DNA from: Limosilactobacillus sp.
Lineage (GTDB): Bacteria > Bacillota > Bacilli > Lactobacillales > Lactobacillaceae
DNA length: 64,000 bases
Direction: 5' to 3'
Assembly (NCBI RefSeq): GCF_022482365.1
Contig: NZ_JAKVPE010000001.1
Coordinates: 620,001 to 684,000, forward strand
Under the pieces are notes generated by a model. The model worked only from the letters and a program-made list of their open reading frames with translations. It searched no databases and was not told where the DNA came from. Below are positions 1-64,000 of this stretch, in pieces. Each line of letters opens with the position of its first letter. Positions within the stretch are counted from its first letter, which is position 1. Position numbers and translations under genes: made by a program.

Positions 1-639
1 GTCGTCGATCTCCAAGATCAGGTAGTGGGCCCGCAGATCCTGGTGCAGGGCCGGCCAATGGTTAAAGGGCTCACCGACCGCCCCCGGGTTCAGCACCAGT
101 CGCTCATCGGTGCTGTAACGCAGGAGGTCATGATGGACGTGGGCATAGATAGCCACGTCTAGGGCCGAGGCCCCATTCTCCCGCTTAAAGAGCCGGTCGA
201 AATTGGCCGAGGCATTGGTGGGGAAAAGGTCCTGGCCCATGTTGAGATCCGGCAGGTTGTGGGAAATGCCGAAGTTCAGGCTGCCGACCTGGCGGGTCAC
301 CTGCAGCGGCCAGCTGGCCAGCTCGTCGATGAGTCCCGGCTGGGCGTGTTCGGCCACGTACTGAGCGAGGCGGCCAAAGTAGGCATGGGAAGGCTTGGCG
401 GTATCGATTTTGCCGCGCGCACCGACGACAACCAGGTCATCCCAGTTGCCCCGCACCTTGACCGTCGGCGCCATCTCCCGCATTAATTGCCAAATTTCAT
501 TGACGCTCGGACCCGGCATCAGCAGGTCGCCGATGAACCAGTATTCATCGACCCCCTGCTTCAGGCTGTCTTGATACATCGCCTGGAGCGCGCTCAGGTT
601 CCCGTGAACGTCCGAAAAGACCGCAATTTTCCTTTTCAC
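1..639 (-). CDS. Metallophosphoesterase, YfcE-like (3' end outside window)
   Basis: A calcineurin-like phosphoesterase that would hydrolyse a phosphomono- or diester; the substrate is unknown. The reading frame runs 213 codons from a GTG start at 639 and leaves the window without a stop. Metal-ligand motifs are visible in order: DVHGN near residue 9, GDLLMPGP near 38, GNWDD (the GNHD motif) near 65, SHN near 110 and YAHVHH (usually GHTH) near 165. The GTG start is chosen because AGAGGGGGA lies just upstream and the protein begins with the family's KIAVFSDVHGN. It is transcribed away from the MFS gene at 771, and an extended -10 box lies just upstream. Family assignment is firm, function is not. 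Confidence 0.8.
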   Translation of the reverse strand, partial: MKRKIAVFSDVHGNLSALQAMYQDSLKQGVDEYWFIGDLLMPGPSVNEIWQLMREMAPTVKVRGNWDDLVVVGARGKIDTAKPSHAYFGRLAQYVAEHAQPGLIDELASWPLQVTRQVGSLNFGISHNLPDLNMGQDLFPTNASANFDRLFKRENGASALDVAIYAHVHHDLLRYSTDERLVLNPGAVGEPFNHWPALHQDLRAHYLILEIDD

Positions 640-662
640 TGCTATTCCCCCTCTTTTTATCT

Positions 663-671
663 ATCATAGCA
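663..671 (-). promoter_or_regulatory. Extended -10 promoter of the phosphoesterase gene
   Basis: On the minus strand TGC-TATGAT is an extended -10 element (TGnTATAAT type) about 25 bases before the GTG start. A weak TGGCAA -35 lies 16 bases further upstream. Inferred from sequence only. Confidence 0.45.
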
Positions 672-770
672 AACTTTACCGGCCTTGCCACGCAAATTGT
701 TCTTGACCGTAAGCGCTTGTCCGGTGCTAGACTAGTAGACGGCATTATATTAGTAAGAAAGGACTTTTTC

Positions 771-2138
771 ATGGCTCAAAATCACTCTGTCAACATTTCA
801 CTGCAAACGCGGCGAATCATCACCGCGATCCTCCTGCTCTCGGCCTTCGTCAGCCTGGCTAGTCAGACGATGATGGTCACTGCACTGCCGGTCATCTCCA
901 GCGACCTCCACGTCTCGCTGAACACCGCCCAGTGGCTGACGACTGGCTACACCCTGATCATCGGGATCGTCACCCCACTGTCGTCGAACATGTACGATAA
1001 GTTCACCAACCGTCACCTCTTCCTCGGCACGATCGGGACCTTCATCCTCGGGACCCTGCTGGGCTGCTTTGCGACTAACTTCGCGACCCTGCTGGCGGCA
1101 CGGCTGATCCAGGCCTGCGCCGGGGGGATGCTGATGTCGTTTCAGATGACCACCATGATTTCGATCTACCCCATTGAAAAGCGGGGGTCGATCCTCGGCC
1201 TCTCCAGCCTGGTTATCTCGGCCGGGCCGGCGCTGGGGCCAACCCTGGCCGGATTCATCCTCCAGGTTCTGCCCTGGCGGTGGCTCTTCATCCTGGTGCT
1301 CCCGCTGATGGTCATCATCTTCATCATCGGCTACTTCAAGCTCGATAACTTTTCAACGCCGCGCGACATCAAGATCGACTACCTGTCCGTCTTCATTTCC
1401 CTGGTCGGCTCGGCCCTGACCCTGGGCTGCTTGACCGCCTTTCAGGAAAACTTCTGGATTGGTCTGGCCATGCTGGTCGTCGGCCTGGCAATTATTGCCG
1501 TCTTCGTCAAGCGCCAGCTCCGGCTCAAGAACCCAATGCTCAAGGTTCAGATCTTCAGGTACTCCTCCTTCCGGCTGATGACTTTGGTCGGGATCTTCGC
1601 CTTCATGGTCCTGCTAGGTACCGAACAGCTCCTGCCGATCTTCACTGAAAGCGTTCTCCACGTCGGCAGCTTCATGTCCGGACTGATCCTCCTGCCGGGA
1701 GCCATCTGTAACGCCATCACCGCCTCGATCGTCGGCCGGCTCTACGACCAGTACGGGCCAAAGTGGCTGATCATCACCGGTGGGGTCATCATGCTGCTGG
1801 CCTCAATTCCGCTGGTCACGATCTCCGCTCACTCCTCCCTGCTCATCCTGACGCTCGCCTACGCGGTCCGGATGATCGGGAACGCCTGCGTCTTCAGCCC
1901 GGCCCTATCCGAAGCCTTCTCCCAGCTGTCGCAGAGCGAAAACAGCCACGGGACCGCGCTCAACAACACCCTGCGCCAGGTCTTCGGGGCCGTTTCCGTC
2001 ACCATGGTTGTTGTCATCTCCGGGCTGCCCGCATCCCTGACGACCGGGGTTCAGATTGCCATGTGGGTCACCGTTCTGCTGGTCGTCTTCATGCTGGTGA
2101 CCTTTGTCCACTACCTGGCAACTAAGCAGAAAGATTAA
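771..2138 (+). CDS. MFS transporter, DHA2 (EmrB/QacA-like) family
   Basis: Proton-driven exporter of the major facilitator superfamily, 455 aa and about 14 hydrophobic segments, as in the drug:H+ antiporter-2 family. The N-terminal helix is followed by MMVTALPVISSDLHVSLNTAQWLTTGY-type sequence, and the second cytoplasmic loop reads DKFTNRH. The GPALGPTLAGFIL segment (about residue 145-160) is the motif C antiporter signature. Start at 771 is preferred over an in-frame ATG at 717 because AGAAAGGA lies 7 bases before it and the protein then begins a few residues before helix 1. The next gene is a second MFS exporter 56 bases downstream with no terminator between them, so the two may be cotranscribed. 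The substrate cannot be told from sequence. Confidence 0.85.
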   Translation: MAQNHSVNISLQTRRIITAILLLSAFVSLASQTMMVTALPVISSDLHVSLNTAQWLTTGYTLIIGIVTPLSSNMYDKFTNRHLFLGTIGTFILGTLLGCFATNFATLLAARLIQACAGGMLMSFQMTTMISIYPIEKRGSILGLSSLVISAGPALGPTLAGFILQVLPWRWLFILVLPLMVIIFIIGYFKLDNFSTPRDIKIDYLSVFISLVGSALTLGCLTAFQENFWIGLAMLVVGLAIIAVFVKRQLRLKNPMLKVQIFRYSSFRLMTLVGIFAFMVLLGTEQLLPIFTESVLHVGSFMSGLILLPGAICNAITASIVGRLYDQYGPKWLIITGGVIMLLASIPLVTISAHSSLLILTLAYAVRMIGNACVFSPALSEAFSQLSQSENSHGTALNNTLRQVFGAVSVTMVVVISGLPASLTTGVQIAMWVTVLLVVFMLVTFVHYLATKQKD

Positions 2139-2194
2139 CTTTTCGACCAATTATCGCTATGGTTAAGATAAGTACTGTTTAAGGAGGCTTTTGA

Positions 2195-3412
2195 ATGGAT
2201 TCCGCCGTTGCTGCCGGTAAATTTCCGCACGGGTGGCACCGCACTTTTTACACGCTCTGGCTAGGGGCCTTTATCACGGGGATGGGCTACTCAATGACGA
2301 TGCCCTTCATCTCACTGTTCATCAACGAACTCGGCTCATTTAGCCACTTTCAATTAAACTTTTACTCTGGACTGGCCTTTGCCGTCACCTTTATTTCCCA
2401 GGCAATTGTTTCCCCGTTTTGGGGCAGCCTGGCCGATCGGAAGGGCCGCAAACTGATGTGCATGCGGGCTTCCGGGGTGATGGCCTGCACCATCTTCATC
2501 ACCGGGCTCTCGCAAAGCGTCTGGATGATCATCGCCATGCGGACCCTCCAGGGGATCTTCTCGGGCTACATCAACAACGCCACTGCCCTGATGGCCGGGG
2601 AAACGCCCCACAGCCGCTCCGGTTGGGTGATGGCGGCCATGTCCACCGCGGGCGTGGCCGGCAACCTGGTCGGCCCCCTGCTCGGTGGGTCGCTGTCCGG
2701 GGCATTTGGCTACCGGATCCCCTTCTTCATCACCGGGCTCTTGATGCTGAGCGTCTTCTTTTCGACCTGGCTGCTGACGGTCGAGCACTTCCGGCCGATC
2801 AAGAAGGCCGCCATGAAGCCCCTCGGTGAAATCATCCACGAGCTGCCCAACCCGCGGCTGATCTTCGTGATGTTCTTGACCACCATGATTGTCACCGCCT
2901 CCACGATGTCGATCGACCCGATCATCAGCCTCTACGTCCGCTCGCTGATGCATAACCGCGGCAACGTGGCCTTCGTCGCCGGGATCGTGGCGGCGACCCC
3001 CGGGCTGGGGACGCTAATTGCGGCCTCCAAAGTTGGGCACACGATGGACCAGGTCGGACCGGAACGAATCCTGCGCACCGGGTTGGCGGTCGCTTTCGTG
3101 CTTTTCATTCCGATGACCTTCACCCACTCGCCCTGGTCGCTGGCCTTCTGGCGCTTCCTCTTGGGACTAGCAAACGCGGCATTGATGCCCGCCGCCCAGA
3201 CGGTCCTGACCCTGGACGTGCCGGCCGAGGCCTTTGGGCGGATCTTCAGCCTGAACCAGTCCTTCCAGGCCGGCGGCGCCGTTTTGGGTTCGCTCCTCGG
3301 CTCCCTAATTTCCGGCCTGTCCAGCTACCAGATGGTCTTTGCCGTCACCGGCTTGACCCTGCTGATTAACCTGGTGCTGGTGTTAACCGTTCGAACCAAG
3401 AAAACTGCCTAA
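2195..3412 (+). CDS. MFS transporter, DHA1 (multidrug efflux-like) family
   Basis: A 405-aa, 12-helix major facilitator protein of the drug:H+ antiporter-1 type. The loop between helices 2 and 3 carries the MFS signature GSLADRKGRKLM (around residue 75-86), and motif C appears as GVAGNLVGPLLGG (around 150-162). AAGGAGG sits 8 bases before the ATG. It follows the DHA2 exporter on the same strand and ends at a strong bidirectional terminator. PmrA/TetA-like relatives export drugs or metabolites; the actual substrate is unknown. Confidence 0.85.
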   Translation: MDSAVAAGKFPHGWHRTFYTLWLGAFITGMGYSMTMPFISLFINELGSFSHFQLNFYSGLAFAVTFISQAIVSPFWGSLADRKGRKLMCMRASGVMACTIFITGLSQSVWMIIAMRTLQGIFSGYINNATALMAGETPHSRSGWVMAAMSTAGVAGNLVGPLLGGSLSGAFGYRIPFFITGLLMLSVFFSTWLLTVEHFRPIKKAAMKPLGEIIHELPNPRLIFVMFLTTMIVTASTMSIDPIISLYVRSLMHNRGNVAFVAGIVAATPGLGTLIAASKVGHTMDQVGPERILRTGLAVAFVLFIPMTFTHSPWSLAFWRFLLGLANAALMPAAQTVLTLDVPAEAFGRIFSLNQSFQAGGAVLGSLLGSLISGLSSYQMVFAVTGLTLLINLVLVLTVRTKKTA

Positions 3413-3414
3413 TC

Positions 3415-3453
3415 AAAAAACTCGATGCCTCATTGCGAAGCATCGAGTTTTTT
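3415..3453. terminator. Bidirectional intrinsic terminator
   Basis: Perfect 14-bp stem AAAAAACTCGATGC / GCATCGAGTTTTTT around a short loop, with A and T runs on both sides. It serves the plus-strand MFS gene and the convergent minus-strand gene at 3455. Confidence 0.9.
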
Positions 3454-3454
3454 C

Positions 3455-4093
3455 TTAGGCCAGTTGAATTTGGCGACTGTTAACTTGGCAGGTCATCCCC
3501 TGGACGGAACGGTGCAAAAGCGGCAGGAAACCGTCGCTCACCGCCACCCCATCAAGTGCCAGGCGGCTGATCATGCACAGGTAGTTGAGGCTGGTGACCG
3601 TTGCGACCAGTTGAACCTGGGGCGCCAGCTTGGCGAGGGCGGCACTCACGATCAAATCGTAGTAGCTCGTCGCCCCGGCCATCAGGAAAAGCATATCGGC
3701 GGCCGGGTGGAGGCCATCGAGCAGCTGGCGAACCATCTGCCGGGTGGCGATTCCACTGATGGCCAGCGGAATTCCTTCCTGGGTCAGCTGTTGGATCAGC
3801 TGCAGGTTCAGTTGGCCATCCGACATGGCCGGAACCTGGACGTAGACGTTGTCCCCCAGCATGGTCAGTCGTTCCGCCGCGGCCCGCATTCGTGCCGGAT
3901 CATCGCTCGCAGCCAGCGGAAGCACCAGACGATTAGCACTGACCGCAGTTGCCAATTCGGCTAGTTTTGTCTCGCTTCCTGCCGGTGCAGCAGTCAATAC
4001 CAGGTTGCTGCTGGGTGCAGAAGCAGCGGCCTGGGCCAGGACACGCGGCTCACTGCTTTTAATAAATAAGCCACCAGAGATTAATGATTTCAC
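3455..4093 (-). CDS. Divergent transaldolase/FSA-family protein without catalytic lysine
   Basis: 212 aa, the size of small transaldolases such as fructose-6-phosphate aldolase. The middle and C-terminal part align by eye with E. coli FsaA: VYVQVP...GQLNLQLIQQLTQEGIPL matches VVKVPVTAEG...IKMLKAEGIPT, and QLVATVTSLNYLCMISRLALDGVAV matches the [24 protein letters not shown] stretch. At the position of the Schiff-base lysine (VKVP) it has Gln86 (VQVP). The N-terminal Asp and Asn motifs of active transaldolases are not evident. It is therefore probably not an aldolase of the usual mechanism. GTG start with GTGAGGCG upstream. Monocistronic, with its own promoter and a terminator. Family call moderate, function unknown. 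Confidence 0.6.
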   Translation of the reverse strand: MKSLISGGLFIKSSEPRVLAQAAASAPSSNLVLTAAPAGSETKLAELATAVSANRLVLPLAASDDPARMRAAAERLTMLGDNVYVQVPAMSDGQLNLQLIQQLTQEGIPLAISGIATRQMVRQLLDGLHPAADMLFLMAGATSYYDLIVSAALAKLAPQVQLVATVTSLNYLCMISRLALDGVAVSDGFLPLLHRSVQGMTCQVNSRQIQLA

Positions 4094-4138
4094 AACAAAC
4101 GCCTCACTTTTTAGCTAGACCAATTAAGTACAGTCCCT

Positions 4139-4167
4139 ATAATGCACCATTTAATTGCCGCGTTCAA
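4139..4167 (-). promoter_or_regulatory. Promoter of the transaldolase-like gene
   Basis: Minus-strand TTGAAC (4162-4167), a 17-base spacer, then CATTAT (4139-4144), ending about 45 bases before the GTG start. Confidence 0.5.
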
Positions 4168-4204
4168 GGAATTTCAATAAAACTATACCAATTTTACAAA
4201 TTTA

Positions 4205-4243
4205 GTAAAAAAGTGGCCGCCCACTATAACGGTGAGCGGCCGT
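4205..4243 (-). terminator. Terminator after the gcvH-like gene
   Basis: On the minus strand GGCCGCTCAC pairs with GTGGGCGGCC (10 bp, one G-T) and is followed by ACTTTTTT. It lies directly after the gcvH-like stop codon and ends the lplA-gcvH unit. Confidence 0.85.
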
Positions 4244-4249
4244 TCCAAT

Positions 4250-4600
4250 TTATGCCGTTTTAATCTCAACCAGCAGCGGGTTCTCGGCCGTAGTCAGGGT
4301 CGTCGGGTCATTTTGGTAACCATCGTAAACCTTGCTGATCTTGCCACTGACCGGGGACTTGAAGGTTTCAACCGCCTTGCCGCCTTCAATGTCGATCAGC
4401 TGGTCGGCCTTCTGGATTGCCTCGTCAACCTGAGGCGTTTCCAGGAAGGTGATGTCACCCAGTTCCGAGATTACCTTGCTATCGAGGCCCACCTTGACCA
4501 GGTTGTCGTCCTGCTGCCACCAGAGGCCGTTGTCCTCGCGGTGAACCGGGGCCTCATGGCTGAATAGGTGCTTAAACCAATTTACAATCCGTTGCCACAT
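4250..4600 (-). CDS. gcvH: GcvH-like lipoyl carrier protein
   Basis: 116 aa with the glycine-cleavage H-protein fold. DNLVKVGL opens the lipoyl domain, and the lipoylation site is Lys75 in EGGKAVETF, followed by the conserved KSPVSGKI. The first 17 residues (MWQRIVNWFKHLFSHEA) are a basic, aromatic extension that looks like an amphipathic helix and replaces the usual H-protein N-terminus. It lies 11 bases after lplA, so the ligase probably lipoylates it. No gcvT or gcvP is present, so glycine cleavage is unlikely here. A lipoyl-relay role, or a role in protein modification as for GcvH-L proteins of Gram-positive bacteria, is more plausible. Confidence 0.8.
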   Translation of the reverse strand: MWQRIVNWFKHLFSHEAPVHREDNGLWWQQDDNLVKVGLDSKVISELGDITFLETPQVDEAIQKADQLIDIEGGKAVETFKSPVSGKISKVYDGYQNDPTTLTTAENPLLVEIKTA

Positions 4601-4611
4601 AAGAATTCCTC

Positions 4612-5637
4612 CTAGTCTGCAAGAATCAGGTCAGCCAATTCTTCGGCGCTGACCTTCCCCAGGTTAGCGGCCAGGTCGGCATCGTTGAAGGCCTTAACCA
4701 GGCTTTCACGATCCAGCTTGGTGCCAACCAGGTGCTGTTCAACAATGTGTGGATCACCGGCCGTGAAGAAGTCACCGTAGATCTTGACGTCCGTGATCTG
4801 ACCGTCCTTCTCGTTGAAGTTGAAGGAAACGGTCCCGATTGGGTAGTGCTTAGAAACGTAGTGCTTGAAGCCAGGGTTCTTCCCGAAATTCCATTCGTCG
4901 GTCCGGTACTGCTCAACCAGGCGAGAGTCAATGATGTCCCAATCGTGGTCAGTCAGGTGGTAGGTCTCGACGTCGTCCATGGAATCAACACCGAACATGT
5001 GGCAGAGCAGGTAGTTCTTGAAGTCCTCCGTCGTCCAGTCTTGGTACTTCTCCGGCAGGTAAGGCTTAATGTTGGTTACCCGGGCGTTGACGGATTTAAC
5101 CCCCTTGGAGGCCAGCTTGTCCTTTTCCGGCGTCAGCACTTCGCTGGCAGTCTCCATGTTCAGATCAAACATGACGGTCCCACCGGCAGCGTAGGAGTTG
5201 TCACCCTTGACGATTGCCATCCCAGAGAACTTCTTGCCGTCGATCGTCATGTCGTTCCGACCACTGACCTCGGCGGATTCAATCCCCAGGTCGTGGAGGG
5301 CATCGACAACTGGATCACCAATGGCGTGGAAGTCGCCGAACTTGCTCATGTCACCGACAACAATGTTTTCAAAAACCAGGTTACCGAAGTCGTGGTAGAC
5401 CGCGCCACCACCACTGGAACGGCGGACCAGCTCGATGTTGTGCGACTTCAGGTACGGCAGGTCGATCTCGGCGTAAGCGTTCTGGTTAACGCCGATAATG
5501 ACGGATGGCTGGTTGATGTAACAAATCAGGCCGTGACCCTTTAGGCGCAGGTCGTTGATCAGATAGTTGTCCAGGGACTGGTTGACGAGGGCGTCGTGAA
5601 CCGGCTTCCCATTCCGACTGGTATCAATAAAGAACAT
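4612..5637 (-). CDS. lplA: Lipoate-protein ligase
   Basis: Adenylates lipoate and transfers it to a lysine of lipoyl domains. 341 aa, two-domain LplA length. The active-site motif RRSSGGGAVYHDFGNLVF is at about residue 70-87 and the catalytic lysine region DGKKFSGMA at about 130-138. The C-terminal accessory domain is intact. The start at 5637 (MFFIDTSRNGK) is chosen over one six codons upstream because TTAGAGGTG is correctly spaced from it. It is the first gene of a two-gene unit with the GcvH-like carrier, and a TGTTAA-17-TATACT promoter precedes it. The cell would depend on scavenged lipoate, as lactobacilli generally do. Confidence 0.9.
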   Translation of the reverse strand: MFFIDTSRNGKPVHDALVNQSLDNYLINDLRLKGHGLICYINQPSVIIGVNQNAYAEIDLPYLKSHNIELVRRSSGGGAVYHDFGNLVFENIVVGDMSKFGDFHAIGDPVVDALHDLGIESAEVSGRNDMTIDGKKFSGMAIVKGDNSYAAGGTVMFDLNMETASEVLTPEKDKLASKGVKSVNARVTNIKPYLPEKYQDWTTEDFKNYLLCHMFGVDSMDDVETYHLTDHDWDIIDSRLVEQYRTDEWNFGKNPGFKHYVSKHYPIGTVSFNFNEKDGQITDVKIYGDFFTAGDPHIVEQHLVGTKLDRESLVKAFNDADLAANLGKVSAEELADLILAD

Positions 5638-5689
5638 GAAAAACACCTCTAACAAATGGTTTCAAAGTTTAGTTGCTGTATGCGATTTC

Positions 5690-5718
5690 AGTATATACCG
5701 TAATCAATCTAATTAACA
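5690..5718 (-). promoter_or_regulatory. Promoter of lplA-gcvH
   Basis: Minus strand TGTTAA (5713-5718), 17-base spacer, TATACT (5690-5695), followed by a roughly 50-base leader to the lplA start. Confidence 0.5.
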
Positions 5719-5837
5719 GTAGTTTGTCCTCTGTCGATTAGCTCAGTGTTTCACTTCCGCTTCAGATCGTTTAACTTCTAGGGACGAGAAGTGATTGCTT
5801 AAGCGCTGATGGTATGTCAAAATTAAAGTTGAAGAAA

Positions 5838-5965
5838 TTTATGTTTGATTTTTACGATTTATGTTTGAAGCTAATAATGTTGCAGTCTAAAAAGCCTTGT
5901 ATATCAGCACTTCTTGATTTATTTATATTTGATTTATGTTTGATTTATGTTTGATTTATGTCTGA
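5838..5965 (+). repeat. 11-bp iteron-like repeat array upstream of the AlbA_2 gene
   Basis: Six copies of TTTATGTTTGA. Two are separated, at 5838-5848 and 5858-5868. Four are exactly head to tail: 5922-5932 (TTTATATTTGA), 5933-5943, 5944-5954 and 5955-5965 (TTTATGTCTGA). The 11-base period puts all copies on nearly one face of the helix. The array ends 29 bases before the start codon. The 357-base gap 5638-5994 also holds the lplA promoter and a small inverted repeat, ACTTCT/AGAAGT at 5774-5792. A protein-binding operator array is the simplest reading. Confidence 0.8.
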
Positions 5966-5994
5966 TTCACTAATTTTAAAGGATTGTTTATACT

Positions 5995-7500
5995 ATGAAA
6001 ATCTTACCAAACGAAGATGTCCATCTAGAATATAAAGAGTTAGAAGAAAATAAGCTGCCAAAAAGTATCTGGGAAACCGTTAGCTCATTTGCAAATACTG
6101 ATGGTGGAACAATCATTTTAAGCGTAAAAGAGCTTAAGCATCCATTACGTAATATAGCAACCGGCCTTAGCGATCCTTACAAATTAAAGCAAGACTTCTT
6201 AAACACTCAAAGTAGTAATAAGCTGTCCCAAGCTGTTGCTAGTGAAAGTGATATAAATGAATTTGAAATAAATGGGAAAAAGCTTCTTAAAATTTATATT
6301 CCAAAGATAAATTATACTAATCGACCACTATACTTAAATGGCAATCTACGTAATGCATATAAACGCGAAAACGATAGCGATAGAAAGATTTCAGCCGATG
6401 AACTCAGAGCATTTATAAGAGAATCAGATGCCGACGTAGATAAAGAACTATTACCTAATTTCGGATTAGATGATATTATACTGTCCGATTTACAACTGTT
6501 TAGATCTAGGTTAAACGATGTTTCGGGTAATTTATACATTGATGGCAATACTGAAGACTTCTTAATCAACATCGGGCTCATGCAAAAAGATCGTACCGTC
6601 CCTAATGGTAATTACCTTTTAACAAAGGCAGCGTTACTTTTATTTGGAAAATATAATTCAATCATCCAAGTTTTCCCTTCTTTTATGCTTGATTTAATCA
6701 TTAAACCGAATAAAACTATTCCAGACTACTCAGATCGTGTATACACTTCAAATGAGCCAGACCACCCTAACAATATTTATGGTTTTTACAATGCTGCTTA
6801 CGAAAAATTATCTTCTATAACTAAGAACAGTTTTCAGTTACGTGGTGACACTCGGATCGATATAGGCGACTCATTAAAGCGCGTGCAAAGAGAAGCATTG
6901 GTAAACGCACTTGTCCACGCAGATTACGAATCACGGGAACCAGTAAAGATAAATGCTTATAAAGATTATGTTGAATTCAATAATCCTGGAGAAATGCGCG
7001 TTTCAACAGAGACATTTATAAACGGTGGTCAATCAGTACCAAGGAACCCTTTCATATTTAATGCTTTTGTCAAAGCAAAACTAGGTGAACATACTGGTAG
7101 TGGGGGATTAAGAATTTACAAGACCACAAGTGATTTGAAATTAAGGGCTCCCGAAATAACAACTTCCTTCACCTCAACCAGTCTTTTAATTTGGAAAGTT
7201 CCATTAACTGAAGCTGTTCTTCAAGAATTGCCTAAATCCTGGAGAGCTACTTATAAAAGGATTTCGGAGAAACTAGTAGTTTCATATTCCGATTTAAAGG
7301 ATTTATATAAGACCTCGTATGAAGGGCACAAAATACTTAACGAAATGGTAACAAAAGAACTAATAGAAAAAAGCGGGCAAGGAAAAGGAACAAAATATTC
7401 TCTTCCTATCGACTCACCATCCGCTCGAGTTTCAATGAATTCATACATAAGACAAATTCAGCAAATACTAGATAATAACCATAATTCTTCAAATAGCTGA
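5995..7500 (+). CDS. AlbA_2 (Schlafen-type) domain ATP-binding transcriptional regulator
   Basis: 501 aa. The N-terminal AlbA_2 (divergent AAA-4/Schlafen) domain spans about residue 5-135, with ELEENKLPKSIWETVSSFANTDGGTIILSVKE as its recognisable core. A HATPase_c_4-like region lies at about 295-380 (VQREALVNALVHADYE, then VEFNNPGEM and GEHTGSGGLRI). A winged-helix-like C-terminus follows. AAAGGA lies 11 bases before the ATG. The gene and its flanks are clearly AT-richer than the GC-rich neighbours, use AT-rich codons and stand alone on the plus strand, which suggests horizontal acquisition. Such proteins are thought to act as DNA- or RNA-binding regulators, but their ligands are mostly unknown. 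The tandem repeat array upstream may be its own operator. Confidence 0.8.
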   Translation: MKILPNEDVHLEYKELEENKLPKSIWETVSSFANTDGGTIILSVKELKHPLRNIATGLSDPYKLKQDFLNTQSSNKLSQAVASESDINEFEINGKKLLKIYIPKINYTNRPLYLNGNLRNAYKRENDSDRKISADELRAFIRESDADVDKELLPNFGLDDIILSDLQLFRSRLNDVSGNLYIDGNTEDFLINIGLMQKDRTVPNGNYLLTKAALLLFGKYNSIIQVFPSFMLDLIIKPNKTIPDYSDRVYTSNEPDHPNNIYGFYNAAYEKLSSITKNSFQLRGDTRIDIGDSLKRVQREALVNALVHADYESREPVKINAYKDYVEFNNPGEMRVSTETFINGGQSVPRNPFIFNAFVKAKLGEHTGSGGLRIYKTTSDLKLRAPEITTSFTSTSLLIWKVPLTEAVLQELPKSWRATYKRISEKLVVSYSDLKDLYKTSYEGHKILNEMVTKELIEKSGQGKGTKYSLPIDSPSARVSMNSYIRQIQQILDNNHNSSNS

Positions 7501-7568
7501 TTTTTCTCTGTTTGATATAGACTTAGACATTTTTTCAGCAAACATTAACTGCTTAAACCCTATTTAAT

Positions 7569-7611
7569 CAAAAACGGCTAGAACTCACGCAGAGCATCCA
7601 GCTGTTTTTTT
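7569..7611. terminator. Terminator between the AlbA_2 gene and uxaA
   Basis: AAAACGGCT pairs with AGCTGTTTT (one G-T on the plus strand) and is followed by a run of T. On the minus strand the same hairpin has one A-C mismatch and a TTTTTG tail, so it may also end the uxaA transcript. Confidence 0.6.
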
Positions 7612-7637
7612 GTGGTTGATTCAATTACAGGAAGTAT

Positions 7638-9143
7638 TTACTTGGTCAGGCCCGTCTTGAAGATGGCGATCCCGTGAACGTTGTACTTTTCGTTATTGGT
7701 CTTCTTCCCGCTGGCCACGTCGATAATGAATTGGATGAACTTGTCGGCGAGACTGTCCATTGATTCATTCATCAATTGTCCGGCATCAAAGTCAATCCAG
7801 CGTGGCTTCAGGTTGGCAATATAGGAGTTTGAGGAAACCTTAACCGTTGGCACGTAGGTTGCAAACGGCGTTCCCCGTCCCGTCGTGAAGAGGACCATCT
7901 GACAATCGGCGGATGCTTCCGCGGATGATGAAACCAGGTCGTTCCCCGGTGCCTGCAGAAGGTTCAGGCCCCGCGTCTTGATCTTGTCACCATACATCAA
8001 GACATCGTTCACGCTGGAAGTACCAGACTTCTGCGTGCAGCCAAGCGACTTGTCCTCCAGAGTTGAGATTCCCCCGGCCTTGTTACCAGGAGATGGGTTT
8101 TCGTAGATTGGCTGGTGGAAGCGTTCGAAGTATTCCTTAAAGTTGTTGATCAGGTGGACAATCTTGTCAAAGGTGGCCTGGTCCTTGGCCCGGGACATCA
8201 GGATCGTCTCCGCACCAAACATTTCTGGAACTTCTGACAAGACCGTCGTCCCGCCCTGGGCAGCAACAAAGTCGGAAAGGCGTCCTAGCAATGGGTTGGC
8301 CGTCACACCAGACAGGCCATCGGAGCCCCCGCACTTCAAGCCAATCTTCAATTCACTGAGTGGTTGCGGAGTACGGTGGTCGTCCTTGACCGCTTCGTTC
8401 AGTTCCTCGAGCATTGCCAAGCCATCGGCAATTTCGTCATCACTGTCAGCAGAAGACAGGAACTTGACCCGTTTCGTGTCGATTGGGCCACCAGCTTTTT
8501 CCAGCAGCTCCTTCATCTTCTTCAGTTCGTCATCGTCTGTGCAACCCAGTCCACAGATCAGAACTGCGCCAGCGTTTGGCTGCATGGCGGCGTCGACTAG
8601 GATCTTGCGTGCCCGCTCATAGTTGTCCTGCGGTGTTTCGATCCCGTAGGTGTGCTTGAGCGGAACCACATTGTCGAAATTGCCGTCGTCTGGGTGGAGG
8701 GCCTTGAATTCGGTAACCAGTGGATCGAGCAGTTCACTGACCGAGCCCACTACCGGGATAATGTAGAGGTCATTCCGGATACCGACCTTGCCGTTTGGCC
8801 GCTTGTAGCCCATGAACTTCCGGTCGTCCTTTTTCCCCTTGGCGGGAACCTTGATTGGGTCGTAGTGGTAAGAAAGCTCACCGGACAGGTTCGTGGCAAT
8901 GTTATGGATGTGGACATGCTCACCGCGCTTGATGTCCTGGGTGGCATGACCAATCGGGTAACCATACTTGATCACGTCGGCACCCTTCTTGATATCCTCC
9001 AAGGCAATCTTATGTCCCCGGGTGATGTCTTCGATGGTGGTGACGTCGCCATGGTCCTGCGTCTTCAGTACCGTGCCTTCAGGGATATCCTGGAGGGCCA
9101 CCGCGACTGAATCGTGGTCATCCAAAATAATGAAATTATTCAT
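7638..9143 (-). CDS. uxaA: Altronate dehydratase (UxaA)
   Basis: Dehydrates D-altronate to 2-keto-3-deoxygluconate, the last step of the galacturonate arm. 501 aa, full length for the family. An N-terminal SAF domain (about 1-90) carries GEHVHIHN at about 74-81. The core has GYKRPNGKVGIRND at about 112-125, CGLGC near 197-201, KCGGSDGLSG at 270-279, SLGCTQKSG at about 367-374 and TGRGTP at about 421-426. All expected signatures are present, unlike in the paralogue at 10738. AAAGGAG lies 8 bases before the ATG. It is the last gene of the uxaB-uxaA-like-galM-eda-uxaA run, 15 bases after eda. Confidence 0.9.
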   Translation of the reverse strand: MNNFIILDDHDSVAVALQDIPEGTVLKTQDHGDVTTIEDITRGHKIALEDIKKGADVIKYGYPIGHATQDIKRGEHVHIHNIATNLSGELSYHYDPIKVPAKGKKDDRKFMGYKRPNGKVGIRNDLYIIPVVGSVSELLDPLVTEFKALHPDDGNFDNVVPLKHTYGIETPQDNYERARKILVDAAMQPNAGAVLICGLGCTDDDELKKMKELLEKAGGPIDTKRVKFLSSADSDDEIADGLAMLEELNEAVKDDHRTPQPLSELKIGLKCGGSDGLSGVTANPLLGRLSDFVAAQGGTTVLSEVPEMFGAETILMSRAKDQATFDKIVHLINNFKEYFERFHQPIYENPSPGNKAGGISTLEDKSLGCTQKSGTSSVNDVLMYGDKIKTRGLNLLQAPGNDLVSSSAEASADCQMVLFTTGRGTPFATYVPTVKVSSNSYIANLKPRWIDFDAGQLMNESMDSLADKFIQFIIDVASGKKTNNEKYNVHGIAIFKTGLTK

Positions 9144-9158
9144 TATTCAAAACTCCTT

Positions 9159-9812
9159 TTACTTTTCGTTCCGAATCCGCAGCAGTTCTTCGTGGAACTT
9201 CTTAGCATTTTCGGTTACTTGATCGTAGTCACCATCAGCACCAGGGCCAACCAGGCTACCACCGGCACCAACACAGAAGGCACCAGCTGCAAACCAGTCC
9301 TTCATGTTGTCCAGGGAAACACCACCACTTGGCATAATGTTGGCCTGTGGGAATGGCCCTTGCAGTTCTGGGATCATCTTAACACCAGCAATGGCGCCAG
9401 GGAAGATCTTGACAACATCAGCCCCGGTCATCAGTGCCTGTTGAACTTCGGTTGGCGTGAAGCAGCCTGGCATGTAAGGAACGGCGTAAAGGTTGCAGAG
9501 CTTAGCAACTTCTTCATTGTAAGAAGGACTAACAATGAACTTAGCACCGGCGATCATAGCCATCCGGGCCGTTGCGGGATCCAGAACCGTCCCGGCACCA
9601 ACAACAACGTCGGGATCATCCGCAAATTCTTCGTTCAGGTGCTTGATCGTGACGTCGGCATTTGGTGACGTAAAGGCTAATTCGATTGCCTTGACCCCAC
9701 CCTTGATGCTGGCCTTGGAGGTCTTGTAGGCATTTTCTTCGCTCCGACCCCGAACAACGGCTAAAATGCCGGCCTTTTCAACTGCTTTCAGTGCTTCATA
9801 CTTTGGTAACAT
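9159..9812 (-). CDS. eda: 2-dehydro-3-deoxy-phosphogluconate (KDPG) aldolase
   Basis: Cleaves KDPG to pyruvate and glyceraldehyde 3-phosphate, the exit from the hexuronate pathway into lower glycolysis; family members can also cleave 4-hydroxy-2-oxoglutarate. 217 aa. AIELAFTSP (Glu of the active site, about residue 41-49), GAGTVLD (about 72-78) and the Schiff-base lysine in VVKIFPG (about 130-136) are visible, with PSGG as phosphate loop. The start MLPKYEALKAVEKAGI at 9812 fits AGAAGGAG and the family N-terminus better than a site nine codons upstream. It sits between galM-like and uxaA with short gaps. Confidence 0.92.
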   Translation of the reverse strand: MLPKYEALKAVEKAGILAVVRGRSEENAYKTSKASIKGGVKAIELAFTSPNADVTIKHLNEEFADDPDVVVGAGTVLDPATARMAMIAGAKFIVSPSYNEEVAKLCNLYAVPYMPGCFTPTEVQQALMTGADVVKIFPGAIAGVKMIPELQGPFPQANIMPSGGVSLDNMKDWFAAGAFCVGAGGSLVGPGADGDYDQVTENAKKFHEELLRIRNEK

Positions 9813-9839
9813 ATTTTTTCTCCTTCTTTTCTTATTCAA

Positions 9840-10721
9840 TTATGACAAATGCATTTCGTACTGGGAAACTTTGCTGCTGTGGGCTGGCAGAATTTCATTA
9901 CCTGGCTTTTCCATCCAGTCAACTGGCTCGCCCAAGACATCCGGCAGGCCATTGAATGGTTCCATGCACAGGAATGTACAATCCAGGTCTTCCTTGGTCC
10001 ACAGGCACAGATTCTTAAACTGGCTGACATCCATTTCAACCGCGTGCGGTGTCTGTGCTGAGGATAGCTTAACACTCTTGATGCCTGGGTTGCTAATGAT
10101 CCGCAGGCCCGGTTTGAAGACGTCGTAGTTCAAGGTCAGCTTACCATCCTTAGCGCCAGTCAGCTCTTCTTCCTTCCCAGTCCGGTAAGGATTTGGCGTC
10201 TTGACGATCTCGTAAACCTTGATTGGGTCTTTCAGGCCGGTGAACTGAACTTGGTAGTCGGTAAACTTGCCGTCGCCATTGATCGGCACGTTGAATGCCG
10301 GGTGGGAGCCCAGGGAGTACGGCATTTCCCGGTCAGAATCATTTTCAACCGTAAAGCTGACGGAAAGGCCGGTGCTGAGCAGGGTGAAGACCACCGTCAG
10401 CTTAAAGTCGAATGGGTAGAGGGCCTTCGTTTCGTCGTTGGCCACCAGCTGCAGTGCCAGGGCATTCGGCGTGTGGTAGCTCACCGTGAAGTCCTGATCG
10501 CTGACAAAACCGTGCTGGGGCATCTCATAGGTCTTGCCGTCCAGAACGTACTTGTCCTGGTTAGAACGACCGATTGCCGGGAACAGCACTGGGGCGTGTT
10601 TCCCCCATTCCTTGCCGTTCCAAATGTAATCAAAATCGGCTTTCTTATTTACCAGGTGCGTTAATTGCGCCCCGTGCTCGTCGATTTCTGCACTAAAGAC
10701 ATCATTTTCAATTTTTTGCAT
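9840..10721 (-). CDS. Aldose 1-epimerase family protein (LacX/GalM-like)
   Basis: 293 aa with the galactose-mutarotase fold. GRSNQDKYVLDGKTYEMPQHGFVSDQDF and the catalytic-histidine region GSHPAFNVPI are recognisable and resemble LacX-type epimerases of Gram-positive bacteria. It would interconvert sugar anomers in the cytoplasm. Its place between the uxaA-like gene and eda suggests that the substrate is an anomer of an imported hexuronate, which is an inference from context. Start at 10721 is supported by AAGGAAG. No promoter of its own is seen. Confidence 0.85.
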   Translation of the reverse strand: MQKIENDVFSAEIDEHGAQLTHLVNKKADFDYIWNGKEWGKHAPVLFPAIGRSNQDKYVLDGKTYEMPQHGFVSDQDFTVSYHTPNALALQLVANDETKALYPFDFKLTVVFTLLSTGLSVSFTVENDSDREMPYSLGSHPAFNVPINGDGKFTDYQVQFTGLKDPIKVYEIVKTPNPYRTGKEEELTGAKDGKLTLNYDVFKPGLRIISNPGIKSVKLSSAQTPHAVEMDVSQFKNLCLWTKEDLDCTFLCMEPFNGLPDVLGEPVDWMEKPGNEILPAHSSKVSQYEMHLS

Positions 10722-10737
10722 TTTGGTAACTTCCTTA

Positions 10738-12228
10738 CTATTCAGTGACCCCGATCTTGAAGATTGCCAGGCCGTGCAAGCCGGCCTTTTCATTGCTGGT
10801 TTCCTTACCGCTGGCAATCGCGATAATGTCATCAACGAATTCCTTGGCCAGTTCATCAAACGGCTTCGTCAATGCCTGGCCACCATCAAAGTCAAACCAA
10901 CGCTGCTTCTTAGCTGCCAAGGCGGAATCAGCCGCCACCTTCACGGACGGAACAAAGCTGGCGTACGGCGTTGCGACTCCCGTGCTGACAACGACCAGCT
11001 GGCAGTCAGCAGCGGCCTCGGCCGAGGAATCGATCAGGTCGTTGGCCGGCGCTTCCAAGACGTTTAAGCCGGCAGCGCTGACCTTCTTGCCGTAACTGAT
11101 CGCACCGCTGATCGCGGCATCCCCAGCCATCTGCAGGGTATTAACTGCCAATTCCTTGGCGGTCGTAATCCCCTTCGCTTGTTCCTTGGCACTTGGCTCG
11201 TTAACCAATTGTTGGTCAAATTCAGCGTAGTAATCACGCATGTGACCAAAGACGTGCTGAACATCTGCTGCCGCCTCTTGACTTGCGCTTTGCTTGACCA
11301 GCTCGTCTTCTGCGGCGGCCAGGTTCGGCAGCCCAGTCAGGACGGTGCTGCCGCCATTGGCGTTGATCACATTTGCCAGGTGACCCAGTAGGCGGTCAGC
11401 GGTCAACGGCGAAACAGCGGCTGGCTGAACGCTTTGCAGGCCGACCTTCAACTCGCTCAATGGCACCGGCTCACGGTGGTCATTAGCGGCAGCGGTGTTC
11501 AATTCCTCTAGCATTTCCTGGGCCGTGGCAAATTCGTTCTTGACCTCCTGGGCAACCAAGAACTTCATCCGATCCGGATCAATGCCGGCCATCTTTTCGA
11601 TGGTTTCCTTCATCCCGTCCATCTGGTTATTCTCACAGCCCAGGCCGAATACTAAGACACCACCAGCATTGGGATGCAGTGCGGCATCACACAGGATCTG
11701 CCGCGTTTGTTCAAAGTCCTCCCCCAGCTGTGAACAGCCGTAAGGATGCTTTAACAAGATGATGTTGTCAAAGGACCCGTTATCGGGGTGGGCAGCCTTG
11801 AATTGTTGCACCATCACGTCCATCAATGGGGTAATGCAGCCAACGGTCGGTACAATGAAGAGATCGTTGCGGATCCCGACCTTGCCACTCTTCCGCCGGT
11901 AACCCATAAAGGTTTGCTTGGTCAGGTACTTGGACAGGTCCGCTGCTGGAGAAGTCGATTCAGCATCATCTTCAGCCGCGTCACTCAAATTGTGCTCATC
12001 AACCAACTGGCCAGCCTTAACGTCCGCCGTCAAGGTTCCAATGTGCTGCCCAAATTTGACGATGGGTTCGCCAGCAGCCAGGTCCGTCAAGGCAACTTTA
12101 TTGCCAACCGGAACCGCGGCTAATAAATTCAGTTGACGGTCGTTAACATTAACAGTATCTTTGGCAGCTAAGTCCGTCGTGGCAATTGCCACGTTGTCAC
12201 TGTCGTTTAAGATAACCAGTTTTTCCAT
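10738..12228 (-). CDS. UxaA paralogue with degenerate active-site motifs
   Basis: 496 aa and colinear with the UxaA at 7638 over its full length. It shares GYRRKSGKVGIRND (about 109-122), FGLGC (about 194-198), APANDLIDSSAEAAADCQ and the C-terminal SGKETSNEKAGLHGLAIFK. However, the signatures of the active dehydratase are lost: HVHIHN of the SAF domain reads LVDEHN (about 75-80), KCGGSDGLSG reads QSVQPAAVSP (about 265-274), SLGC reads AVNT and TGRGTP reads TGVATP. The frame is intact with a good RBS (AGAGGAG), so this is not simple decay. It may be a non-catalytic partner or have a changed activity. It lies 7 bases after uxaB and 16 before galM-like. Note that annotation by best hit would call it altronate dehydratase. 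Confidence 0.8.
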   Translation of the reverse strand: MEKLVILNDSDNVAIATTDLAAKDTVNVNDRQLNLLAAVPVGNKVALTDLAAGEPIVKFGQHIGTLTADVKAGQLVDEHNLSDAAEDDAESTSPAADLSKYLTKQTFMGYRRKSGKVGIRNDLFIVPTVGCITPLMDVMVQQFKAAHPDNGSFDNIILLKHPYGCSQLGEDFEQTRQILCDAALHPNAGGVLVFGLGCENNQMDGMKETIEKMAGIDPDRMKFLVAQEVKNEFATAQEMLEELNTAAANDHREPVPLSELKVGLQSVQPAAVSPLTADRLLGHLANVINANGGSTVLTGLPNLAAAEDELVKQSASQEAAADVQHVFGHMRDYYAEFDQQLVNEPSAKEQAKGITTAKELAVNTLQMAGDAAISGAISYGKKVSAAGLNVLEAPANDLIDSSAEAAADCQLVVVSTGVATPYASFVPSVKVAADSALAAKKQRWFDFDGGQALTKPFDELAKEFVDDIIAIASGKETSNEKAGLHGLAIFKIGVTE

Positions 12229-12235
12229 GAAACTA

Positions 12236-13657
12236 CTACTCCTCTGCATTAATTTCCTGGACAATTGCCCGGGTGCCCTTTTCGGCAATTTCGTTGTAGT
12301 ACTTGGTTACCAAGTCTTCCAGTCCTGGAATCTTGGTGAGGTCTTCACCCCAGAATTCTGGGTTAGAGAGAGCCTCGTGAATAAAGTTGTCGTCGCCCTG
12401 GATCTTCTTGAAGCCCGCCGCGACATCAGCCGTATCGTTAATTTCAAATTCGGACTTGCCGTTGTAGATCCACATGTAAGCAGCCAGTGCCAAGGTCATC
12501 CGTTCTGGCAGCTTGTTGTACTTAGCGTAGTAACGCTTGTAGTTTGGCAGCAGCCGTGCGGCATACTTGGAAATACTGTTCAGTGCCAGGGCGCTCAGCT
12601 GGTGCTTAACATAAGGATTTTCAAACCGTTCTTGGATCCCCTTGGCGTAGCTGTCCAGTTCTTCCTTCGGCAGCGGAACGACCGGAATGATTTCCTTGTG
12701 CATTTCGTCGTCAATGAACTTGTAGAAGTCCTTGTCGGCCATTACTTGACCAACCGTCTCCAGGCCTGCCAGCCGGCCAATTGGTGACATCGTGGTGTGC
12801 GGGCCGTTTAAGATGGAGACTTTCCGGTTCCGGTATGGCTGCATGTCGTCAGTGACAACCAGGTTGATCCCGGCTTCCTTGAGTGGCAGGACCTTTTCAA
12901 TTTCCTTGTCCCCTTCGATGACGAAGATCAGGAATGGTTCGGTCTTAACCATGTTTTGGTCCTTGTAGCCCCATTCCTTTTCCAGGTCAGCAGCCCGGTC
13001 GCGTGGGTAGCCCGGAACGATCCGGTCAACCAGCGTGGAGTAGAACTTGTTGTCGTTGTTGATCCAGTCAACAAAGTCCTGGCCCAGCTTCCAAAGGTCA
13101 GCATACTGCAGAATGGCCTTCTTCAGTGCATCCCCGTTGTGGTTAATCAGTTCGCACGGAATGATGTGGAAGCCCTTCTTGCCTAATTCGAAACGGTGGT
13201 AAAGCAGTGCCGTTAATTTGGCCGGGTAAGAACTCTTTTCACCCTTCTTCAATGCTTCCAGCGTGTCTTCAGGAACGAATTCAATCCCCGCTTCGGTCGT
13301 GTTGGAGAAGATCACTTCGATGTTGTCATCTTCGGCCAGGGCCAGGTACTTGTCATAGTCGGTGTAGGGGTTAACGGTTCCGTTAATGGATTCAATAATT
13401 TCGTGGCTTTGGATCTTCTTGCCGTCCAGAATTCCTTCCAGCAGAACGGTGTAGAGGTCGTCCTGTTCGTCAAGCTCTTTAATCCGGCCCTGCGGTAGCG
13501 GCTGAACAATCTGGACGCCACCCTTGAAGAGGCCCTGCTTATTCATCTGGTGAATCTGCCAGTCGATGAAGGCCCGCAGAAAATTTCCTTCACCAAATTG
13601 AATTACCTTGTTTGGGTATTGCGGCAATTTACGAAAACTGTTATTAAGTCTATCCAT
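12236..13657 (-). CDS. uxaB: Tagaturonate reductase (altronate oxidoreductase)
   Basis: Reduces D-tagaturonate to D-altronate with NADH, second step of galacturonate breakdown. 473 aa, mannitol dehydrogenase superfamily. The N-terminal nucleotide-binding segment is VIQFGEGNFLRAFIDWQI (about 18-35). The catalytic-domain motif is SILNGPHTTMSPIGRLAG (about 285-302), with the helical C-terminal domain after it. GGAGG precedes the ATG. It is the first gene of a five-gene run behind a promoter with a LacI-type operator in its spacer. Confidence 0.92.
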   Translation of the reverse strand: MDRLNNSFRKLPQYPNKVIQFGEGNFLRAFIDWQIHQMNKQGLFKGGVQIVQPLPQGRIKELDEQDDLYTVLLEGILDGKKIQSHEIIESINGTVNPYTDYDKYLALAEDDNIEVIFSNTTEAGIEFVPEDTLEALKKGEKSSYPAKLTALLYHRFELGKKGFHIIPCELINHNGDALKKAILQYADLWKLGQDFVDWINNDNKFYSTLVDRIVPGYPRDRAADLEKEWGYKDQNMVKTEPFLIFVIEGDKEIEKVLPLKEAGINLVVTDDMQPYRNRKVSILNGPHTTMSPIGRLAGLETVGQVMADKDFYKFIDDEMHKEIIPVVPLPKEELDSYAKGIQERFENPYVKHQLSALALNSISKYAARLLPNYKRYYAKYNKLPERMTLALAAYMWIYNGKSEFEINDTADVAAGFKKIQGDDNFIHEALSNPEFWGEDLTKIPGLEDLVTKYYNEIAEKGTRAIVQEINAEE

Positions 13658-13833
13658 CTTAGAAAACCTCCAGATTAATCAACATGCATCAACAATTTAA
13701 ACCCAGTCCAACGAATTAAGCGGCATCTGTGAGAGGGGCGATGTGCACTTTGTATCAAAGATTGACCGGGATTTAAGGGCGTAGCCACCATTGCTTGGTT
13801 TTCAAATGATGGATGCGCTATCAATATGCTTAT

Positions 13834-13862
13834 ATTATAAAATGTTAACGTGAAACATTCAA
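13834..13862 (-). promoter_or_regulatory. Promoter of the uxaB operon
   Basis: Minus strand TTGAAT (13857-13862), exactly 17 bases, TATAAT (13834-13839). The spacer is almost wholly covered by a LacI-type palindrome (13842-13858), so a bound repressor would exclude RNA polymerase. The gap 13658-13943 holds only this, the long uxaB leader and the terminator of the small peptide gene. Confidence 0.75.
13842..13858 (-). promoter_or_regulatory. LacI-type operator of the uxaB operon
   Basis: ATGTTAACGTGAAACAT: perfect 5-bp outer arms ATGTT/AACAT around a central CG. Shares TGTTAACGTGAA with the site at 14155. Probable binding site of the LacI-family protein at 25404 (inference). Confidence 0.65.
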
Positions 13863-13901
13863 CGCCTTTTTATAATTTTGTTTGGAATTGATCAAATAAT
13901 T

Positions 13902-13935
13902 GTAAAAGGAATACCGCTTGTAAGGCGGCATTCCT
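13902..13935 (-). terminator. Terminator of the small peptide gene
   Basis: Minus-strand stem AGGAATGCCGC / GCGGTATTCCT (11 bp, one G-T), then TTTTACAATTATTT. Placed just after the 57-codon gene. Confidence 0.8.
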
Positions 13936-13943
13936 CATTATTA

Positions 13944-14117
13944 CTACTTGGTAAACTGTTGGTCGGTAGCTTCGTTGTTCTTGCTTACCACGTTAGTCAT
14001 CTGTTGACTGATGCTGTGGCTGTTGGTGGTAGTGGAATAGATGGAGCTGGCACTGGCAATCCCCGCCAGAGCCGCGCTAGCAACGATAAAGATAACAATA
14101 GTCTTAATGAAATTCAT
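13944..14117 (-). CDS. Small secreted or membrane-anchored peptide, 57 aa
   Basis: A short open frame, MNFIKTIVIFIVASAALAGI at its N-terminus, with one lysine, a hydrophobic core of about 15 residues and ASA near 21-23 as a possible signal-peptidase site. The remaining roughly 34 residues are hydrophilic and rich in Ser, Thr, Asn and Gln, with no Cys. Support that it is a real gene: a strong AGGGGAG ribosome binding site, a TTGCAT-16-TACAAT promoter, a LacI-type operator in the leader and its own terminator, all in the right order. It lies between uxuA and uxaB inside the hexuronate locus. No family is recognised and no function is proposed beyond likely export and co-regulation with uronate use. 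Confidence 0.75.
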   Translation of the reverse strand: MNFIKTIVIFIVASAALAGIASASSIYSTTTNSHSISQQMTNVVSKNNEATDQQFTK

Positions 14118-14154
14118 TTAAATTCTCCCCTCTCACAGATCCGTTAGCAATTTT

Positions 14155-14168
14155 TGTTAACGTGAACA
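14155..14168 (-). promoter_or_regulatory. LacI-type operator of the small peptide gene
   Basis: TGTTAACGTGAACA on the plus strand, a nearly perfect 14-bp palindrome with central CG. It lies between the promoter and the ribosome binding site of the 57-aa gene. Confidence 0.7.
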
Positions 14169-14185
14169 GTAAATGAACATTATTC

Positions 14186-14213
14186 ATTGTACTATTGTTA
14201 ATCTGAGATGCAA
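14186..14213 (-). promoter_or_regulatory. Promoter of the small peptide gene
   Basis: Minus strand TTGCAT (14208-14213), 16 bases, TACAAT (14186-14191). The operator at 14155 lies about 18 bases after the -10 box. Confidence 0.6.
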
Positions 14214-14235
14214 GAGATTTGTCTTACTTTTGGGA

Positions 14236-14249
14236 AGTAAACGTTTTCA
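14236..14249 (-). promoter_or_regulatory. Possible second LacI-type or cre-like site
   Basis: Minus strand TGAAAACGTTTACT, one mismatch from the catabolite-responsive element consensus TGWAANCGNTNWCA and also close to TGAAAACGTTAACA at 22686. It lies upstream of the small-peptide promoter, about 81 bases centre to centre from the 14155 operator. Confidence 0.4.
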
Positions 14250-14263
14250 ATTGCCTATCGCTA

Positions 14264-15346
14264 TCAATTGCGTTCCCCAGCACCCTTTTGAATTGCTTCC
14301 CACAAGCCGTTGAGATATGAGATTCCCAGGGCGCGATCATAAAGGCCATAGCCGGGCCGCCCGTTTTCACCCCAGATATTGCGACCGTGATCTGGCCGGA
14401 TATAACCATCAAAGTGCGCTTCGTATAGGGCCCGCATAATTTCGTACATGTCCAGTGATCCTTCAGAGGACAGGTGGGCCGATTCATAGAAATCACCGTT
14501 GGCCATCAGTTTAATGTTGCGGGCATGGATAAAGGGCGCCCGATCCTTTTTCACGAATTCCCGAATAATCGCCGGAACATCATTGGCCGGATTTTCGCCG
14601 AGACTGCCGGTGCAGATCGTAAAGCCATTGTAGCGGGACTCGTGCATCCGTTCGATTGCAAGCATGTCATCACGGTTCTTGAAGATTCGTGGCAGGCCAA
14701 AGAGCGGGCGCGGTGGATCATCCGGGTGAATTGCCATCCGAACGCCGCACTTTTCGCAGGTTGGAATAATGGCGTCGAGAAAGTACTTCAGATTTTCACG
14801 CAGCCGCCGCTCATCAACCCCCTCGTAGGCTTCAAACAGGTGCTTAACCTTGGCCAAGCGCTCCGGTTCCCAACCGGGCAAAACGTAGCCGTTGGAATTT
14901 TCCTCTACCGACCTGATAATCTCTGCCGGTGAGCCTTCTACAAGTTGGTGCTGGAAGGCCAGGTCCGTGGATCCGTCAGCCAGTGGATAATGGAGGTCGG
15001 TCCGCACCCAGTCAAAGATCGGCATGAAGTTGTAGCAGATCACCTTAATCCCATAGGCCGCCAGGTTTTCAATCGTCCGCTGGTAGTTTTCAATGTATCG
15101 GTCCCGGCTTGGCAGGCCGATCTTGATGTCATCGTGGACGTTGACCGACTCGATCACCTCAAGTTTCAGGCCGGCAGCCTCAACCTCTTTTTTCAGGGCC
15201 GCGATCCGTTCCTTTGGCCAAACCTCCCCGACCGGAATGTCAAAGAGGGCCCCGACGACCTGGCTCGTTCCCGGAATCTGGCGAATGTCGCGGAGCTTAA
15301 TTGAATCGTTTTGCTTCCCGTACCAGCGAAATCCCATGTTTTTCAT
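14264..15346 (-). CDS. uxuA: Mannonate dehydratase
   Basis: Dehydrates D-mannonate to 2-keto-3-deoxygluconate, third step of the glucuronate arm; a metal-dependent TIM-barrel enzyme. 360 aa. The start MKNMGFRWYGKQNDSIKLRDIRQIPG is typical, and conserved stretches VICYNFMPIFDWVRTDL (about 102-118), MAIHPDDPP (about 203-211), TGSLG and IRPDHGR (about 316-322) are present. AGAAGGGAG precedes the ATG, 15 bases after uxuB. No clear terminator follows before the small peptide promoter. Confidence 0.93.
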   Translation of the reverse strand: MKNMGFRWYGKQNDSIKLRDIRQIPGTSQVVGALFDIPVGEVWPKERIAALKKEVEAAGLKLEVIESVNVHDDIKIGLPSRDRYIENYQRTIENLAAYGIKVICYNFMPIFDWVRTDLHYPLADGSTDLAFQHQLVEGSPAEIIRSVEENSNGYVLPGWEPERLAKVKHLFEAYEGVDERRLRENLKYFLDAIIPTCEKCGVRMAIHPDDPPRPLFGLPRIFKNRDDMLAIERMHESRYNGFTICTGSLGENPANDVPAIIREFVKKDRAPFIHARNIKLMANGDFYESAHLSSEGSLDMYEIMRALYEAHFDGYIRPDHGRNIWGENGRPGYGLYDRALGISYLNGLWEAIQKGAGERN

Positions 15347-15361
15347 TGCTTATTCTCCCTT

Positions 15362-16993
15362 CTAATACTTGCCATATTCCTGATTGATTGCTTGAATCGT
15401 CGCCCGCACTGCACCTGGTCCGCTGATCAGCCGTTTAAAATCACCCTCGATCTTTTCGCCCAGGCCTAATTCGTAGAGGTCGTTGCCGAAGATCGACTGG
15501 TTGCGCAAAATTGGCTGCAGGCTAGAATGAACATCCGCGTTCCTACCCAGTGCGATGCCTGAAAGCGCGGCGTGCAGTTGTTCATACAGCGGGTCCGGAC
15601 TCGGTGTAAAAGCGGCGCCACGATCGTCGACTGCTAACAGGTAGCGGCACCAGCCAGCAATCACTAGGGGAATAAATTCCAAGTTGGCCGGATTCAAATC
15701 CGGATCGTCTACGTAGTGCTGGAGGGTCACCCCGTAGCGCACACCGACCTTTTGTGACGTGTCCGTCACAATCCGCTGTGGCGTATCCGGGATATTCTTA
15801 TTCGGCAGGCGCTTGGTGACCAATGTATCAATGAATTCCTTGGGGTCGATGATTCCCGGATTATCAACGACGGGAAGATCCTCCCCGTATCCCAGGTTCT
15901 TGATCAGGCGAAGCAAATCATCATCCGTGGCGGCCGCCGCAATCGACTGAAAGCCCAGCAGACAGCCAAAAATCGCCAGGGCCGTGTGCAGCGGGTTCAG
16001 GCAGGCCGTCACCTTCATCTGATCAGCGGCGTTAACCGTTTGCCGGTCGGTCATGATCACCCCAGCCTTTTCCAGGGCTGGCCGGCCGTTGGGAAAGCTG
16101 TCCTCGATTACTAGATAGTGGCTCTCCTCCGTGTTACTAAAGGGTGCCATTTTGGTATGCTTGGTGGTCCGTACCAGGGCGGTATCCTCAAAGCCGCTGG
16201 CCGTTAGCTCCTGTGCGATCGTTGCGGACGGATTGGGGGTGATTCGATCAATCATGGTCCAGGGAAATGAAATCCGGTGGGGATCACTAAGGTAGTCGAT
16301 AAAGTCGTGATTCACAAAGCCATTTTTCTCCCAGCCCTCTGCGATCGTCATGACGGCCTCCTGGAGGCGCTGGCCGTTTTTTGAAAAGTTGTCGGTAGAG
16401 ACTAGCGCCAACGGGGCCTGGTTAGCCTGGTAGCGAACCCACAGCAGGCTGGCGAGCATCCCCATATTGGTTTGCGGATTTGCCGGCCCGTCAGCGATCT
16501 CCTCGGCCGCAGCCGTGCTGAGCTTCCCATCCAGATTCTTAATCGCATATCCCTTTTCGGTAATCGAAAGGGTCACCAGCTGCAGGGACGGTTTAGCAAA
16601 AATTCTTTCTAGCTCACGATAGCCGGGCAGGTTCGCCGCCCCGGCATAGATGCTCTTGGCAACACTGGCAACCACTTGCTTCGTCAAGATTCCGCTGGTG
16701 CCCAGTTCAACGGTCAAAAAGCGGTTGTGATACGGACGGTAGAGGCGGTCAACCACCTCTTGGTCGTACGTTTCCACCACCACGATCCCGCTCTTGAGCT
16801 CGCCGGCATTCAGCAGCTGTTGCGCAATCAGCGCGTGAAAGCAGCGAAAGAGGTTGCCCCCACCAAAGTGCAGCCAGACCGGTTTCTCTGCCGTTGCCGT
16901 CGCCATTTGTGCCTGGTCAAACTGTGGCACCGCGATCCCCGCCTGTCGGAAATCCGTTGCGGCCGTTTGGTAATCATCGTTTAACTTCACCAT
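15362..16993 (-). CDS. uxuB: Fructuronate reductase (mannonate oxidoreductase)
   Basis: Reduces D-fructuronate to D-mannonate with NADH. 543 aa, mannitol dehydrogenase superfamily. WLHFGGGNLFRCFHALI (about 40-56) is the cofactor-binding segment. VSTDNFSKNGQRL (about 207-219) and VTACLNPLHTALAIFG (about 327-342) carry the family's catalytic-domain motifs. It leads the uxuB-uxuA pair. A terminator-like hairpin separates it from kdgK upstream, so its level may be lower than that of the genes before it. Confidence 0.9.
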   Translation of the reverse strand: MVKLNDDYQTAATDFRQAGIAVPQFDQAQMATATAEKPVWLHFGGGNLFRCFHALIAQQLLNAGELKSGIVVVETYDQEVVDRLYRPYHNRFLTVELGTSGILTKQVVASVAKSIYAGAANLPGYRELERIFAKPSLQLVTLSITEKGYAIKNLDGKLSTAAAEEIADGPANPQTNMGMLASLLWVRYQANQAPLALVSTDNFSKNGQRLQEAVMTIAEGWEKNGFVNHDFIDYLSDPHRISFPWTMIDRITPNPSATIAQELTASGFEDTALVRTTKHTKMAPFSNTEESHYLVIEDSFPNGRPALEKAGVIMTDRQTVNAADQMKVTACLNPLHTALAIFGCLLGFQSIAAAATDDDLLRLIKNLGYGEDLPVVDNPGIIDPKEFIDTLVTKRLPNKNIPDTPQRIVTDTSQKVGVRYGVTLQHYVDDPDLNPANLEFIPLVIAGWCRYLLAVDDRGAAFTPSPDPLYEQLHAALSGIALGRNADVHSSLQPILRNQSIFGNDLYELGLGEKIEGDFKRLISGPGAVRATIQAINQEYGKY

Positions 16994-17012
16994 TTCAATT
17001 CAGCTCCCATCT

Positions 17013-17049
17013 AAAAAAAGCGAGCACGAAGCAGTAGCCCCGGCTCACT
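17013..17049 (-). terminator. Terminator-like hairpin between kdgK and uxuB
   Basis: Minus-strand AGTGAGC pairs with GCTCGCT (one G-T) across a 17-base loop, followed by TTTTTTT. The 7-bp stem suggests partial termination (attenuation) inside the locus. Confidence 0.5.
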
Positions 17050-17059
17050 TTTGTTAATT

Positions 17060-18085
17060 TTACCGTGAAACGCGGACGCCCGCGCCACCGTCCATCACGG
17101 CCCGAACGTCGGCTTCGGTCGTGACGTTGAGGTCACCGAGCACCGTCAGCTTCAGCACGCTGGCTGCGATCGCGTGGTCAATTAATTCCTGATCTGCAAA
17201 GTCATTCAAGATTCCGTGCATCAGACCGGCACCAAAGGCATCCCCGGCGGCAACCCCTTCTAAGACGTCAACCTGGTAGGCCGGGCTCTCGGTGAACTTG
17301 CCGTCCCGGTAAACCAGTCCCATCCAGGTGGACTTGTCGACGGACTGGATGTTCCGCAGCACGCTAGCAACCACCTTGACGTTTGGATAACGCTTGGTGA
17401 TTTCCTTCATTCCATCTTCAAAGGTTGAGCGCTGTTCGATCCCGTGGGACATGTCGCCATCAAAGGCGTGAATGCCCAGTGACTGTTCGAAGTCCTCATC
17501 GTTGGCGATGCAGATCGTCACGTATGACATGACCTTCTGCATGAATTCTTGGGCTTCTGCAGTCGTCCAAAGCTTACCCCGGAAGTTCAGGTCGCAGGCA
17601 ACCTGAATGCCGTGCTCGCTGCAGTACTGGCAAGCGTTCAGAACCGCCTGGCGCAGCTCGGTGGACAGGGCCGGCGTGACCCCGCTGAAGTAGAAGTAGT
17701 CCGCTCCCGCGAGCAGCTTGCTCCAGTCGTATTCATCCGCGTGGGAGATTGAAAAGGAACTGCCAGCACGGTCGTAGGTCACGTTCGTGGAACGAACACT
17801 GTGACCCTTTTCAAACACGTACATTCCCAGCCGGGGACCGCCCCGCAGGATCAGGGAAGTATCAACGCCGAATTGGCGCAGCTGGTTGATGGCCGCCTGT
17901 CCCAGAATGTTTTCCGGCAGCTTGGAAACGTAGGCAACCTGATCGCCAAACATACTCAGCGAAACGGCAACGTTAGCCTCGGAACCACCATAGTTTACGT
18001 CAAACTGGTCGGCCTGAAGGACCCGCTTCATATTGGATGGCTTCAAGCGCATCATCATCTCACCAAAAGTAACAACTTTTTTCAT
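17060..18085 (-). CDS. kdgK: 2-keto-3-deoxygluconate kinase
   Basis: Phosphorylates KDG to KDPG with ATP, joining the glucuronate, galacturonate and unsaturated-uronate branches. 341 aa, PfkB/ribokinase family. FGEMMMRLKP at the N-terminus, NYGGSEANVAVSLSMFG (about 30-46) and the ATP/catalytic region LEGVAAGDAFGAGLMHG (about 279-295, Asp as base) are visible. AAAAAGGAG precedes the ATG. It lies 24 bases after the acyltransferase-like gene. Confidence 0.93.
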   Translation of the reverse strand: MKKVVTFGEMMMRLKPSNMKRVLQADQFDVNYGGSEANVAVSLSMFGDQVAYVSKLPENILGQAAINQLRQFGVDTSLILRGGPRLGMYVFEKGHSVRSTNVTYDRAGSSFSISHADEYDWSKLLAGADYFYFSGVTPALSTELRQAVLNACQYCSEHGIQVACDLNFRGKLWTTAEAQEFMQKVMSYVTICIANDEDFEQSLGIHAFDGDMSHGIEQRSTFEDGMKEITKRYPNVKVVASVLRNIQSVDKSTWMGLVYRDGKFTESPAYQVDVLEGVAAGDAFGAGLMHGILNDFADQELIDHAIAASVLKLTVLGDLNVTTEADVRAVMDGGAGVRVSR

Positions 18086-18109
18086 TATGCTTTTCTCCTT
18101 TTTATGTCT

Positions 18110-19330
18110 CTATTCTGCGTATTCAAGGGCGTAGTTGGTCAACAGGTCGCGCATGATCAGCATGACGTTCTTGCCCAAGCGGGCCTCTTCATCGTTGCCG
18201 AGCATCGCGTAGGCAAGGATCAACTGACCATCATAGGTGCTGACTGCCACCTGGAACATTGGTGCACGCCGGTAGCTCCCCAGCATGTCAAAGTCGGTCA
18301 CCTGACAACCGGCAAAGTGGAATTTAGCTTTGTCGACAATTCCAAAGTTAGTATAGGAAATCGTCCGGACGTGATAATTTTCCTCACAGATCTGCTGAAG
18401 TTGGGCCAGCGAGTAGTTGGCGTAATTATCAACCAGTGTTTTGACTGATTCAAGGCATTGGAACTGCTCCTTGTTGGCCGCCATTGCGCGGTGAACGGCC
18501 TGAACGGCGGTTGCAAACGGGGCCTGCGGGTCGGAAGCAACACTAATATTATACCGCGAAGTATGATTAGCAACTCGCAGTTCTGGCGAGCCCGGAATAA
18601 ATTTCCGCATGTCGGTTGGGCAGGCTAGTGAAATCTGCTCGGTCGCCGAGAAGCGTTGGACGGCCTGTCCATAGGCCGCCATGAAGAGGTCATTTAAGGT
18701 GACCCCGGTGGCGTGGCCTGCCTTAATCAGCTTGGACAAGAACTCTTCGTCCAGGTGCAGGGCTCCCGTCCGGTAATGCTGGTCGTGGGAGTCGGCAAGC
18801 TGAGGCATCGTCAGCGGGTCGGCCGGGTGATCGGCCCCCTTTTTGACCTCAACCGGATGCTGGGCCAGCAAGTCGTGCAGCCAATCGATATCGGTATGAT
18901 TTTCAACCGTGCTTAGATCATCACCATTATATGCCCGGGCCAGCAGGGTCATGAACTGCTTAGCACCGGCCCCGTCGGTCAGGATGTGGCTGAGGTAGAT
19001 CGTCACATCCTGTCCTGTTTCCACTTGATTCAGATAAACGCGCAACTGGGGATCGCAAAACAGGTCCCACTTGGCCCAGTCCGCGTCTGGATCGATTCCC
19101 TGAAAGAGGACGCCGGTTAAATCATCAGTCACGGTCACAAAGCTGTTGTCAGCAAGAACGTACTTGCAAAACAATTCTGGAATTGCCCGTCCGCACGCTA
19201 ACAGGGCCGCCTGAAATCGTTTCAGATCAAAATTCCCGGTTAAGACAAAGTGAATCCGGACAATCGGGTAGAGTTCATCCATCCCAATCGTATGCAAAAT
19301 ATTCAATGGGTTCCCGCGATATACTGCCAT
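18110..19330 (-). CDS. Condensation/alcohol-acyltransferase-like protein
   Basis: 406 aa with the chloramphenicol-acetyltransferase-like fold of condensation domains and alcohol acetyltransferases. The catalytic motif HxxxDG appears as SHILTDGAGA at about residue 115-124. A second conserved element, TNFG (about 340), matches the C-terminal DFG-type motif of this superfamily. The protein begins NPLNILHTIGMDELYPIVRIHFVL, as such enzymes often do. Its substrate is unknown: it could acylate a sugar, an alcohol or a lipid. It lies between uxaC and kdgK on the same strand, directly after the structured repeat at 19352, so it may be partly uncoupled from uxaC. No other member of the hexuronate pathway needs an acyl transfer. 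Confidence 0.65.
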   Translation of the reverse strand: MAVYRGNPLNILHTIGMDELYPIVRIHFVLTGNFDLKRFQAALLACGRAIPELFCKYVLADNSFVTVTDDLTGVLFQGIDPDADWAKWDLFCDPQLRVYLNQVETGQDVTIYLSHILTDGAGAKQFMTLLARAYNGDDLSTVENHTDIDWLHDLLAQHPVEVKKGADHPADPLTMPQLADSHDQHYRTGALHLDEEFLSKLIKAGHATGVTLNDLFMAAYGQAVQRFSATEQISLACPTDMRKFIPGSPELRVANHTSRYNISVASDPQAPFATAVQAVHRAMAANKEQFQCLESVKTLVDNYANYSLAQLQQICEENYHVRTISYTNFGIVDKAKFHFAGCQVTDFDMLGSYRRAPMFQVAVSTYDGQLILAYAMLGNDEEARLGKNVMLIMRDLLTNYALEYAE

Positions 19331-19351
19331 TCTAAAAGCCCCCTAATAAAA

Positions 19352-19512
19352 AAGAGACCGGGAATTAACCTAGCCTCTTTGCTGTTACATAGCTTATAAA
19401 TGCTACAGCGCGGTAGCTGGCTGGATCATGAACGTTGATAAATCAACGTCCATGACGCCTAGCCAGCCTCGCGGGGGTGGGAAAACGAACTCGCAAGCGA
19501 TTTCTGTCCCAC
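19352..19512 (-). repeat. Structured intergenic repeat, copy 1
   Basis: A 161-base element about 90% identical by eye to 44998-45157. Read on the minus strand it forms three hairpins after the uxaC stop: GTGGGACAGAA...TTCCCAC, then a long stem GCTGGCTAG...CAGCCAGC with an inner arm ending CAACGTTGAT-type, then a terminator-like GAGGCTAGG...CCCGGTCTC followed by TTTTTT. Pairs differ between the copies in a compensatory way. It fills the gap 19331-19537. Confidence 0.85.
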
Positions 19513-19537
19513 TCCCCCTGATATCCAATTCAATCAA

Positions 19538-21007
19538 TTAGTATTGGAAAGGATTCTCGTGTGCATCGAACAGCTCGTCTGGTTTAGCGTCGCCAAAGAA
19601 GCCGAAGTATTCGTAAGCGTTGTTGTAGGCAATGTCTTGAATAATCTTGCCCAGGTATTCTTCATCTTCTGGTGCCCGACCTTGTTCAACCAGTTCACCA
19701 AAGAAGTTGCACAGAACCCGACGGAAGTATTCGTGCCGTGGGTAGGACAGGAAGCTCCGGGAGTCGGTCAGCATGCCGACAAAGTTTGGCAGCAGGCTTT
19801 GTTGAGCAAAATCACGCAGTTGAGTCGTCATCCCTTCAGCGGTGTCGTTGAACCACCATGCAGCACCCAGTTGCATCCGTTGCTTGCCACCTTCCAGGAA
19901 GCAACCCATCAAGGTTACTAATTGCATCCAGTCGTTTGGATTCAGGGAGTAGAAGATGGTCTTTGGAATGTTGTTGGAGTCACGCATCGTGGAGTAGAGC
20001 TTTTGAATCTGGTCAACAATGTCTGGCTGGGTCCCCATCGCGTCGTAACCGGTATCCTGACCCAGTTGCTTGAACATTGGGTGGTTAAGGTCACGGATGG
20101 AGTTGATGTGGAACTGCATCGTCCAGTTGTACTTGGTGTTGAGCTTCATCATTTCTTCCAGGAACATCGTCAGCCACTTGTCGTATTCAACGCCGGTAAC
20201 TTCTTCGTTAGCTTCGGCCTTCTTCATGATGGCGTCCAGCTCTTCGTCGGTTGCTTCGGCGAAGTGGTAAGTCAGAAGGGAGTGGTCGGACAGACGACCG
20301 CCCATGTCGTTGAAGTATTGGAACCGTTGCTCCATAGCCTTGATCAGGTCACGGAAGGAGTTGATTTCAACACCGGAGATTTCACTCAATTGCTTGATGT
20401 ATTCAGCAAAGGTTGGCTTGTTGATCTGGATCAGGTTGTCTGGCCGCATTGCAGGCAGAGTCCGGAAGCCGTTTTGCCGTTCTTCCTTCTTCAAAAGCTT
20501 GTGGTAGTGCAGGTCAGAAGCAGGGTCATCCGTGGTGCAGACGGCCTTAACGTTGGACAGCTTGATCAGGTTGCGTGGCTTGAAGTCGTCAGTTTGCAGA
20601 AGTGCGTTGGCCTTCTTCCAAACTTCTGGAGCGTTCTTGGTCGTCAGTGGTTCGTCAATGCCAAAGAAACGCCGTAATTCCAGGTGCGTCCATTCGTAAA
20701 CCGGGTTACCAACGGCCTTTTCGATCGTGCCGGCCCAGGCCATGAACTTGTCGTAGTCATCGGCGTCACCAGTGATCAGGTCCTCTGGAACACCGTTGGC
20801 ACGCATCAGACGCCACTTGTAGTGGTCACCATAGTGGTCTTCGTTGATCCAAATCCGGGTAATGTTGGCGTAATTCTTATTCTCATAGATTTCCTCTGGG
20901 TTCAAGTGACAGTGGAAGTCGATGATCGGCATGTCCTTTGCATAGTCGAAGAAGAGCTTCTTGGCCCATTCATTGGTTAACAGAAAATTCTTGTCTAATA
21001 AAGTCAT
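19538..21007 (-). CDS. uxaC: Glucuronate/galacturonate isomerase
   Basis: Isomerises D-glucuronate to D-fructuronate and D-galacturonate to D-tagaturonate, the first cytoplasmic step of both arms. 489 aa, amidohydrolase-like fold. The metal-binding [11 protein letters not shown] is at about residue 29-39. [22 protein letters not shown] and [20 protein letters not shown] in the C-terminal third are conserved. AGGAGG is 8 bases before the ATG. It lies 28 bases after the transporter gene, so import and first step are probably coexpressed. Confidence 0.95.
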
Positions 21008-21035
21008 TGTATATTCCTCCTAAGCAAAGTTAAAA

Positions 21036-22505
21036 CTACTTAACGTCAGCGTCACCGATAACACCGTGTTCCCAACGACCGTTATCCAGGTCAGTAGCAA
21101 TTTGCTTGAACTTGGAGTCGCTGATCTTGTACAGGAAACCAATGATGATGGCAGCCATGATCAGGCAGAAGCCTGGGTAGAGGGTCATTGCAGCCTTGAT
21201 CCCTTGCAGGGTCTTAGCGGATTGGTGAGCGTTGGCAACGTAACCAGTAATGGCCAGAACACCGGAACTAACCAGGGCAGCCAGTGACTGAGCAAGCTTC
21301 CGTGAGAAGTTGAAGGCGGCGTAGGTAATACCTTCCTTCCGCATCCCAGTGTGCCATTCACCATAGTCAATGGCATCGGAAACCATGGCCCAGGTAATCC
21401 CGTTTGGAATCGCCAGGGCGGTGTAACCGATCGTAACTAAGACGATGAAGGTTACCACGTTGGTTGGCAGGAAGAAGTTGACCAGGTTGGCAACGGCACC
21501 GACAACGAATGACCACATTGCGGTCCGTTTCTTACCAAAGTGCTTGGTCAGGGTAGGGATCATGAAGACACCGACGATTGAGCAACCCATCATAACGGCG
21601 TTGATAATTGGCTGCAGGCCAATGTTACCCAGGTTGTATTGAGCGTAGAAGACCATCATTTGGTTGTTGGTGTTCATTGCGGAAATCGTGAACAGGGTCA
21701 TCAGAATCAAGGCACCCAGTGGGCCGTTCGTGAAGACGACCTTGATGTAGTCCTTGAAGCCTTCCCGCTTAGCATTCTGGTCACGGTGAACCTTAACGTT
21801 TTCCTTCGTCCCAAAGTAGCAGACGGCAAACATCAGGACACCCATGATGGCGAAGACGGCGGAAGCGAAGAAGTAACCATGCATCTGGTCCTTACTACTC
21901 ATCCCACCACCGACTAATTCCATCAGTGGGATGAAGGCAACCCCGGCGATGAACTGAGCACCAACGGAACCAACCTGCCGGGAAGTAGCCATAAAGCTAC
22001 GGTCCTCAGGGTTCCGCGACATGACCGACGCTAGCGAACCATACGGGTCATTGGTAAATGAATAAACAACCCCCCAGATCATGTAAACGGCATAAGCGTA
22101 AATGATCTTTTGACCGGTTGTCAATCCCATCGGCATCGTAAAGGTAACAACCGTCATGATCCCCAGGATAATGGCGGAGATCATCATGACAGGACGGAAC
22201 TTCCCTTGCTTACCAATGTTCTTCCGGCCATCGACGAATGAACCGGCGATTGGGTCCATAAAGGCATCGAAGATCTTGGTGAAGGCAAAGATCCCGGCAA
22301 CGGCACCGGCACCAATCCCGGCGGCATCGATCCAGAACTTCGTCAGGTATGCCTGACCAAGATCAAACATGAACCCGTTCCCGAAATCCCCGAAACCATA
22401 GAAGACCTTTTGGTGCGTTGGGATCTTCTTGTTATAGTTATCAACTTTTTTAACCGTATCGTCCTTTGCCTTTACAGCAGCGGTCGATGACTGTTGATCG
22501 CTCAT
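21036..22505 (-). CDS. GPH-family hexuronide/hexuronate:cation symporter
   Basis: Glycoside-pentoside-hexuronide:cation symporter of about 12 helices, 489 aa. The N-terminal YGFGDFGNGFMFDLGQAYLTKFW (about 36-58) and FMDPIAGSFVDGRKN in the first loops are characteristic, as is FTNDPYGSLASVMSRNPEDRS (about 155-175). The start MSDQQSS at 22505 is chosen because AAGGAGG lies just upstream; an in-frame site 11 codons earlier lacks one. It heads the transport-uxaC run behind a promoter overlapped by a LacI-type operator. Uptake of glucuronate and/or galacturonate is inferred from context. Confidence 0.88.
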   Translation of the reverse strand: MSDQQSSTAAVKAKDDTVKKVDNYNKKIPTHQKVFYGFGDFGNGFMFDLGQAYLTKFWIDAAGIGAGAVAGIFAFTKIFDAFMDPIAGSFVDGRKNIGKQGKFRPVMMISAIILGIMTVVTFTMPMGLTTGQKIIYAYAVYMIWGVVYSFTNDPYGSLASVMSRNPEDRSFMATSRQVGSVGAQFIAGVAFIPLMELVGGGMSSKDQMHGYFFASAVFAIMGVLMFAVCYFGTKENVKVHRDQNAKREGFKDYIKVVFTNGPLGALILMTLFTISAMNTNNQMMVFYAQYNLGNIGLQPIINAVMMGCSIVGVFMIPTLTKHFGKKRTAMWSFVVGAVANLVNFFLPTNVVTFIVLVTIGYTALAIPNGITWAMVSDAIDYGEWHTGMRKEGITYAAFNFSRKLAQSLAALVSSGVLAITGYVANAHQSAKTLQGIKAAMTLYPGFCLIMAAIIIGFLYKISDSKFKQIATDLDNGRWEHGVIGDADVK

Positions 22506-22524
22506 ACGGTAAAACCTCCTTAAA

Positions 22525-22538
22525 ACACACGTGAACAA
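22525..22538 (-). promoter_or_regulatory. Possible second LacI-type site in the transporter leader
   Basis: Minus strand TGTTCACGTGTGTT, related to TGTTCACGTTAACA (the 14155 site read on the minus strand). It lies just before the transporter's ribosome binding site. Confidence 0.4.
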
Positions 22539-22668
22539 TTACAACAAAAATAAAAATGGCACTCTCTTAACTAATAAAGAACCAATAAAAGCCGCAATGA
22601 ATGATTGCTTTGCTAAAAGGAAAGGGCTAACATCCAGTAGCTTTGACCAATCACCTTTAACACAATTT

Positions 22669-22697
22669 ATAATATCACATAAATCTGAAAACGTTAA
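22669..22697 (-). promoter_or_regulatory. Promoter of the transporter-uxaC operon
   Basis: Minus strand TTAACG (22692-22697), 17 bases, TATTAT (22669-22674). The -35 box lies inside the operator at 22686-22699. The 300-base gap 22506-22805 holds this promoter, two operator-like sites and the IclR terminator. Confidence 0.6.
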
Positions 22698-22699
22698 CA
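22686..22699 (-). promoter_or_regulatory. LacI-type operator of the transporter operon
   Basis: Plus strand TGAAAACGTTAACA, a palindromic site with central CG matching the family at 13842, 14155 and 26530. It covers the -35 region. Confidence 0.6.
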
Positions 22700-22754
22700 T
22701 TTTTTGTGAAAATTATAACGTTTTTTTGTTAATTTCTTCTGCCAACCGAGCAAG

Positions 22755-22798
22755 CAAAAGCTAACCGGCCTCCCCGCAGGTAAGCGAGTGGCCGGTTG
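22755..22798 (-). terminator. Terminator of the kduI-kduD-iclR operon
   Basis: Minus-strand AACCGGCC pairs with GGCCGGTT across a 19-base loop, followed by AGCTTTTGC. The U tail is modest. Confidence 0.65.
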
Positions 22799-22805
22799 GA
22801 AATTT

Positions 22806-23564
22806 CTATAAATGCTGTTGAATCAGTTTTTGTGTCCGCTTTCCTAATCTGACAAAGGCCGTCCGCTTGTCGGTGGTCAGCCGGAATTCCGGGGTGCTAA
22901 TACTGAACGCCCCGTATGTCCGATGATGAGCAACGATCGCAAAGCCAAGGCAATAAACCCCCGGCTGGTTTTCAACATTATCGATCGCATAGCCACGCTC
23001 CCGAACGGCAGCCAGGTCCCTTTGCAAAGCAGTCTGGTCAACAATCGTGTTTGGCGTCAGTCTCTCAAAATGCACACGTTGAAAATAGTTGGCCAAGTGC
23101 TGGGGCGAATAGGTGGCCAAAAGCGCTTTCCCCATTGCCGACGAGTACATATTCATTGTCCCGCCAATCACGGAAACCAGCTTAATGCTGTGCGTGCTCT
23201 CCATCTTGGATAAAAGCACAATTTTATCATCCTGTTCAATCCCGAGGTTCACCGTTTCCGCGGTCTGGTCCCGGAGCGTTTTGAGAAACGGGGTGGCAAT
23301 TTCTACAATGTCAATCGAGTCATTCACCGTCTGTGCATAATGCAGAAAGACCGTCCCCAGGCGATAGGTCTTTTGATCGCCATTCACAATGGTGCGAACG
23401 TAGCCACAGTATTCGAGCGTTTGGATGATCTTGTAAATGGTTGGTTTCGAAATGTTCAGGTGTTCATCAAGCTCACTGAGCGTCGGTGCCTCCGTGGTCG
23501 ATGCGAGGTAGTCAAGGATCTGTCTGGCCTTTAGCAGAACGGTCCCGTAAAGCTTCTCTGTCAT
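22806..23564 (-). CDS. IclR-family transcriptional regulator, KdgR-like
   Basis: 252 aa. The N-terminal winged helix (about 8-65) has ARQILDYLASTTEAPTLSEL and SKPTIYKIIQTLEYCGYV as helix-turn-helix. The C-terminal IclR effector domain (about 80-250) has GKALLATYSPQHL and RERGYAIDNVENQPGVYCLGFAI. It is the third gene after kduI and kduD, 20 bases behind kduD, which points to control of that operon. By analogy with enterobacterial KdgR the effector would be KDG or a related keto-uronate. Its likely target is the palindrome at 25282. Family call is firm, effector is inference. Confidence 0.85.
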   Translation of the reverse strand: MTEKLYGTVLLKARQILDYLASTTEAPTLSELDEHLNISKPTIYKIIQTLEYCGYVRTIVNGDQKTYRLGTVFLHYAQTVNDSIDIVEIATPFLKTLRDQTAETVNLGIEQDDKIVLLSKMESTHSIKLVSVIGGTMNMYSSAMGKALLATYSPQHLANYFQRVHFERLTPNTIVDQTALQRDLAAVRERGYAIDNVENQPGVYCLGFAIVAHHRTYGAFSISTPEFRLTTDKRTAFVRLGKRTQKLIQQHL

Positions 23565-23584
23565 TGTCTCACCCGTTTCAACCC

Positions 23585-24400
23585 TTAGCGGACAAGGTAG
23601 CCGCCATCGACGGGCATGATCGTACCGTTAACGTAATTGGCCGCGTCACTCGCCAGGAAGACCGCCGCCCCCATCAGTTCATGGGGTTCGGCCCAATGCC
23701 CCGCCGGAATCCGGCTCAGGATCTCCTGGTTGCGGGCCTTATCGGCGCGAATTGGGGCCGTGTTGGCCGTCTTGATATAGCCAGGCGCAATTGCGTTGAC
23801 CTGGACACCATAGGCCCCCATTTCACTGGCGAAGGCCTTGGTTAGCCCCGCAACGCCATGCTTGGCAGCCGTGTAGGACGGGATAAACTTGCCGCCCTGG
23901 AATGACAGCATTGAGCCGATGTTGATGATCTTGCCGTGCTTTTGCTTAGCAAAGACCTTGGCGGCCGCCATTGATAGGTGGTAGACAGCATTCAAGTTGA
24001 TGTTGATCACCGCGTCCCAGTCCTCATCCGTGGACTCCAGGAGCGGATTGCGCCGAATCATCCCGGCGTTATTAATTAGGATGTCAATGTGGCCAAAGGT
24101 TGCCAGGGCCTTGTCAACGACCTGCTGGGCAGCACCATGAGCGGTCAGGTCAACCTGCATGAAGGCCACCTTTCTCCCCCGCTTCTCGATCATTTGCCGG
24201 GTGCTTTCCCAGCCGACCTCGTGGTGCGCCGGAATAAAGATGTCGGCGCCGGCCTCGGCAAGAGCAACCGCGTAGCCCTGCCCCAAGCCAGTGTTACCAC
24301 CGGTGATGATAGCGACTTTACCGGTCAGGTCGAAGGCGGACATCTTAAACTTATCCAGTGCTGCTTCGTTTTGTCGAATCTCTTCTTGTGATTGTGCCAT
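23585..24400 (-). CDS. kduD: 2-dehydro-3-deoxy-D-gluconate 5-dehydrogenase
   Basis: Reduces 2,5-diketo-3-deoxygluconate to KDG with NAD(P)H. 271 aa, a classical short-chain dehydrogenase. The nucleotide motif is TGGNTGLGQG (about 34-43), NNAG follows at about 109-112, and the Ser-Tyr-Lys triad lies in GSMLSFQGGKFIPSYTAAKHG (about 160-180). The ATG at 24400 has AGGGGTG at proper distance and is preferred to a GTG three codons upstream. It sits 11 bases after kduI. Confidence 0.92.
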   Translation of the reverse strand: MAQSQEEIRQNEAALDKFKMSAFDLTGKVAIITGGNTGLGQGYAVALAEAGADIFIPAHHEVGWESTRQMIEKRGRKVAFMQVDLTAHGAAQQVVDKALATFGHIDILINNAGMIRRNPLLESTDEDWDAVININLNAVYHLSMAAAKVFAKQKHGKIINIGSMLSFQGGKFIPSYTAAKHGVAGLTKAFASEMGAYGVQVNAIAPGYIKTANTAPIRADKARNQEILSRIPAGHWAEPHELMGAAVFLASDAANYVNGTIMPVDGGYLVR

Positions 24401-24411
24401 TAAAATCACCC

Positions 24412-25260
24412 CTATTTCAAATCGTGCATGTCGACCATGTCCATGTCATCGTACGTCTGGTTTTCACCGCACATTGCCCAGATGAAGGCGTAGTTGCTGG
24501 TGCCGACGCCACAGTGAATCGACCAGCTCGGGTTAACAACCGCCTGTTCCGGCTCCAAGACGATGTGCTTACTCTCGTCCGGTTTCCCCATGAAGTGGAA
24601 GACCCGGGCATCTGGGCTGCCGAATTCGCAGTACATGTAGGTCTCCATCCGCCGAGCATGGGTGTGACATGGCATCGTGTTCCAGGAGTTCCCCGGTTCC
24701 AGCACCGTGTAGCCCATCTGCAGCTGGCAGGTGTCCATGCTAGAGGCGTCGATGTACTTATAGATCGTCCGCTTATTCATGTGGGCCTGGTCGCCCATCG
24801 GCATCGCGATCGCGTCCGCAAACGGCAGCTTCTTGTTCGGGTAGGTCTTGTGGGCCGGGGTCGAAACGACGTAGAACTTCGCCGGGTTCTGGGAGTCGTC
24901 TGAGCCAAAGATGACCTGTTTGGTTCCCATACTGATGTAGTAGCCGTCGTGGGCAACAATCGGTTCCTTTTTGCCATCGATCGTCACGAAACCACTGCCG
25001 CCAATGTTGATAAAGCCGAGCTCCCGCCGCTGCAGGAAAAAGTCCACGCCGAGCTCCCGATCCAGCTTGATCTCCAGTGGCTGACCGGCCTCGGGGGTCA
25101 CCCCACCGAAGATCATCCGATCGTTATAGGTGTAAGTCAGAAGAATGTCGCCAAGTGAGAAAAGCTTCTCCATTAAGAACTCTTCCCGGAGCTCCGCGGT
25201 ATCGTAGTGTTGGATATCCTTGGGGCTGTGAGCATAACGCGTTACCATCTTAAAAGTCAT
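24412..25260 (-). CDS. kduI: 5-dehydro-4-deoxy-D-glucuronate isomerase
   Basis: Isomerises 5-keto-4-deoxyuronate, the product of unsaturated uronides, to 2,5-diketo-3-deoxygluconate. 282 aa, cupin fold. The zinc ligands are visible as His199, His201 (CHTHARRMETYMY), Glu206 and His249 (SWSIHCGVG), matching the E. coli enzyme. CGGAGG precedes the ATG. First gene of the kduI-kduD-iclR operon. No pectate lyase or unsaturated glucuronyl hydrolase is in the window, so its substrate must be made by enzymes encoded elsewhere or by other microbes. Confidence 0.94.
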   Translation of the reverse strand: MTFKMVTRYAHSPKDIQHYDTAELREEFLMEKLFSLGDILLTYTYNDRMIFGGVTPEAGQPLEIKLDRELGVDFFLQRRELGFINIGGSGFVTIDGKKEPIVAHDGYYISMGTKQVIFGSDDSQNPAKFYVVSTPAHKTYPNKKLPFADAIAMPMGDQAHMNKRTIYKYIDASSMDTCQLQMGYTVLEPGNSWNTMPCHTHARRMETYMYCEFGSPDARVFHFMGKPDESKHIVLEPEQAVVNPSWSIHCGVGTSNYAFIWAMCGENQTYDDMDMVDMHDLK

Positions 25261-25281
25261 TTCATCGTCCTCCGTTTCTAT

Positions 25282-25302
25282 ATAAGAAATATGGTTTCTT
25301 AT
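25282..25302 (-). promoter_or_regulatory. Palindromic operator of kduI, probable IclR/KdgR site
   Basis: Perfect 8-bp arms ATAAGAAA and TTTCTTAT around a 5-base centre. It starts 11 bases after the -10 box, where binding would block initiation. The GAAA...TTTC layout is like enterobacterial KdgR boxes, and the IclR gene lies in the same operon. Confidence 0.7.
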
Positions 25303-25313
25303 TTATATTAATT

Positions 25314-25341
25314 ATTATAGATAATTAGGCGTCCGATGCAA
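25314..25341 (-). promoter_or_regulatory. Promoter of kduI-kduD-iclR
   Basis: Minus strand TTGCAT (25336-25341), 16 bases, TATAAT (25314-25319). Confidence 0.75.
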
Positions 25342-25361
25342 GCCCTTTCATTTGGGAGCAA

Positions 25362-25400
25362 AGAAAAAGAACTGCCCGGATAGTGAAATCTGGACAGTTC
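25362..25400 (-). terminator. Terminator of the LacI-family gene
   Basis: Minus-strand stem GAACTGTCC / GGGCAGTTC with one G-T, followed by TTTTTCTTTG, immediately after the stop codon. Confidence 0.8.
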
Positions 25401-25403
25401 GCT

Positions 25404-26423
25404 TTAATTGTTATTTCTTTTGACCGACTCCCGAACGACCAACGATGGCTTGCTACCGATGACTCGATCGGTCTGGGGGGTATTGCCATCAATCAGCTCC
25501 TTCAAGGTTAGGACGCCGTTGCGAGAGATTTCCATGACCGGCTTACGAATCGTGGTGATCCGGGGATGATAAAACTTGGAATAGGTGTTGTCGTCAAACC
25601 CGATAAACGAGATTTGGTTCGGAACATCATAGCCGTAATCGTAGCAGGCGCGGATCGCCCCCATCGCCATATCATCGTTTTCGGCAAAGACGCTGGTTGG
25701 CAATTCACCGCTGTTGAGGATTTTTTCCATTGCCTGGTAGCCGGAACTGAGGCTATAGTTCCCCGCCACTTGCCATTCCGCAGGCAATGAGATGTGGTTT
25801 TTCTTTAACACGTCGCAGAATGCTTGGGTCCGTAGCTTCGTCGAGACGAAACCCTCCCGACCGGAAATCAGGGCAATTTTGCGGTGGCCCATTCGGAGCA
25901 GGTAATTGATCGCGGTTGACGTCCCCAGGTAATCATCCGAATAGTAATTGTACAGGTCAGTGCGTTCAATCTGCCGGTTTAAGACTACCAGCGGCTTGCC
26001 GGTCGCGGCCAGCTGGTCGATGTATTCATCATCGGAAGCCGCCTGACTCAACACTAGTGCCCCGTCAAAACGGAAGTTAATGTTTTGGTGGGAACGACGC
26101 AGATTGGCAAAGCTGTCGACCGCAATCTCATAACCCGTCGGCAAGAATTCCCTAATTTGGTGAAGAACGGCGGACATGAAGCTCGGTGACGTCCCATCCG
26201 ACATGTCGGTAAAGTAAACCGCAATGATAAAGGATTTTTTCTCGACCAGGGCCTTGGCGTTCAGGTTCGGCGAATAGTTCATCTGCTCAGCGAGCTGCCT
26301 GATCTTTTTCTTGGTTTCTTCCTTAACCAGCGGGCTATCGTTTAAGGCCCGTGAGACCGTTGTGTGTGAGACATTCGCCTTCTTGGCAATTGTCTTAATC
26401 GTTACTTTAGCGCTCCCATTCAC
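25404..26423 (-). CDS. LacI-family transcriptional regulator
   Basis: 339 aa. The helix-turn-helix and hinge helix lie at about residue 8-60 (TIKTIAKKANVSHTTVSRAL, then YSPNLNAKALVEKKS). The periplasmic-binding-protein-like effector domain has FDGALVLSQ, VVLNRQ, GHRKIALISG (about 180-190), FAENDDMAMGAIRACYDYG and ISFIGFDDNTYSKFYHPRITTIRKP. GTG start with GGGGGAG upstream. It is monocistronic, upstream of the kdu operon and convergent with nothing. It probably binds the CG-centred palindromes at 13842, 14155, 22686 and its own upstream site at 26530. The effector, perhaps a hexuronate or KDG, is inferred. Confidence 0.88.
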   Translation of the reverse strand: MNGSAKVTIKTIAKKANVSHTTVSRALNDSPLVKEETKKKIRQLAEQMNYSPNLNAKALVEKKSFIIAVYFTDMSDGTSPSFMSAVLHQIREFLPTGYEIAVDSFANLRRSHQNINFRFDGALVLSQAASDDEYIDQLAATGKPLVVLNRQIERTDLYNYYSDDYLGTSTAINYLLRMGHRKIALISGREGFVSTKLRTQAFCDVLKKNHISLPAEWQVAGNYSLSSGYQAMEKILNSGELPTSVFAENDDMAMGAIRACYDYGYDVPNQISFIGFDDNTYSKFYHPRITTIRKPVMEISRNGVLTLKELIDGNTPQTDRVIGSKPSLVVRESVKRNNN

Positions 26424-26460
26424 TATTTTTCTCCCCCATCAATAGAATTGTGCTTATCGT

Positions 26461-26489
26461 ATTATAAAATGACATCGGTTGTCAATTAA
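26461..26489 (-). promoter_or_regulatory. Promoter of the LacI-family gene
   Basis: Minus strand TTAATT (26484-26489), 17 bases, TATAAT (26461-26466). A TTGACA overlaps the -35 region but would need a weaker -10 (TACGAT). Confidence 0.55.
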
Positions 26490-26529
26490 TAAGCTCCTGA
26501 TTGTAGGAAAGGCTTTGTGGAAATTGAAT

Positions 26530-26543
26530 AGTTAACGTGTTCA
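26530..26543 (-). promoter_or_regulatory. LacI-type operator upstream of the regulator gene
   Basis: Minus strand TGAACACGTTAACT, nearly identical to TGAAAACGTTAACA at 22686. It lies about 40 bases upstream of the -35 box, suggesting autoregulation. Confidence 0.5.
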
Positions 26544-26652
26544 TTATTAACCAGCCGATAAATCCTCACCATTTTCCTACCATCAAAACTTCTGTATGCT
26601 TATTTTGCAATTCGTTAATCACTAACTCAAAATTACCAATTAATTTAAAACT

Positions 26653-26683
26653 AAAAAAAGAACCCTTGCCACGCAAGGGTTCT
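26653..26683 (-). terminator. Terminator of rplS
   Basis: Minus-strand perfect stem GAACCCTTGC / GCAAGGGTTC with a 3-base loop and TTTTTTT tail. Confidence 0.93.
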
Positions 26684-26694
26684 CATGGTAGAGA

Positions 26695-27060
26695 TTACTT
26701 TTCGTTGTCGCGACGACGTTCAGCAATCCGGGTAGCCTTACCAGTACGTGCTCTAAGGTAGTACAGCTTAGCACGACGAACCCGACCATGACGGAGAACG
26801 TCGATCTTTTCAACCCGTGGTGAGTGCAGTGGGAAAGTCCGTTCAACACCAACACCGTTACTGATCTTCCGAACAGTGTAGGTAGCGCTGATACCAGCAC
26901 CGTGGCGCTTGATAACAACACCTTCGAACATCTGGATACGTTCACGAGTACCTTCGACGATCTTGGCGTGAACCCGAACAGTATCACCGGCACGGAATTC
27001 CGGGATATCATCACGTAATTGACTTGCAGTAATCTTTTCGATTAACTTGTTTTGACGCAT
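26695..27060 (-). CDS. rplS: 50S ribosomal protein L19
   Basis: Large-subunit protein at the interface to the 30S subunit. 121 aa, usual length. [31 protein letters not shown] and the C-terminal [18 protein letters not shown] are diagnostic. Start [11 protein letters not shown] at 27060 is chosen over one ten codons upstream because GGAAAG is properly spaced and the family starts here. Unlike in the usual trmD-rplS pair, an amino-acid permease lies upstream and rplS has its own strong promoter and an 80-base leader. Confidence 0.97.
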
Positions 27061-27143
27061 TATATTTTCTTTCCTTTCGCCGACATTCATGTCCCTGCTG
27101 GGGCAGCGGAATACCGTTATTAATGGCTAAACAGCCAATAACT
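27061..27143 (-). ncRNA. rplS 5' leader, possible L19 leader element
   Basis: The roughly 80-base untranslated leader between the promoter and rplS contains hairpin-forming segments (TTATTGGCTG...AGCCATTAATAA and GCTGCCCCAGCAGG). Firmicutes often carry an autoregulatory L19 leader at this place. The match to that family was not tested. Confidence 0.35.
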
Positions 27144-27172
27144 ACTATACTAGCTTTTGCTCTTTGATGCAA
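27144..27172 (-). promoter_or_regulatory. Promoter of rplS
   Basis: Minus strand TTGCAT (27167-27172), 17 bases, TATAGT (27144-27149), just inside the gap after the permease stop. Confidence 0.8.
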
Positions 27173-27175
27173 GGC

Positions 27176-28609
27176 CTATTTTTGGTGTTCCTGGTTAATG
27201 ATCGAATGGCGCAGCCCGTAGGCAAAGTAAATGATAAGCCCGATCGCAAACCAGCCCACCATCAGGATCTTGGCGTCGATGTTCAGCCCCCAGAAGATGA
27301 CGGCCGAGAAGATGGCCGAAACCGCTGGCAGGACCGGATACCACGGCATCTTGAACTGGGCCTCCGGCAGGTCCTTCCCCTCCCGTGGCCGCAGGGCGTA
27401 AATTCCCAGCGAAACGAAAATGAAGGCCACCAGGGTCCCCGCCGAAACCAGCGTCGCCAGGAAGGTAAAGGGGAAGACCGAGCCGAGGATCATCGCCAGA
27501 AAGGTGATCAGCCAGAGGGCGTGGTTCGGCACGTGCCGGTCATCGATTATCCCCAGGGTCTTGGGCAGGAGGCCGTCCCGCCCAAAAGCGTAGATCAGCC
27601 GGGACGAGGCCAGCAGGATGGCAATCAGTGCCGAGAAGATCCCGATGATCGCCACCACCGACAGCAGGTTGGCCGTCAGGTAGTGGCCGGAGTGACGCAG
27701 CGCCCAGGCGGCCGGTTCGGCGTTATTGGCGTAGCGGCTGTACTTGAACATCCCCACCAGCACCAGGGAGACGGCGATGAAGAAGCCGGTCCCCAGTACC
27801 AGGGTCCCGATCAGCCCCCGCGGCATCGTCTTCTGCGGGTTTCGCGTCTCGGCGGTGTTGGCCGCAATCGCGTCGAAGCCGACGTAGGCGATGAAGATCT
27901 GGGCGGTTCCGGCAAGGATCCCCTGCCATCCCCCGAAGGTCGTTCCCGGCCGGTGTGGCGGGATAAACGGCACGTAGTTTTTCGCCTGAATCTCCGTCGC
28001 CCCGACGACGATGAACATCAGGATCACCAGCAACTTGATCGCCACGATCGTGTTTTCGATCCGGCTAACCTGGTGCAGTCCCCGCGAAATTAGGATTCCG
28101 ACCACCAAGATCGCCAGAGCGGCCAGGATGTCGACGTAGGAGCCGTGGGCCGGGTCAAAGCCACCGGTCAGGGCCTTAGGCAATCGAATCCCCAAGCTAC
28201 CTAAAAAGCCCTGCATGTAGGCCGACCAGCCCGAGGCGACGAAGGCCACCGAGATGAAGTACTCGGCCAGTAGCGCCCAGCCGGCGATCCAGCCAAAGAA
28301 TTCGCCGAAGAGGACGTTGATCCAGGAGAAGGCCGAGCCGGCAAAGGGCAGCACCGACGAGGTCTCGGCATAAGCCAGGGCCGACAGCCCCGCCCCGATC
28401 GCCGCGACGATGAAGGCCAGCGGAACGGCCGGGCCGGTGTGCTCGGCGGCAACGATCCCCGGCAGGGTGAAGATGGCGGTCCCAACCACCATTCCAGTTC
28501 CCAGGCCGATCAAGTCAATCGTCCGCAGGCTCGGCGTCAGCTTGGAATCCTTGGCCATGTAGACGTTGGGATCCTGCTTCCATAGTAAGCGTTCTAATAA
28601 CTTTTTCAT
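27176..28609 (-). CDS. APC-family amino-acid permease
   Basis: 477 aa with 12 predicted membrane segments, of the amino acid-polyamine-organocation superfamily and closest in style to cationic amino-acid transporters (YfnA/CAT type). TIDLIGLGTGMVVGTAIFTLPG near residue 30-51 is the helix-1 signature with the unwound G-x-G segment. IFIAYVGFDAIAANTAETRNPQKTMPRGL (about 235-263) is the helix-6 region. It starts 10 bases before trmD ends on the minus strand, so it is likely cotranscribed with rimM-trmD. Its position between trmD and rplS is not the usual arrangement. Substrate not determinable. Confidence 0.85.
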   Translation of the reverse strand: MKKLLERLLWKQDPNVYMAKDSKLTPSLRTIDLIGLGTGMVVGTAIFTLPGIVAAEHTGPAVPLAFIVAAIGAGLSALAYAETSSVLPFAGSAFSWINVLFGEFFGWIAGWALLAEYFISVAFVASGWSAYMQGFLGSLGIRLPKALTGGFDPAHGSYVDILAALAILVVGILISRGLHQVSRIENTIVAIKLLVILMFIVVGATEIQAKNYVPFIPPHRPGTTFGGWQGILAGTAQIFIAYVGFDAIAANTAETRNPQKTMPRGLIGTLVLGTGFFIAVSLVLVGMFKYSRYANNAEPAAWALRHSGHYLTANLLSVVAIIGIFSALIAILLASSRLIYAFGRDGLLPKTLGIIDDRHVPNHALWLITFLAMILGSVFPFTFLATLVSAGTLVAFIFVSLGIYALRPREGKDLPEAQFKMPWYPVLPAVSAIFSAVIFWGLNIDAKILMVGWFAIGLIIYFAYGLRHSIINQEHQK

Positions 28610-28619
28610 CGGCTCACCA

Positions 28620-29378
28620 CTAATCCGGCACGTCCGGGTCTTCTTCGAGCTTGATGTCTTCTAACATCAGCTCCTGCTCCCGGGTTAGTTTGGCGGTCTC
28701 AAGGAGGTCCGGGCGCCGGTGGAGGGTCCGCCGCAGCGATTCCTTCATCCGCCATTCACGAATCTTTTGGTGGTTACCGCTGGTCAAGACCTCAGGCACC
28801 TTCATCCCCCGAAAGTCTGCCGGCCGCGTGTACTGCGGATATTCCAGCAGGCCATTGCTAAAGGAGTCGCCCATCGGGGAGGACTGGTTGCCCAGTACGC
28901 CGGGAACGAAGCGGACGGTGGCGTCGATCATCACCATTGCCGCCAGTTCCCCGCCGGTCAGGACGTAATCCCCCAGGGAGGCCTCGTCGGTTACCAGGTG
29001 GCGAATCCGTTCGTCATAGCCCTCGTAATGGCCGCAGATGAAGGTCAGGTGGTCCTCCATCGCCAGCTCCTGGGCATAGTCCTGGTCAAAGCGCCGCCCG
29101 GCCGGATCCATCAGAATCACCCGGCCCTTTGGATAGGTGTCCTTGGTCTCCTCTTGGACGGCCGCCATGGCGTCAAAGATCGGCTGGGGCTGGAGAAGCA
29201 TCCCGGCCCCGCCGCCAAATGGCGCATCGTCAACGTGGTTGTGCTTATCCGTCGTGTACTTGCGAAAATCCGTCACCTGGATGTCCAAGAAGCCGCTGTC
29301 CTGGGCCCGACCCACGATCGACTCCCCGAGGGTTGCCTGAAACATGTCCGGGAACAAACTTAAAATATCAATTCGCAC
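28620..29378 (-). CDS. trmD: tRNA (guanine37-N1)-methyltransferase
   Basis: Methylates G37 next to the anticodon using S-adenosylmethionine in the SPOUT knot fold, preventing frameshifts. 252 aa. [13 protein letters not shown] at the N-terminus, FGGGAGM (about 55-61), [10 protein letters not shown] (about 116-125) and [17 protein letters not shown] (about 136-152) are diagnostic. It starts with GTG inside TAGTG, sharing one base with the rimM stop, so translation is coupled. Confidence 0.97.
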
Positions 29379-29887
29379 TATTCTAGTCCTTCCATTAATT
29401 CCACGATGACCTCGCCGTTCTCGAGGTCGACCGTCTTGACAACATCATCAATCACCGGCAGCAAAAGGTCCTGCTTGCCGCTTCGCTTGACCACCCAGAC
29501 GTCGTTGGCCCCGGGTGAAAGGATCTCCTTGATCGTGCCGAGCTCTCTTCCCTCGACCGTCTTGACCTTGAGGCCGATGATCTGGTGGTAATAATACTGA
29601 CCGTCCTCTAGGGGCTGCTGATCTTCTGCGCTCACCAGCAGCTCCCGGTTGCGAAAGCCCTGGACGTCATTGATGTTGTCATAGTCCTTGAATTTGACCA
29701 GGATGAAGCCCTTGTGTGGACGGGCACTCTCCACCGTCAGGGCCAGCGGTTCACCGGCGGCCTGCTGCAGGTAGAGGGTCTCACCAGCAGCAAAACGTTC
29801 CTCCACAAAATCGGTGGTCGCCATCACGCGGACCTCGCCGCGGATGCCGTGCGTGTTGACAATCTTGCCAACGTTATAAAATTCCAT
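29378..29887 (-). CDS. rimM: 16S rRNA processing protein RimM
   Basis: Assembly factor for the 30S head, binding S19. 169 aa: N-terminal RimM domain ([16 protein letters not shown] at about 5-20, [25 protein letters not shown] near 60-85) and C-terminal PRC-barrel. The start MEFYNVGKI at 29887 has CAGGAGG before it; an upstream in-frame start lies in the terminator hairpin. Overlaps trmD by one base. Confidence 0.95.
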
Positions 29888-29907
29888 AATTTTCCTCCTG
29901 AAAAAGC

Positions 29908-29943
29908 CAAAAACTCCCACAGGTAAGTGTGGGAGTTTTTTAT
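29908..29943 (-). terminator. Strong terminator between khpA and rimM
   Basis: Minus-strand perfect 13-bp stem AAAAACTCCCACA / TGTGGGAGTTTTT with a 6-base loop. It lies between khpA and the rimM ribosome binding site, where a continuous operon is usual. rimM-trmD expression must come from read-through or an unseen promoter. Confidence 0.88.
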
Positions 29944-30204
29944 TTAATGGCGATGATCATTGATCAGCAACCGGACTTTTTTAGAGTTCGACCGTCGAGA
30001 ACGCGCGCCCTCAACGACCGTCCGTAGCGCTGCCGCCACATGTCCCTGTCGGCCAATCAAGCGGCCAACATCAGCCGGGGCAACGTCAACTGTATACTGT
30101 CTGAAGCGGCTGCTCTCAGACTCAGTAATCGACAGCGCCTCCGGATGTTTCAAAAGCGGGGTTACCAAACTACGAATCAATGCCTCTATATCAGTCTCAG
30201 CCAT
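29944..30204 (-). CDS. khpA: KH-domain RNA-binding protein KhpA (YlqC)
   Basis: Small RNA-binding protein that in Gram-positive bacteria pairs with KhpB and affects cell division and mRNA stability. 86 aa, a single type-II KH domain with the GxxG loop in GRLIGRQGHV (about 47-56). It lies 12 bases after rpsP, the standard rpsP-khpA arrangement. Confidence 0.93.
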   Translation of the reverse strand: MAETDIEALIRSLVTPLLKHPEALSITESESSRFRQYTVDVAPADVGRLIGRQGHVAAALRTVVEGARSRRSNSKKVRLLINDHRH

Positions 30205-30216
30205 GACCAGTCATCA

Positions 30217-30495
30217 CTACTTCTTTGCGGCGTACTTAGCTTCGTGGAACTTCTTCATAACGCCGGCCTTTTGCAGCATGTTACGAACAGTGTCAGAAGG
30301 TTGTGCACCCTTTTGCAGCCAATCCATAACGGCGTCTTCGTCGAACTTAACTTCCTTTGGAGTAGTTAATGGGTTGTAAGTACCTAATGCAGTGATGAAA
30401 CGACCATCACGTGGGGAACGTGAGTCAGCGACAACAATCCGGTAGAAAGGACGCTTCTTGGAACCCATGCGCTTTAAACGAATTTTAACGGACAT
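30217..30495 (-). CDS. rpsP: 30S ribosomal protein S16
   Basis: 92 aa. [26 protein letters not shown] and [14 protein letters not shown] are diagnostic. The start at 30495 has GGGAGG eight bases upstream; an in-frame start three codons earlier overlaps this site. It begins the rpsP-khpA unit from its own promoter. Confidence 0.97.
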
Positions 30496-30530
30496 TCTTT
30501 GCACCTCCCTGATTTCTTTTAACAGATAAT

Positions 30531-30559
30531 AATATACCAGTCTTCAAATAGAATGTAAA
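30531..30559 (-). promoter_or_regulatory. Promoter of rpsP-khpA
   Basis: Minus strand TTTACA (30554-30559), 17 bases, TATATT (30531-30536). Confidence 0.7.
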
Positions 30560-30594
30560 GTAGTTTTTCTTGACAGTCGCAAATTTTCTTCAAA

Positions 30595-32040
30595 TTAATG
30601 CTTTTTGCGCAGCTTGCGGAGTTTCTTGATCCGCTTTTGCTTGTCCTTCTTCATCTTGCGGGCCATTCGGTTCATCGCCATCTCGCCCATCTTGCCGCCC
30701 GGCATCTGGCCGCCAAAGAGATTTTGCATGCCGTTCATGTTCCCGTTGGTGACCTGCTTCATCATCTTGCGCATCTGGTTGAACTGCTTGATCATCCGGT
30801 TGACCTCGACGATCGGCCGGCCGGAACCAGCGGCCAAACGACGACGCCGACTCGGATTCATCAGGTCGGGGTTCTCCCGCTCCTCCGGCGTCATTGAGAG
30901 GACGATCGCACGGATGTGGGCAAACTGCTTTGGATCCAGGTTGACGTTCTTTAGGGCCGGGTTATTGGCCATCCCCGGCATCATCTTGAGGACGTTCTCC
31001 AGCGGACCCATCTTGGTGACCTGGTCCATCTGGGCGAGGAAGTCGTTGTAGTCAAACGAATTCTCCCGCATCTTGTCCATCGTTTCCTGGGCCTGTTCCT
31101 CGTCGAAGTTCTTCTGGGCCTTCTCGATCAGGGTCATCATGTCCCCCATACCGAGGATCCGCGAAGCCATCCGGTCGGGGTGGAAGACGTCTAAGTCCTC
31201 CATCTTTTCCCCTTCACCGACGAACTTGATCGGCTTGCCGGTGACGGCACGGATCGACATGGCGGCCCCACCACGGGTGTCCCCGTCGAGCTTGGTCAGG
31301 ACTACCCCGGTGATGTCGAGCTTGTCGTCAAAGCCCTGGGCAGTGTTGACAGCGTTCTGCCCGGTCATGGCATCGATGACCAGCAGGATTTCGTCCGGGT
31401 GAACCAGTTCCTTGATGTTGGCCAGCTCGTCCATCAGCTGCTCGTCAATCTGGAGCCGCCCGGCCGTATCGATGATCACGTAGTCGTTGTGGTTCTGCTT
31501 GGCAACTTCCATCCCCTCGCGGACGATCTCCACCGGATCAACGTCGGTCCCCTTTTCAAAGACCGGCACGTCAATCTGCTTGGCAACCTGCTGCAGCTGG
31601 GTGATGGCAGCCGGCCGGTAAACATCGGCCGCGATGAACATTGGCCGGGCGTGTTCCTCATTCTTCAACCGCAGGGCCAGTTTGCCGGCCGTCGTGGTCT
31701 TCCCGGCCCCCTGGAGCCCGACCATCATGATGACGGTTGGAATGTGAGCGGCCTTGTTCAGTGGCACGGCCTCTTCACCCATCAGTTGGGTCAATTGGTC
31801 GTTCACGATCTTAACGATCTGCTGAGCCGGGTTTAAGCCCTTTAAGACCTCGGCCCCGGCGGCCTCTTCCCGGACCTTCTTGACAAAGTCCTTGACCACC
31901 TTGAAGTTAACGTCGGCTTCCAGGAGGGCCAGGCGGATTTCCCGCATCGTCTCCCGCAGGTCGGCCTCGGTCACCTTGGGCTTGCGCCGTAACTTTTCCA
32001 TCGCCTTTTGCAGGCGCTCTGTTAATCCTTCAAATGCCAT
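30595..32040 (-). CDS. ffh: Signal recognition particle protein Ffh
   Basis: GTPase that binds 4.5S/6S RNA and signal sequences and hands nascent chains to FtsY. 481 aa: N domain (about 1-95), G domain with GLQGAGKTTTAGKLA (about 103-117), DTAGRLQID and TKLDGDTRGGAAMS, and a methionine-rich M domain (about 310-450) with a very basic tail KKDKQKRIKKLRKLRKKH. Its ATG follows directly on the ylxM stop codon, so translation is coupled. Confidence 0.97.
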   Translation of the reverse strand: MAFEGLTERLQKAMEKLRRKPKVTEADLRETMREIRLALLEADVNFKVVKDFVKKVREEAAGAEVLKGLNPAQQIVKIVNDQLTQLMGEEAVPLNKAAHIPTVIMMVGLQGAGKTTTAGKLALRLKNEEHARPMFIAADVYRPAAITQLQQVAKQIDVPVFEKGTDVDPVEIVREGMEVAKQNHNDYVIIDTAGRLQIDEQLMDELANIKELVHPDEILLVIDAMTGQNAVNTAQGFDDKLDITGVVLTKLDGDTRGGAAMSIRAVTGKPIKFVGEGEKMEDLDVFHPDRMASRILGMGDMMTLIEKAQKNFDEEQAQETMDKMRENSFDYNDFLAQMDQVTKMGPLENVLKMMPGMANNPALKNVNLDPKQFAHIRAIVLSMTPEERENPDLMNPSRRRRLAAGSGRPIVEVNRMIKQFNQMRKMMKQVTNGNMNGMQNLFGGQMPGGKMGEMAMNRMARKMKKDKQKRIKKLRKLRKKH

Positions 32041-32382
32041 TTATTCTTCCTCCAAGCTTTCCAGGTGACCAACCAATTCGTTTAAGTGCTGGTCATCCGG
32101 ATAGTGTGCGCGTACGTACTGTTGAATCTCATCGGCCTGCTTGTTGCGGGCTACGAACTCCGCGTAGAGGTGAAGCTTTTTCTCGTACCCCTCCAGGATG
32201 TTTTCGGTCCGCTTAATGTTGTCGTAGACCGCCTGGCGACTAACGCTGAAGTTTTCGGCGATTTCGCCCAGCGAGTAGTCATTACCGTAGTAGAGGTCCA
32301 TGTACTCGTTTTGCTTCTTCGTCAGCAGCGGCTGGTAAAACTCAAACAGCGAATTGATTCGGTAGTTTTTTTCGATTTCCAT
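32041..32382 (-). CDS. ylxM: SRP-associated HTH protein YlxM
   Basis: 113 aa sigma-70 region-4-like helix-turn-helix protein ([25 protein letters not shown], about 36-60), a standard neighbour of ffh that has been shown in streptococci to stimulate SRP. The stop TAA abuts the ffh ATG with no gap, and ftsY ends 10 bases upstream. Confidence 0.92.
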
Positions 32383-32392
32383 TCGTCTTCAC

Positions 32393-33826
32393 CTACTCGT
32401 CGACTTCGACCAGGCCCTTGAAAAGACCGTAGACAAAGTCACTGGCGTTGAACTTCTGCAGGTCATCCACCTGTTCACCCAGGCCAACGTACTTAACCGG
32501 CAGGTGGAGCTCATTTCTGATCGCCAGGACGATCCCACCACGGGCGGTCCCGTCGAGCTTGGTCAGGACAATTCCGGTGACGTCGGTGCTCTCCTTGAAG
32601 AGCTTAGCCTGGTTCAGGGCGTTCTGCCCGGTCGTGGCGTCCAGAACTAACAGGACCTCGTGGGGCGCGTCCGGAATCTCCCGGGTCAGGATCCGCTTCA
32701 TCTTGGCCAACTCCTTCATCAGGTTGACCTTGTTCTGCAGCCGGCCGGCCGTATCAACGAAGAGAATGTCGTAGTCTTCCTTCTTGGCCTTTTGAACCGC
32801 ATCGAAGACCACCGCGGCCGGGTCCCCGTTCTCGGGACCGGTCACGATGTCGACGCCGTCACGCTTGGCCCAGACGTCCAATTGCTCGGTTGCCCCGGCC
32901 CGGAACGTGTCGGCCGCCGCCAGCAGGACCTTCTTGCCCTGCTTCTTGAAGAGGGCGGCCATCTTACCGATCGTGGTCGTCTTGCCGGCCCCGTTGACCC
33001 CAACGAACATGATGACGGTCGGGCCCGACTTTGCCATGTTGAGGTCGGCATTCTCGTCCTTGCCAGCCGCATCGTAGAGTTCAACCATCTTCTCGATGAT
33101 GACGTTAGAAACCTGCTGCTTGGTCTTGGCATTCTCCAGCTTAACCTCTTCGCGCAGCTCATCACTGAGCTTCATCGCCATGTCGTAGCCGACGTCGGAT
33201 TCGATCAGCATATCTTCCAGGTCATCGAAGAAGTCCTCGTCAACGTGGCGGAAGTTGGCCAGGAACCGGTTGAGGCGGGCACCGAAGCCGGTCCGCGACT
33301 TCTCCAGTCCCCGGTCATACTTCTGCTCGGTTGCCGCTTCCGTTTCTTCCGGCGCGCTGCTCTGTGCTTGCTGATCCTCACTAGCCATGGACTCTGGCTC
33401 TGTTGGCGTCGCGTCCTGACTGGCAGGTGCTTCGGACTCCTGTTCGACACTGGTCGACGAGTCCGATTCTGGAGCAACGCTGGTCGGAGCACTCGGCTGA
33501 CTGCTGGCAACCGGTTCCTTTGCAGGTTCGCTTTCGGCCGGCTCGCTTGATACCGGAGCAGGTGCGGTCGCCTGACTAGCTTGACTGGCAGGCATCGTTG
33601 GCTGAGCACTCTCTACCGGTGTCGTCGATTGCGTTGGATTTGTCGGTTGGCTGCTAACAGTTGGGGCCGTCGACTGGACCGGCGCTTGGCTGGCCGGGAC
33701 ACTTGGCTGACTGCTAGCAGGCGTTTCGGAAGGCGTCGAACTGGCCGGCTGATCCGCTGCCGATTCGGCCGGGCTGGTGGCCTGTTCCTCCTTCTTGTGA
33801 CGCCGGAAAATATCAAATAATCCCAT
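32393..33826 (-). CDS. ftsY: SRP receptor FtsY with long acidic low-complexity N-terminus
   Basis: Membrane-associated GTPase partner of Ffh. 477 aa. The NG domains (about 170-477) carry FVGVNGAGKTTTIGKMA, DTFRAGATEQL, DTAGRLQNK and TKLDGTARGGIVL. Residues about 15-165 are an unstructured stretch of Ser, Pro, Thr, Ala, Glu and Gln with repeated PASSQP-, SQPTxP- and PASQA-like words, much longer than in Bacillus FtsY. It would be the flexible acidic A domain. Start ATG at 33826 follows AAAAGAGGGATCC; it lies 25 bases after smc. Confidence 0.95.
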   Translation of the reverse strand: MGLFDIFRRHKKEEQATSPAESAADQPASSTPSETPASSQPSVPASQAPVQSTAPTVSSQPTNPTQSTTPVESAQPTMPASQASQATAPAPVSSEPAESEPAKEPVASSQPSAPTSVAPESDSSTSVEQESEAPASQDATPTEPESMASEDQQAQSSAPEETEAATEQKYDRGLEKSRTGFGARLNRFLANFRHVDEDFFDDLEDMLIESDVGYDMAMKLSDELREEVKLENAKTKQQVSNVIIEKMVELYDAAGKDENADLNMAKSGPTVIMFVGVNGAGKTTTIGKMAALFKKQGKKVLLAAADTFRAGATEQLDVWAKRDGVDIVTGPENGDPAAVVFDAVQKAKKEDYDILFVDTAGRLQNKVNLMKELAKMKRILTREIPDAPHEVLLVLDATTGQNALNQAKLFKESTDVTGIVLTKLDGTARGGIVLAIRNELHLPVKYVGLGEQVDDLQKFNASDFVYGLFKGLVEVDE

Positions 33827-33851
33827 TAAGGATCCCTCTTTTCGTTTCTTT

Positions 33852-36800
33852 TTATTGGTTTAGGGTGTCGACCACGTCCACGGAGACCATCTTCGAGACG
33901 CCGGACTCCTGCATGGTAACCCCATACAGGACGTCGGCCCCCATCATGGTTCCCTTACGGTGCGTGATCACGATGAATTGCGGGCCGGTCTTGCCGAAGC
34001 GGTTGAGATAACGGGCAAAGCGCTGTACGTTCACCTCGTCCAGGGCCGCCTCGGGTTCGTCAAGAATGGCAAACGGCACCGGCCGCACCTTCAGGATCGC
34101 GAATAGCAGGGTGATCGCGGTCAGGGCCCGTTCACCACCCGACAGAAGACTCAACTGCTGGTTCTTCTTGCCCGGTGGCTGGGCCATGATATCGATCCCG
34201 CTCGTCAGAATATCGTGGGGATCGGTCAACACCAGCTTGGCCTGACCGCCGCCAAAGATCTGACGGAAGGTCTCGTCAAAGGCCGCGGATACCTGGTTAA
34301 AGGTACTGCGGAACCGAGTGGCCACCTGGCTATCCATCTCGTTCATCGTCGCATTGAGCTGCTTGCGGGCAGCCAGCAGGTCGTCCTGCTGGCCCTTCAG
34401 GAAGTCGTAGTGTTCCTTTACCCGTTGGTACTCAGCAATGGCGCCCACGTTGACGTCACCCAGTTCCGCCAGGCCACGCCGCAAGAGCTTGAGCTGGCGG
34501 GCTAACTGGTCATCAGCCAGTTCACTCAGGTCCTGGCGGGCTTCAGTAATCGTCATCTCGTACTGCTCACTCAGGTGGTTGAGCAGCTGATCCAACGTTC
34601 CTTCGCAGCGGATCCGCTGGGCTTGGAGATCACCAGCATCATTGGTGGCGACCTCCTGAAGGCCCCGAATCCGGTCATGCTGCCCTTCGGCATCCGTCAG
34701 CTGACCCTCGCTTTGGCTAAGCCGGTCATCAAGCTGGGTGCCGGCTTGCTTAGCGGTCGCTAGTGCATCCTTTGCCGTGGCAAGCTTGGCCGCGATATCA
34801 GTCCCGGCCGAATGGTGACCGATCAGCGCATCCTTTAAGGCCTGCAATTGGTCTTGCGTCTGCTGGTGCTGTTCCCGCAAACGCGCCACCTGCTCGTTGG
34901 CCTGGCGCTGCTGGCGCTCAAACTGCTGCTGGCGTTCGGCCGCCACGGCCAGCCACTGCTCCATCTGGTGCAGCTGCTCGTTTTGCGCCGAGGCATCGGT
35001 CTCAAGCTCGTGGATCTGCTCGGTCAAGCGGCTGATCTCAGCCTTGACCGCCTGCTGGCGCGTTTCAACCTGGGCCGCCTGGCGGTCAAGCTGGTCGGCC
35101 CGCGCTTGGTAATTCTTCGATTGGCTGTCCTGTTGATCGGTTTGGGATTGCAGGGCCTGGACCTGGCTTGCCAGCGTCTGGGCCTGTTCCTTGAGTACCG
35201 CGGACTGTGACTGAGCCGTTCGGTAGTCGACCTGGGCCGTGTGCAACTGGTCCTGCAGGACGGTGGCCTGTTGCTGGTCCTGCTCCTGCTGGGTCTTCAG
35301 CTGGGCAACCCGGCGCTCCAATTCTTGGACCTGCTGCTGCTGCTTGGCAAGCAGATCCTGCAGCTGGCTGCCGACCTGCTTCTGACTCAGAAGGCCCCGC
35401 CGCTGCTGACGATTGGCCCCACCGGTCATCGATCCACTGGCGTTGATCAATTGCCCATCGAGGGTCACCACCCGCAGTTGGTGGTGGCCCGCGCGGGAAA
35501 TTGCCGTCGCATGGTCCAGGTTATCAGCCAACACCGTACTCCCCAGGAGGTAGTTGGCAACCGGGCGATACTGGGGGGCGAACTTAATCAGGTCCACCGC
35601 TAGACCAACGACGCCCGGCATTTTGGAAACCTGGGGCCAGGCGGCACTCGGCCGCCGCTGCACCAGGGTATCCAGCGGTAGGATCGTTGCCCGACCACCC
35701 CGGGTGCGAACCAGGTAGTTGATGATCTGCTTCCCGGTCGCCTGACGATCAACCACCAGCTGCTGAAGCTGGCTGCCCAGGACGGTTTCAATTGCCGTCG
35801 TCAACTGGGCTGGAACGTCAAAGAGCTCACTCACCGAGCCAGCCAGGCCGGGGAAGTTCTGACGGTGCTGCAGGACCGTTCGCACGCCCTGATAGTAACC
35901 GGCATATTCCGCGCTCATCGACTGGTAGCTCTTGATCCGGGCCGTGGTGGAACGAACATCCCCCAGGGCCTCGTACCAGGAACGCTGCGCCTGCTGGTAG
36001 TCTTGGCCGGTCTTGGCCAGGTTCTGATTAGCCTGCTGGACGGCCGTTTGGAGCTGGCTCAGCTTTTCGGCGGCCGCCGCTAACTGGGCTTGATTGTCCT
36101 TGACCTGCTGGTTGATGGCAGTTCGCTGCTGTTGCTTAGCCTTCAAGTCGGTGGTGCTTTGCTCCTGCTGGCTAAGGCTTTGTTCGTGGCTACGCTTCAA
36201 GAAGGTCTGCTGGTTGTGAACCGTGGTCAGTTCCTGCATCAGGCTGATCTGATCGTCCCGGCGCTGGGCCAGCTGGGCGTTCAAGGCCTGAATTCGCTCC
36301 GAGCCGCTCATCTGCTGGGCCTGTTCGTATTCCTTCTGGTGCTGAGCCACGTCCTGCTGATGGTGCCGCAGCTGGTCGGCCTGGGCGTCCTGGTCGCGCT
36401 TGGCCACCGCCAGTTCCTTGGCGAGGTCCGCCGCCTGCTTCTCCAGCCGGGCCTGCTCGGCCTTTTGCTGGTCACGCTTGATCGACGAAACGGACTGCTG
36501 GTTGGTCAGCTGGGCGATCTGCTCGGTTTGTTGCAGAATCGTCTGCTGGTTGGCGTCCTTTTGCCGCAACAATTCCGCCCGCTGCTTCTTAAGGGCCGCC
36601 AACCGGTGCGCCAGTTTTTCCTGCTGGGCCCGGTAATCGGCCGCCAATTGCTGGGCCTGCTTTTCCTTGGCCTGAAGCTTGTCCAGCCGTTGATGCTGGG
36701 CATCGTACTGACGAACCGTCTGCGTCCGGTCCAGGACGTCAAACTGCTTCTTTTGTTCTAGGTAGTCCTGAGCCAGGGCGCTCTCGTCCTCCAGCGGTTC

Positions 36801-37406
36801 CAGCTGCTTGCTGAGCTCGCTGATGATGTCGTTGACCCGGTTCAGGTTGTCCATCGTGTCGTCCAGCCGCTTCTCGGCGGCCTCCTTGTTCTTCTTGTAC
36901 TTGGCGACCCCGGCGACCGTCTCGATGATTCCACGGCGGTCAATCGGTTTCCCGTTGAAGATTGCCGCCACTCGCCCCTGAGAAATAATCGAAAACGATT
37001 CACGGCCCAGGCCCGAGTCGATGAAGAGGTCGGTGATGTCCTTGAGCCGCACCTGAGAGTTGTTGATCAGGTACTCACTGTCACCGTTGCGATAAAGCTT
37101 GCGGGTGATCGTCAATTCGGTATAGTCGCTGGCCAGGTAGTGGTCGCTGTTGTCCAGGGTGATCGAAACGACCGCCCGGTTCAGCGGCTTGCGATCCGCC
37201 GCCCCGTTGAAAATCACGTCGGCCATCTTGTCGCCCCGCAGCTGTCGGGCAGACTGCTCGCCCATCACCCAGCGGATGGCCTCGATGATGTTGCTCTTGC
37301 CGCTGCCGTTGGGCCCGATGATGCCGGTCATCCCCGGCTCGAACTTGATGGTGGTCTTCTGGGCAAAGGACTTAAAACCGTCTAACGTTAAAGACAATAA
37401 TTGCAT
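33852..37406 (-). CDS. smc: Chromosome segregation protein SMC
   Basis: Condensin ATPase, 1184 aa, full length. Walker A GPNGSGKSN at about 32-40, first coiled coil to about 500, hinge (about 510-650, with VRTRGGRATILPLD and ASGSMTGG), second coiled coil, then LLSGGERALTAITLLFAI (signature, about 1090) and ILDEPEAALDEVN (Walker B). The coiled-coil arms are very rich in Gln, so the coding strand carries many CAG/CAA codons. Between rnc and ftsY, as in other Firmicutes. Confidence 0.97.
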   Translation of the reverse strand: MQLLSLTLDGFKSFAQKTTIKFEPGMTGIIGPNGSGKSNIIEAIRWVMGEQSARQLRGDKMADVIFNGAADRKPLNRAVVSITLDNSDHYLASDYTELTITRKLYRNGDSEYLINNSQVRLKDITDLFIDSGLGRESFSIISQGRVAAIFNGKPIDRRGIIETVAGVAKYKKNKEAAEKRLDDTMDNLNRVNDIISELSKQLEPLEDESALAQDYLEQKKQFDVLDRTQTVRQYDAQHQRLDKLQAKEKQAQQLAADYRAQQEKLAHRLAALKKQRAELLRQKDANQQTILQQTEQIAQLTNQQSVSSIKRDQQKAEQARLEKQAADLAKELAVAKRDQDAQADQLRHHQQDVAQHQKEYEQAQQMSGSERIQALNAQLAQRRDDQISLMQELTTVHNQQTFLKRSHEQSLSQQEQSTTDLKAKQQQRTAINQQVKDNQAQLAAAAEKLSQLQTAVQQANQNLAKTGQDYQQAQRSWYEALGDVRSTTARIKSYQSMSAEYAGYYQGVRTVLQHRQNFPGLAGSVSELFDVPAQLTTAIETVLGSQLQQLVVDRQATGKQIINYLVRTRGGRATILPLDTLVQRRPSAAWPQVSKMPGVVGLAVDLIKFAPQYRPVANYLLGSTVLADNLDHATAISRAGHHQLRVVTLDGQLINASGSMTGGANRQQRRGLLSQKQVGSQLQDLLAKQQQQVQELERRVAQLKTQQEQDQQQATVLQDQLHTAQVDYRTAQSQSAVLKEQAQTLASQVQALQSQTDQQDSQSKNYQARADQLDRQAAQVETRQQAVKAEISRLTEQIHELETDASAQNEQLHQMEQWLAVAAERQQQFERQQRQANEQVARLREQHQQTQDQLQALKDALIGHHSAGTDIAAKLATAKDALATAKQAGTQLDDRLSQSEGQLTDAEGQHDRIRGLQEVATNDAGDLQAQRIRCEGTLDQLLNHLSEQYEMTITEARQDLSELADDQLARQLKLLRRGLAELGDVNVGAIAEYQRVKEHYDFLKGQQDDLLAARKQLNATMNEMDSQVATRFRSTFNQVSAAFDETFRQIFGGGQAKLVLTDPHDILTSGIDIMAQPPGKKNQQLSLLSGGERALTAITLLFAILKVRPVPFAILDEPEAALDEVNVQRFARYLNRFGKTGPQFIVITHRKGTMMGADVLYGVTMQESGVSKMVSVDVVDTLNQ

Positions 37407-37432
37407 TGGTTGCGTTCACTCACTCGTCTTGC

Positions 37433-38131
37433 TTATTTTTGCTTGCGTAACTGATCCAGTGCTGCCGAAGCTGCTTCCATCTCGGCGTGTTTCTTAGAGG
37501 AGCCGCGGCCCTCAGCCAGGACCTTGCCGTCCGCCGTCACGTTGACGTGGAAGGCCGGGTCGTTTTCCGTCCCGCTCTCGTCTAACAGGTGGTACTCAAT
37601 CTTGACGTCCCCGTTGCGCTGCAGGAATTCCTGCAGGCTGGTCTTGGCATCAACGGCGTGGTCGAACCAACCCATGTCAAGCTTCGGGAAGATCACCCGA
37701 CGAACAAACTTTTCCACGGCCGGCCGTCCCTGGTCGAGGTAGAGGGCCCCGATAAAGGATTCGAAGATGTCACAGAGCAGGCCAGGCCGCTGCCGGGCAC
37801 CGGCCTTCTCCTCTCCCTTGCCTAGGCGGATGTACTGGTCAAAGTGACATTCCTTGGCAAACTTGGAGAAGCTGTCCTCGCAGACCATGGCGGCCCGCAG
37901 CCGGGTCAATTTGCCCTGGGGCAGCTCTGGGTAGCGCTTGTAGATGTATTCGGAAACAATCAATTCCAACACAGCGTCGCCAAGAAATTCGATCCGCTCG
38001 TAGAACTTCAGGTTTTGATGCGGGTGCTCATTGACGTAGGAAGCCTGGGTGAAGGCTTCGGCCAGCAGACTCGGATCATCAAAATGAATATCAAATTCCT
38101 TGGCCAAGTAGTCTTGCAGTTCGTTGATCAT
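37433..38131 (-). CDS. rnc: Ribonuclease III
   Basis: Double-strand-specific endoribonuclease for rRNA and mRNA processing. 232 aa. The catalytic signature YERIEFLGDAVLELIVSEYIYK (about 44-65) is intact, with the second acidic site in DIFESFIGALYLDQG (about 120-134). The C-terminal dsRNA-binding domain (about 158-228) ends GRGSSKKHAEMEAASAAL. It lies 26 bases before smc; a terminator separates it from acpP. Confidence 0.96.
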   Translation of the reverse strand: MINELQDYLAKEFDIHFDDPSLLAEAFTQASYVNEHPHQNLKFYERIEFLGDAVLELIVSEYIYKRYPELPQGKLTRLRAAMVCEDSFSKFAKECHFDQYIRLGKGEEKAGARQRPGLLCDIFESFIGALYLDQGRPAVEKFVRRVIFPKLDMGWFDHAVDAKTSLQEFLQRNGDVKIEYHLLDESGTENDPAFHVNVTADGKVLAEGRGSSKKHAEMEAASAALDQLRKQK

Positions 38132-38220
38132 AAAATAAATTCCCTTCCTTTTCGAGATTAAATCAGCTAATTCTTCCCTATTATACTAGACCAAGTGCGA
38201 TTGGTCAGGCATTTAAAACG

Positions 38221-38246
38221 AAAAAGCTCCGCAAAATGGGAGCTTT
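38221..38246 (-). terminator. Terminator of acpP
   Basis: Minus-strand AAAGCTCC / GGAGCTTT stem with TTTTCGTTTT tail, directly after the acpP stop. Confidence 0.75.
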
Positions 38247-38251
38247 CAGAA

Positions 38252-38503
38252 TTAGTTTGTGTGCTCTTCGATGTAGTCAACCACTTCACCAATGGTGCTG
38301 AGCTTTTCGGCCTCGTCATCATCGATCTCCTCGTTGAAGGTGTCCTCCAGTTCCAGGACAAACTCAACAAAGTCAATCGAGTCGGCGTCCAGATCCGTCT
38401 TCAAGTTCAAGTCATCGGTAATCTTGGCCCGATCAACGTCAAAGTGGTCGGCCACAATTTCAGAAACCTTATCGAAGATTTCCTTCCGTCTATTATCAGC
38501 CAT
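38252..38503 (-). CDS. acpP: Acyl carrier protein
   Basis: 83 aa. Carries acyl chains on 4'-phosphopantetheine attached to Ser42 in DADSIDFVEF; the usual DSL is DSI here. Acidic, four-helix ACP pattern. It follows plsX directly (36 bases), without the fabD and fabG that sit between them in Bacillus. It probably works with PlsX in phospholipid synthesis. Confidence 0.95.
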   Translation of the reverse strand: MADNRRKEIFDKVSEIVADHFDVDRAKITDDLNLKTDLDADSIDFVEFVLELEDTFNEEIDDDEAEKLSTIGEVVDYIEEHTN

Positions 38504-38539
38504 CTTAATTAACCTCGCTTTACAAAATACTCTCTTATT

Positions 38540-39571
38540 TTATGCGTTTTTACCTTGATTGTCCACTTCTGGATTGTTAGTAAAGAAATCCACCGTCTTC
38601 TCAATCACGCCGGTTGAAAGCATCGTGTGGATCTGGCCGATCGTGTTCTTGACCGCCAGCGCATCGGAGGCCCCGTGGGTCTTCACCACCGGCGCCTTGA
38701 GCCCCAGCAGGACCGCCCCGCCATAAGTGGAGGTGTTCATCGTCTGGCCGATCTGGTGGAAGACCGGCTTGAGCAGCAGGTAGCCCAGCTTGGCGCGCAG
38801 GCCACCGTGCAGGATGCCGTGCTTGATCAATTTCAGCATCATCTTGGCGGTTCCCTCGGTGGCCTTGAGGGCGGCATTGGCGGTCCAGCCATCGCTCACC
38901 ACGACGTCGGCCTTGCCGAAGAGCAGGTCCCCGGACTCGATGTTTCCGATGAAGTTGAGGTCGTCCTTGGAATTGAGCTGCTGCCAAACGGCCTTGTGGA
39001 GGGTGTCACCCTTATCCTCTTCGGCCCCGTTGTTAAGCAGACCGATCCGTGGGTTGGCCACCCCGAGGACGTTTTCGGAGTAAAACTTGCCCAGGTAGGC
39101 GTACTGGACCAGGTTTTTCTCCTTGCTTTCGGCATTGGCACCGGTGTCTAAGTAAACAAAGTTGTGTCGGCTGGCCCCCGGCTGGGCGATTGGCAGGACG
39201 CTGGTCAGCCCGGGCCGGTCGATTCCCTTGACCCGGCCGACGATAAAGATCCCGGCCGCGAGAACCGCACCGGTGTTGCCGGCGGAGAAGAAGGCGTCGG
39301 CTTCGCCCTTCTTGACGGCCCTGGCCGCCCGGACGATTGACGAGTCCTTCTTGCGCCGGATGGCCCGGACCGGCTCTTCACCCATCGTGATGTCATCACT
39401 GGTGGCGATCACCGTCAGCCGGTCGTCATTTTGAATCAGCGGTTTCACCTGGGCGGGGTCGCCGTACAGGTCAAATTCCAGGTCCGGATAAAGGTCCCGG
39501 GCCTGCTCAACGCCTTCCACAATTACCTTGGGGGCGTTGTCGCCACCCATCGCATCTACAGCAATTTTCAT
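38540..39571 (-). CDS. plsX: Phosphate acyltransferase PlsX
   Basis: Converts acyl-ACP to acyl-phosphate, the donor for PlsY in phosphatidic acid synthesis. 343 aa. MKIAVDAMGGDNAPKVIVEG at the N-terminus, SAGNTGAVLAAG (about 95-107) and VVSDGWTANAALKATEGTAK (about 225-244) are typical. AAAGGAGAG precedes the ATG; recG ends 15 bases downstream of its start side, so the pair is likely cotranscribed. Confidence 0.96.
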   Translation of the reverse strand: MKIAVDAMGGDNAPKVIVEGVEQARDLYPDLEFDLYGDPAQVKPLIQNDDRLTVIATSDDITMGEEPVRAIRRKKDSSIVRAARAVKKGEADAFFSAGNTGAVLAAGIFIVGRVKGIDRPGLTSVLPIAQPGASRHNFVYLDTGANAESKEKNLVQYAYLGKFYSENVLGVANPRIGLLNNGAEEDKGDTLHKAVWQQLNSKDDLNFIGNIESGDLLFGKADVVVSDGWTANAALKATEGTAKMMLKLIKHGILHGGLRAKLGYLLLKPVFHQIGQTMNTSTYGGAVLLGLKAPVVKTHGASDALAVKNTIGQIHTMLSTGVIEKTVDFFTNNPEVDNQGKNA

Positions 39572-39586
39572 AAATTAATCTCTCCT

Positions 39587-41623
39587 TTAATCGAAGTGCG
39601 TTTCCAGCTGGTGCCGCTTTAAGTAGAGGACCAGCGGCTGGTTATCGTCAACATCGTCCCAGTGGGGTGTCTTCAAGAGCTGCTCGGCATCATTGCGCGC
39701 AATCTGGAGCATCTTGATGTCCCCCACCGGGTCACCAACCTTGAAGTCCGGCAGACCGGACTGCTTGTTGCCGAGGACGTCACCGGAGCCCCGCAGCTCA
39801 AGGTCTTTTTCGGCCACCTTGAAGCCGTCGTTGGTCTCCACCATCGTTTGCATCCGGGCCTTGCCCTCGTCGGTCTTGGGATCGGCCAGCAGGAGACAGT
39901 AGCTCTGCCGGTCACCACGGCCAACCCGACCCCGCAGCTGGTGCAATTGAGCCAGGCCGAAGCGGTCCGCATTATAAATAATCATCACGGTGGCGTTGGG
40001 GTTGTCGACCCCGACCTCAATCACCGTGGTCGAAACCAGGACCTGGAGCTTTTTCTCCTGGAATTCGCGCATTACCTGGTCCTTTTCGTCGCCGCTCATC
40101 CGGCCGTGAAGGAGGCCCACTTGGTAATCGTCGCCAAAGTACTTGGCCAGCTGCTCGTAGAGGTCGGTCGCGTTTTGGACGTCCAAGGCCTCCGACTCCT
40201 CGATCAACGGGCTGACCACGTAGGCCTGGGCTCCCGCGGCTAATTGTTCGCGCAGGAAGTGCAGGGCCTCGTTTTGCTTGTCGACCTTAAACCACTTGGT
40301 CTTGATTGGCTTGCGGCCCGCCGGCAGCTCATCGATCACTGAGACGTCCATTTCACCGTAGGCCGTGATCGCCAGGGTCCGCGGGATCGGGGTCGCCGTC
40401 ATCGCCAGCACGTCGGGATGATCGCCCTTCTCGCGGAGCTGCTGGCGCTGGTTGACCCCAAAACGGTGCTGCTCATCGGTGATCGCCAGGCCGAGGTTGG
40501 CGTATTCGACATCCTCCTGGATCAGGGCGTGGGTCCCGATGATCAAGTTAACGTCTCCCCGCTTGATGGCGTCCCGCAGCTGAGCGTGCTGCTTTGCGGT
40601 CAGGGACCCCGTCAAGAGGCCGATGTGCACCGGCGTGTTTTCAAAGACCTTGGCCAGCTTTTCGGCGTGCTGGGCCGCCAGAATTTCGGTGGGGGCCATC
40701 AGCGCGGCCTGGTAGCCGGCGGTAATCGTCGCGTAAATCGCAATCGCCGCCACGATCGTCTTCCCCGAGCCGACGTCCCCCTGGAGAAGCCGGTTCATCT
40801 GGTAGGGGCGGCGCAGATCGGCACAGATTTCATTGACCACCCGCTTCTGGGCATTGGTCAGTTCAAAGCCGATCCCACTGATAAATTCCTTGACCTCATC
40901 GTTGTGGTAGAGGATCCGCAAACCATCCTCCTGGCGCTGGGCCTGACGAATGGCCTGCAGGCGCAGCTGAAAGAGGAAGAACTCCTCGTAGGCAGCGGTT
41001 CGCCGCGCCGCCTGGGCCTGGCCGGCGTCCTTAGGGAAGTGCATTCCCGCCAGCATCTCCCGGCGGTCCAGCAGGCGGTAGCGCTGGCGCAGCGTCTGGG
41101 GGAGCAGGGTCGGAATCACGTTTTGGTATTCCTCATAGGCCTGGCGGATTAGGCTCCGCAGCATCCCCTGCTTGACGTGCTTGTTGACCGGGTAGACGGC
41201 GCCAAAGTCGTTGCTGGCTTCGGGAGCCGCGGTGGTCAGGCGGTTAGCCGTAACCTGGCGGCGCCGTGCGTCCCACTTGCCCATTACCGTCACCTGGCCA
41301 TCCAGTTGCACCTGTTTCGCCAGGTAGGGTTGGTTGAAGAAGGTCACCATGACCACCTCCTGGTCGACCTGGAGGCGAAAGCTCAGTCGACTGCGCCGGT
41401 AGCCGAAGTGGGTCAGGAGGGGCTCGGAAACGACCCGGCCGTGCAGGGTAATCTTTTGTTTGTCCTTGGCGGTCGACAGATCGGCCGGCCGCAAATCGTT
41501 GTACCGATTCGGGTAGTAGGTCAGAAGATCTTCAATCGTGTCAATCCCGAGGGTTGCCAGGTCGGCCACCCGCTTCTTCCCGACGCCCTTGAGCTTTTCT
41601 ACCGAATCCTGCAAGCTTTTCAT
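39587..41623 (-). CDS. recG: ATP-dependent DNA helicase RecG
   Basis: Branch-migrating helicase for fork reversal and Holliday junctions. 678 aa: N-terminal wedge/OB domain (about 1-190), helicase domain with GDVGSGKTIVA (Walker A, about 280), DEQHRFGVNQR (DExH), MTATPIPRTLA and the second RecA domain with QLRGRVGRG. The start MKSLQDSVEKLKG at 41623 has GGGGGGTG before it and is the family start; a longer frame to 41692 would run through a hairpin. Confidence 0.96.
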   Translation of the reverse strand: MKSLQDSVEKLKGVGKKRVADLATLGIDTIEDLLTYYPNRYNDLRPADLSTAKDKQKITLHGRVVSEPLLTHFGYRRSRLSFRLQVDQEVVMVTFFNQPYLAKQVQLDGQVTVMGKWDARRRQVTANRLTTAAPEASNDFGAVYPVNKHVKQGMLRSLIRQAYEEYQNVIPTLLPQTLRQRYRLLDRREMLAGMHFPKDAGQAQAARRTAAYEEFFLFQLRLQAIRQAQRQEDGLRILYHNDEVKEFISGIGFELTNAQKRVVNEICADLRRPYQMNRLLQGDVGSGKTIVAAIAIYATITAGYQAALMAPTEILAAQHAEKLAKVFENTPVHIGLLTGSLTAKQHAQLRDAIKRGDVNLIIGTHALIQEDVEYANLGLAITDEQHRFGVNQRQQLREKGDHPDVLAMTATPIPRTLAITAYGEMDVSVIDELPAGRKPIKTKWFKVDKQNEALHFLREQLAAGAQAYVVSPLIEESEALDVQNATDLYEQLAKYFGDDYQVGLLHGRMSGDEKDQVMREFQEKKLQVLVSTTVIEVGVDNPNATVMIIYNADRFGLAQLHQLRGRVGRGDRQSYCLLLADPKTDEGKARMQTMVETNDGFKVAEKDLELRGSGDVLGNKQSGLPDFKVGDPVGDIKMLQIARNDAEQLLKTPHWDDVDDNQPLVLYLKRHQLETHFD

Positions 41624-41650
41624 CGTTTTCACCCCCCACCAGGATGTGGC

Positions 41651-41685
41651 AAAGGGCCGTGACAAATCAGCCTTCGTCACGGCCC
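41651..41685 (-). terminator. Hairpin between fakA and recG
   Basis: Perfect 10-bp stem GGGCCGTGAC / GTCACGGCCC on the minus strand, but only TTTG follows, so it may be an attenuator or RNA-processing hairpin rather than a full terminator. Confidence 0.5.
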
Positions 41686-41706
41686 CGTTCATGTTTGTTT
41701 TAATTA

Positions 41707-43407
41707 CTATTCAACGGAGATCAGGTATGGGTAGACCGGCTGGCCACCATCGTAGATCTGAATATCAAGCTCGTCGTCGACTGCGGCCACGGCATCCTTG
41801 ATCGTCTCCGCGGTCTTTTGGTCACCGTCCTGACCGACCAGGATCGTCACGATTTCGCTATCCTCGTCCAGCATCTGCTTGACCATCTTGATTGCCGTTT
41901 CCGTCAGGTCACTGTCGGCCTCGACGATCTTGCCATCCACGATTCCCAGGTAGTCGTCCTTGTGGATCTCCCGGCCATCGATCTTGGTGTCCCGAATGGC
42001 GTGGGTCACCTCACCGCTGGCGACCGTGGTCATGTTGGCCTCCATGTTCTGCTGGTTCTCATCGATTGATGATTCCGGATTATATTCCAGCAGTGCACTC
42101 ATCGCCTGAGCAATCGTCTTGGTGTGGACAACCTTGGTAGGAATCTCGGCCACCTCAGCCGCCTGGTCAGCGGTCATGAAGATGTTGCCGTTATCCGGCA
42201 GCACCAGGGCCTGCTTGGCACCACTCTCGTTGATGGCATCGGTGATGTCCTGGGTGCTTGGGTTCATGGTCTGCCCACCGCTGATGACGTGGGTCACGCC
42301 AAGGCTCTTGAGCAGCTTGGCAATCCCATCACCAGAGGCCACGGCAATCACTGCCGTTTCTGGAGCGGCAGTTTCTTCCTTGGCCTTTTCGACTGGCGTT
42401 TCTTCCTCGTCATCCTCATCGTCGTGCTCCATGATCTCTTCCTGCTGCCAAACCATGTTATGAATTTCGATGGTCTGCAGGTCACCGAATTCCTGTCCCC
42501 AGGTCAGAACCTTCCCAGGGTGTTCGGTGTGGACGTGGACCCGAACCACGGAATCGTCGTTGATCACCAGGAGGCTATCACCCATCTTGGCCAGGTAGTT
42601 GTAGAAGGTGTCGTAGTCAAACTTACGGGTCACCTGCTTGCCCTTGCCAATCCGGACCAGCATCTGGGTGCAGTAGGTGTACTTGATGTCCTTCGGGTCG
42701 AGCTTGCCCTGGACGCTCTGGTGATCCAGGGCGTTGACCATTTCGTCGACCTCGGCGTTGTCCGGTCGGTAGTCCTCGGACTTGTCGACCTTGCCGCTCA
42801 ATGCCTCATCAAAGGCCTGAAGAACGAAGACGAGTCCCTGCCCACCGGAGTCAACCACGCCGACTTCCTTTAAGACCGGCAGGAGGTCCGGGGTCGTCTG
42901 CAGGGCCTTGTCGCTGGCCTCGTAGATTGCGTGGATAATCTTGGTCAGGTCGTTGGTCTTCTTGACTTCATCCATCCCCACCTGGGCGGATTCACGAACC
43001 ACCGTCAGGATTGTCCCCTCGGTCGGCTTCATCACGGCCTTGTAAGCCGTCTTGGCACCATTGGCGTAGGCGTCAACGAAGTCCTGGGCGGACAGCTTGT
43101 CCAGGCCGGTCGTGGCTTTGGCAAAGCCACGGAAGATCTGTGACAGGATCACCCCGGAGTTGCCCCGGGCACCCATCAGCAGTCCCTTTGCCAGGGCGGC
43201 ACTCAAATCACCGACCGCAGTGCTGTTCTCTGCCCGCTCGTACTTGGCACCACTGGCCATTGAAGAAGCCATGTTGGTCCCCGTATCGCCATCGGGAACT
43301 GGGAAAACGTTTAATGAGTTAATGAATTCGGCGTTCTTGTTCAGCTTATCAGCGGCCGCTTGGACCATCTTGCCAAATTCAAGATTCGTAATTTCTGTGA
43401 CAGCCAA
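41707..43407 (-). CDS. fakA: Fatty acid kinase catalytic subunit FakA (DAK domain)
   Basis: Phosphorylates FakB-bound fatty acids for phospholipid synthesis. 566 aa. The Dak2-like ATP-binding domain (about 1-205) begins with NSLNVFPVPDGDTGTNMASSM (about 29-49) and GARGNSGVILSQIFRG. A middle domain and a C-terminal EDD-like domain follow. An acidic linker (HDDEDDEEETPVEKAKEE, about 330-350) joins them. Lies after yloU, the usual asp23-fakA-recG order. Confidence 0.93.
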   Translation of the reverse strand: MAVTEITNLEFGKMVQAAADKLNKNAEFINSLNVFPVPDGDTGTNMASSMASGAKYERAENSTAVGDLSAALAKGLLMGARGNSGVILSQIFRGFAKATTGLDKLSAQDFVDAYANGAKTAYKAVMKPTEGTILTVVRESAQVGMDEVKKTNDLTKIIHAIYEASDKALQTTPDLLPVLKEVGVVDSGGQGLVFVLQAFDEALSGKVDKSEDYRPDNAEVDEMVNALDHQSVQGKLDPKDIKYTYCTQMLVRIGKGKQVTRKFDYDTFYNYLAKMGDSLLVINDDSVVRVHVHTEHPGKVLTWGQEFGDLQTIEIHNMVWQQEEIMEHDDEDDEEETPVEKAKEETAAPETAVIAVASGDGIAKLLKSLGVTHVISGGQTMNPSTQDITDAINESGAKQALVLPDNGNIFMTADQAAEVAEIPTKVVHTKTIAQAMSALLEYNPESSIDENQQNMEANMTTVASGEVTHAIRDTKIDGREIHKDDYLGIVDGKIVEADSDLTETAIKMVKQMLDEDSEIVTILVGQDGDQKTAETIKDAVAAVDDELDIQIYDGGQPVYPYLISVE

Positions 43408-43427
43408 TTAAATTTCCTCCGTATCCA

Positions 43428-43790
43428 CTAGTCTTCCATTGAACGAACACCCTGGACACAGACATTGACCGCATCGGCCGTGATGCCGAGCATTGACTCC
43501 AGGTTGTACTTTACCTTTGCTTGGACGCTCTTCGAAACCTCAGAGATCTTCGTCCCGTAGCTGACGATAATGTTCACTTCCACAACGATGCCGTTGTCCT
43601 GTTGCCGAACCACGACCCCCTTGTTGAAGTTTTCGCGGCCGAGGATTTGGTTAACCCCGTCGCGGACCGGGTTTCGGCTTGCCATGCCGACAACCCCATA
43701 GTTATCAGTGGCGGCACCGCCAACAACCGTTGAAATCACGTCGTTGTCGATATCAATCGTGCCCGCCTTGGTTTTAATCTTTACTGCCAT
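43428..43790 (-). CDS. yloU: Asp23/Gls24 family protein (YloU)
   Basis: 120 aa alkaline-shock-protein family member, implicated in envelope homeostasis and linked to FakA. The DUF322 core AVKIKTKAGTIDIDNDVISTVVGGAATDNYGVVGM and VVEVNIIVSYGTKISEV is clear. The second of two in-frame ATGs (43790) is chosen: AGGAGG is 8 bases from it but only 2 from the first. Confidence 0.92.
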   Translation of the reverse strand: MAVKIKTKAGTIDIDNDVISTVVGGAATDNYGVVGMASRNPVRDGVNQILGRENFNKGVVVRQQDNGIVVEVNIIVSYGTKISEVSKSVQAKVKYNLESMLGITADAVNVCVQGVRSMED

Positions 43791-43867
43791 TGTCATGGCC
43801 TCCTTTTAAGATCATCAGCACTATTTTAGCGCTGCTGCATTTCTAAGTCATCATTAAAGCTACCACC

Positions 43868-43876
43868 ATCATACCA
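43868..43876 (-). promoter_or_regulatory. Extended -10 promoter of yloU-fakA
   Basis: Minus strand TGG-TATGAT, an extended -10, with a TTTTTG -35-like box 17 bases upstream. Leader of about 75 bases. Confidence 0.5.
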
Positions 43877-43945
43877 TAGCACGGCAAATTCAAAAAGAAA
43901 GTCTTTCTCGGTGGTTAGTTAACGGGGTTAATCACTTTCTTAAAA

Positions 43946-43977
43946 AATAAGCCGCCCAAAACTGGACGGCATTATTT
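43946..43977 (-). terminator. Terminator of rpmB
   Basis: Minus-strand imperfect stem AATAATGCCGTCC / GGGCGGCTTATT followed by TTTT, just after the rpmB stop. Confidence 0.65.
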
Positions 43978-43985
43978 TTGTTAAA

Positions 43986-44171
43986 TTAAACCCGAGTCAC
44001 TTTACCGGACTTCAGTGTACGTGCTGAAACGTAAACCTTCTTCGGCTTGCCGTTAACCAGAATGGTTACCTTTTGCAAGTTTGGCTTCCAGCTGCGACGA
44101 CTTGAGTTAAGGGCGTGGGAACGCTTGTTACCGAAGCGTGTCCGTTTACCGTTGATAAAATCTTTAGCCAT
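43986..44171 (-). CDS. rpmB: 50S ribosomal protein L28
   Basis: 61 aa. [22 protein letters not shown] and [17 protein letters not shown] are diagnostic. The start at 44171 has GAGGAGGG before it; the frame upstream to 44213 is not part of the family. Monocistronic, with its own promoter and terminator, on the same strand as yloU, whereas in Bacillus it is divergent. Confidence 0.96.
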
Positions 44172-44239
44172 TGGTGGTACCCTCCTCTTCTCATCATTAT
44201 TTCGTTTACGCAATAAGTTGCGATGTAACTCACCTAATT

Positions 44240-44268
44240 AATTTACCATAGCGACCCGATCAGTGCAA
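44240..44268 (-). promoter_or_regulatory. Promoter of rpmB
   Basis: Minus strand TTGCAC (44263-44268), 17 bases, TAAATT (44240-44245). Confidence 0.6.
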
Positions 44269-44305
44269 GGTTTTTCTTTCAAGTATTTTCCCTTGACACC
44301 CATTT

Positions 44306-44959
44306 CTAGTCATGAAGGTCGGCGGACCAGATCACGGCAACGATCCCCCGATCAAAGGAAAAGTGGTTTACGATGCTGGTAAAACGGTTGCTCGACCAGG
44401 AGAACGGAATGGTCCCGTTCCAATTAACCAGGGGATACTTTTCGTCCGGCAGGGTTAATCCCCGGACCGGCGTCAAACTAACGAAGGCCAGGTAGTCCAA
44501 CCCGGGCTCCTCATAAATGCTGTAGGTCCCTGGAAGGAAGTAGCGAACGATGTTTTCGTTGTCGATCAGACGAATTTTCGGTAAATAGGAATAAAAGTCT
44601 TCCTGCAGCGGCAGGTAGAGATTAGCCAGCAGCTGGTCCAGGCGCCCACCCGTGGCCCCCCAGATGTCAATCTGGTCGGGCTGGTAGTCGCGGATGGCGG
44701 TGGCCACGCCCAGTTGCGTATCGGTGAAGTCCTTGGCCGGTGGGAAGGTTCGAATCTCCGCCACGCGTTCGCGCAACCGGTCCATCTCCGTTCTGGCCGT
44801 GGAATCAAAGTCCCCGATCGCTGCCGCAGGGCAAATGCCCCAATCCATCAACAGTGAGGCGCCGTGGTCGACACCTATCCAGGTTTCATTTTGGCGCTTT
44901 AGGACCTGGTCTTTTGGAATCAAATCGGTCGGCCCACCGACCATGATATTTACCCGCAT
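44306..44959 (-). CDS. thiN: Thiamine pyrophosphokinase
   Basis: Transfers pyrophosphate from ATP to thiamine, giving thiamine diphosphate. 217 aa. GVDHGA (about 28-33), IGDFDS (about 47-52), KDFTDTQLGVA (about 74-84) and the C-terminal thiamine-binding WSSNRF...FDRGIVAV region fit the family. It follows rpe after the second copy of the structured repeat. Confidence 0.92.
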   Translation of the reverse strand: MRVNIMVGGPTDLIPKDQVLKRQNETWIGVDHGASLLMDWGICPAAAIGDFDSTARTEMDRLRERVAEIRTFPPAKDFTDTQLGVATAIRDYQPDQIDIWGATGGRLDQLLANLYLPLQEDFYSYLPKIRLIDNENIVRYFLPGTYSIYEEPGLDYLAFVSLTPVRGLTLPDEKYPLVNWNGTIPFSWSSNRFTSIVNHFSFDRGIVAVIWSADLHD

Positions 44960-44997
44960 CGTTTTCCCTCCCCTGGCTTGGTAAGGCGTGTAAACAG

Positions 44998-45157
44998 AAG
45001 AGACCGGAAATTAACCCGGTCTCTTTGCTTTTATATAGCTATAAATGCTGCAGCGCGGTAGCTGGCTGGATCCTGAACGTTGATAAATCAACGCCCAGGA
45101 CGCCTAGCCAGCCTCGCGGGGGTGGGAAGACGAACTCGCAAGCGAGTTCTGTCCCAC
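44998..45157 (-). repeat. Structured intergenic repeat, copy 2
   Basis: A 160-base element nearly identical to 19352-19512, placed right after the rpe stop on the minus strand. GTGGGACAGAACTCGC pairs with GAGTTCGTCTTCCCAC. The central long stem GCTGGCTAG...CAGCCAGC holds an inner arm CCTG/CAGG where copy 1 has CATG/CATG, a compensatory pair. The last hairpin GAGACCGG / CCGGTCTC is perfect here. It is the main content of the 209-base gap between thiN and rpe. Confidence 0.85.
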
Positions 45158-45168
45158 CGCCAACTTAT

Positions 45169-45822
45169 TTACTTAGTAGCGTCACGTAATGCCTGAATCC
45201 GGGCTACCGGATCGTCAGCGTTGAAGACGTAGGAACCGGCAACGGCAACCGTAGCACCGGCCTTGTAGCAGTCAACGACCGTCTTGTCGTTAACCCCACC
45301 GTCGATCTCGATGTCGAAGTCGTAGCCCTTGGTCTTCTTGATTTCGTTCAGTTGCGCAATCTTTTCAACCGTTTCCGGCAGGAACTTTTGCCCACCAAAG
45401 CCTGGGTTGACGGTCATGACCAAGACCTGGTCAACCATGTGCAGCACTGGTTCGATCAGTGCAACCGGCGTGCCGGGGTTGATGACAACTTCGGCCTTAA
45501 CCCCGCCGTTCTTGATGATTTGCAGTGCCCGGTGAATGTGCTGGGTTGCTTCAACCTGGACACCGATGATGTCGGCACCAGCATCAATGAACATTGGCAG
45601 GATGTGCTCCGGATTTTGGACCATCAGGTGAACATCCAGGGTCATCTTGGTGATTGGCCGAATTGCCTTCACAAATCCCGGCCCGTAGGAAATACTTGGG
45701 ACGAAGGTACCGTCCATCACGTCGATGTGCAGGTATTCGGCACCGGCACGGTCAACCTTTTCAATGTCCTTTTGCAGGTTAACGTAATCAGCACTCAAAA
45801 TCGAAGGTGCAACTTTAATCAT
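45169..45822 (-). CDS. rpe: Ribulose-phosphate 3-epimerase
   Basis: Interconverts ribulose 5-phosphate and xylulose 5-phosphate, feeding the phosphoketolase pathway of heterofermentative lactobacilli. 217 aa. MIKVAPSILSADYVNL, HIDVMDGTFVPSISYGPGFV (about 34-53), HLMVQNPE and MTVNPGFGGQKF (about 140-151) are diagnostic. Start 45822 has GAGGGAATC before it; the site five codons earlier overlaps the rsgA stop. Confidence 0.97.
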   Translation of the reverse strand: MIKVAPSILSADYVNLQKDIEKVDRAGAEYLHIDVMDGTFVPSISYGPGFVKAIRPITKMTLDVHLMVQNPEHILPMFIDAGADIIGVQVEATQHIHRALQIIKNGGVKAEVVINPGTPVALIEPVLHMVDQVLVMTVNPGFGGQKFLPETVEKIAQLNEIKKTKGYDFDIEIDGGVNDKTVVDCYKAGATVAVAGSYVFNADDPVARIQALRDATK

Positions 45823-45833
45823 TCTTGATTCCC

Positions 45834-46709
45834 TCATTTCTTGTAGTTTGGTTTCTGGTTGGCGATTAGCTCGTGAAACTGGAGGTAGTCGTCATACCGA
45901 CTATTCATGATTATACCATTCTCCAGGGCCGCTTTCACTGCACAATGCGGTTCTTTGATGTGCAGGCAGCCCCGAAACTTGCATTCGGGGGCCAGACGAG
46001 CCATCTCCGGAAAGAGTTGGGGCAGTTCCTCAACCGTCATGTCAAAGGTTTCGTAGGAGGAAAAGCCCGGTGTGTCGGCAATCAGGGCGCCGTCAACGTT
46101 TAAGAGGCTGACCTTGCGCGTGGTATGGCGGCCACGTTTCAACGCCTGGGAGATCTCCCCCGTGGCCAGGTGCAAATCGGGTGCCAGGTGGTTCAGCAGG
46201 GTTGATTTTCCGGCCCCCGTCTGGCCCATCATCGTCACCGTCTTATTTTTCAGCTGAACTTTGAGGGCCGCAAGCTGGTCCTCGTCAAAGGGTTGCTGAT
46301 TGCAGAAGACCGGGTAGCCGATTTGGCGATAGCCCGCCGCCACCGCCGCGATCCGCTGGTAGCCGGCTGGGTCCAGCAGGTCGGTCTTGGAAAAGTAAAT
46401 CAGGGGCGTGATGTCCTGCCGTTCCAGTGCGATCAACTGCCGATCCAGCAGATTGGGTGAAAAGTCCGGTTGAACGGCAGCGGTGACCACCACGGCCGCA
46501 TCAACGTTGGCCACTGGCGGCCGCACCAGGGAGTTGCGCCGTGGCAGCACCTTTAGCAGGTAGCCGTCCTCAAACTCCACGGCATCCCCCACGATCGGCT
46601 TGATCTTCTTTTTGCGAAAATTCCCCCGGCCGCGGGTTCGGTAGATTTCACCGTCGCTAATGACGTCGTAAAAGCCACTTAAGGACTGTTGAATAATTCC
46701 CTCTTTCAC
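45834..46709 (-). CDS. rsgA: Ribosome small-subunit GTPase RsgA
   Basis: Late 30S-assembly GTPase with circularly permuted motifs. 291 aa: OB fold (about 1-65), then FSKTDLLD (G4) before [14 protein letters not shown] (G1, about 163-176) and DTPGFSS (G3, about 210-216). The C-terminal zinc site has Cys/His in [16 protein letters not shown]. It ends 11 bases before the rpe ATG. Confidence 0.95.
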
Positions 46710-46726
46710 GAATACACCTCACTATC

Positions 46727-48640
46727 TTATCCGGTAATGTTGGTGGCACTCATGATCGTCCGCCCGTTGCGAACGACCCGATAAGCGCCCATCTGGTTGT
46801 TCTTCAGGGTAAACGGCACGTTAATGGTCGTTTCCTGATTGATCGTGATGTCTTGATACTCCATCGTCAGGTTATGGTTTGCGTCACGAATATAAACCTG
46901 AACCCGGTTTTCGCGCTGCCCACCATTGCTGTCAAACGGAATGTTGATCTGAATATTGGTGGTCTTGGTCTGATTGCCGGAGTTGGCAATCGTCACGGTC
47001 AGCGTGTCGCCGTGGTTTAAGGTTAAACCAGCCTTCGGAGTCTGACTGATGACGTGGTTCGTTGCCACCGTCTTGGACTTCTTCTGCTGGGTCGTCAGCT
47101 GCAGGTTGTGCTTATTGGCAAAGTCCTGAACAACGCTGATGTCCTGGTTGGTAAAATCAGGAATCTTGATGTTCTTCTTGCCCGCACTCACCTCAAAGTC
47201 AATGATATCCTTGTGCGGCTTGGCGACGGTACCCTTACGCAGGTTTTGCTTCATAATCGTTCCCGCCGCCACCGTATCGGAATAGGTCGTATGACGGTTG
47301 ACCGTAAAGCCCTTCTGGCGCAGCATGGCCGCCGTGGTGGCGTAATCTTTGCCCACGTAATGCTTGAGCTTCAGGTGATCGACCCCACTGCTGACCTTCA
47401 AGTCCACGGTCGAATTTACCCGAGTCTTCGTTTTGGCACCCGGTTCGGCACTGATGATGTGGTTCTTCGCCACGCTCTTACTGGTCACCCGGGTGATATT
47501 GCCAACTCGCAGGTGTTCTTTCTTCAGCCGTCGTTCGGCCTGGACAGGGGTTTGGTTAGCAACGTTTGGCACGACGACCTGCCGCAAGAGGAACCACCAG
47601 CTGCCGCCAGCAACGACGGCAACCCCAACCAGGATCCCGACGAGAATCAGCTGACGCCGGCACCGACGCCAAAAGCTCGGCCGGGCAGCCTTTTTCTTTT
47701 CATTACTGGCGGCCGTTGACGGTTGGCTAGCCTGGTGGTGGGGCATCTTGCTCATCGGCAGGACCTTGGTCTCACCGTTATCATCATGCTTAATCACCAA
47801 CCGGGGCTCATTGGCCCGGGCTGGATCCAAGCTCGTCTTGAGGTCCTTGGCCATGGCCAGAGCGCTGTCGTAGCGGTCAATCGGGTCCTTAGCAGTGGCC
47901 CGAATTACCACGTTTTCCAACGGTTGGGGAATCTTCTTATTGAACTTCCGAACGGACGGGATCTCTTCCCGGAAGTGCTTGATCGCGATCGACACCGCGT
48001 TTTCGCCCTCGAAAGGCACCTTCCCCGTCAGCAGCTCGTAAAGGATGATCCCCAGTGAATAAATATCTGATTTTTTCGTTGCAATGCTGCCCCGCGCCTG
48101 CTCCGGCGAGAGGTAGTGCACTGAACCCATTAAGGTATTGGTTTGTGTCAGCGAATTTTGGGAAACCGCCACGGCGATTCCAAAATCCGTGATTTTAATA
48201 TTCTTATTTTCATCAATTAGGATGTTTTGTGGCTTGAGGTCCCGGTGAATAATGCCGTGGGCGTGGGCCGATTCGACCGCCGCCAGTACCTGCTCCATAA
48301 TGTCCACCACCTGAGGCAGCGGAATCGGAAAGTGCTCCTTAATGTATTGCTTCAAGTCGGTTCCCCGAACGTACTGCATCACCATGTATTGCAGGCCATT
48401 ATCCTCGCCCACGTCAAAAATGCCAACGATGTGGGGATCGTTGAGCTGGGTAGCCGACATGGCTTCTCGCCGAAAGCGCCGCTTGGTGTTGGGGTCATCA
48501 CGCAAATCCAAGCGGAGAACCTTAACCGAGACTTCCCGGTCTAAAACCGTATCGTAAGCCAGGTAAACATTCGCCATCCCCCCTTCGCCGAGGGAGCGAA
48601 TAATCCTATATCGATGACCAATCACATCTCCAGGATTCAT
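46727..48640 (-). CDS. prkC: Ser/Thr protein kinase with PASTA repeats (PrkC/PknB)
   Basis: Membrane kinase that senses peptidoglycan fragments or lipid II and controls wall and division proteins. 637 aa. Kinase domain 10-270: GEGGMANVYLAYD, VSVKVL (the Lys of VAIK), HRDLKPQN at 132-139, DFGIAVA at about 152-158. One membrane helix at about 330-352, preceded by a basic stretch. Three extracellular PASTA domains (about 355-420, 421-492, 493-557) and a further beta-rich C-terminal domain of about 80 residues. Its phosphatase gene lies 4 bases upstream. Confidence 0.96.
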   Translation of the reverse strand: MNPGDVIGHRYRIIRSLGEGGMANVYLAYDTVLDREVSVKVLRLDLRDDPNTKRRFRREAMSATQLNDPHIVGIFDVGEDNGLQYMVMQYVRGTDLKQYIKEHFPIPLPQVVDIMEQVLAAVESAHAHGIIHRDLKPQNILIDENKNIKITDFGIAVAVSQNSLTQTNTLMGSVHYLSPEQARGSIATKKSDIYSLGIILYELLTGKVPFEGENAVSIAIKHFREEIPSVRKFNKKIPQPLENVVIRATAKDPIDRYDSALAMAKDLKTSLDPARANEPRLVIKHDDNGETKVLPMSKMPHHQASQPSTAASNEKKKAARPSFWRRCRRQLILVGILVGVAVVAGGSWWFLLRQVVVPNVANQTPVQAERRLKKEHLRVGNITRVTSKSVAKNHIISAEPGAKTKTRVNSTVDLKVSSGVDHLKLKHYVGKDYATTAAMLRQKGFTVNRHTTYSDTVAAGTIMKQNLRKGTVAKPHKDIIDFEVSAGKKNIKIPDFTNQDISVVQDFANKHNLQLTTQQKKSKTVATNHVISQTPKAGLTLNHGDTLTVTIANSGNQTKTTNIQINIPFDSNGGQRENRVQVYIRDANHNLTMEYQDITINQETTINVPFTLKNNQMGAYRVVRNGRTIMSATNITG

Positions 48641-48643
48641 AAA

Positions 48644-49384
48644 TCAACCCTCCTGGTCATCATTTTTGCCGATTAGAACGGTGATATTGTCGGGACCACC
48701 AGCCGCGTTTGCCAGTTCAACCAACTGGGCGCACTTGGCTTTTAAGGAAATGTCCTGATCCAAAACCTTTACCATCGTGCTCTTTTCAACCGTCTTAAAG
48801 AGGCCGTCCGAGCACATCAAAAGCTGGTCACCCGGGTTAAATTCAAACCGGTTGACCTCAATTCGGGCATCGGGGGAAATCCCAATTGCCCGGGTAATAA
48901 TGTTGCTCTGGGGCAATTTGAGGGCCTCGTCCTCCGTAATGTCACCGCTCTTTACTAATTCGTTCACCAAGGAATGGTCGGTCGTCACCTGGGTCAGCAT
49001 ATCCTGATGCAGCAGATAACCCCGACTATCACCGATATTGGCAACCACCAGCGTTTTTTCAAAGGCGATCGCCGCCACCATCGTGGTTCCCATTCCTTGA
49101 TAGATCATTTTTTCTTTTGATTTTTTAAGTATTTGATCATTAATAATTTGAACTTCCCGGGCGAACCACCGAATTGCTTCGAGGGGGTTCTCGGGACTGT
49201 CCAGCTTAAAACGATGGCCGAGCCGCTTGACCGTCATCTCGGCGGCTACATCACCACTGAGGTTGCCACCAATTCCATCGGCAATCACCACTAACTGGTG
49301 ACCGTTCTTGTCGGTGTATTGGGCAACCCGGTCTTGGTTTTGCGACCGCCGCCGGCCAATGTCTGTTTGAAAGGCAATTTCCAT
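48644..49384 (-). CDS. prpC: PP2C-type protein phosphatase (PrpC/Stp)
   Basis: Removes phosphate from PrkC and its substrates. 246 aa with Mn/Mg-binding motifs: DIGRRRSQNQDRV (about 7-19), IADGIGGNLSGDVAAE (about 33-48), ANIGDSRGYL (about 115-124) and GGPDNITVLI at the C-terminus. Start 49384 (MEIAFQTDIG) matches the family; AAGGGA lies 13 bases upstream, rather far, but longer in-frame starts would overlap rsmB. Partner of prkC in one operon. Confidence 0.94.
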   Translation of the reverse strand: MEIAFQTDIGRRRSQNQDRVAQYTDKNGHQLVVIADGIGGNLSGDVAAEMTVKRLGHRFKLDSPENPLEAIRWFAREVQIINDQILKKSKEKMIYQGMGTTMVAAIAFEKTLVVANIGDSRGYLLHQDMLTQVTTDHSLVNELVKSGDITEDEALKLPQSNIITRAIGISPDARIEVNRFEFNPGDQLLMCSDGLFKTVEKSTMVKVLDQDISLKAKCAQLVELANAAGGPDNITVLIGKNDDQEG

Positions 49385-49403
49385 GATTGTTCGTGATTCC
49401 CTT

Positions 49404-50750
49404 CTAGTATTTTCGCCGGAGACTGCTAATGAAGAAGCCATCGGAAGAAAAATCGGATGGCAAAATCGTGAGGGTCGCTGACGCTCGATCATCTTTAACG
49501 CCCCGCGTCGTCTGGGTCCTAACTAGTTCAAAATTCGGGTGGGTTGCCAAGAACTGGCGAACCGTGCCCTCATTTTCCTGATCCAGAATCGTACACGTGC
49601 TGTACGTTATTATACCGCCTTTTTTGACCTTTGGGGCCACTGCCGCCAAAATTGCCCCTTGAATTTTGTGCAGCTGCTCGCTGTCACCGGGTTGCTTGGT
49701 GTAGCGAATTTCCGGTTTGCGCCGCAGGAGGCCAATTCCGCTGCAGGGCGCATCGACCAGGATCTTATCAAAACTTTCGTCGGCAAATTCATCCCCCACC
49801 TTGCGGGCATCAAGGGTGTGGGTCACCACCCGGTCCGCCAGGTGCAGGCGCCGGGCGTTTTTCTCAATCAGGCGCGTCTTGTGCTGGTGAATGTCCAACG
49901 CGTCCACCTGGCCCGACTGCAAACGGGCCGCGATCTGGACCGTCTTTCCCCCGGGCGCCGCGCAGGCATCGAGGACCCGATCGGCAGGTTGGACGTTCAT
50001 GCTGTCCACGGCCAGCATCGCGCTCTCGTCCTGAATGGTGATCGCCCCGGTGGCAAAGAGTGCGGTATCGACGACCTCTCCTTTGGTGATTACCAGGGCG
50101 TCTGGGGCCACCACGCTCGGTCGGTATTCGATTCCGGACTGATCCAGGGCCCGTTCAACGCTGGCGAGGTCACTGACCGCCGGGTTGACCCGGATCGAAA
50201 CGTGGGCCGGCTGGTTAATGGCAGCGAGAATGGCTTTGGTTTGTTCGGGGCCGTACTGCTCACTGAGCTTGGCCACCAGCCACTGGGGGACACTGCTTTC
50301 GATCGACAGGCGCTCAACCGGGTCCTTGATTTGATCAAAACCGGCCAAGCCCTGGCGCAGGATGGCGTGGAGCACCCCGGTGACGAACTTGCGAATCCCG
50401 GGATTGCCCCACTGCTTGGCCAGCTCAATGCTTTCGTTGGTCACCGCCCAATCCGGCACCCGATCCAGGTAGTGATACTGATAGATCGACATCAACAGCA
50501 GCGTTTCGACCCAGGAATCCAGCTTGCGGTGCACGAAGGGGGCCAACCAGTACTTCAGGGTCAGCTGGTGTTGGAGCACCCCGTAGACAATGTTGGTGGC
50601 CAGTCGCCGGTCGCTGTCCTTCAACTGCGTTTTGGAAAAGAGCTGGTTCAGCTGGAGGTTTGAGTAGGCCCCGTTTTGGAAAACGCGGTCCAGCGCCGTC
50701 AGGGCCACACCCCGGGCCGAGCTTAATTCTGGTTGCTTAGTCTTCTTCAC
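49404..50750 (-). CDS. rsmB: 16S rRNA (cytosine967-C5)-methyltransferase
   Basis: 448 aa. N-terminal NusB-like RNA-binding domain (about 10-135) and C-terminal Rossmann methyltransferase with DACAAPGGKT (SAM motif, about 255-264), VDAPCSGIGLLRR (motif IV Cys) and TYSTCTI (catalytic motif VI Cys). Overlaps fmt by 14 bases at its start, as is common for this fmt-rsmB pair. Confidence 0.95.
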   Translation of the reverse strand: MKKTKQPELSSARGVALTALDRVFQNGAYSNLQLNQLFSKTQLKDSDRRLATNIVYGVLQHQLTLKYWLAPFVHRKLDSWVETLLLMSIYQYHYLDRVPDWAVTNESIELAKQWGNPGIRKFVTGVLHAILRQGLAGFDQIKDPVERLSIESSVPQWLVAKLSEQYGPEQTKAILAAINQPAHVSIRVNPAVSDLASVERALDQSGIEYRPSVVAPDALVITKGEVVDTALFATGAITIQDESAMLAVDSMNVQPADRVLDACAAPGGKTVQIAARLQSGQVDALDIHQHKTRLIEKNARRLHLADRVVTHTLDARKVGDEFADESFDKILVDAPCSGIGLLRRKPEIRYTKQPGDSEQLHKIQGAILAAVAPKVKKGGIITYSTCTILDQENEGTVRQFLATHPNFELVRTQTTRGVKDDRASATLTILPSDFSSDGFFISSLRRKY

Positions 50751-51693
50751 TGACTGCTTGAACTCCCTTCTGCAAACCCTGGTGACCGTTTAGGTAGGCG
50801 GTGATGTCCATTGCCTGCTTGCCGGCTGGCTTGAGCTTATTGATTTGGTAGGTGGTCCCCTGGCCAGCCGCTAAGACCAGTTGGTGCTTCGTTGCCCGCA
50901 CGACCTGGCCGGCTGGCAGGTCGGTGGTCTCATCCAGCGGGGTAACGTCATAGATCTTGGTCCGCAGGCCGTCGAGAATCATGTTGCCCAGGGGCGCCGG
51001 CCGCAAGCCCCGGACCTTATCATCAATCTGCTGGGCCGTCATCCGGTAGTCGATCCGTTCCTGCTCGCTGGAAATGTTCGGCGAGAAGACCACCTTGTCC
51101 GGATCCTGGGCGACCGGGTGAACGTCGCCGGCAATCAGCTTCGGCAGGGTCTCTAACAGGAGATCCCGGCCGAGGATGCTCAGCTTTTGAAACATTGTCC
51201 CGGCATCATCGTCCTTTTCGATCGGGATGGCCCGCTGTGCAATCACGTCGCCGGCATCCATCTTCTTGACCATGTACATGATCGAGACCCCGGTTTCGGC
51301 GTCCCCGTTGATGATTGAATACTGAATCGGTGCCCCGCCCCGGTACTTTGGCAAGAGTGAACCGTGAACGTTGATCGCCGCAATCTTGGCCGCGTCCAGC
51401 AGCTTGGTCGGCAGGAACTGCCCATAGGCCGCCGTGATCATTAGGTCCGGCTGGAGCTCGATGATCCGTTCCATTTCGGGACTCTTGTTCAATTTAGCTG
51501 GCTGGAGCACTGGAATGTCGTACTTGACGGCCAGCTGCTTGACCGGTGAAGCGTGGAGGACGTGCTTGCGGCCAATCCGGTGATCCGGCTGAGTCAGGAC
51601 CGCCTGGACATCGTATTCCGGCGCATCAATCAGGCTTTGCAGAATCGGCACCGCAAAGTCCGGGGTTCCCATGAAGACAATTGAAGTTGACAT
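50737..51693 (-). CDS. fmt: Methionyl-tRNA formyltransferase
   Basis: Formylates initiator Met-tRNA using 10-formyl-tetrahydrofolate. 318 aa. MGTPDFAVPILQSL, the catalytic Asn/His region NVHGSLLPKYRGGAPIQYSI (about 108-127) and the C-terminal OB domain (about 208-310) are clear. Start 51693 lies 8 bases after AAAGGA; the in-frame ATG three codons earlier overlaps it. Overlaps rsmB, follows priA by 17 bases. Confidence 0.96.
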   Translation of the reverse strand: MSTSIVFMGTPDFAVPILQSLIDAPEYDVQAVLTQPDHRIGRKHVLHASPVKQLAVKYDIPVLQPAKLNKSPEMERIIELQPDLMITAAYGQFLPTKLLDAAKIAAINVHGSLLPKYRGGAPIQYSIINGDAETGVSIMYMVKKMDAGDVIAQRAIPIEKDDDAGTMFQKLSILGRDLLLETLPKLIAGDVHPVAQDPDKVVFSPNISSEQERIDYRMTAQQIDDKVRGLRPAPLGNMILDGLRTKIYDVTPLDETTDLPAGQVVRATKHQLVLAAGQGTTYQINKLKPAGKQAMDITAYLNGHQGLQKGVQAVSEED

Positions 51694-51710
51694 TGATAAC
51701 ATCCTTTCGT

Positions 51711-54134
51711 TTACATGAAGTACTGGGGGTCCGGGTCGATACTGACCTGGACGTCTTTGAATCCCTTTGCCTGGGTTTCCTGAAGAATTTGTTGGAGGGC
51801 CGAGTGCAGGTGGGGATCCTTCTTATATTTAATGACAATCTGGTAATAGTAGCGCCGTTTCATGCGGGCAATTGCCCGGGGCGTCGGTCCCAGGACGATC
51901 GTCGACGGTGCCAGCTTGGCGGCTAATTCCTGGCGAATGTGCGCCATCGCCCGGGCCGCGGCGGCCTCTTCAGGGTGGCTAGCCATCAGGCGCACCGTGT
52001 AGTAGTAAGGCGGATAGCCGGCCTGGTGGCGGAGGTTCATCTCCTGACGGAAAAAGCGCTCGTAGTCGTGGGCCTGGGCATCCTCGATCGCATAGTGATC
52101 GGGGTTAAAGGTCTGGATAATCACCTGGCCCTGCTTGTTGGCCCGGCCGGCCCGGCCACTGACCTGGCTCAGCAGGTCAAAGGTGTGCTCGCTGGCCCGA
52201 AAGTCGGGCAATCCCAGTCCGGTGTCGGCGTTTAACACCCCCACCAGCGTGACGTTAGGAAAGTCCAGTCCCTTGGCAATCATCTGGGTTCCGAGGAGAA
52301 TGTCGGCCTGCTGCTGGCCAAATTGACGCAGCAGCTTTTCGTGCATCCCCTTGCGCCGGGTCGTGTCGACGTCCATCCGAATAATCCGGGCCTGGGGCAG
52401 CAGGCGGTTCAATTCCTGCTCGACCTTCTCCGTCCCCGTCCCGTAGTAGCGGATGTGCCGACTATGGCAGTTGGGACAAACCTGGGGGATCGGCTCCTCG
52501 TGACCACAGTAGTGACACTTCATCGTCCTGGTGTCCATGTGGAGGGTCAGCGAGATGTCACAGTTAGGACACTTTAAGACGGTTCCGCAATCGCGACACA
52601 TCATGAAGGACGAAAATCCCCGCCGGTTGAGCATCAAGATGCTTTGTTCATGCCTCTGCAGCCGCAAATCCAGGGCCTGCAAAAGCGGCAGTGAGAAGTT
52701 GCTCTCCCCTTGCCGCTTGATTTCCGGCCGCATGTCGACCACCTTGATCGGCGGTAAGGGCTGCTGGTTAACCCGGTGGGGCAGCCGGAGGAGCTGGTAA
52801 ACGCCCTTGAGCGCCCGCGCCCGGCTCTCCAGGCTGGGCGTGGCCGACCCGAGGATCAGCGGGGCCTGATGGTAGCGCGACCGCCACTTGGCGACCTCAC
52901 GGGCATGGTAGCGTGGCGCGTCATCCTGCTTGTAGCTGGTCTCGTGCTCCTCATCCATGATAATGATCCCGAGGTTTTGCAGCGGAGCAAAGACGGCCGA
53001 GCGGGCACCGACCACAACTTTGGCCTGGCCACGCTCAATCCGGCGCCACTCGTCGTACTGCTCACCGTTGGACAGGCCACTGTGGAGGACCGCCACCTGG
53101 GAGCCAAATCGGCGCCGAACACGGTTGACGATCTGCGGCGTCAGCGAAATTTCCGGTACCAGCATTAGGGCGGTCCGCCCCGCCGCCAGTGCCTTGGCAA
53201 TCGTTTGGAGGTAGACCTCCGTCTTTCCACTGCCGGTCACGCCCTGCAGGAGGAAGGTCTGGGCACTTTGATCTTCAACTGCCTGGTTGATTCGCCCAAC
53301 GGCCGCTTGCTGATCACGGTTTAAGTGCAGGGGAGCCTCCAGGTGGTCGTCGTCCACGGGTTGCTCATAGGGATTGCGGTAAACCTCAATTGGCACCTTC
53401 TTCAGCCAGCCTTTCTTGGCTCCCTGGTTAAAGGTCCCCGCTTTTAGCTGGGCAACGTGCTCGGCCGTCGTCTGCTTAACCTTCTTGCCCACAATGCTCT
53501 GCAGGTAGGAGAGCAGGCGGCTCTGGGCATGGGCGTTGGGGTGCAGTGAAGTCCGGGCGTCCTCGAGCTGTTCAAATGTCAATAGCGGCGTAATCCCGGT
53601 CACCGTTTTGGCCCGGGCCCGATTGGTCAGCCGATAGTCGATCACGACCCGCTTTTCCCGCTTAAGTTTCAGCAGCTGGCTCATCTTGGTCGGATCATCC
53701 TGGAACTGGCTCAGGTCACACTCGTCCTTGCCGTCGAAGAGGTCAAACAGGGTCTGTTCGTCGACCTCATCAACGAGGCGGACAACCCGTTCGGCCTTGG
53801 ACTTCAGCATGTTTGGCAGCATCGTGTAGAGACAGGAGATCCAAAAGGAGTAGGTCGTATCTGCCAGCCAGGAGCTGAGCTTGAGCAGCTCCGTGTTGAC
53901 GACCGGTTGAACGTCCATCACGGCACCGATCGGCTTCAGCTCTCCCTGATAGTCCGCATGATCCGTGAAGCCAACCACGAAGCCCTGGACCTGGCGATGA
54001 CCATTGCCAAAGGGCACGGCCACCCGCATGCCAACCTGGAGCTGGTGGGCAAGCTGTGGCGGAACCTCATACGTGTAGGGCTGGTTGGTCTGCATCGTCG
54101 GCACGTCAACGACCACCTGTGCTAGTTCCGCCAT
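51711..54134 (-). CDS. priA: Primosomal replication protein N' (PriA helicase)
   Basis: Restarts stalled forks by loading the replicative helicase. 807 aa. N-terminal 3'-end-binding domain, helicase core with LLQGVTGSGKTEVYL (about 293-307), DEEHETSYKQ (DExH) and QVSGRAGR. Eight zinc-binding cysteines lie at about 535-575 in CRDCGTVLKCPNC...CHYCG...CPNCHS. GAGGTG precedes the ATG. Between coaBC and fmt in standard order. Confidence 0.96.
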   Translation of the reverse strand: MAELAQVVVDVPTMQTNQPYTYEVPPQLAHQLQVGMRVAVPFGNGHRQVQGFVVGFTDHADYQGELKPIGAVMDVQPVVNTELLKLSSWLADTTYSFWISCLYTMLPNMLKSKAERVVRLVDEVDEQTLFDLFDGKDECDLSQFQDDPTKMSQLLKLKREKRVVIDYRLTNRARAKTVTGITPLLTFEQLEDARTSLHPNAHAQSRLLSYLQSIVGKKVKQTTAEHVAQLKAGTFNQGAKKGWLKKVPIEVYRNPYEQPVDDDHLEAPLHLNRDQQAAVGRINQAVEDQSAQTFLLQGVTGSGKTEVYLQTIAKALAAGRTALMLVPEISLTPQIVNRVRRRFGSQVAVLHSGLSNGEQYDEWRRIERGQAKVVVGARSAVFAPLQNLGIIIMDEEHETSYKQDDAPRYHAREVAKWRSRYHQAPLILGSATPSLESRARALKGVYQLLRLPHRVNQQPLPPIKVVDMRPEIKRQGESNFSLPLLQALDLRLQRHEQSILMLNRRGFSSFMMCRDCGTVLKCPNCDISLTLHMDTRTMKCHYCGHEEPIPQVCPNCHSRHIRYYGTGTEKVEQELNRLLPQARIIRMDVDTTRRKGMHEKLLRQFGQQQADILLGTQMIAKGLDFPNVTLVGVLNADTGLGLPDFRASEHTFDLLSQVSGRAGRANKQGQVIIQTFNPDHYAIEDAQAHDYERFFRQEMNLRHQAGYPPYYYTVRLMASHPEEAAAARAMAHIRQELAAKLAPSTIVLGPTPRAIARMKRRYYYQIVIKYKKDPHLHSALQQILQETQAKGFKDVQVSIDPDPQYFM

Positions 54135-54143
54135 CTAATCACC

Positions 54144-55340
54144 TCACTTCATCCTTTCCGCAATTAATTTAATCAATCGCTGGGCCACCGTTTCCTTGGT
54201 CAGCCGCGGCCAGGCCAGCGGCGCCTCGCCAACACGTAGAATAGTAACCTGATCCTGGTCGCTGCCAAAGGCACTGTCCTCGCCGGCCACGCTGTTGGCA
54301 ACGATCATGTCGGCTCCCTTCTTGGCCAGCTTGTGTTGCGCGTTGGCCAGCAAATCCTGCGTCTCGGCCGCAAAGCCGACTACCACCTGGTCCGGCCGCT
54401 TGGTTTGGGCCACGGTCTTTAAGATATCGACCGTCTCCGTCAACTCGAGGGTCCAGTCCTGGTGGCCGGGCGTCTTCTTCACCTTTTGTTCGGCGACCCT
54501 TAGCGGCCGGTAGTCGGCCACCGCCGCCGCCATTATCAGAGCATCGGCGATCGGGAAGGCCTCCTGGACCGCCTTTAGCATGTCACTCGTCGTGAGCGCA
54601 GGAACAATCGTAATGTTGGCCGCCGCCGGCAAGTCAACGCTGACCTGTCCGGCAATCAAAGTCACCTGAGCACCGGCCGTTGCGGCGGCGCGGGCAATTG
54701 CCACGCCCATCTTGCCGCTGGACCGGTTGCCGATGTAGCGCACCGGATCCAACGGTTCTCGGGTGCCCCCGGCGGTAACCACCAGGCGCTTGCCAGCCAA
54801 TAATTGGTCCTGATTCAGGCGGTCCTGAATTGCGTCGACAATTGCCGCCGGTTCTGGCAGACGGCCCTTTCCAGCGTAACCCTCGGCTAGGCGACCGGTG
54901 ACCGGCTCAATGATCGTCACACCGTCGCCCTTCAGCTGGCGCAGGTTCCGCTGGATGGCCGGCGCCTGCCACATGTGGCTGTTCATCGCCGGTACCACCA
55001 TCTTCGGGGCGCTGGTAGCCAGCAGGGTCGTCGAGGCGGCATCGTCGGCCAGGCCGTTAGCCATCTTGGCCAGCAGGTCGGCAGAGGCCGGCACCACCAC
55101 GGCTAATTGTGTCCAATCCGCAAGCTCGATGTGGGGAATCGGCCGCGTCTGATCTTGCCAAAGATCGGTCAGCACCGGGTACTTGGTCAAAGCAGCCAGG
55201 GTGGCCGGACCGATCAGCTGGGTGGCTCCCTTGGTCATCACAACCCGGACCGTGTGCCCCCGCTTCTGCAGGCCCCGCACGACCTCAATTCCCTTGTAGG
55301 CAGCAATGCTTCCTGAAATGTATACCGTAACCTTTGCCAT
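54144..55340 (-). CDS. coaBC: Bifunctional phosphopantothenoylcysteine decarboxylase/synthase
   Basis: Two steps of coenzyme A synthesis. 398 aa. The N-terminal flavoprotein CoaC domain (about 1-180) has ISGSIAAYKGIE and the PAMNSHMW motif (about 117-124). The C-terminal CoaB domain (about 185-398) has VTAGGTREPLDPVRYIGNRSSGKMG and MAAAVADYR. Two adjacent ATGs are possible starts; the inner one is used. Confidence 0.95.
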   Translation of the reverse strand: MAKVTVYISGSIAAYKGIEVVRGLQKRGHTVRVVMTKGATQLIGPATLAALTKYPVLTDLWQDQTRPIPHIELADWTQLAVVVPASADLLAKMANGLADDAASTTLLATSAPKMVVPAMNSHMWQAPAIQRNLRQLKGDGVTIIEPVTGRLAEGYAGKGRLPEPAAIVDAIQDRLNQDQLLAGKRLVVTAGGTREPLDPVRYIGNRSSGKMGVAIARAAATAGAQVTLIAGQVSVDLPAAANITIVPALTTSDMLKAVQEAFPIADALIMAAAVADYRPLRVAEQKVKKTPGHQDWTLELTETVDILKTVAQTKRPDQVVVGFAAETQDLLANAQHKLAKKGADMIVANSVAGEDSAFGSDQDQVTILRVGEAPLAWPRLTKETVAQRLIKLIAERMK

Positions 55341-55392
55341 CATGTCACCCCGTTTAATTTTCTACCCACTGATTATATCATCAAATGGCACT

Positions 55393-55433
55393 AAAAAAGA
55401 GGATTGCTCCCGGCCAGTGGCTAGGAACAGTCC
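55393..55433 (-). terminator. Terminator-like hairpin between rpoZ and coaBC
   Basis: Minus-strand GGACTGTTCC pairs with GGGAGCAATCC (one mismatch, one G-T), followed by TCTTTTTT. Confidence 0.6.
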
Positions 55434-55456
55434 CCGTAAAATTGCATCCGTGCTCG

Positions 55457-55675
55457 TTAATCTTGCAAGTCTTCCGTCTCGTCCGGATCAATCGTGACCT
55501 TGCCGGCCAGGATTTCTTCCAGGGCCTTCCCAACGGACTTGCTGGATTCGTAATGATCAAGCAGCGGGGCGGAACCGGTGTCCAGTTCGTGTGCCCGCTT
55601 GCTTGCCAGCATCACCAGCGAGTAACGAGAGTCGATCCGCTTCAATAATTCGTCAACTGATGGATAAAGAATCAT
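55457..55675 (-). CDS. rpoZ: RNA polymerase omega subunit
   Basis: 72 aa. [31 protein letters not shown] and [17 protein letters not shown] are typical; the subunit helps beta' folding. It overlaps gmk by 4 bases (ATGA), so the pair is translationally coupled. Confidence 0.95.
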
Positions 55676-56292
55676 TTTCTTGAGTCTCCTAACATTTCAA
55701 GATACCGTGGCATTACCCGGGTAACCCGCAGCCGTTCCGTCCGGATAATGTCCTTGATTTTTTCAACCGCCCGCGGAACCTCGTCGTTTACAACCGCATA
55801 GTCGTAATTCTGCATCATCTGGATCTCGCCAAAGGCCTTGTGGATCCGCTTGTTGATGACGTCCATGCTGTCGGTTCCCCGGTTGATCAGCCGGTGCTTC
55901 AATTCGTCCAGGTCGGGTGGCGTCAGGAAGATAAAGACCCCGTCCGGAACCTTGGAACGAACCTGCATGGCACCGTTGACTTCAATCTCCAGGAAGACGT
56001 CCTTCCCGGAATCCAACGTCTCATTAACATATTTTAATGGGGTACCATAATAGTTGTCAACATACTTGGCGTATTCCAACATCCCACCGGTTTGAATCTC
56101 GTGTTCGAACTGTTCCTTAGTAACGAAGTAGTAGTCGACCCCGTTCACTTCACCCGGGCGCGGCTTCCGCGTCGTCATCGATACCGAGTACTGAAAGTCA
56201 TTGTCTTTTGAATCAAAAATTGCCTTACGGACGGTCCCCTTACCAACGCCGGACGGTCCCGAAAGGACAATTAACATACCACGATTTGCCAT
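55672..56292 (-). CDS. gmk: Guanylate kinase
   Basis: Phosphorylates GMP to GDP. 206 aa. P-loop GPSGVGKGT (about 12-20), [19 protein letters not shown] (about 38-56), GNYYGTP-type region as [14 protein letters not shown] and [11 protein letters not shown] are diagnostic. Start at 56292 lies after GAGGGAGC. Head of the gmk-rpoZ pair. Confidence 0.96.
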
Positions 56293-56399
56293 TAGATTGC
56301 TCCCTCATCGAAAAATTAACGTATTAGTAACTATAATGCACTAAAAAGCCCGATAAATCAACCGACCAAGATGGAATCATTAAAATTCAATCTTGACCC

Positions 56400-56428
56400 T
56401 TGCATTTCTGAACGGATGTTCGTATACT
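56400..56428 (+). promoter_or_regulatory. SOS promoter of the 109-aa gene
   Basis: TTGCAT (56400-56405), exactly 17 bases, TATACT (56423-56428). The spacer contains the LexA box at 56409-56422. Confidence 0.8.
56409..56422 (+). promoter_or_regulatory. LexA (DinR) box
   Basis: TGAACGGATGTTCG matches the Gram-positive SOS box CGAACN4GTTCG at all but the first position. It fills the promoter spacer. Confidence 0.8.
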
Positions 56429-56463
56429 ATAAGCACAAACAAATGTTCGGAGGCATTCGCACG

Positions 56464-56793
56464 ATGCAACAGTTTAACCAACCTACCCTTATTAAAAAAG
56501 CCCCACAGCTCCTCAACCAGACCATTCACCGTCTGTTCGATAGTGAAGCACCGACCCAGCAGGTCCAACTCCTTCATCCCCAGCCGGCAAGTCAGCGCCA
56601 GCTTTTTCTCGACCGGGTCATCCGCGACCAGTGGACCGTCTTCTTTCAATTAATGCCGAAGACCGCGGAGGGATACCCGGTCAATGTCTACGGACGGGTT
56701 AAGCAATTAACCGCCGACCGTTTCCTGATTTCCAGCAAGAACACTGTCTACGTGGTCACGTTCGACCAGATTCGCTATATCGCTAACCTCTAA
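56464..56793 (+). CDS. SOS-regulated small protein of unknown function
   Basis: 109 aa, basic N-terminal half and a beta-rich C-terminal half (TVFFQLMPKTAEGYPVNVYG, then RFLISSKNTVYVVTFDQIRYI). The C-terminal end recalls YolD-like proteins (an SH3/Sm-like strand pattern ending xFxxIxxI), which are SOS genes in Bacillus; that likeness is weak. Start 56464 has CGGAGG 10 bases upstream, and a longer in-frame start at 56371 would lie before the promoter. It is the only plus-strand gene in a 38-kb minus-strand block, between gmk and recN, and shares a terminator with recN. Confidence 0.75.
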   Translation: MQQFNQPTLIKKAPQLLNQTIHRLFDSEAPTQQVQLLHPQPASQRQLFLDRVIRDQWTVFFQLMPKTAEGYPVNVYGRVKQLTADRFLISSKNTVYVVTFDQIRYIANL

Positions 56794-56819
56794 GCAGCCG
56801 CAACGTGCCAGCCGAAAGC

Positions 56820-56860
56820 TAAAAAGACGTTTATCCATTTTCAGGGTAAACGTCTTTTTT
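56820..56860. terminator. Bidirectional terminator between the SOS gene and recN
   Basis: AAAAAGACGTTTA pairs with TAAACGTCTTTTT, A and T runs at both ends. Confidence 0.9.
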
Positions 56861-56866
56861 TGTGTC

Positions 56867-58555
56867 TTAGTTCTGGTGCGGATGGGCCATTTCCAACAAT
56901 TCCTGGGCGTGTTCCCGGGTCAATTGGGTGACCTTTTCACCCGAGAGCATCCGGGCCAGTTCATCAACCCGCTGTGTTTCACTCAGGATGGTTACCTTAG
57001 TAGTTGTCCGGTTGTCGTGGACGCCCTTCTTGATCAAGAAGTGGTGCTGGGCCACCGCCGCCACCTGCGGCAGGTGGGTGATACACAGCACCTGGGAGTG
57101 GGCGGCAATCACCTTGATCTTGTCGGCAATTGCCTGGGCCACCCGGCCACTGACCCCGGTGTCAACCTCGTCGAAGATAATGCTGGTTACGCCCTCATTT
57201 TGGGCAAAGATCGTCTTGAGGGCCAGCATGATCCGCGAGAGTTCCCCGCCGGAGGCAATCTTAGCCAGCGGCCCCATGTTTTCACCCGGGTTGGTGCGGA
57301 TGTAGAATTCCACCTCGTCAATCCCGGTCGGCGTAAATTGATCGGCCGGGTGGTTGGCAAAGTGGACCTCAAAATCCGCCTTGGACATGTACAGTTCCTG
57401 AAGCTGCTGGTGAACCCGTTTGGCCAGCTCGTGGGCCGCGTGCTGCCGCACCTGACTCAGCTGTTTGCCGAGCTGCTTAAGCGAAGCAGCCGAGGCCTTC
57501 AGCCGGGCCTCAAGGTCGGAGTTGTCATCCGCGGCCGTCTCCATCGAGTCCAGTTCGCGCTTAATCTTGGCATAGTAAGCCAAAACATCCTTCACCGTGT
57601 CACCATACTTATGCTCCAGATCGCCAATCGTCGTCAAGCGCTGGTCGATCTCGGCTAAGCGGCCATCGTCAAACTCCAAAAGGTCGAGCTGGGAGCCGGC
57701 CTCGTTAGCCACGTCCTGGAGGGCATAGTAGGCGTCGTTGAGTGACTTGCTGAGCTGGTCGTAGGCATCATCAAAGTCAGCGATGCCGTTGATGGCGTCC
57801 ATGACCGTTGCGATCTGGTCCAGCACCGGGGCCTCCCCCTCGTTGAAGGTAGCAACCGCCTGTTGGAGCGCGTTGTTGATCTGCTGGAAGTGCTCCAGCC
57901 GATCGCGCTCGCTGGTCAGCTCGTCCTCCTCGTTTGGCTTCAGGTTGGCCGCCTCAATTTCCTTGACCTGGTAGCGCAGCATGTCGAGGCGCTGCGCCCA
58001 CTGCTGCTCGTTGGCCTGCTTCTTGTTGACGGCCGCCTTGAGCTTAACGTAGTCCTGGTAGTGGGCCTGGTATTTCTCCAGAAGGGGCGTCACCGCTTCC
58101 GCAGCAAACTGGTCCAGCATCCCCAGGTGCGTTTCCGGCTGCATCAGCCGCTGGTGCTCATTTTGCCCCTGAATATCAACCAGGTGGGCGCCAATCCTAC
58201 GCAGCATGGTGGTATTGATCAATTCACCGTTGACCCGGATCGTGTTTCGTCCGTTGCGGTGAATCTCCCGGGAAATGATCAGGGTGCCGTCCTCATGATC
58301 AATCCCCAGCTCGTCGAGGAGCCGGTCGAAGCTCGGGTCATTTGGAATGGCAAACTGGCCCTGGACGTTGAGCTTATCTTCGCCCCGCCGGATGTATTCT
58401 TGCGAGCCCCGGCCACCGGCGAGGAGCCCGACCGCATCGATAATGATCGACTTCCCGGCCCCGGTTTCCCCGGTAAGGACCGTCATTTGGTCGGCAAACT
58501 CCAGGGTCAGGTGCTTGATGATTGCTAAATTATCAATTGTTAATTCCTGAAGCAC
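56867..58555 (-). CDS. recN: DNA repair protein RecN
   Basis: SMC-like ATPase of double-strand-break repair. 562 aa. Walker A GETGAGKSIIIDAVGLLAGGRG (about 30-50), central coiled coils, then ASGGELSRIMLALK (signature) and IIFDEVDTGVSGRVAQA (Walker B). It follows argR by 14 bases, the Firmicutes order tlyA-argR-recN. Confidence 0.96.
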   Translation of the reverse strand: MLQELTIDNLAIIKHLTLEFADQMTVLTGETGAGKSIIIDAVGLLAGGRGSQEYIRRGEDKLNVQGQFAIPNDPSFDRLLDELGIDHEDGTLIISREIHRNGRNTIRVNGELINTTMLRRIGAHLVDIQGQNEHQRLMQPETHLGMLDQFAAEAVTPLLEKYQAHYQDYVKLKAAVNKKQANEQQWAQRLDMLRYQVKEIEAANLKPNEEDELTSERDRLEHFQQINNALQQAVATFNEGEAPVLDQIATVMDAINGIADFDDAYDQLSKSLNDAYYALQDVANEAGSQLDLLEFDDGRLAEIDQRLTTIGDLEHKYGDTVKDVLAYYAKIKRELDSMETAADDNSDLEARLKASAASLKQLGKQLSQVRQHAAHELAKRVHQQLQELYMSKADFEVHFANHPADQFTPTGIDEVEFYIRTNPGENMGPLAKIASGGELSRIMLALKTIFAQNEGVTSIIFDEVDTGVSGRVAQAIADKIKVIAAHSQVLCITHLPQVAAVAQHHFLIKKGVHDNRTTTKVTILSETQRVDELARMLSGEKVTQLTREHAQELLEMAHPHQN

Positions 58556-58569
58556 GTGCTCACCCTACC

Positions 58570-59025
58570 TTATTGATTAGCCAATTCCTTCAGTTGCTGA
58601 CAGAGTTCCTTGGCAGCCTCCGCGGAAACGCAGACAATCAGAACGCTGGCGTCATCACCAATCGTCGTGAAGATCGTCGGGTAGTTGACCCGCCGCAATA
58701 AGACCGCCACCACGGGGCCATTCCCCGGATGGACCGTCATGGCAATGAAACGATCGCTGACCTTCAATTGCTCCAGGCTATCCTGGAGGACATCCATCAG
58801 CTGCATCTCATCGCTCTGCCGATGATAGGTCGGCAGGTCATACCGGTAGCCGCCATCCTCGGCGGGGATTTTCACCAGCTGCATTTCCTTAATGTCACGG
58901 GAAATTGTCGCCTGCGTTACCCGCAGGCCCATTTCATTCAGGCGCTTAACCAGGTCTTCCTGTCGCTCAATGCTTTCGCTGGTGATGATCTCCTTGATTT
59001 TTTGCTGACGCTCAGCCTTTTTCAT
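58570..59025 (-). CDS. argR: Arginine repressor (ArgR/AhrC family)
   Basis: 151 aa. Winged-helix DNA-binding domain (about 1-70) with ERQEDLVKRLNEMGLRVTQATISRDIKEMQLVK. The C-terminal hexamerisation and arginine-binding domain has VAVLLRRVNYPTIFTTIGDDASVLIVC; the GDD motif for the effector is present. In the conserved tlyA-argR-recN context it is the housekeeping copy. Confidence 0.94.
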   Translation of the reverse strand: MKKAERQQKIKEIITSESIERQEDLVKRLNEMGLRVTQATISRDIKEMQLVKIPAEDGGYRYDLPTYHRQSDEMQLMDVLQDSLEQLKVSDRFIAMTVHPGNGPVVAVLLRRVNYPTIFTTIGDDASVLIVCVSAEAAKELCQQLKELANQ

Positions 59026-59041
59026 AAATATCCCTACTTTT

Positions 59042-59857
59042 CTATTGATTTAAATCGGCATCCGCTGCGGCCAGGACCTGGTCAATATCAACGTTCGCAG
59101 CCGTTTTCCCCGGTCGATCCGCGAGCTTAAGGTGAACCAAAAATTCGATGTTCCCCTGACCGCCCTTGATTGGCGAGTAGTCCAGGTCCAAGACATCGAA
59201 ATGATCCTCGTTGGCAAAGTGGAGAACTTCCTCCAGGACCGCCCGGTGAACGCTATGGTCACGAACAATCCCGTGCTTGCCGACGTGCTCCTTGCCCGCC
59301 TCGAACTGGGGCTTAATCAGGGCTACGACCTCGCCACCCACCGGCAGAATCTGGGCCAGTGGCGGCAGGATCAGCCGCAGTGAGATGAAGGAAACGTCGA
59401 TCGAGGCAAACTCGGGCTGACCGTGGGTGAAGTCTTCTAATTTACTGTAACGGAAGTTGGTTTGCTCCATGACCACCACCCGCGGGTCTTCGCGCAGCTG
59501 CCAAACCAGCTGGTTGGTCCCCACGTCCAGGGCATAGCTCAGCTTGGCCCCGTTTTGCAGCATCACGTCGGTAAAGCCACCGGTCGAAGAGCCAATGTCT
59601 AAGACCGTCTTGTCCTTAACACTGATGTTAAACACTTTTAAAGCCTTGGCCAACTTCAAGCCCCCGCGACTGACATAGGGCATCTTGTGCCCCTTCATGT
59701 GGAGGGTGGTGGTTACCGGAATCTTTTGGCCGGGCTTATCAAGCCGTTCGTTGTTCTTGCCCAGGATTTCGCCGGCCATCACCGACCGCTTCGCCTGTTC
59801 ACGGGAATCAAATAATCCCTGTCTTACTAATAAAACGTCTACTCGTTCTTTTTCCAT
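59042..59857 (-). CDS. tlyA: TlyA-family rRNA 2'-O-methyltransferase
   Basis: 271 aa: N-terminal S4 RNA-binding domain (about 1-60, RVDVLLVRQGLFDSREQAKRSVMAG), then an FtsJ-like methyltransferase with YVSRGGLKL, DIGSSTGGFTD (SAM motif, about 86-96), the Lys/Asp/Lys residues and ALIKPQFEAG. Often annotated as hemolysin A; rRNA ribose methylation is the better-supported role. Between ispA and argR. Confidence 0.93.
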   Translation of the reverse strand: MEKERVDVLLVRQGLFDSREQAKRSVMAGEILGKNNERLDKPGQKIPVTTTLHMKGHKMPYVSRGGLKLAKALKVFNISVKDKTVLDIGSSTGGFTDVMLQNGAKLSYALDVGTNQLVWQLREDPRVVVMEQTNFRYSKLEDFTHGQPEFASIDVSFISLRLILPPLAQILPVGGEVVALIKPQFEAGKEHVGKHGIVRDHSVHRAVLEEVLHFANEDHFDVLDLDYSPIKGGQGNIEFLVHLKLADRPGKTAANVDIDQVLAAADADLNQ

Positions 59858-59868
59858 CCTTAATTCCT

Positions 59869-60744
59869 TTACAACTTAAAATACGCGAGAAACTGATCGT
59901 ACCCGGCAAATGACTTCCCAGTCAGCTCACTCAGGCTTTGCTGTGCCTGCCGGGCCTGATCCAGGGCGAGCTGAAGCTGTTGCTTTGCTCCCCCAACCCC
60001 CAGCAAGCCCGGGTAGGTGTTCTTGTGCTCGCCGGCATCCTTGTGAACGTGCTTGCCCATCTGTTCCGTGGTTCCCAGGACATCCATCAAATCATCGTAG
60101 ATCTGAAAGGCCAGACCAAACTGGGCCCCAAAGTCGGCCAGAGCAGCCTTGACGGGCCGCGATTGCTCCGTAATGATTCCCCCGGCCAAAACGGCGTAGC
60201 GCAGCAGGGCGCCAGTCTTTTGGCGGTGCAGGTAGCGCAGCTGGTCCAGGTTTAGGCTTTGGTGCTCACCCTCGATGTCCCGTGCCTGACCGGCCACCAT
60301 CCCAGCGGGACCAGCCGCCTGGGCAAGGGCCAGGGTTAATTCGGCCCGCACGGCGGGTGATAAGTGATTATCACTCACCCATTGAAAGGCCAGGGTCAAC
60401 AGGCCGTCGCCGGCCAGGGTCGCCATGCCAGCACCGAACTTGCAGTGGTTAGTTGGCTTCCCCCGGCGCAGGTCGTCGTTGTCCATCGCCGGCAGATCAT
60501 CGTGGATCAGCGAATAGGTGTGCAGCAGCTCCAGGGCGGTGGCGGCGTGCATGACGTCCGCGTCCACTTCGCCACCCAGCATCTGAACGGTTGCCAGGGT
60601 CAGGGCCGGCCGCAGCCGTTTGCCACCCGCCATTAGCGAATAGTTCATCGATTCGTAGAGCGTCTGCTGATCAACGTCGGCCTTTAGGTGCGCGGCGAGG
60701 TAATCATCAATCTGTTTCTTCAATTCAGCAAGCGAAGCAACCAT
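59869..60744 (-). CDS. ispA: Polyprenyl (farnesyl) diphosphate synthase
   Basis: Condenses isopentenyl with allylic diphosphates to farnesyl diphosphate. 291 aa. GGKRLRP, the first aspartate-rich motif DDLPAMDNDDLRRG (about 81-94) with the two extra residues of class-II FPP synthases, and the second YDDLMD (about 217-222) are visible. Lies 6 bases after xseB. Confidence 0.95.
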   Translation of the reverse strand: MVASLAELKKQIDDYLAAHLKADVDQQTLYESMNYSLMAGGKRLRPALTLATVQMLGGEVDADVMHAATALELLHTYSLIHDDLPAMDNDDLRRGKPTNHCKFGAGMATLAGDGLLTLAFQWVSDNHLSPAVRAELTLALAQAAGPAGMVAGQARDIEGEHQSLNLDQLRYLHRQKTGALLRYAVLAGGIITEQSRPVKAALADFGAQFGLAFQIYDDLMDVLGTTEQMGKHVHKDAGEHKNTYPGLLGVGGAKQQLQLALDQARQAQQSLSELTGKSFAGYDQFLAYFKL

Positions 60745-60750
60745 TTCTTC

Positions 60751-61038
60751 TTACCCCTTTACCGAATCGCCGCTGCCAAAGCCACGGTTGCCACCGCCGT
60801 TGTTGCTCGGGTCATCGGTGTTGTTTTCATAAACCTGCTCGTTGCCGTCGTCGTCAATCAGGTGCCCCAGCGTCTTTTCGGCACTGGTCAGCTTGTTTTG
60901 CAGGGACTTTGAAAGCTTAATCCCCGTCTGGAACTGTTCTAGCGCCTCCTCTAGGGGGGTGTTGCCCTGTTCCAGCTGGTTGACGATCTGCTGCAGCTGG
61001 GCGAGCTGTTCCTCAAAGCTTGGTTCTTTTGTTGCCAT
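60751..61038 (-). CDS. xseB: Exodeoxyribonuclease VII small subunit
   Basis: 95 aa: the usual two-helix core (SFEEQLAQLQQIVNQLEQGNTPLEEALEQFQTGI-type, about 7-40) plus a longer tail rich in Gly, Asn and Asp (NNGGGNRGFGSGD). It lies 6 bases after xseA, and the ribosome binding site is inside the end of xseA. Confidence 0.94.
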   Translation of the reverse strand: MATKEPSFEEQLAQLQQIVNQLEQGNTPLEEALEQFQTGIKLSKSLQNKLTSAEKTLGHLIDDDGNEQVYENNTDDPSNNGGGNRGFGSGDSVKG

Positions 61039-61044
61039 GATTAG

Positions 61045-62379
61045 TTAATTCTCCTTGATTTTCGTAATCTCTGCGTCCGCCTGGCCATCGGCAAAGTGCA
61101 GCTGAACGTGCTGGCCGGCCGTCAATTGCTTGGCCTGGCTGACCACCCGCTGGTCCTTCGTCACGTATGAATAGCCGCGACCCATGATTTTCAACGGGCT
61201 CAGTGAATCCAGCTGCCGGATCAGGCTCTGCACCTGTTCCTGGCGGCGCTGGTAATTGTTCACCATCCCGGTCTGCAGCTGCTTGTTCAATTGCGAAACG
61301 AGCTGCTGATCCTGCTTAACCCGGTGCAGGGGCGACTGGTTCATTAATTGGCCCGTCACCGTCTGAACCTGGTTGTGGAGGCGCAGGAAGGTCTGTTGTT
61401 CCAGCTGGACTAATTGTTGGCTTAGCTGATCGACCTTCTGGGTATAGTTTTCGTATAAGCGCTGCGGCTGCTGGAAGATATAGCTCTGGGTCTGCTTAGC
61501 CAGCTCCTTTTTGGCAAATTCAATCCGGTTGCGCATGGCATTGGCCAGCCGCCGCTGACTGTCCTGAATGGCCAGCAGGGTATCGGTCAAAACCGGGGTA
61601 GCCAATTCGGCCGCCGCGGTCGGCGTAGCGGCCCGGCGATCGGCCACCAGATCGGCAATCGTCGTGTCGGTTTCGTGGCCGACCGAGGAAATCACCGGAA
61701 TCTTGCTGTTGGCGATGGCCCGGGCGACGATCTCCTCGTTAAACGGCCAGAGGTCCTCGATTGAGCCCCCACCGCGGCCGATGATCAGGGTGTCAAAGTC
61801 CCCCCGCTCGTTGGCCCGGTTAATCTGGCGGGCGATGTCGGCCGCGGCCTTTTCTCCCTGAACAACCGTCGGGTAGAGCACCACCTGGGCGATCGGGTAG
61901 CGCCGGCGCACGGTGGTGTTGATGTCGCGGATTACGGCTCCGTCCAGGCTGGTCACCACGGCAATTCGTTTTGGAAAAAGCGGCAGCGGCTTCTTAGGCA
62001 GGTTAAAAAGCCCCTCCTGTTGGAGCTTCTTTTTCAATTGCTCAAAGGCAACGTACAGCGAGCCAACCCCGTCCGGTTCCATCTGATCGATGTAGATCTG
62101 GTAGCGGCCGCTGCGTTCGTACAGGCCGACGTGGCCGACCACCAGCAGCTTCATCCCCTCCTCGGGACGAAACTTAACCTGGCGAAACTCACGCTCAAAC
62201 ATCACCGCGTCGATTACGGCATGGTCGTCCTTCAAACTGAAGTACTGATGCCGCTGCCGCAGGCGAAAGTTCGAAAGCTCACCGGTCAGGTAGACGGTCC
62301 GCAGGTAAGGGTCGCGGTCAAACTTCAGCTTCAAATACTTCGTCAGCTGGCTGACCGTCAGGTACTTACTCCTATCCAT
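61045..62379 (-). CDS. xseA: Exodeoxyribonuclease VII large subunit
   Basis: 444 aa single-strand exonuclease subunit. N-terminal OB fold ([12 protein letters not shown]...HQYFSLKD, about 28-53), catalytic domain with [36 protein letters not shown] (about 190-210) and [17 protein letters not shown], and a coiled-coil C-terminus. Overlaps folD by 8 bases. Confidence 0.96.
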
Positions 62380-63229
62380 TATGCCGCCACTCTGCCATGT
62401 CGACGGTCTGCTGCATCAGGCTGGCGATGGTCATTGGGCCAACGCCACCGGGAACGGGCGTGATCAGCTTGGCAACCTTGCTGACATTCTCGAAGTCAAC
62501 ATCCCCAGTAAGCTTACCAGATGCCAACCGGTTGATGCCAACATCAATTACCACGGCACCTTCCTTAACGTCCTCTTCCTTAATCAGGTGCGGGGAACCG
62601 GCAGCAACGATCAGGATATCTGCCTGGCGGGTAATGGACGGCAGATCAACGGTATGAATGCTGGTCAGGCAGGTCGTGGCGTTGGCATTGTTGAGGAGGG
62701 CGGCCATTGGCTTGCCGACCAGGATGCTCCGGCCAACAATCACGGCGTTCTTCCCCTCCAGCTCAACGTTGTAGCGGTCGAACATGGTCATGACGCCCCG
62801 CGGGGTGCAGGCTACCGGATAGTGGCCCGGCTGGTTAGCGTACAGCTTGCCGAGGTTCAGCGGGTGCAGGCCGTCCACGTCCTTGTCGGGACGGATGGCA
62901 TTGGTGATTGCCAACCCGTCCAGCTGGTCAGGCAGTGGTTCCTGAACCAGGATACCGTCGATTGAATCGTCCGCGTTGTACTGCTCAACGGCGGCCATCA
63001 CCGTCGCCTGGTCGACGTCAGCGGGGAACTTCTTCAGGATCGACTTGAAGCCGAGCTTGGTTGCCTTGCGGTGCTTGTTGCGGGTGTAAATTTCACTCGC
63101 CGGGTCATCACCCACGAGGATCACCACGATTCCGGGCTGAATCCCCTGTTCGAGCAGCTTATCGACCCGCTGCTTGGTCTCCTGATTAACTTCCTTTGCT
63201 AACTGTCTTCCGTCAATAATCTCTGCCAT
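62372..63229 (-). CDS. folD: Methylenetetrahydrofolate dehydrogenase/cyclohydrolase
   Basis: Bifunctional one-carbon enzyme giving 10-formyl-tetrahydrofolate, used by Fmt and purine synthesis. 285 aa. [13 protein letters not shown] with catalytic Lys (about 48-60), [13 protein letters not shown] (about 95-107), [15 protein letters not shown] (about 165-179) and [14 protein letters not shown] (about 258-271) are diagnostic. Confidence 0.97.
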
Positions 63230-63266
63230 TATAAATCCTCCTCTAAAAAACTAGATATCGGTCTTT

Positions 63267-63275
63267 ATTCTAACA
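63267..63275 (-). promoter_or_regulatory. Extended -10 promoter of folD
   Basis: Minus strand TGT-TAGAAT about 37 bases before the folD ATG; no good -35 box. Drives the folD-xseA-xseB-ispA-tlyA-argR-recN series. Confidence 0.45.
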
Positions 63276-63308
63276 TGTTTTACGCCTTTAACGGAACTAT
63301 TCCATAGT

Positions 63309-63349
63309 AAAACGCTGATTTCGTTCGTTTTTGAAGAAATCAGCGTTTT
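63309..63349 (-). terminator. Terminator of nusB
   Basis: Perfect 14-bp stem AAAACGCTGATTTC / GAAATCAGCGTTTT after the nusB stop, separating nusB from folD. Confidence 0.9.
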
Positions 63350-63355
63350 GTTAGC

Positions 63356-63766
63356 TTACTTTTCCAACTGTTGTTCGAACTTCCCCAGGGCACCGTTGAT
63401 GAACTTGCGGGACTTGTCGTTGCTGAAGGTCTTGGTGAGCTCCAGGGCCTCATTAATCGCTACGGCAGTTGGTACATCATCAACGTACTGCATTTCAAAC
63501 AGGGCTAACCGCAAAATTACCAGGTCGGGCTTGGCAAGGCGCCCGATCGTCCAACCGGAGGCCAGCAATGAGCTGATTTCTTGATCAAGCTCGCCCTGAT
63601 GTTCGGAAACTCCCTCGACCAGGGTCTGCAGGTAGGCGGGAATCTCCTTGCGGTCGTGATGCGGAATCGACTGGTAGATCGTCGCTAAGTCCGCGTCAGA
63701 ATCGGTCTGCAACGCGAACAAAACCTGAAAGGCTTCCTCACGAATCTGGTGTCGATTTAAGCTCAT
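63356..63766 (-). CDS. nusB: Transcription antitermination factor NusB
   Basis: 136 aa all-helical RNA-binding protein acting with NusE on rRNA operons. LNRHQIREEAFQVLFAL at the N-terminus and VPTAVAINEALELTKTFSNDKSRKFINGALGK at the C-terminus are diagnostic. It overlaps the upstream Asp23-family gene by 4 bases (ATGA). Confidence 0.96.
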   Translation of the reverse strand: MSLNRHQIREEAFQVLFALQTDSDADLATIYQSIPHHDRKEIPAYLQTLVEGVSEHQGELDQEISSLLASGWTIGRLAKPDLVILRLALFEMQYVDDVPTAVAINEALELTKTFSNDKSRKFINGALGKFEQQLEK

Positions 63767-64000
63767 TGATTGTTCCCCGCTTCCTTGTCATCTTTCTTTT
63801 CGCCAAAAATATCGTTCGGGTCCACGGACTGGTCCTGTTCTGCAGCCACCACGCCCTTGACGTGCACGTTGACCTCAGTAACCTTCAGACTGGTCATCAG
63901 GGCCACCTGCTGCTTAATCCGCTTCTGGATCAGTTCAGCAACCTTCGGAACGGAAACCCCGTATTCAACGTAAACGTCGACGTCAATCGTCAAGTCGTCA
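63763..64000 (-). CDS. Asp23/Gls24 family protein (YqhY-like), 5' end outside window
   Basis: The C-terminal 78 codons of an alkaline-shock-protein family member: DDLTIDVDVYVEYGVSVPKV is the DUF322 core, followed by VTEVNVHVKGVV and a charged tail. The frame is open to the window edge, so the start is not seen. Position before nusB matches yqhY in Bacillus, where it is linked to acetyl-CoA carboxylase control. Confidence 0.88.
   Translation of the reverse strand, partial: DDLTIDVDVYVEYGVSVPKVAELIQKRIKQQVALMTSLKVTEVNVHVKGVVAAEQDQSVDPNDIFGEKKDDKEAGNNQ

What the first reader, a model, noticed from the sequence alone, without database searches (positions are those of the whole stretch)
13944..14117. 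A 57-codon secreted peptide gene wired into the hexuronate regulon
Seen directly: a short frame with signal-peptide-like N-terminus, AGGGGAG, a TTGCAT-16-TACAAT promoter, the best LacI-type palindrome in the window (TGTTAACGTGAACA) in its leader, and its own terminator. It lies between uxuA and uxaB. An exported, Ser/Thr/Asn/Gln-rich 34-residue product co-regulated with uronate catabolism is not part of any described uronate pathway. It could be a transporter accessory peptide, a signal or a surface peptide.
Basis: partly seen in the sequence, partly recalled or inferred. Interest (0 to 1): 0.75.

Follow-up and report, generated by a model that had tools for sequence, protein, structure and literature searches.

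The report
Exported peptide with antisense uxaB leader
In some gut lactobacilli a conserved 57-residue, probably exported peptide is encoded right before the galacturonate gene uxaB, and its ribosome-binding site matches in antisense a loop in the uxaB mRNA leader, suggesting an unsuspected RNA link between a tiny peptide and sugar-acid use.

Summary
The frame is real. It shows strong purifying selection (pN below pS in 36 of 36 species pairs) and lies directly upstream of uxaB in every Limosilactobacillus genome found to hold this uxaB (9 of 50). The peptide and uxaB promoters both carry TGTTNACGT-type operators in 8 of 8 species with intergenic DNA. The window's peptide passes no Pfam or NCBIfam cut-off and looks Sec-exported or membrane-bound. 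Uninterrupted pairing of 9-14 bp persists in 6 of 8 species and is weak in two. Strong matches to the leader RNA occur only at uxaB (8 of 47 genomes). I read this as a hexuronate-regulon exported microprotein whose translation is coupled by mRNA-mRNA pairing to the uxaB transcript. Gene, linkage and complementarity are shown; induction, export, pairing in cells, its direction and the peptide's target are inferred. A general transporter accessory is disfavoured: five of six uxaC-positive, uxaB-negative genomes showed no peptide.

The parts
13944..14117 (-). 57-codon ORF of the peptide: n-region with K5, hydrophobic core, conserved A/V-x-A before SS (putative signal peptidase site after residue 23), polar 34-residue C-terminal part
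   Evidence: 9 orthologs incl. own, 17 invariant columns
14127..14140 (-). Ribosome-binding region AUCUGUGAGAGGGG, exact complement of 13725-13738
14155..14168 (.). LacI-type palindrome TGTTAACGTGAACA in the peptide's 5' leader; conserved in 8 of 8 species with intergenic DNA
14186..14213 (-). Peptide promoter TTGCAT-16-TACAAT
   Evidence: (read directly), recognisable in 8 of 8; not listed
14236..14250 (-). cre-like site TTGAAAACGTTTACT (CcpA-type consensus, recalled); the pattern occurs twice in the window, 1.3 expected, so weak by itself
13903..13938 (-). Hairpin after the peptide's stop codon, likely weak terminator
   Evidence: z -6.99; not listed
13834..13862 (-). uxaB promoter TTGAAT-17-TATAAT with operator-like TTTCACGTTAACAT (13843-13856) in its spacer
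13658..13829 (-). Long uxaB 5' leader (about 170 nt; start inferred from the -10 box); strong matches to its RNA model only at uxaB in the genus
13725..13738 (-). C-rich element CCCCUCUCACAGAU, antisense to the peptide's SD; predicted loop of the CAUC/GAUG hairpin (13724-13743)
13667..13671 (-). uxaB Shine-Dalgarno GGAGG, able to pair with CCUCU of the C-rich element in cis
12236..13657 (-). uxaB, tagaturonate reductase by context (Mannitol_dh domains)
14264..15346 (-). uxuA, mannonate dehydratase; upstream neighbour of the peptide in 3 of 9 genomes

Best explanation
The finding is a genuine gene for a small, probably exported (or membrane-anchored) peptide of the hexuronate regulon. It has its own operator-bearing promoter and is presumably repressed and induced together with the adjacent uxaB, which has a promoter of its own. 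The uxaB mRNA begins with a long leader that presents a C-rich loop complementary to the peptide's ribosome-binding site. When uxaB mRNA accumulates, the loop pairs with the peptide mRNA and blocks its translation, so the peptide would be made early or at low uronate flux and shut off once galacturonate catabolism is running. If transcription reads through the weak hairpin, the same pairing could act in cis. Shown here: gene, selection, linkage, operator-like sites, complementarity, and that strong matches to the leader RNA occur only at uxaB. Inferred: export, induction, repression by a LacI-type protein, pairing in cells, and its direction. The peptide's own activity is open; my best guess is an envelope-facing peptide with an amphipathic helix.
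For: Purifying selection; peptide in 9 of 9 uxaB genomes of the genus and directly upstream of uxaB in all nine, whatever lies on the other side. 14-nt exact complement in the window, and helices of 9-14 bp in 6 of 8 species, reached by 0-2 of 1000 dinucleotide shuffles of the leader. TGTGAGAGG occurs at only 7 places in the 2.34-Mb genome (5 for the reversed control), two of them here as mutual complements. The C-rich site is 77-100% unpaired in the predicted leader ensemble in 5 of 8 species. Predicted peptide SD openness falls to 0.00-0.09 on pairing in 5 of 8. Strong leader-RNA matches only at uxaB, one in each of 8 of 47 genomes. Upstream of uxaB in 13 genomes outside the genus neither GTGAGAGG nor the full C-rich motif is found (0 of 13). 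Alanine before the presumed cleavage site invariant in 9 of 9.
Against: In G011 the helix is 7 bp (251 of 1000 shuffles as good) and in G021 8 bp with one G-U (60 of 1000; its cis helix is equally strong, -14.0). Joint folding is not better than shuffles in G034 (16/60), G011 (33/60) and G021 (37/60), and in the window itself it hardly lowers the openness of the peptide's SD (0.48 to 0.41). RNAduplex is not better than shuffles in G012, G011 and G021. Complementarity is not species-matched: foreign leaders often score as well as the own one. The hairpin that would present the loop has no double compensatory change among its 4 pairs. The C-rich element can instead pair with uxaB's own SD. No expression data. 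No signal-peptide predictor was available.
Confidence: 0.45

Rival explanations
1. The peptide is real, but the C-rich element is a cis element only: an anti-SD that masks uxaB's own SD (a leader switch of unknown trigger). Its match to the peptide's SD follows from both SDs being purine-rich.
For: CCUCU/GGAGG pairs are kept in all 8 species apart from one gap cell; the four-sequence clade-1 fold also pairs the element with the uxaB SD region. In G021 cis and trans helices are equally strong.
Against: The best helices of the uxaB SD region with any part of its leader are 5-11 bp, -9.9 to -14.2 kcal/mol, against -19 to -31 in trans in six of eight species. GUGAG upstream of the peptide's SD proper is kept in 7 of 8 although a ribosome does not need it. 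In five of eight species the element is predicted to be mostly unpaired.
Confidence: 0.3
2. The reverse direction: the peptide's mRNA is a dual-function RNA that pairs with the leader and frees the uxaB SD, activating uxaB.
For: Predicted uxaB SD openness rises on pairing in G039 (0.03 to 0.41) and G021 (0.10 to 0.39).
Against: No such rise in the other six of eight.
Confidence: 0.12
3. The peptide is an accessory subunit of the hexuronate transporter (MFS_2).
For: Membrane-targeting N-terminus; in G014 a diverged 47-codon homolog lies next to the MFS transporter gene.
Against: G030 keeps MFS (85%) and uxaC (88%) with no peptide found; the fixed neighbour is uxaB, not the transporter.
Confidence: 0.15
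4. A type I toxin-antitoxin-like pair: a small hydrophobic peptide kept silent by an antisense RNA (the uxaB leader).
For: Short peptide with hydrophobic N-terminus and an antisense element against its SD.
Against: The polar C-terminal part is under similar constraint to the hydrophobic part; the hexuronate operator and fixed metabolic context are unlike a mobile TA module; the Rfam antitoxin hit (OrzO-P, 23.4 bits against a cut-off of 60) is far below threshold.
Confidence: 0.05

Closest known systems
SgrS/SgrT dual-function RNA (PMC4021124, passages seen)
   Same: Small protein tied to sugar metabolism together with an RNA base-pairing function
   Different: SgrT is 43 aa and inhibits the glucose transporter PtsG in enterics (not exported: recalled); the pairing region lies downstream of the ORF; here the pairing region is the SD itself and the partner is the neighbouring mRNA's leader
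VcdRP of Vibrio cholerae (PMC8672173, abstract and section list seen)
   Same: Dual-function RNA with a 29-aa protein and a base-pairing segment, carbon metabolism
   Different: Base-pairing segment inhibits carbon transport; the protein binds citrate synthase; no exported peptide and no neighbouring-leader partner described in the abstract
Listeria SreA leader acting in trans on prfA, and hly-prsA2 mRNA pairing (review PMC8079631, passages seen)
   Same: An mRNA leader, or an mRNA, base-pairs in trans with another mRNA's 5' UTR
   Different: SreA is the product of a terminated SAM riboswitch and pairs about 80 nt upstream of the SD; hly uses its 3' UTR; the target is not a small exported peptide
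RoxS/RsaE C-rich-region sRNAs (PMC5419742, passages seen)
   Same: C-rich region pairs with G-rich target 5' regions in Firmicutes
   Different: A small regulatory RNA with several targets; here part of a coding mRNA leader

Membership tests
Sec-exported small peptide | n-region charge, hydrophobic core, small residues at -3/-1 | tested here: met
   By eye on alignment A1: K5 invariant, A23 (-1) invariant, A or V at -3 in 9 of 9; no predictor was run
Sec-exported small peptide | Detected outside the cytoplasm | not testable with these tools
   needs proteomics
Lipoprotein | Lipobox with Cys | tested here: not met
   Only G039 (1 of 9) has LLAGC
Known Pfam/NCBIfam/PHROG family | Score above the curated cut-off | tested here: not met
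   Window peptide: best Pfam GPHR_N 19.2 bits against 22.1, best NCBIfam 15.7 against 75. Over the 9 members the best NCBIfam E is 2.3e-4 (a lipoprotein family, 1 of 9; cut-off not shown) and the best PHROG E 1.8e-4 (unknown function, 2 of 9; no curated cut-offs)
Dual-function RNA (SgrS-like) | RNA encodes a protein and regulates by base pairing | tested here: inconclusive
   Protein: selection shown. Pairing: complementarity only, beyond shuffles in 6 of 8
Known structured RNA family | Rfam match at gathering score | tested here: not met
   13600-14300 searched at E up to 5: four hits, all below gathering score
Type I toxin-antitoxin | Toxic small hydrophobic peptide, antisense RNA | not tested
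   toxicity needs an experiment

The most novel reading that the evidence does not exclude
Two neighbouring mRNAs of one catabolic regulon control each other by direct leader-leader pairing: the uxaB mRNA leader is at once a cis SD-masking element and a trans antisense RNA against an exported peptide's mRNA, forming a two-gene toggle that meters a uronate-responsive extracellular peptide.
Probability: 0.25. Interest if true: 0.8.

Novelty: new variant of a known kind. Interest (0 to 1): 0.55.

Why it matters
An uncharacterised exported microprotein that is inseparable from a galacturonate gene in gut lactobacilli would add a surface or signalling output to pectin-sugar use. If the leader pairing is real, an ordinary metabolic mRNA doubles as an antisense regulator of its neighbour, without a dedicated sRNA gene. 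Both claims are cheaply testable in non-pathogenic strains.

Tried and rejected
Spurious ORF: rejected (selection, 9 orthologs incl. own). Mobile or viral origin: no relative in the plasmid collection or the viral contigs; the phage-record collection was not searched. Free-standing copies of the leader RNA: the covariance model gave 8 strong matches, all at uxaB, and two at E 0.64 and 0.82 in G031 and G014 that I did not inspect; stricter filters were used and at most 57 first-look candidates per genome were scored, so weak copies could be missed. Other copies of the C-rich motif: the pattern matched 15 places in 12 of 47 genomes, 2 in the reversed control. Seven are uxaB leaders; of the 8 others I inspected 6. 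L087, L089 and L092 lie opposite the SD of one gene, L086 also reads as a start region on the opposite strand, L090 lies in coding sequence, and the G039:C114 site seems to lie near a coding end (by eye). I take these as chance. Other TGTGAGAGG sites in the own genome: five besides the pair; L080 and L081 look like SDs of other genes and could be further targets, not pursued. Upstream ORF in the leader: reading frames differ between species by eye, rejected. RNAduplex with long gapped helices was a poor test; I then used uninterrupted helices and joint folding, and all three results are reported. AlphaFold job had not finished at polls 71, 76, 79, 80, 83, 86, 89, 92 and 94; no structure is used. 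Literature: in the listings of five searches (3 of 3, 15 of 82, 10 of 97, 10 of 63 and 8 of 9 papers listed) I saw no title or abstract on a peptide or leader of this kind; the L. suebicus galacturonate paper (PMC6978723, passages seen) mentions none in those passages.

Full report
Observation. The frame at 13944-14117 (-) is present as described: ATG, 57 codons, purine-rich SD, TTGCAT-16-TACAAT, and the palindrome TGTTAACGTGAACA at 14155-14168. The palindrome is the only zero-mismatch site in the window; at up to 2 mismatches there are 4 sites against 0.32 expected. The genome is a single 2,335,319-base contig. The one named relative of this gene that I found is in Limosilactobacillus kribbianus (77% identical peptide); the genus of the window is inferred from it.

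Is it a gene? Searching 95 genomes (own included), the peptide had a match at E up to 1 in 35, of which 9 (own plus 8 of the same genus) were below 1e-10, and one more (G014) was at 1.7e-4. The nine aligned peptides keep 17 invariant columns. In all 36 pairs pN is far below pS; where dS could be computed, dN/dS is 0.05-0.20. Signal-like and mature parts are both constrained.

Linkage. uxaB-like genes (E up to 1e-100) occur in 9 of 50 genus genomes, exactly the nine with the strong peptide match. In all nine the peptide is immediately upstream of uxaB on the same strand; the gene on the other side is uxuA in three (own, G034, G002), another gene in G025, and a condensation-domain gene in five. 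UxaC passes its cut-off in 15 of 47 genus genomes. Of the six of these without uxaB, only G014 has a (diverged, 47-codon) homolog, beside the MFS transporter; five show none by search or by a local motif scan of the fetched regions, which do not cover every uxaC copy. In 397 sampled family genomes uxaB was found in 16, 13 of them outside the genus. In the 1.5 kb upstream of these 13, a filter for short frames with a hydrophobic start listed three, none like the peptide, and neither GTGAGAGG nor the full C-rich motif occurs (0 of 13); a loose form of the C-rich core, CTTTTCAC, occurs far upstream in three. The profile search of the same 397 gave 14 genomes at E up to 0.01; the nine outside the genus are weak (3.6e-4 to 0.009), several inside long frames or interrupted by stops, and I take them as chance.

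Regulation by DNA. In 8 of 8 species with intergenic DNA the operator follows the peptide promoter, and an operator-like TTTCACGTTAACAT fills the spacer of the uxaB promoter TTGAAW-17-TATAAT. A LacI-family gene (25404-26423) and an IclR-family gene (22806-23564) lie in the window; which protein binds is not known. LacI-family regulators of glucuronate and galacturonate use are known elsewhere (ExuR, KdgR, UxaR, UxuR; PMC4052901, passages seen). A cre-like site lies upstream, at a frequency compatible with chance.

The unreported feature. The peptide's RBS, AUCUGUGAGAGGGG (14127-14140), is the exact complement of CCCCUCUCACAGAU (13725-13738) in the uxaB leader. The best uninterrupted helix between SD region and leader is 14 bp in the window, 12 in G034, 14 in G002, 11 in G025, 9 in G012, 10 in G039, 8 in G021 and 7 in G011. 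Shuffled leaders reached its energy in 0, 1, 0, 1, 2, 0, 60 and 251 of 1000 respectively. As a further control, 17 other gene starts of the window (uxaB's own among them) were paired with the window's leader: the best reached -19.8 and -19.4 kcal/mol, against -30.9 for the peptide. TGTGAGAGG is present at 7 places in the genome, 5 in the reversed control. GUGAG is kept in 7 of 8 peptide leaders although the sequence between operator and SD diverges.

Results against. RNAduplex energies with long gapped helices beat shuffles clearly in three species only (1 of 300 as good in the window, G034 and G025), marginally in G002 (14) and G039 (12), and not in G012, G011 and G021 (168, 182, 121 of 300); foreign leaders often score as well as the own one. 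Joint folding: 0 of 60 shuffles in the window and G025, 3 in G002, G012 and G039, 16 in G034, 33 in G011, 37 in G021; and in the window the openness of the peptide's SD changes little (0.48 to 0.41). Searches used an approximate 18-nt uxaB start. Joint folding cannot represent a loop pairing while its stem stays closed, so it may understate the effect.

The leader RNA. It is about 150-175 nt long, and a model of it finds one strong copy in each of 8 genomes, all at uxaB, in 47 searched; two further hits are at E 0.64 and 0.82. The ninth uxaB genome, G018, has no intergenic DNA between these genes in its record. Rfam has no match at threshold. Structural evidence is modest: 90.6% of cells pair in the P1 plus C-loop structure (9 of 500 shuffles as high; covariation score 8 of 500), but only 2 pairs show double changes (171 of 500 shuffles), none of them in the C-loop stem. 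The C-rich element may alternatively mask the uxaB SD. The separate clade folds differ, so the exact fold is unsettled.

Mechanism. The most economical reading is that translation of the peptide is limited by the uxaB mRNA: predicted peptide SD openness falls to 0.00-0.09 on pairing in 5 of 8, while uxaB SD openness rises clearly in only 2 of 8. A cis version through read-through is possible, because the hairpin between the genes has a poor U-tail. The peptide's activity is unknown; the C-terminal segment has a moderate hydrophobic moment (0.34-0.43 in four homologs), compatible with an amphipathic helix at a membrane or a partner protein.

Comparison. It works somewhat like SgrS/SgrT, VcdRP, the Listeria SreA and hly-prsA2 interactions and C-rich sRNAs such as RoxS (passages or abstracts seen). 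I made no sequence comparison with these RNAs beyond the Rfam scan of 13600-14300, and do not file it as a member of any. I saw no paper on this peptide or leader in the listings of searches (open-licence library only, listings capped).

Noticed in passing
L039 (G018:C1:1417000-1436900): Ten consecutive genes abut exactly, stop codon to ATG, with no intergenic DNA: the record looks like concatenated coding sequences, with the peptide included as one of them.
   Followed up: partly
window 18110-19330 (-): Condensation-domain (PF00668, 37.6 bits) acyltransferase-like gene inside the uronate cluster; directly upstream of the peptide in five genomes. Its role there is unclear.
   Followed up: partly
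L038 9296-9472 (G039): This ortholog alone of nine has a lipobox-like LLAGC, so it may be a lipoprotein in that species.
   Followed up: no
L040 9518-9664 (G014): Diverged 47-codon homolog between the MFS transporter and a GntR-like regulator gene (named by eye); its coding sequence contains an operator-like TGTTAACGTGATCA, repeated downstream.
   Followed up: no
window 7638-9143 and 10738-12231 (-): Two UxaA-type dehydratase paralogs in one cluster, about 42% identical judged by cross-matches in relatives; the second has only a weak SAF domain.
   Followed up: no
L087, L089, L092: CACATCATCCTTTCAC, close to the uxaB-leader motif, is the complement of the SD region of another gene; probably coincidence, but a possible further target.
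   Followed up: partly
L080, L081 (G000:C1:1078575 and 1439312): Two other genes of the same genome have UGUGAGAGGAG as apparent SD and could also pair with the uxaB leader.
   Followed up: no
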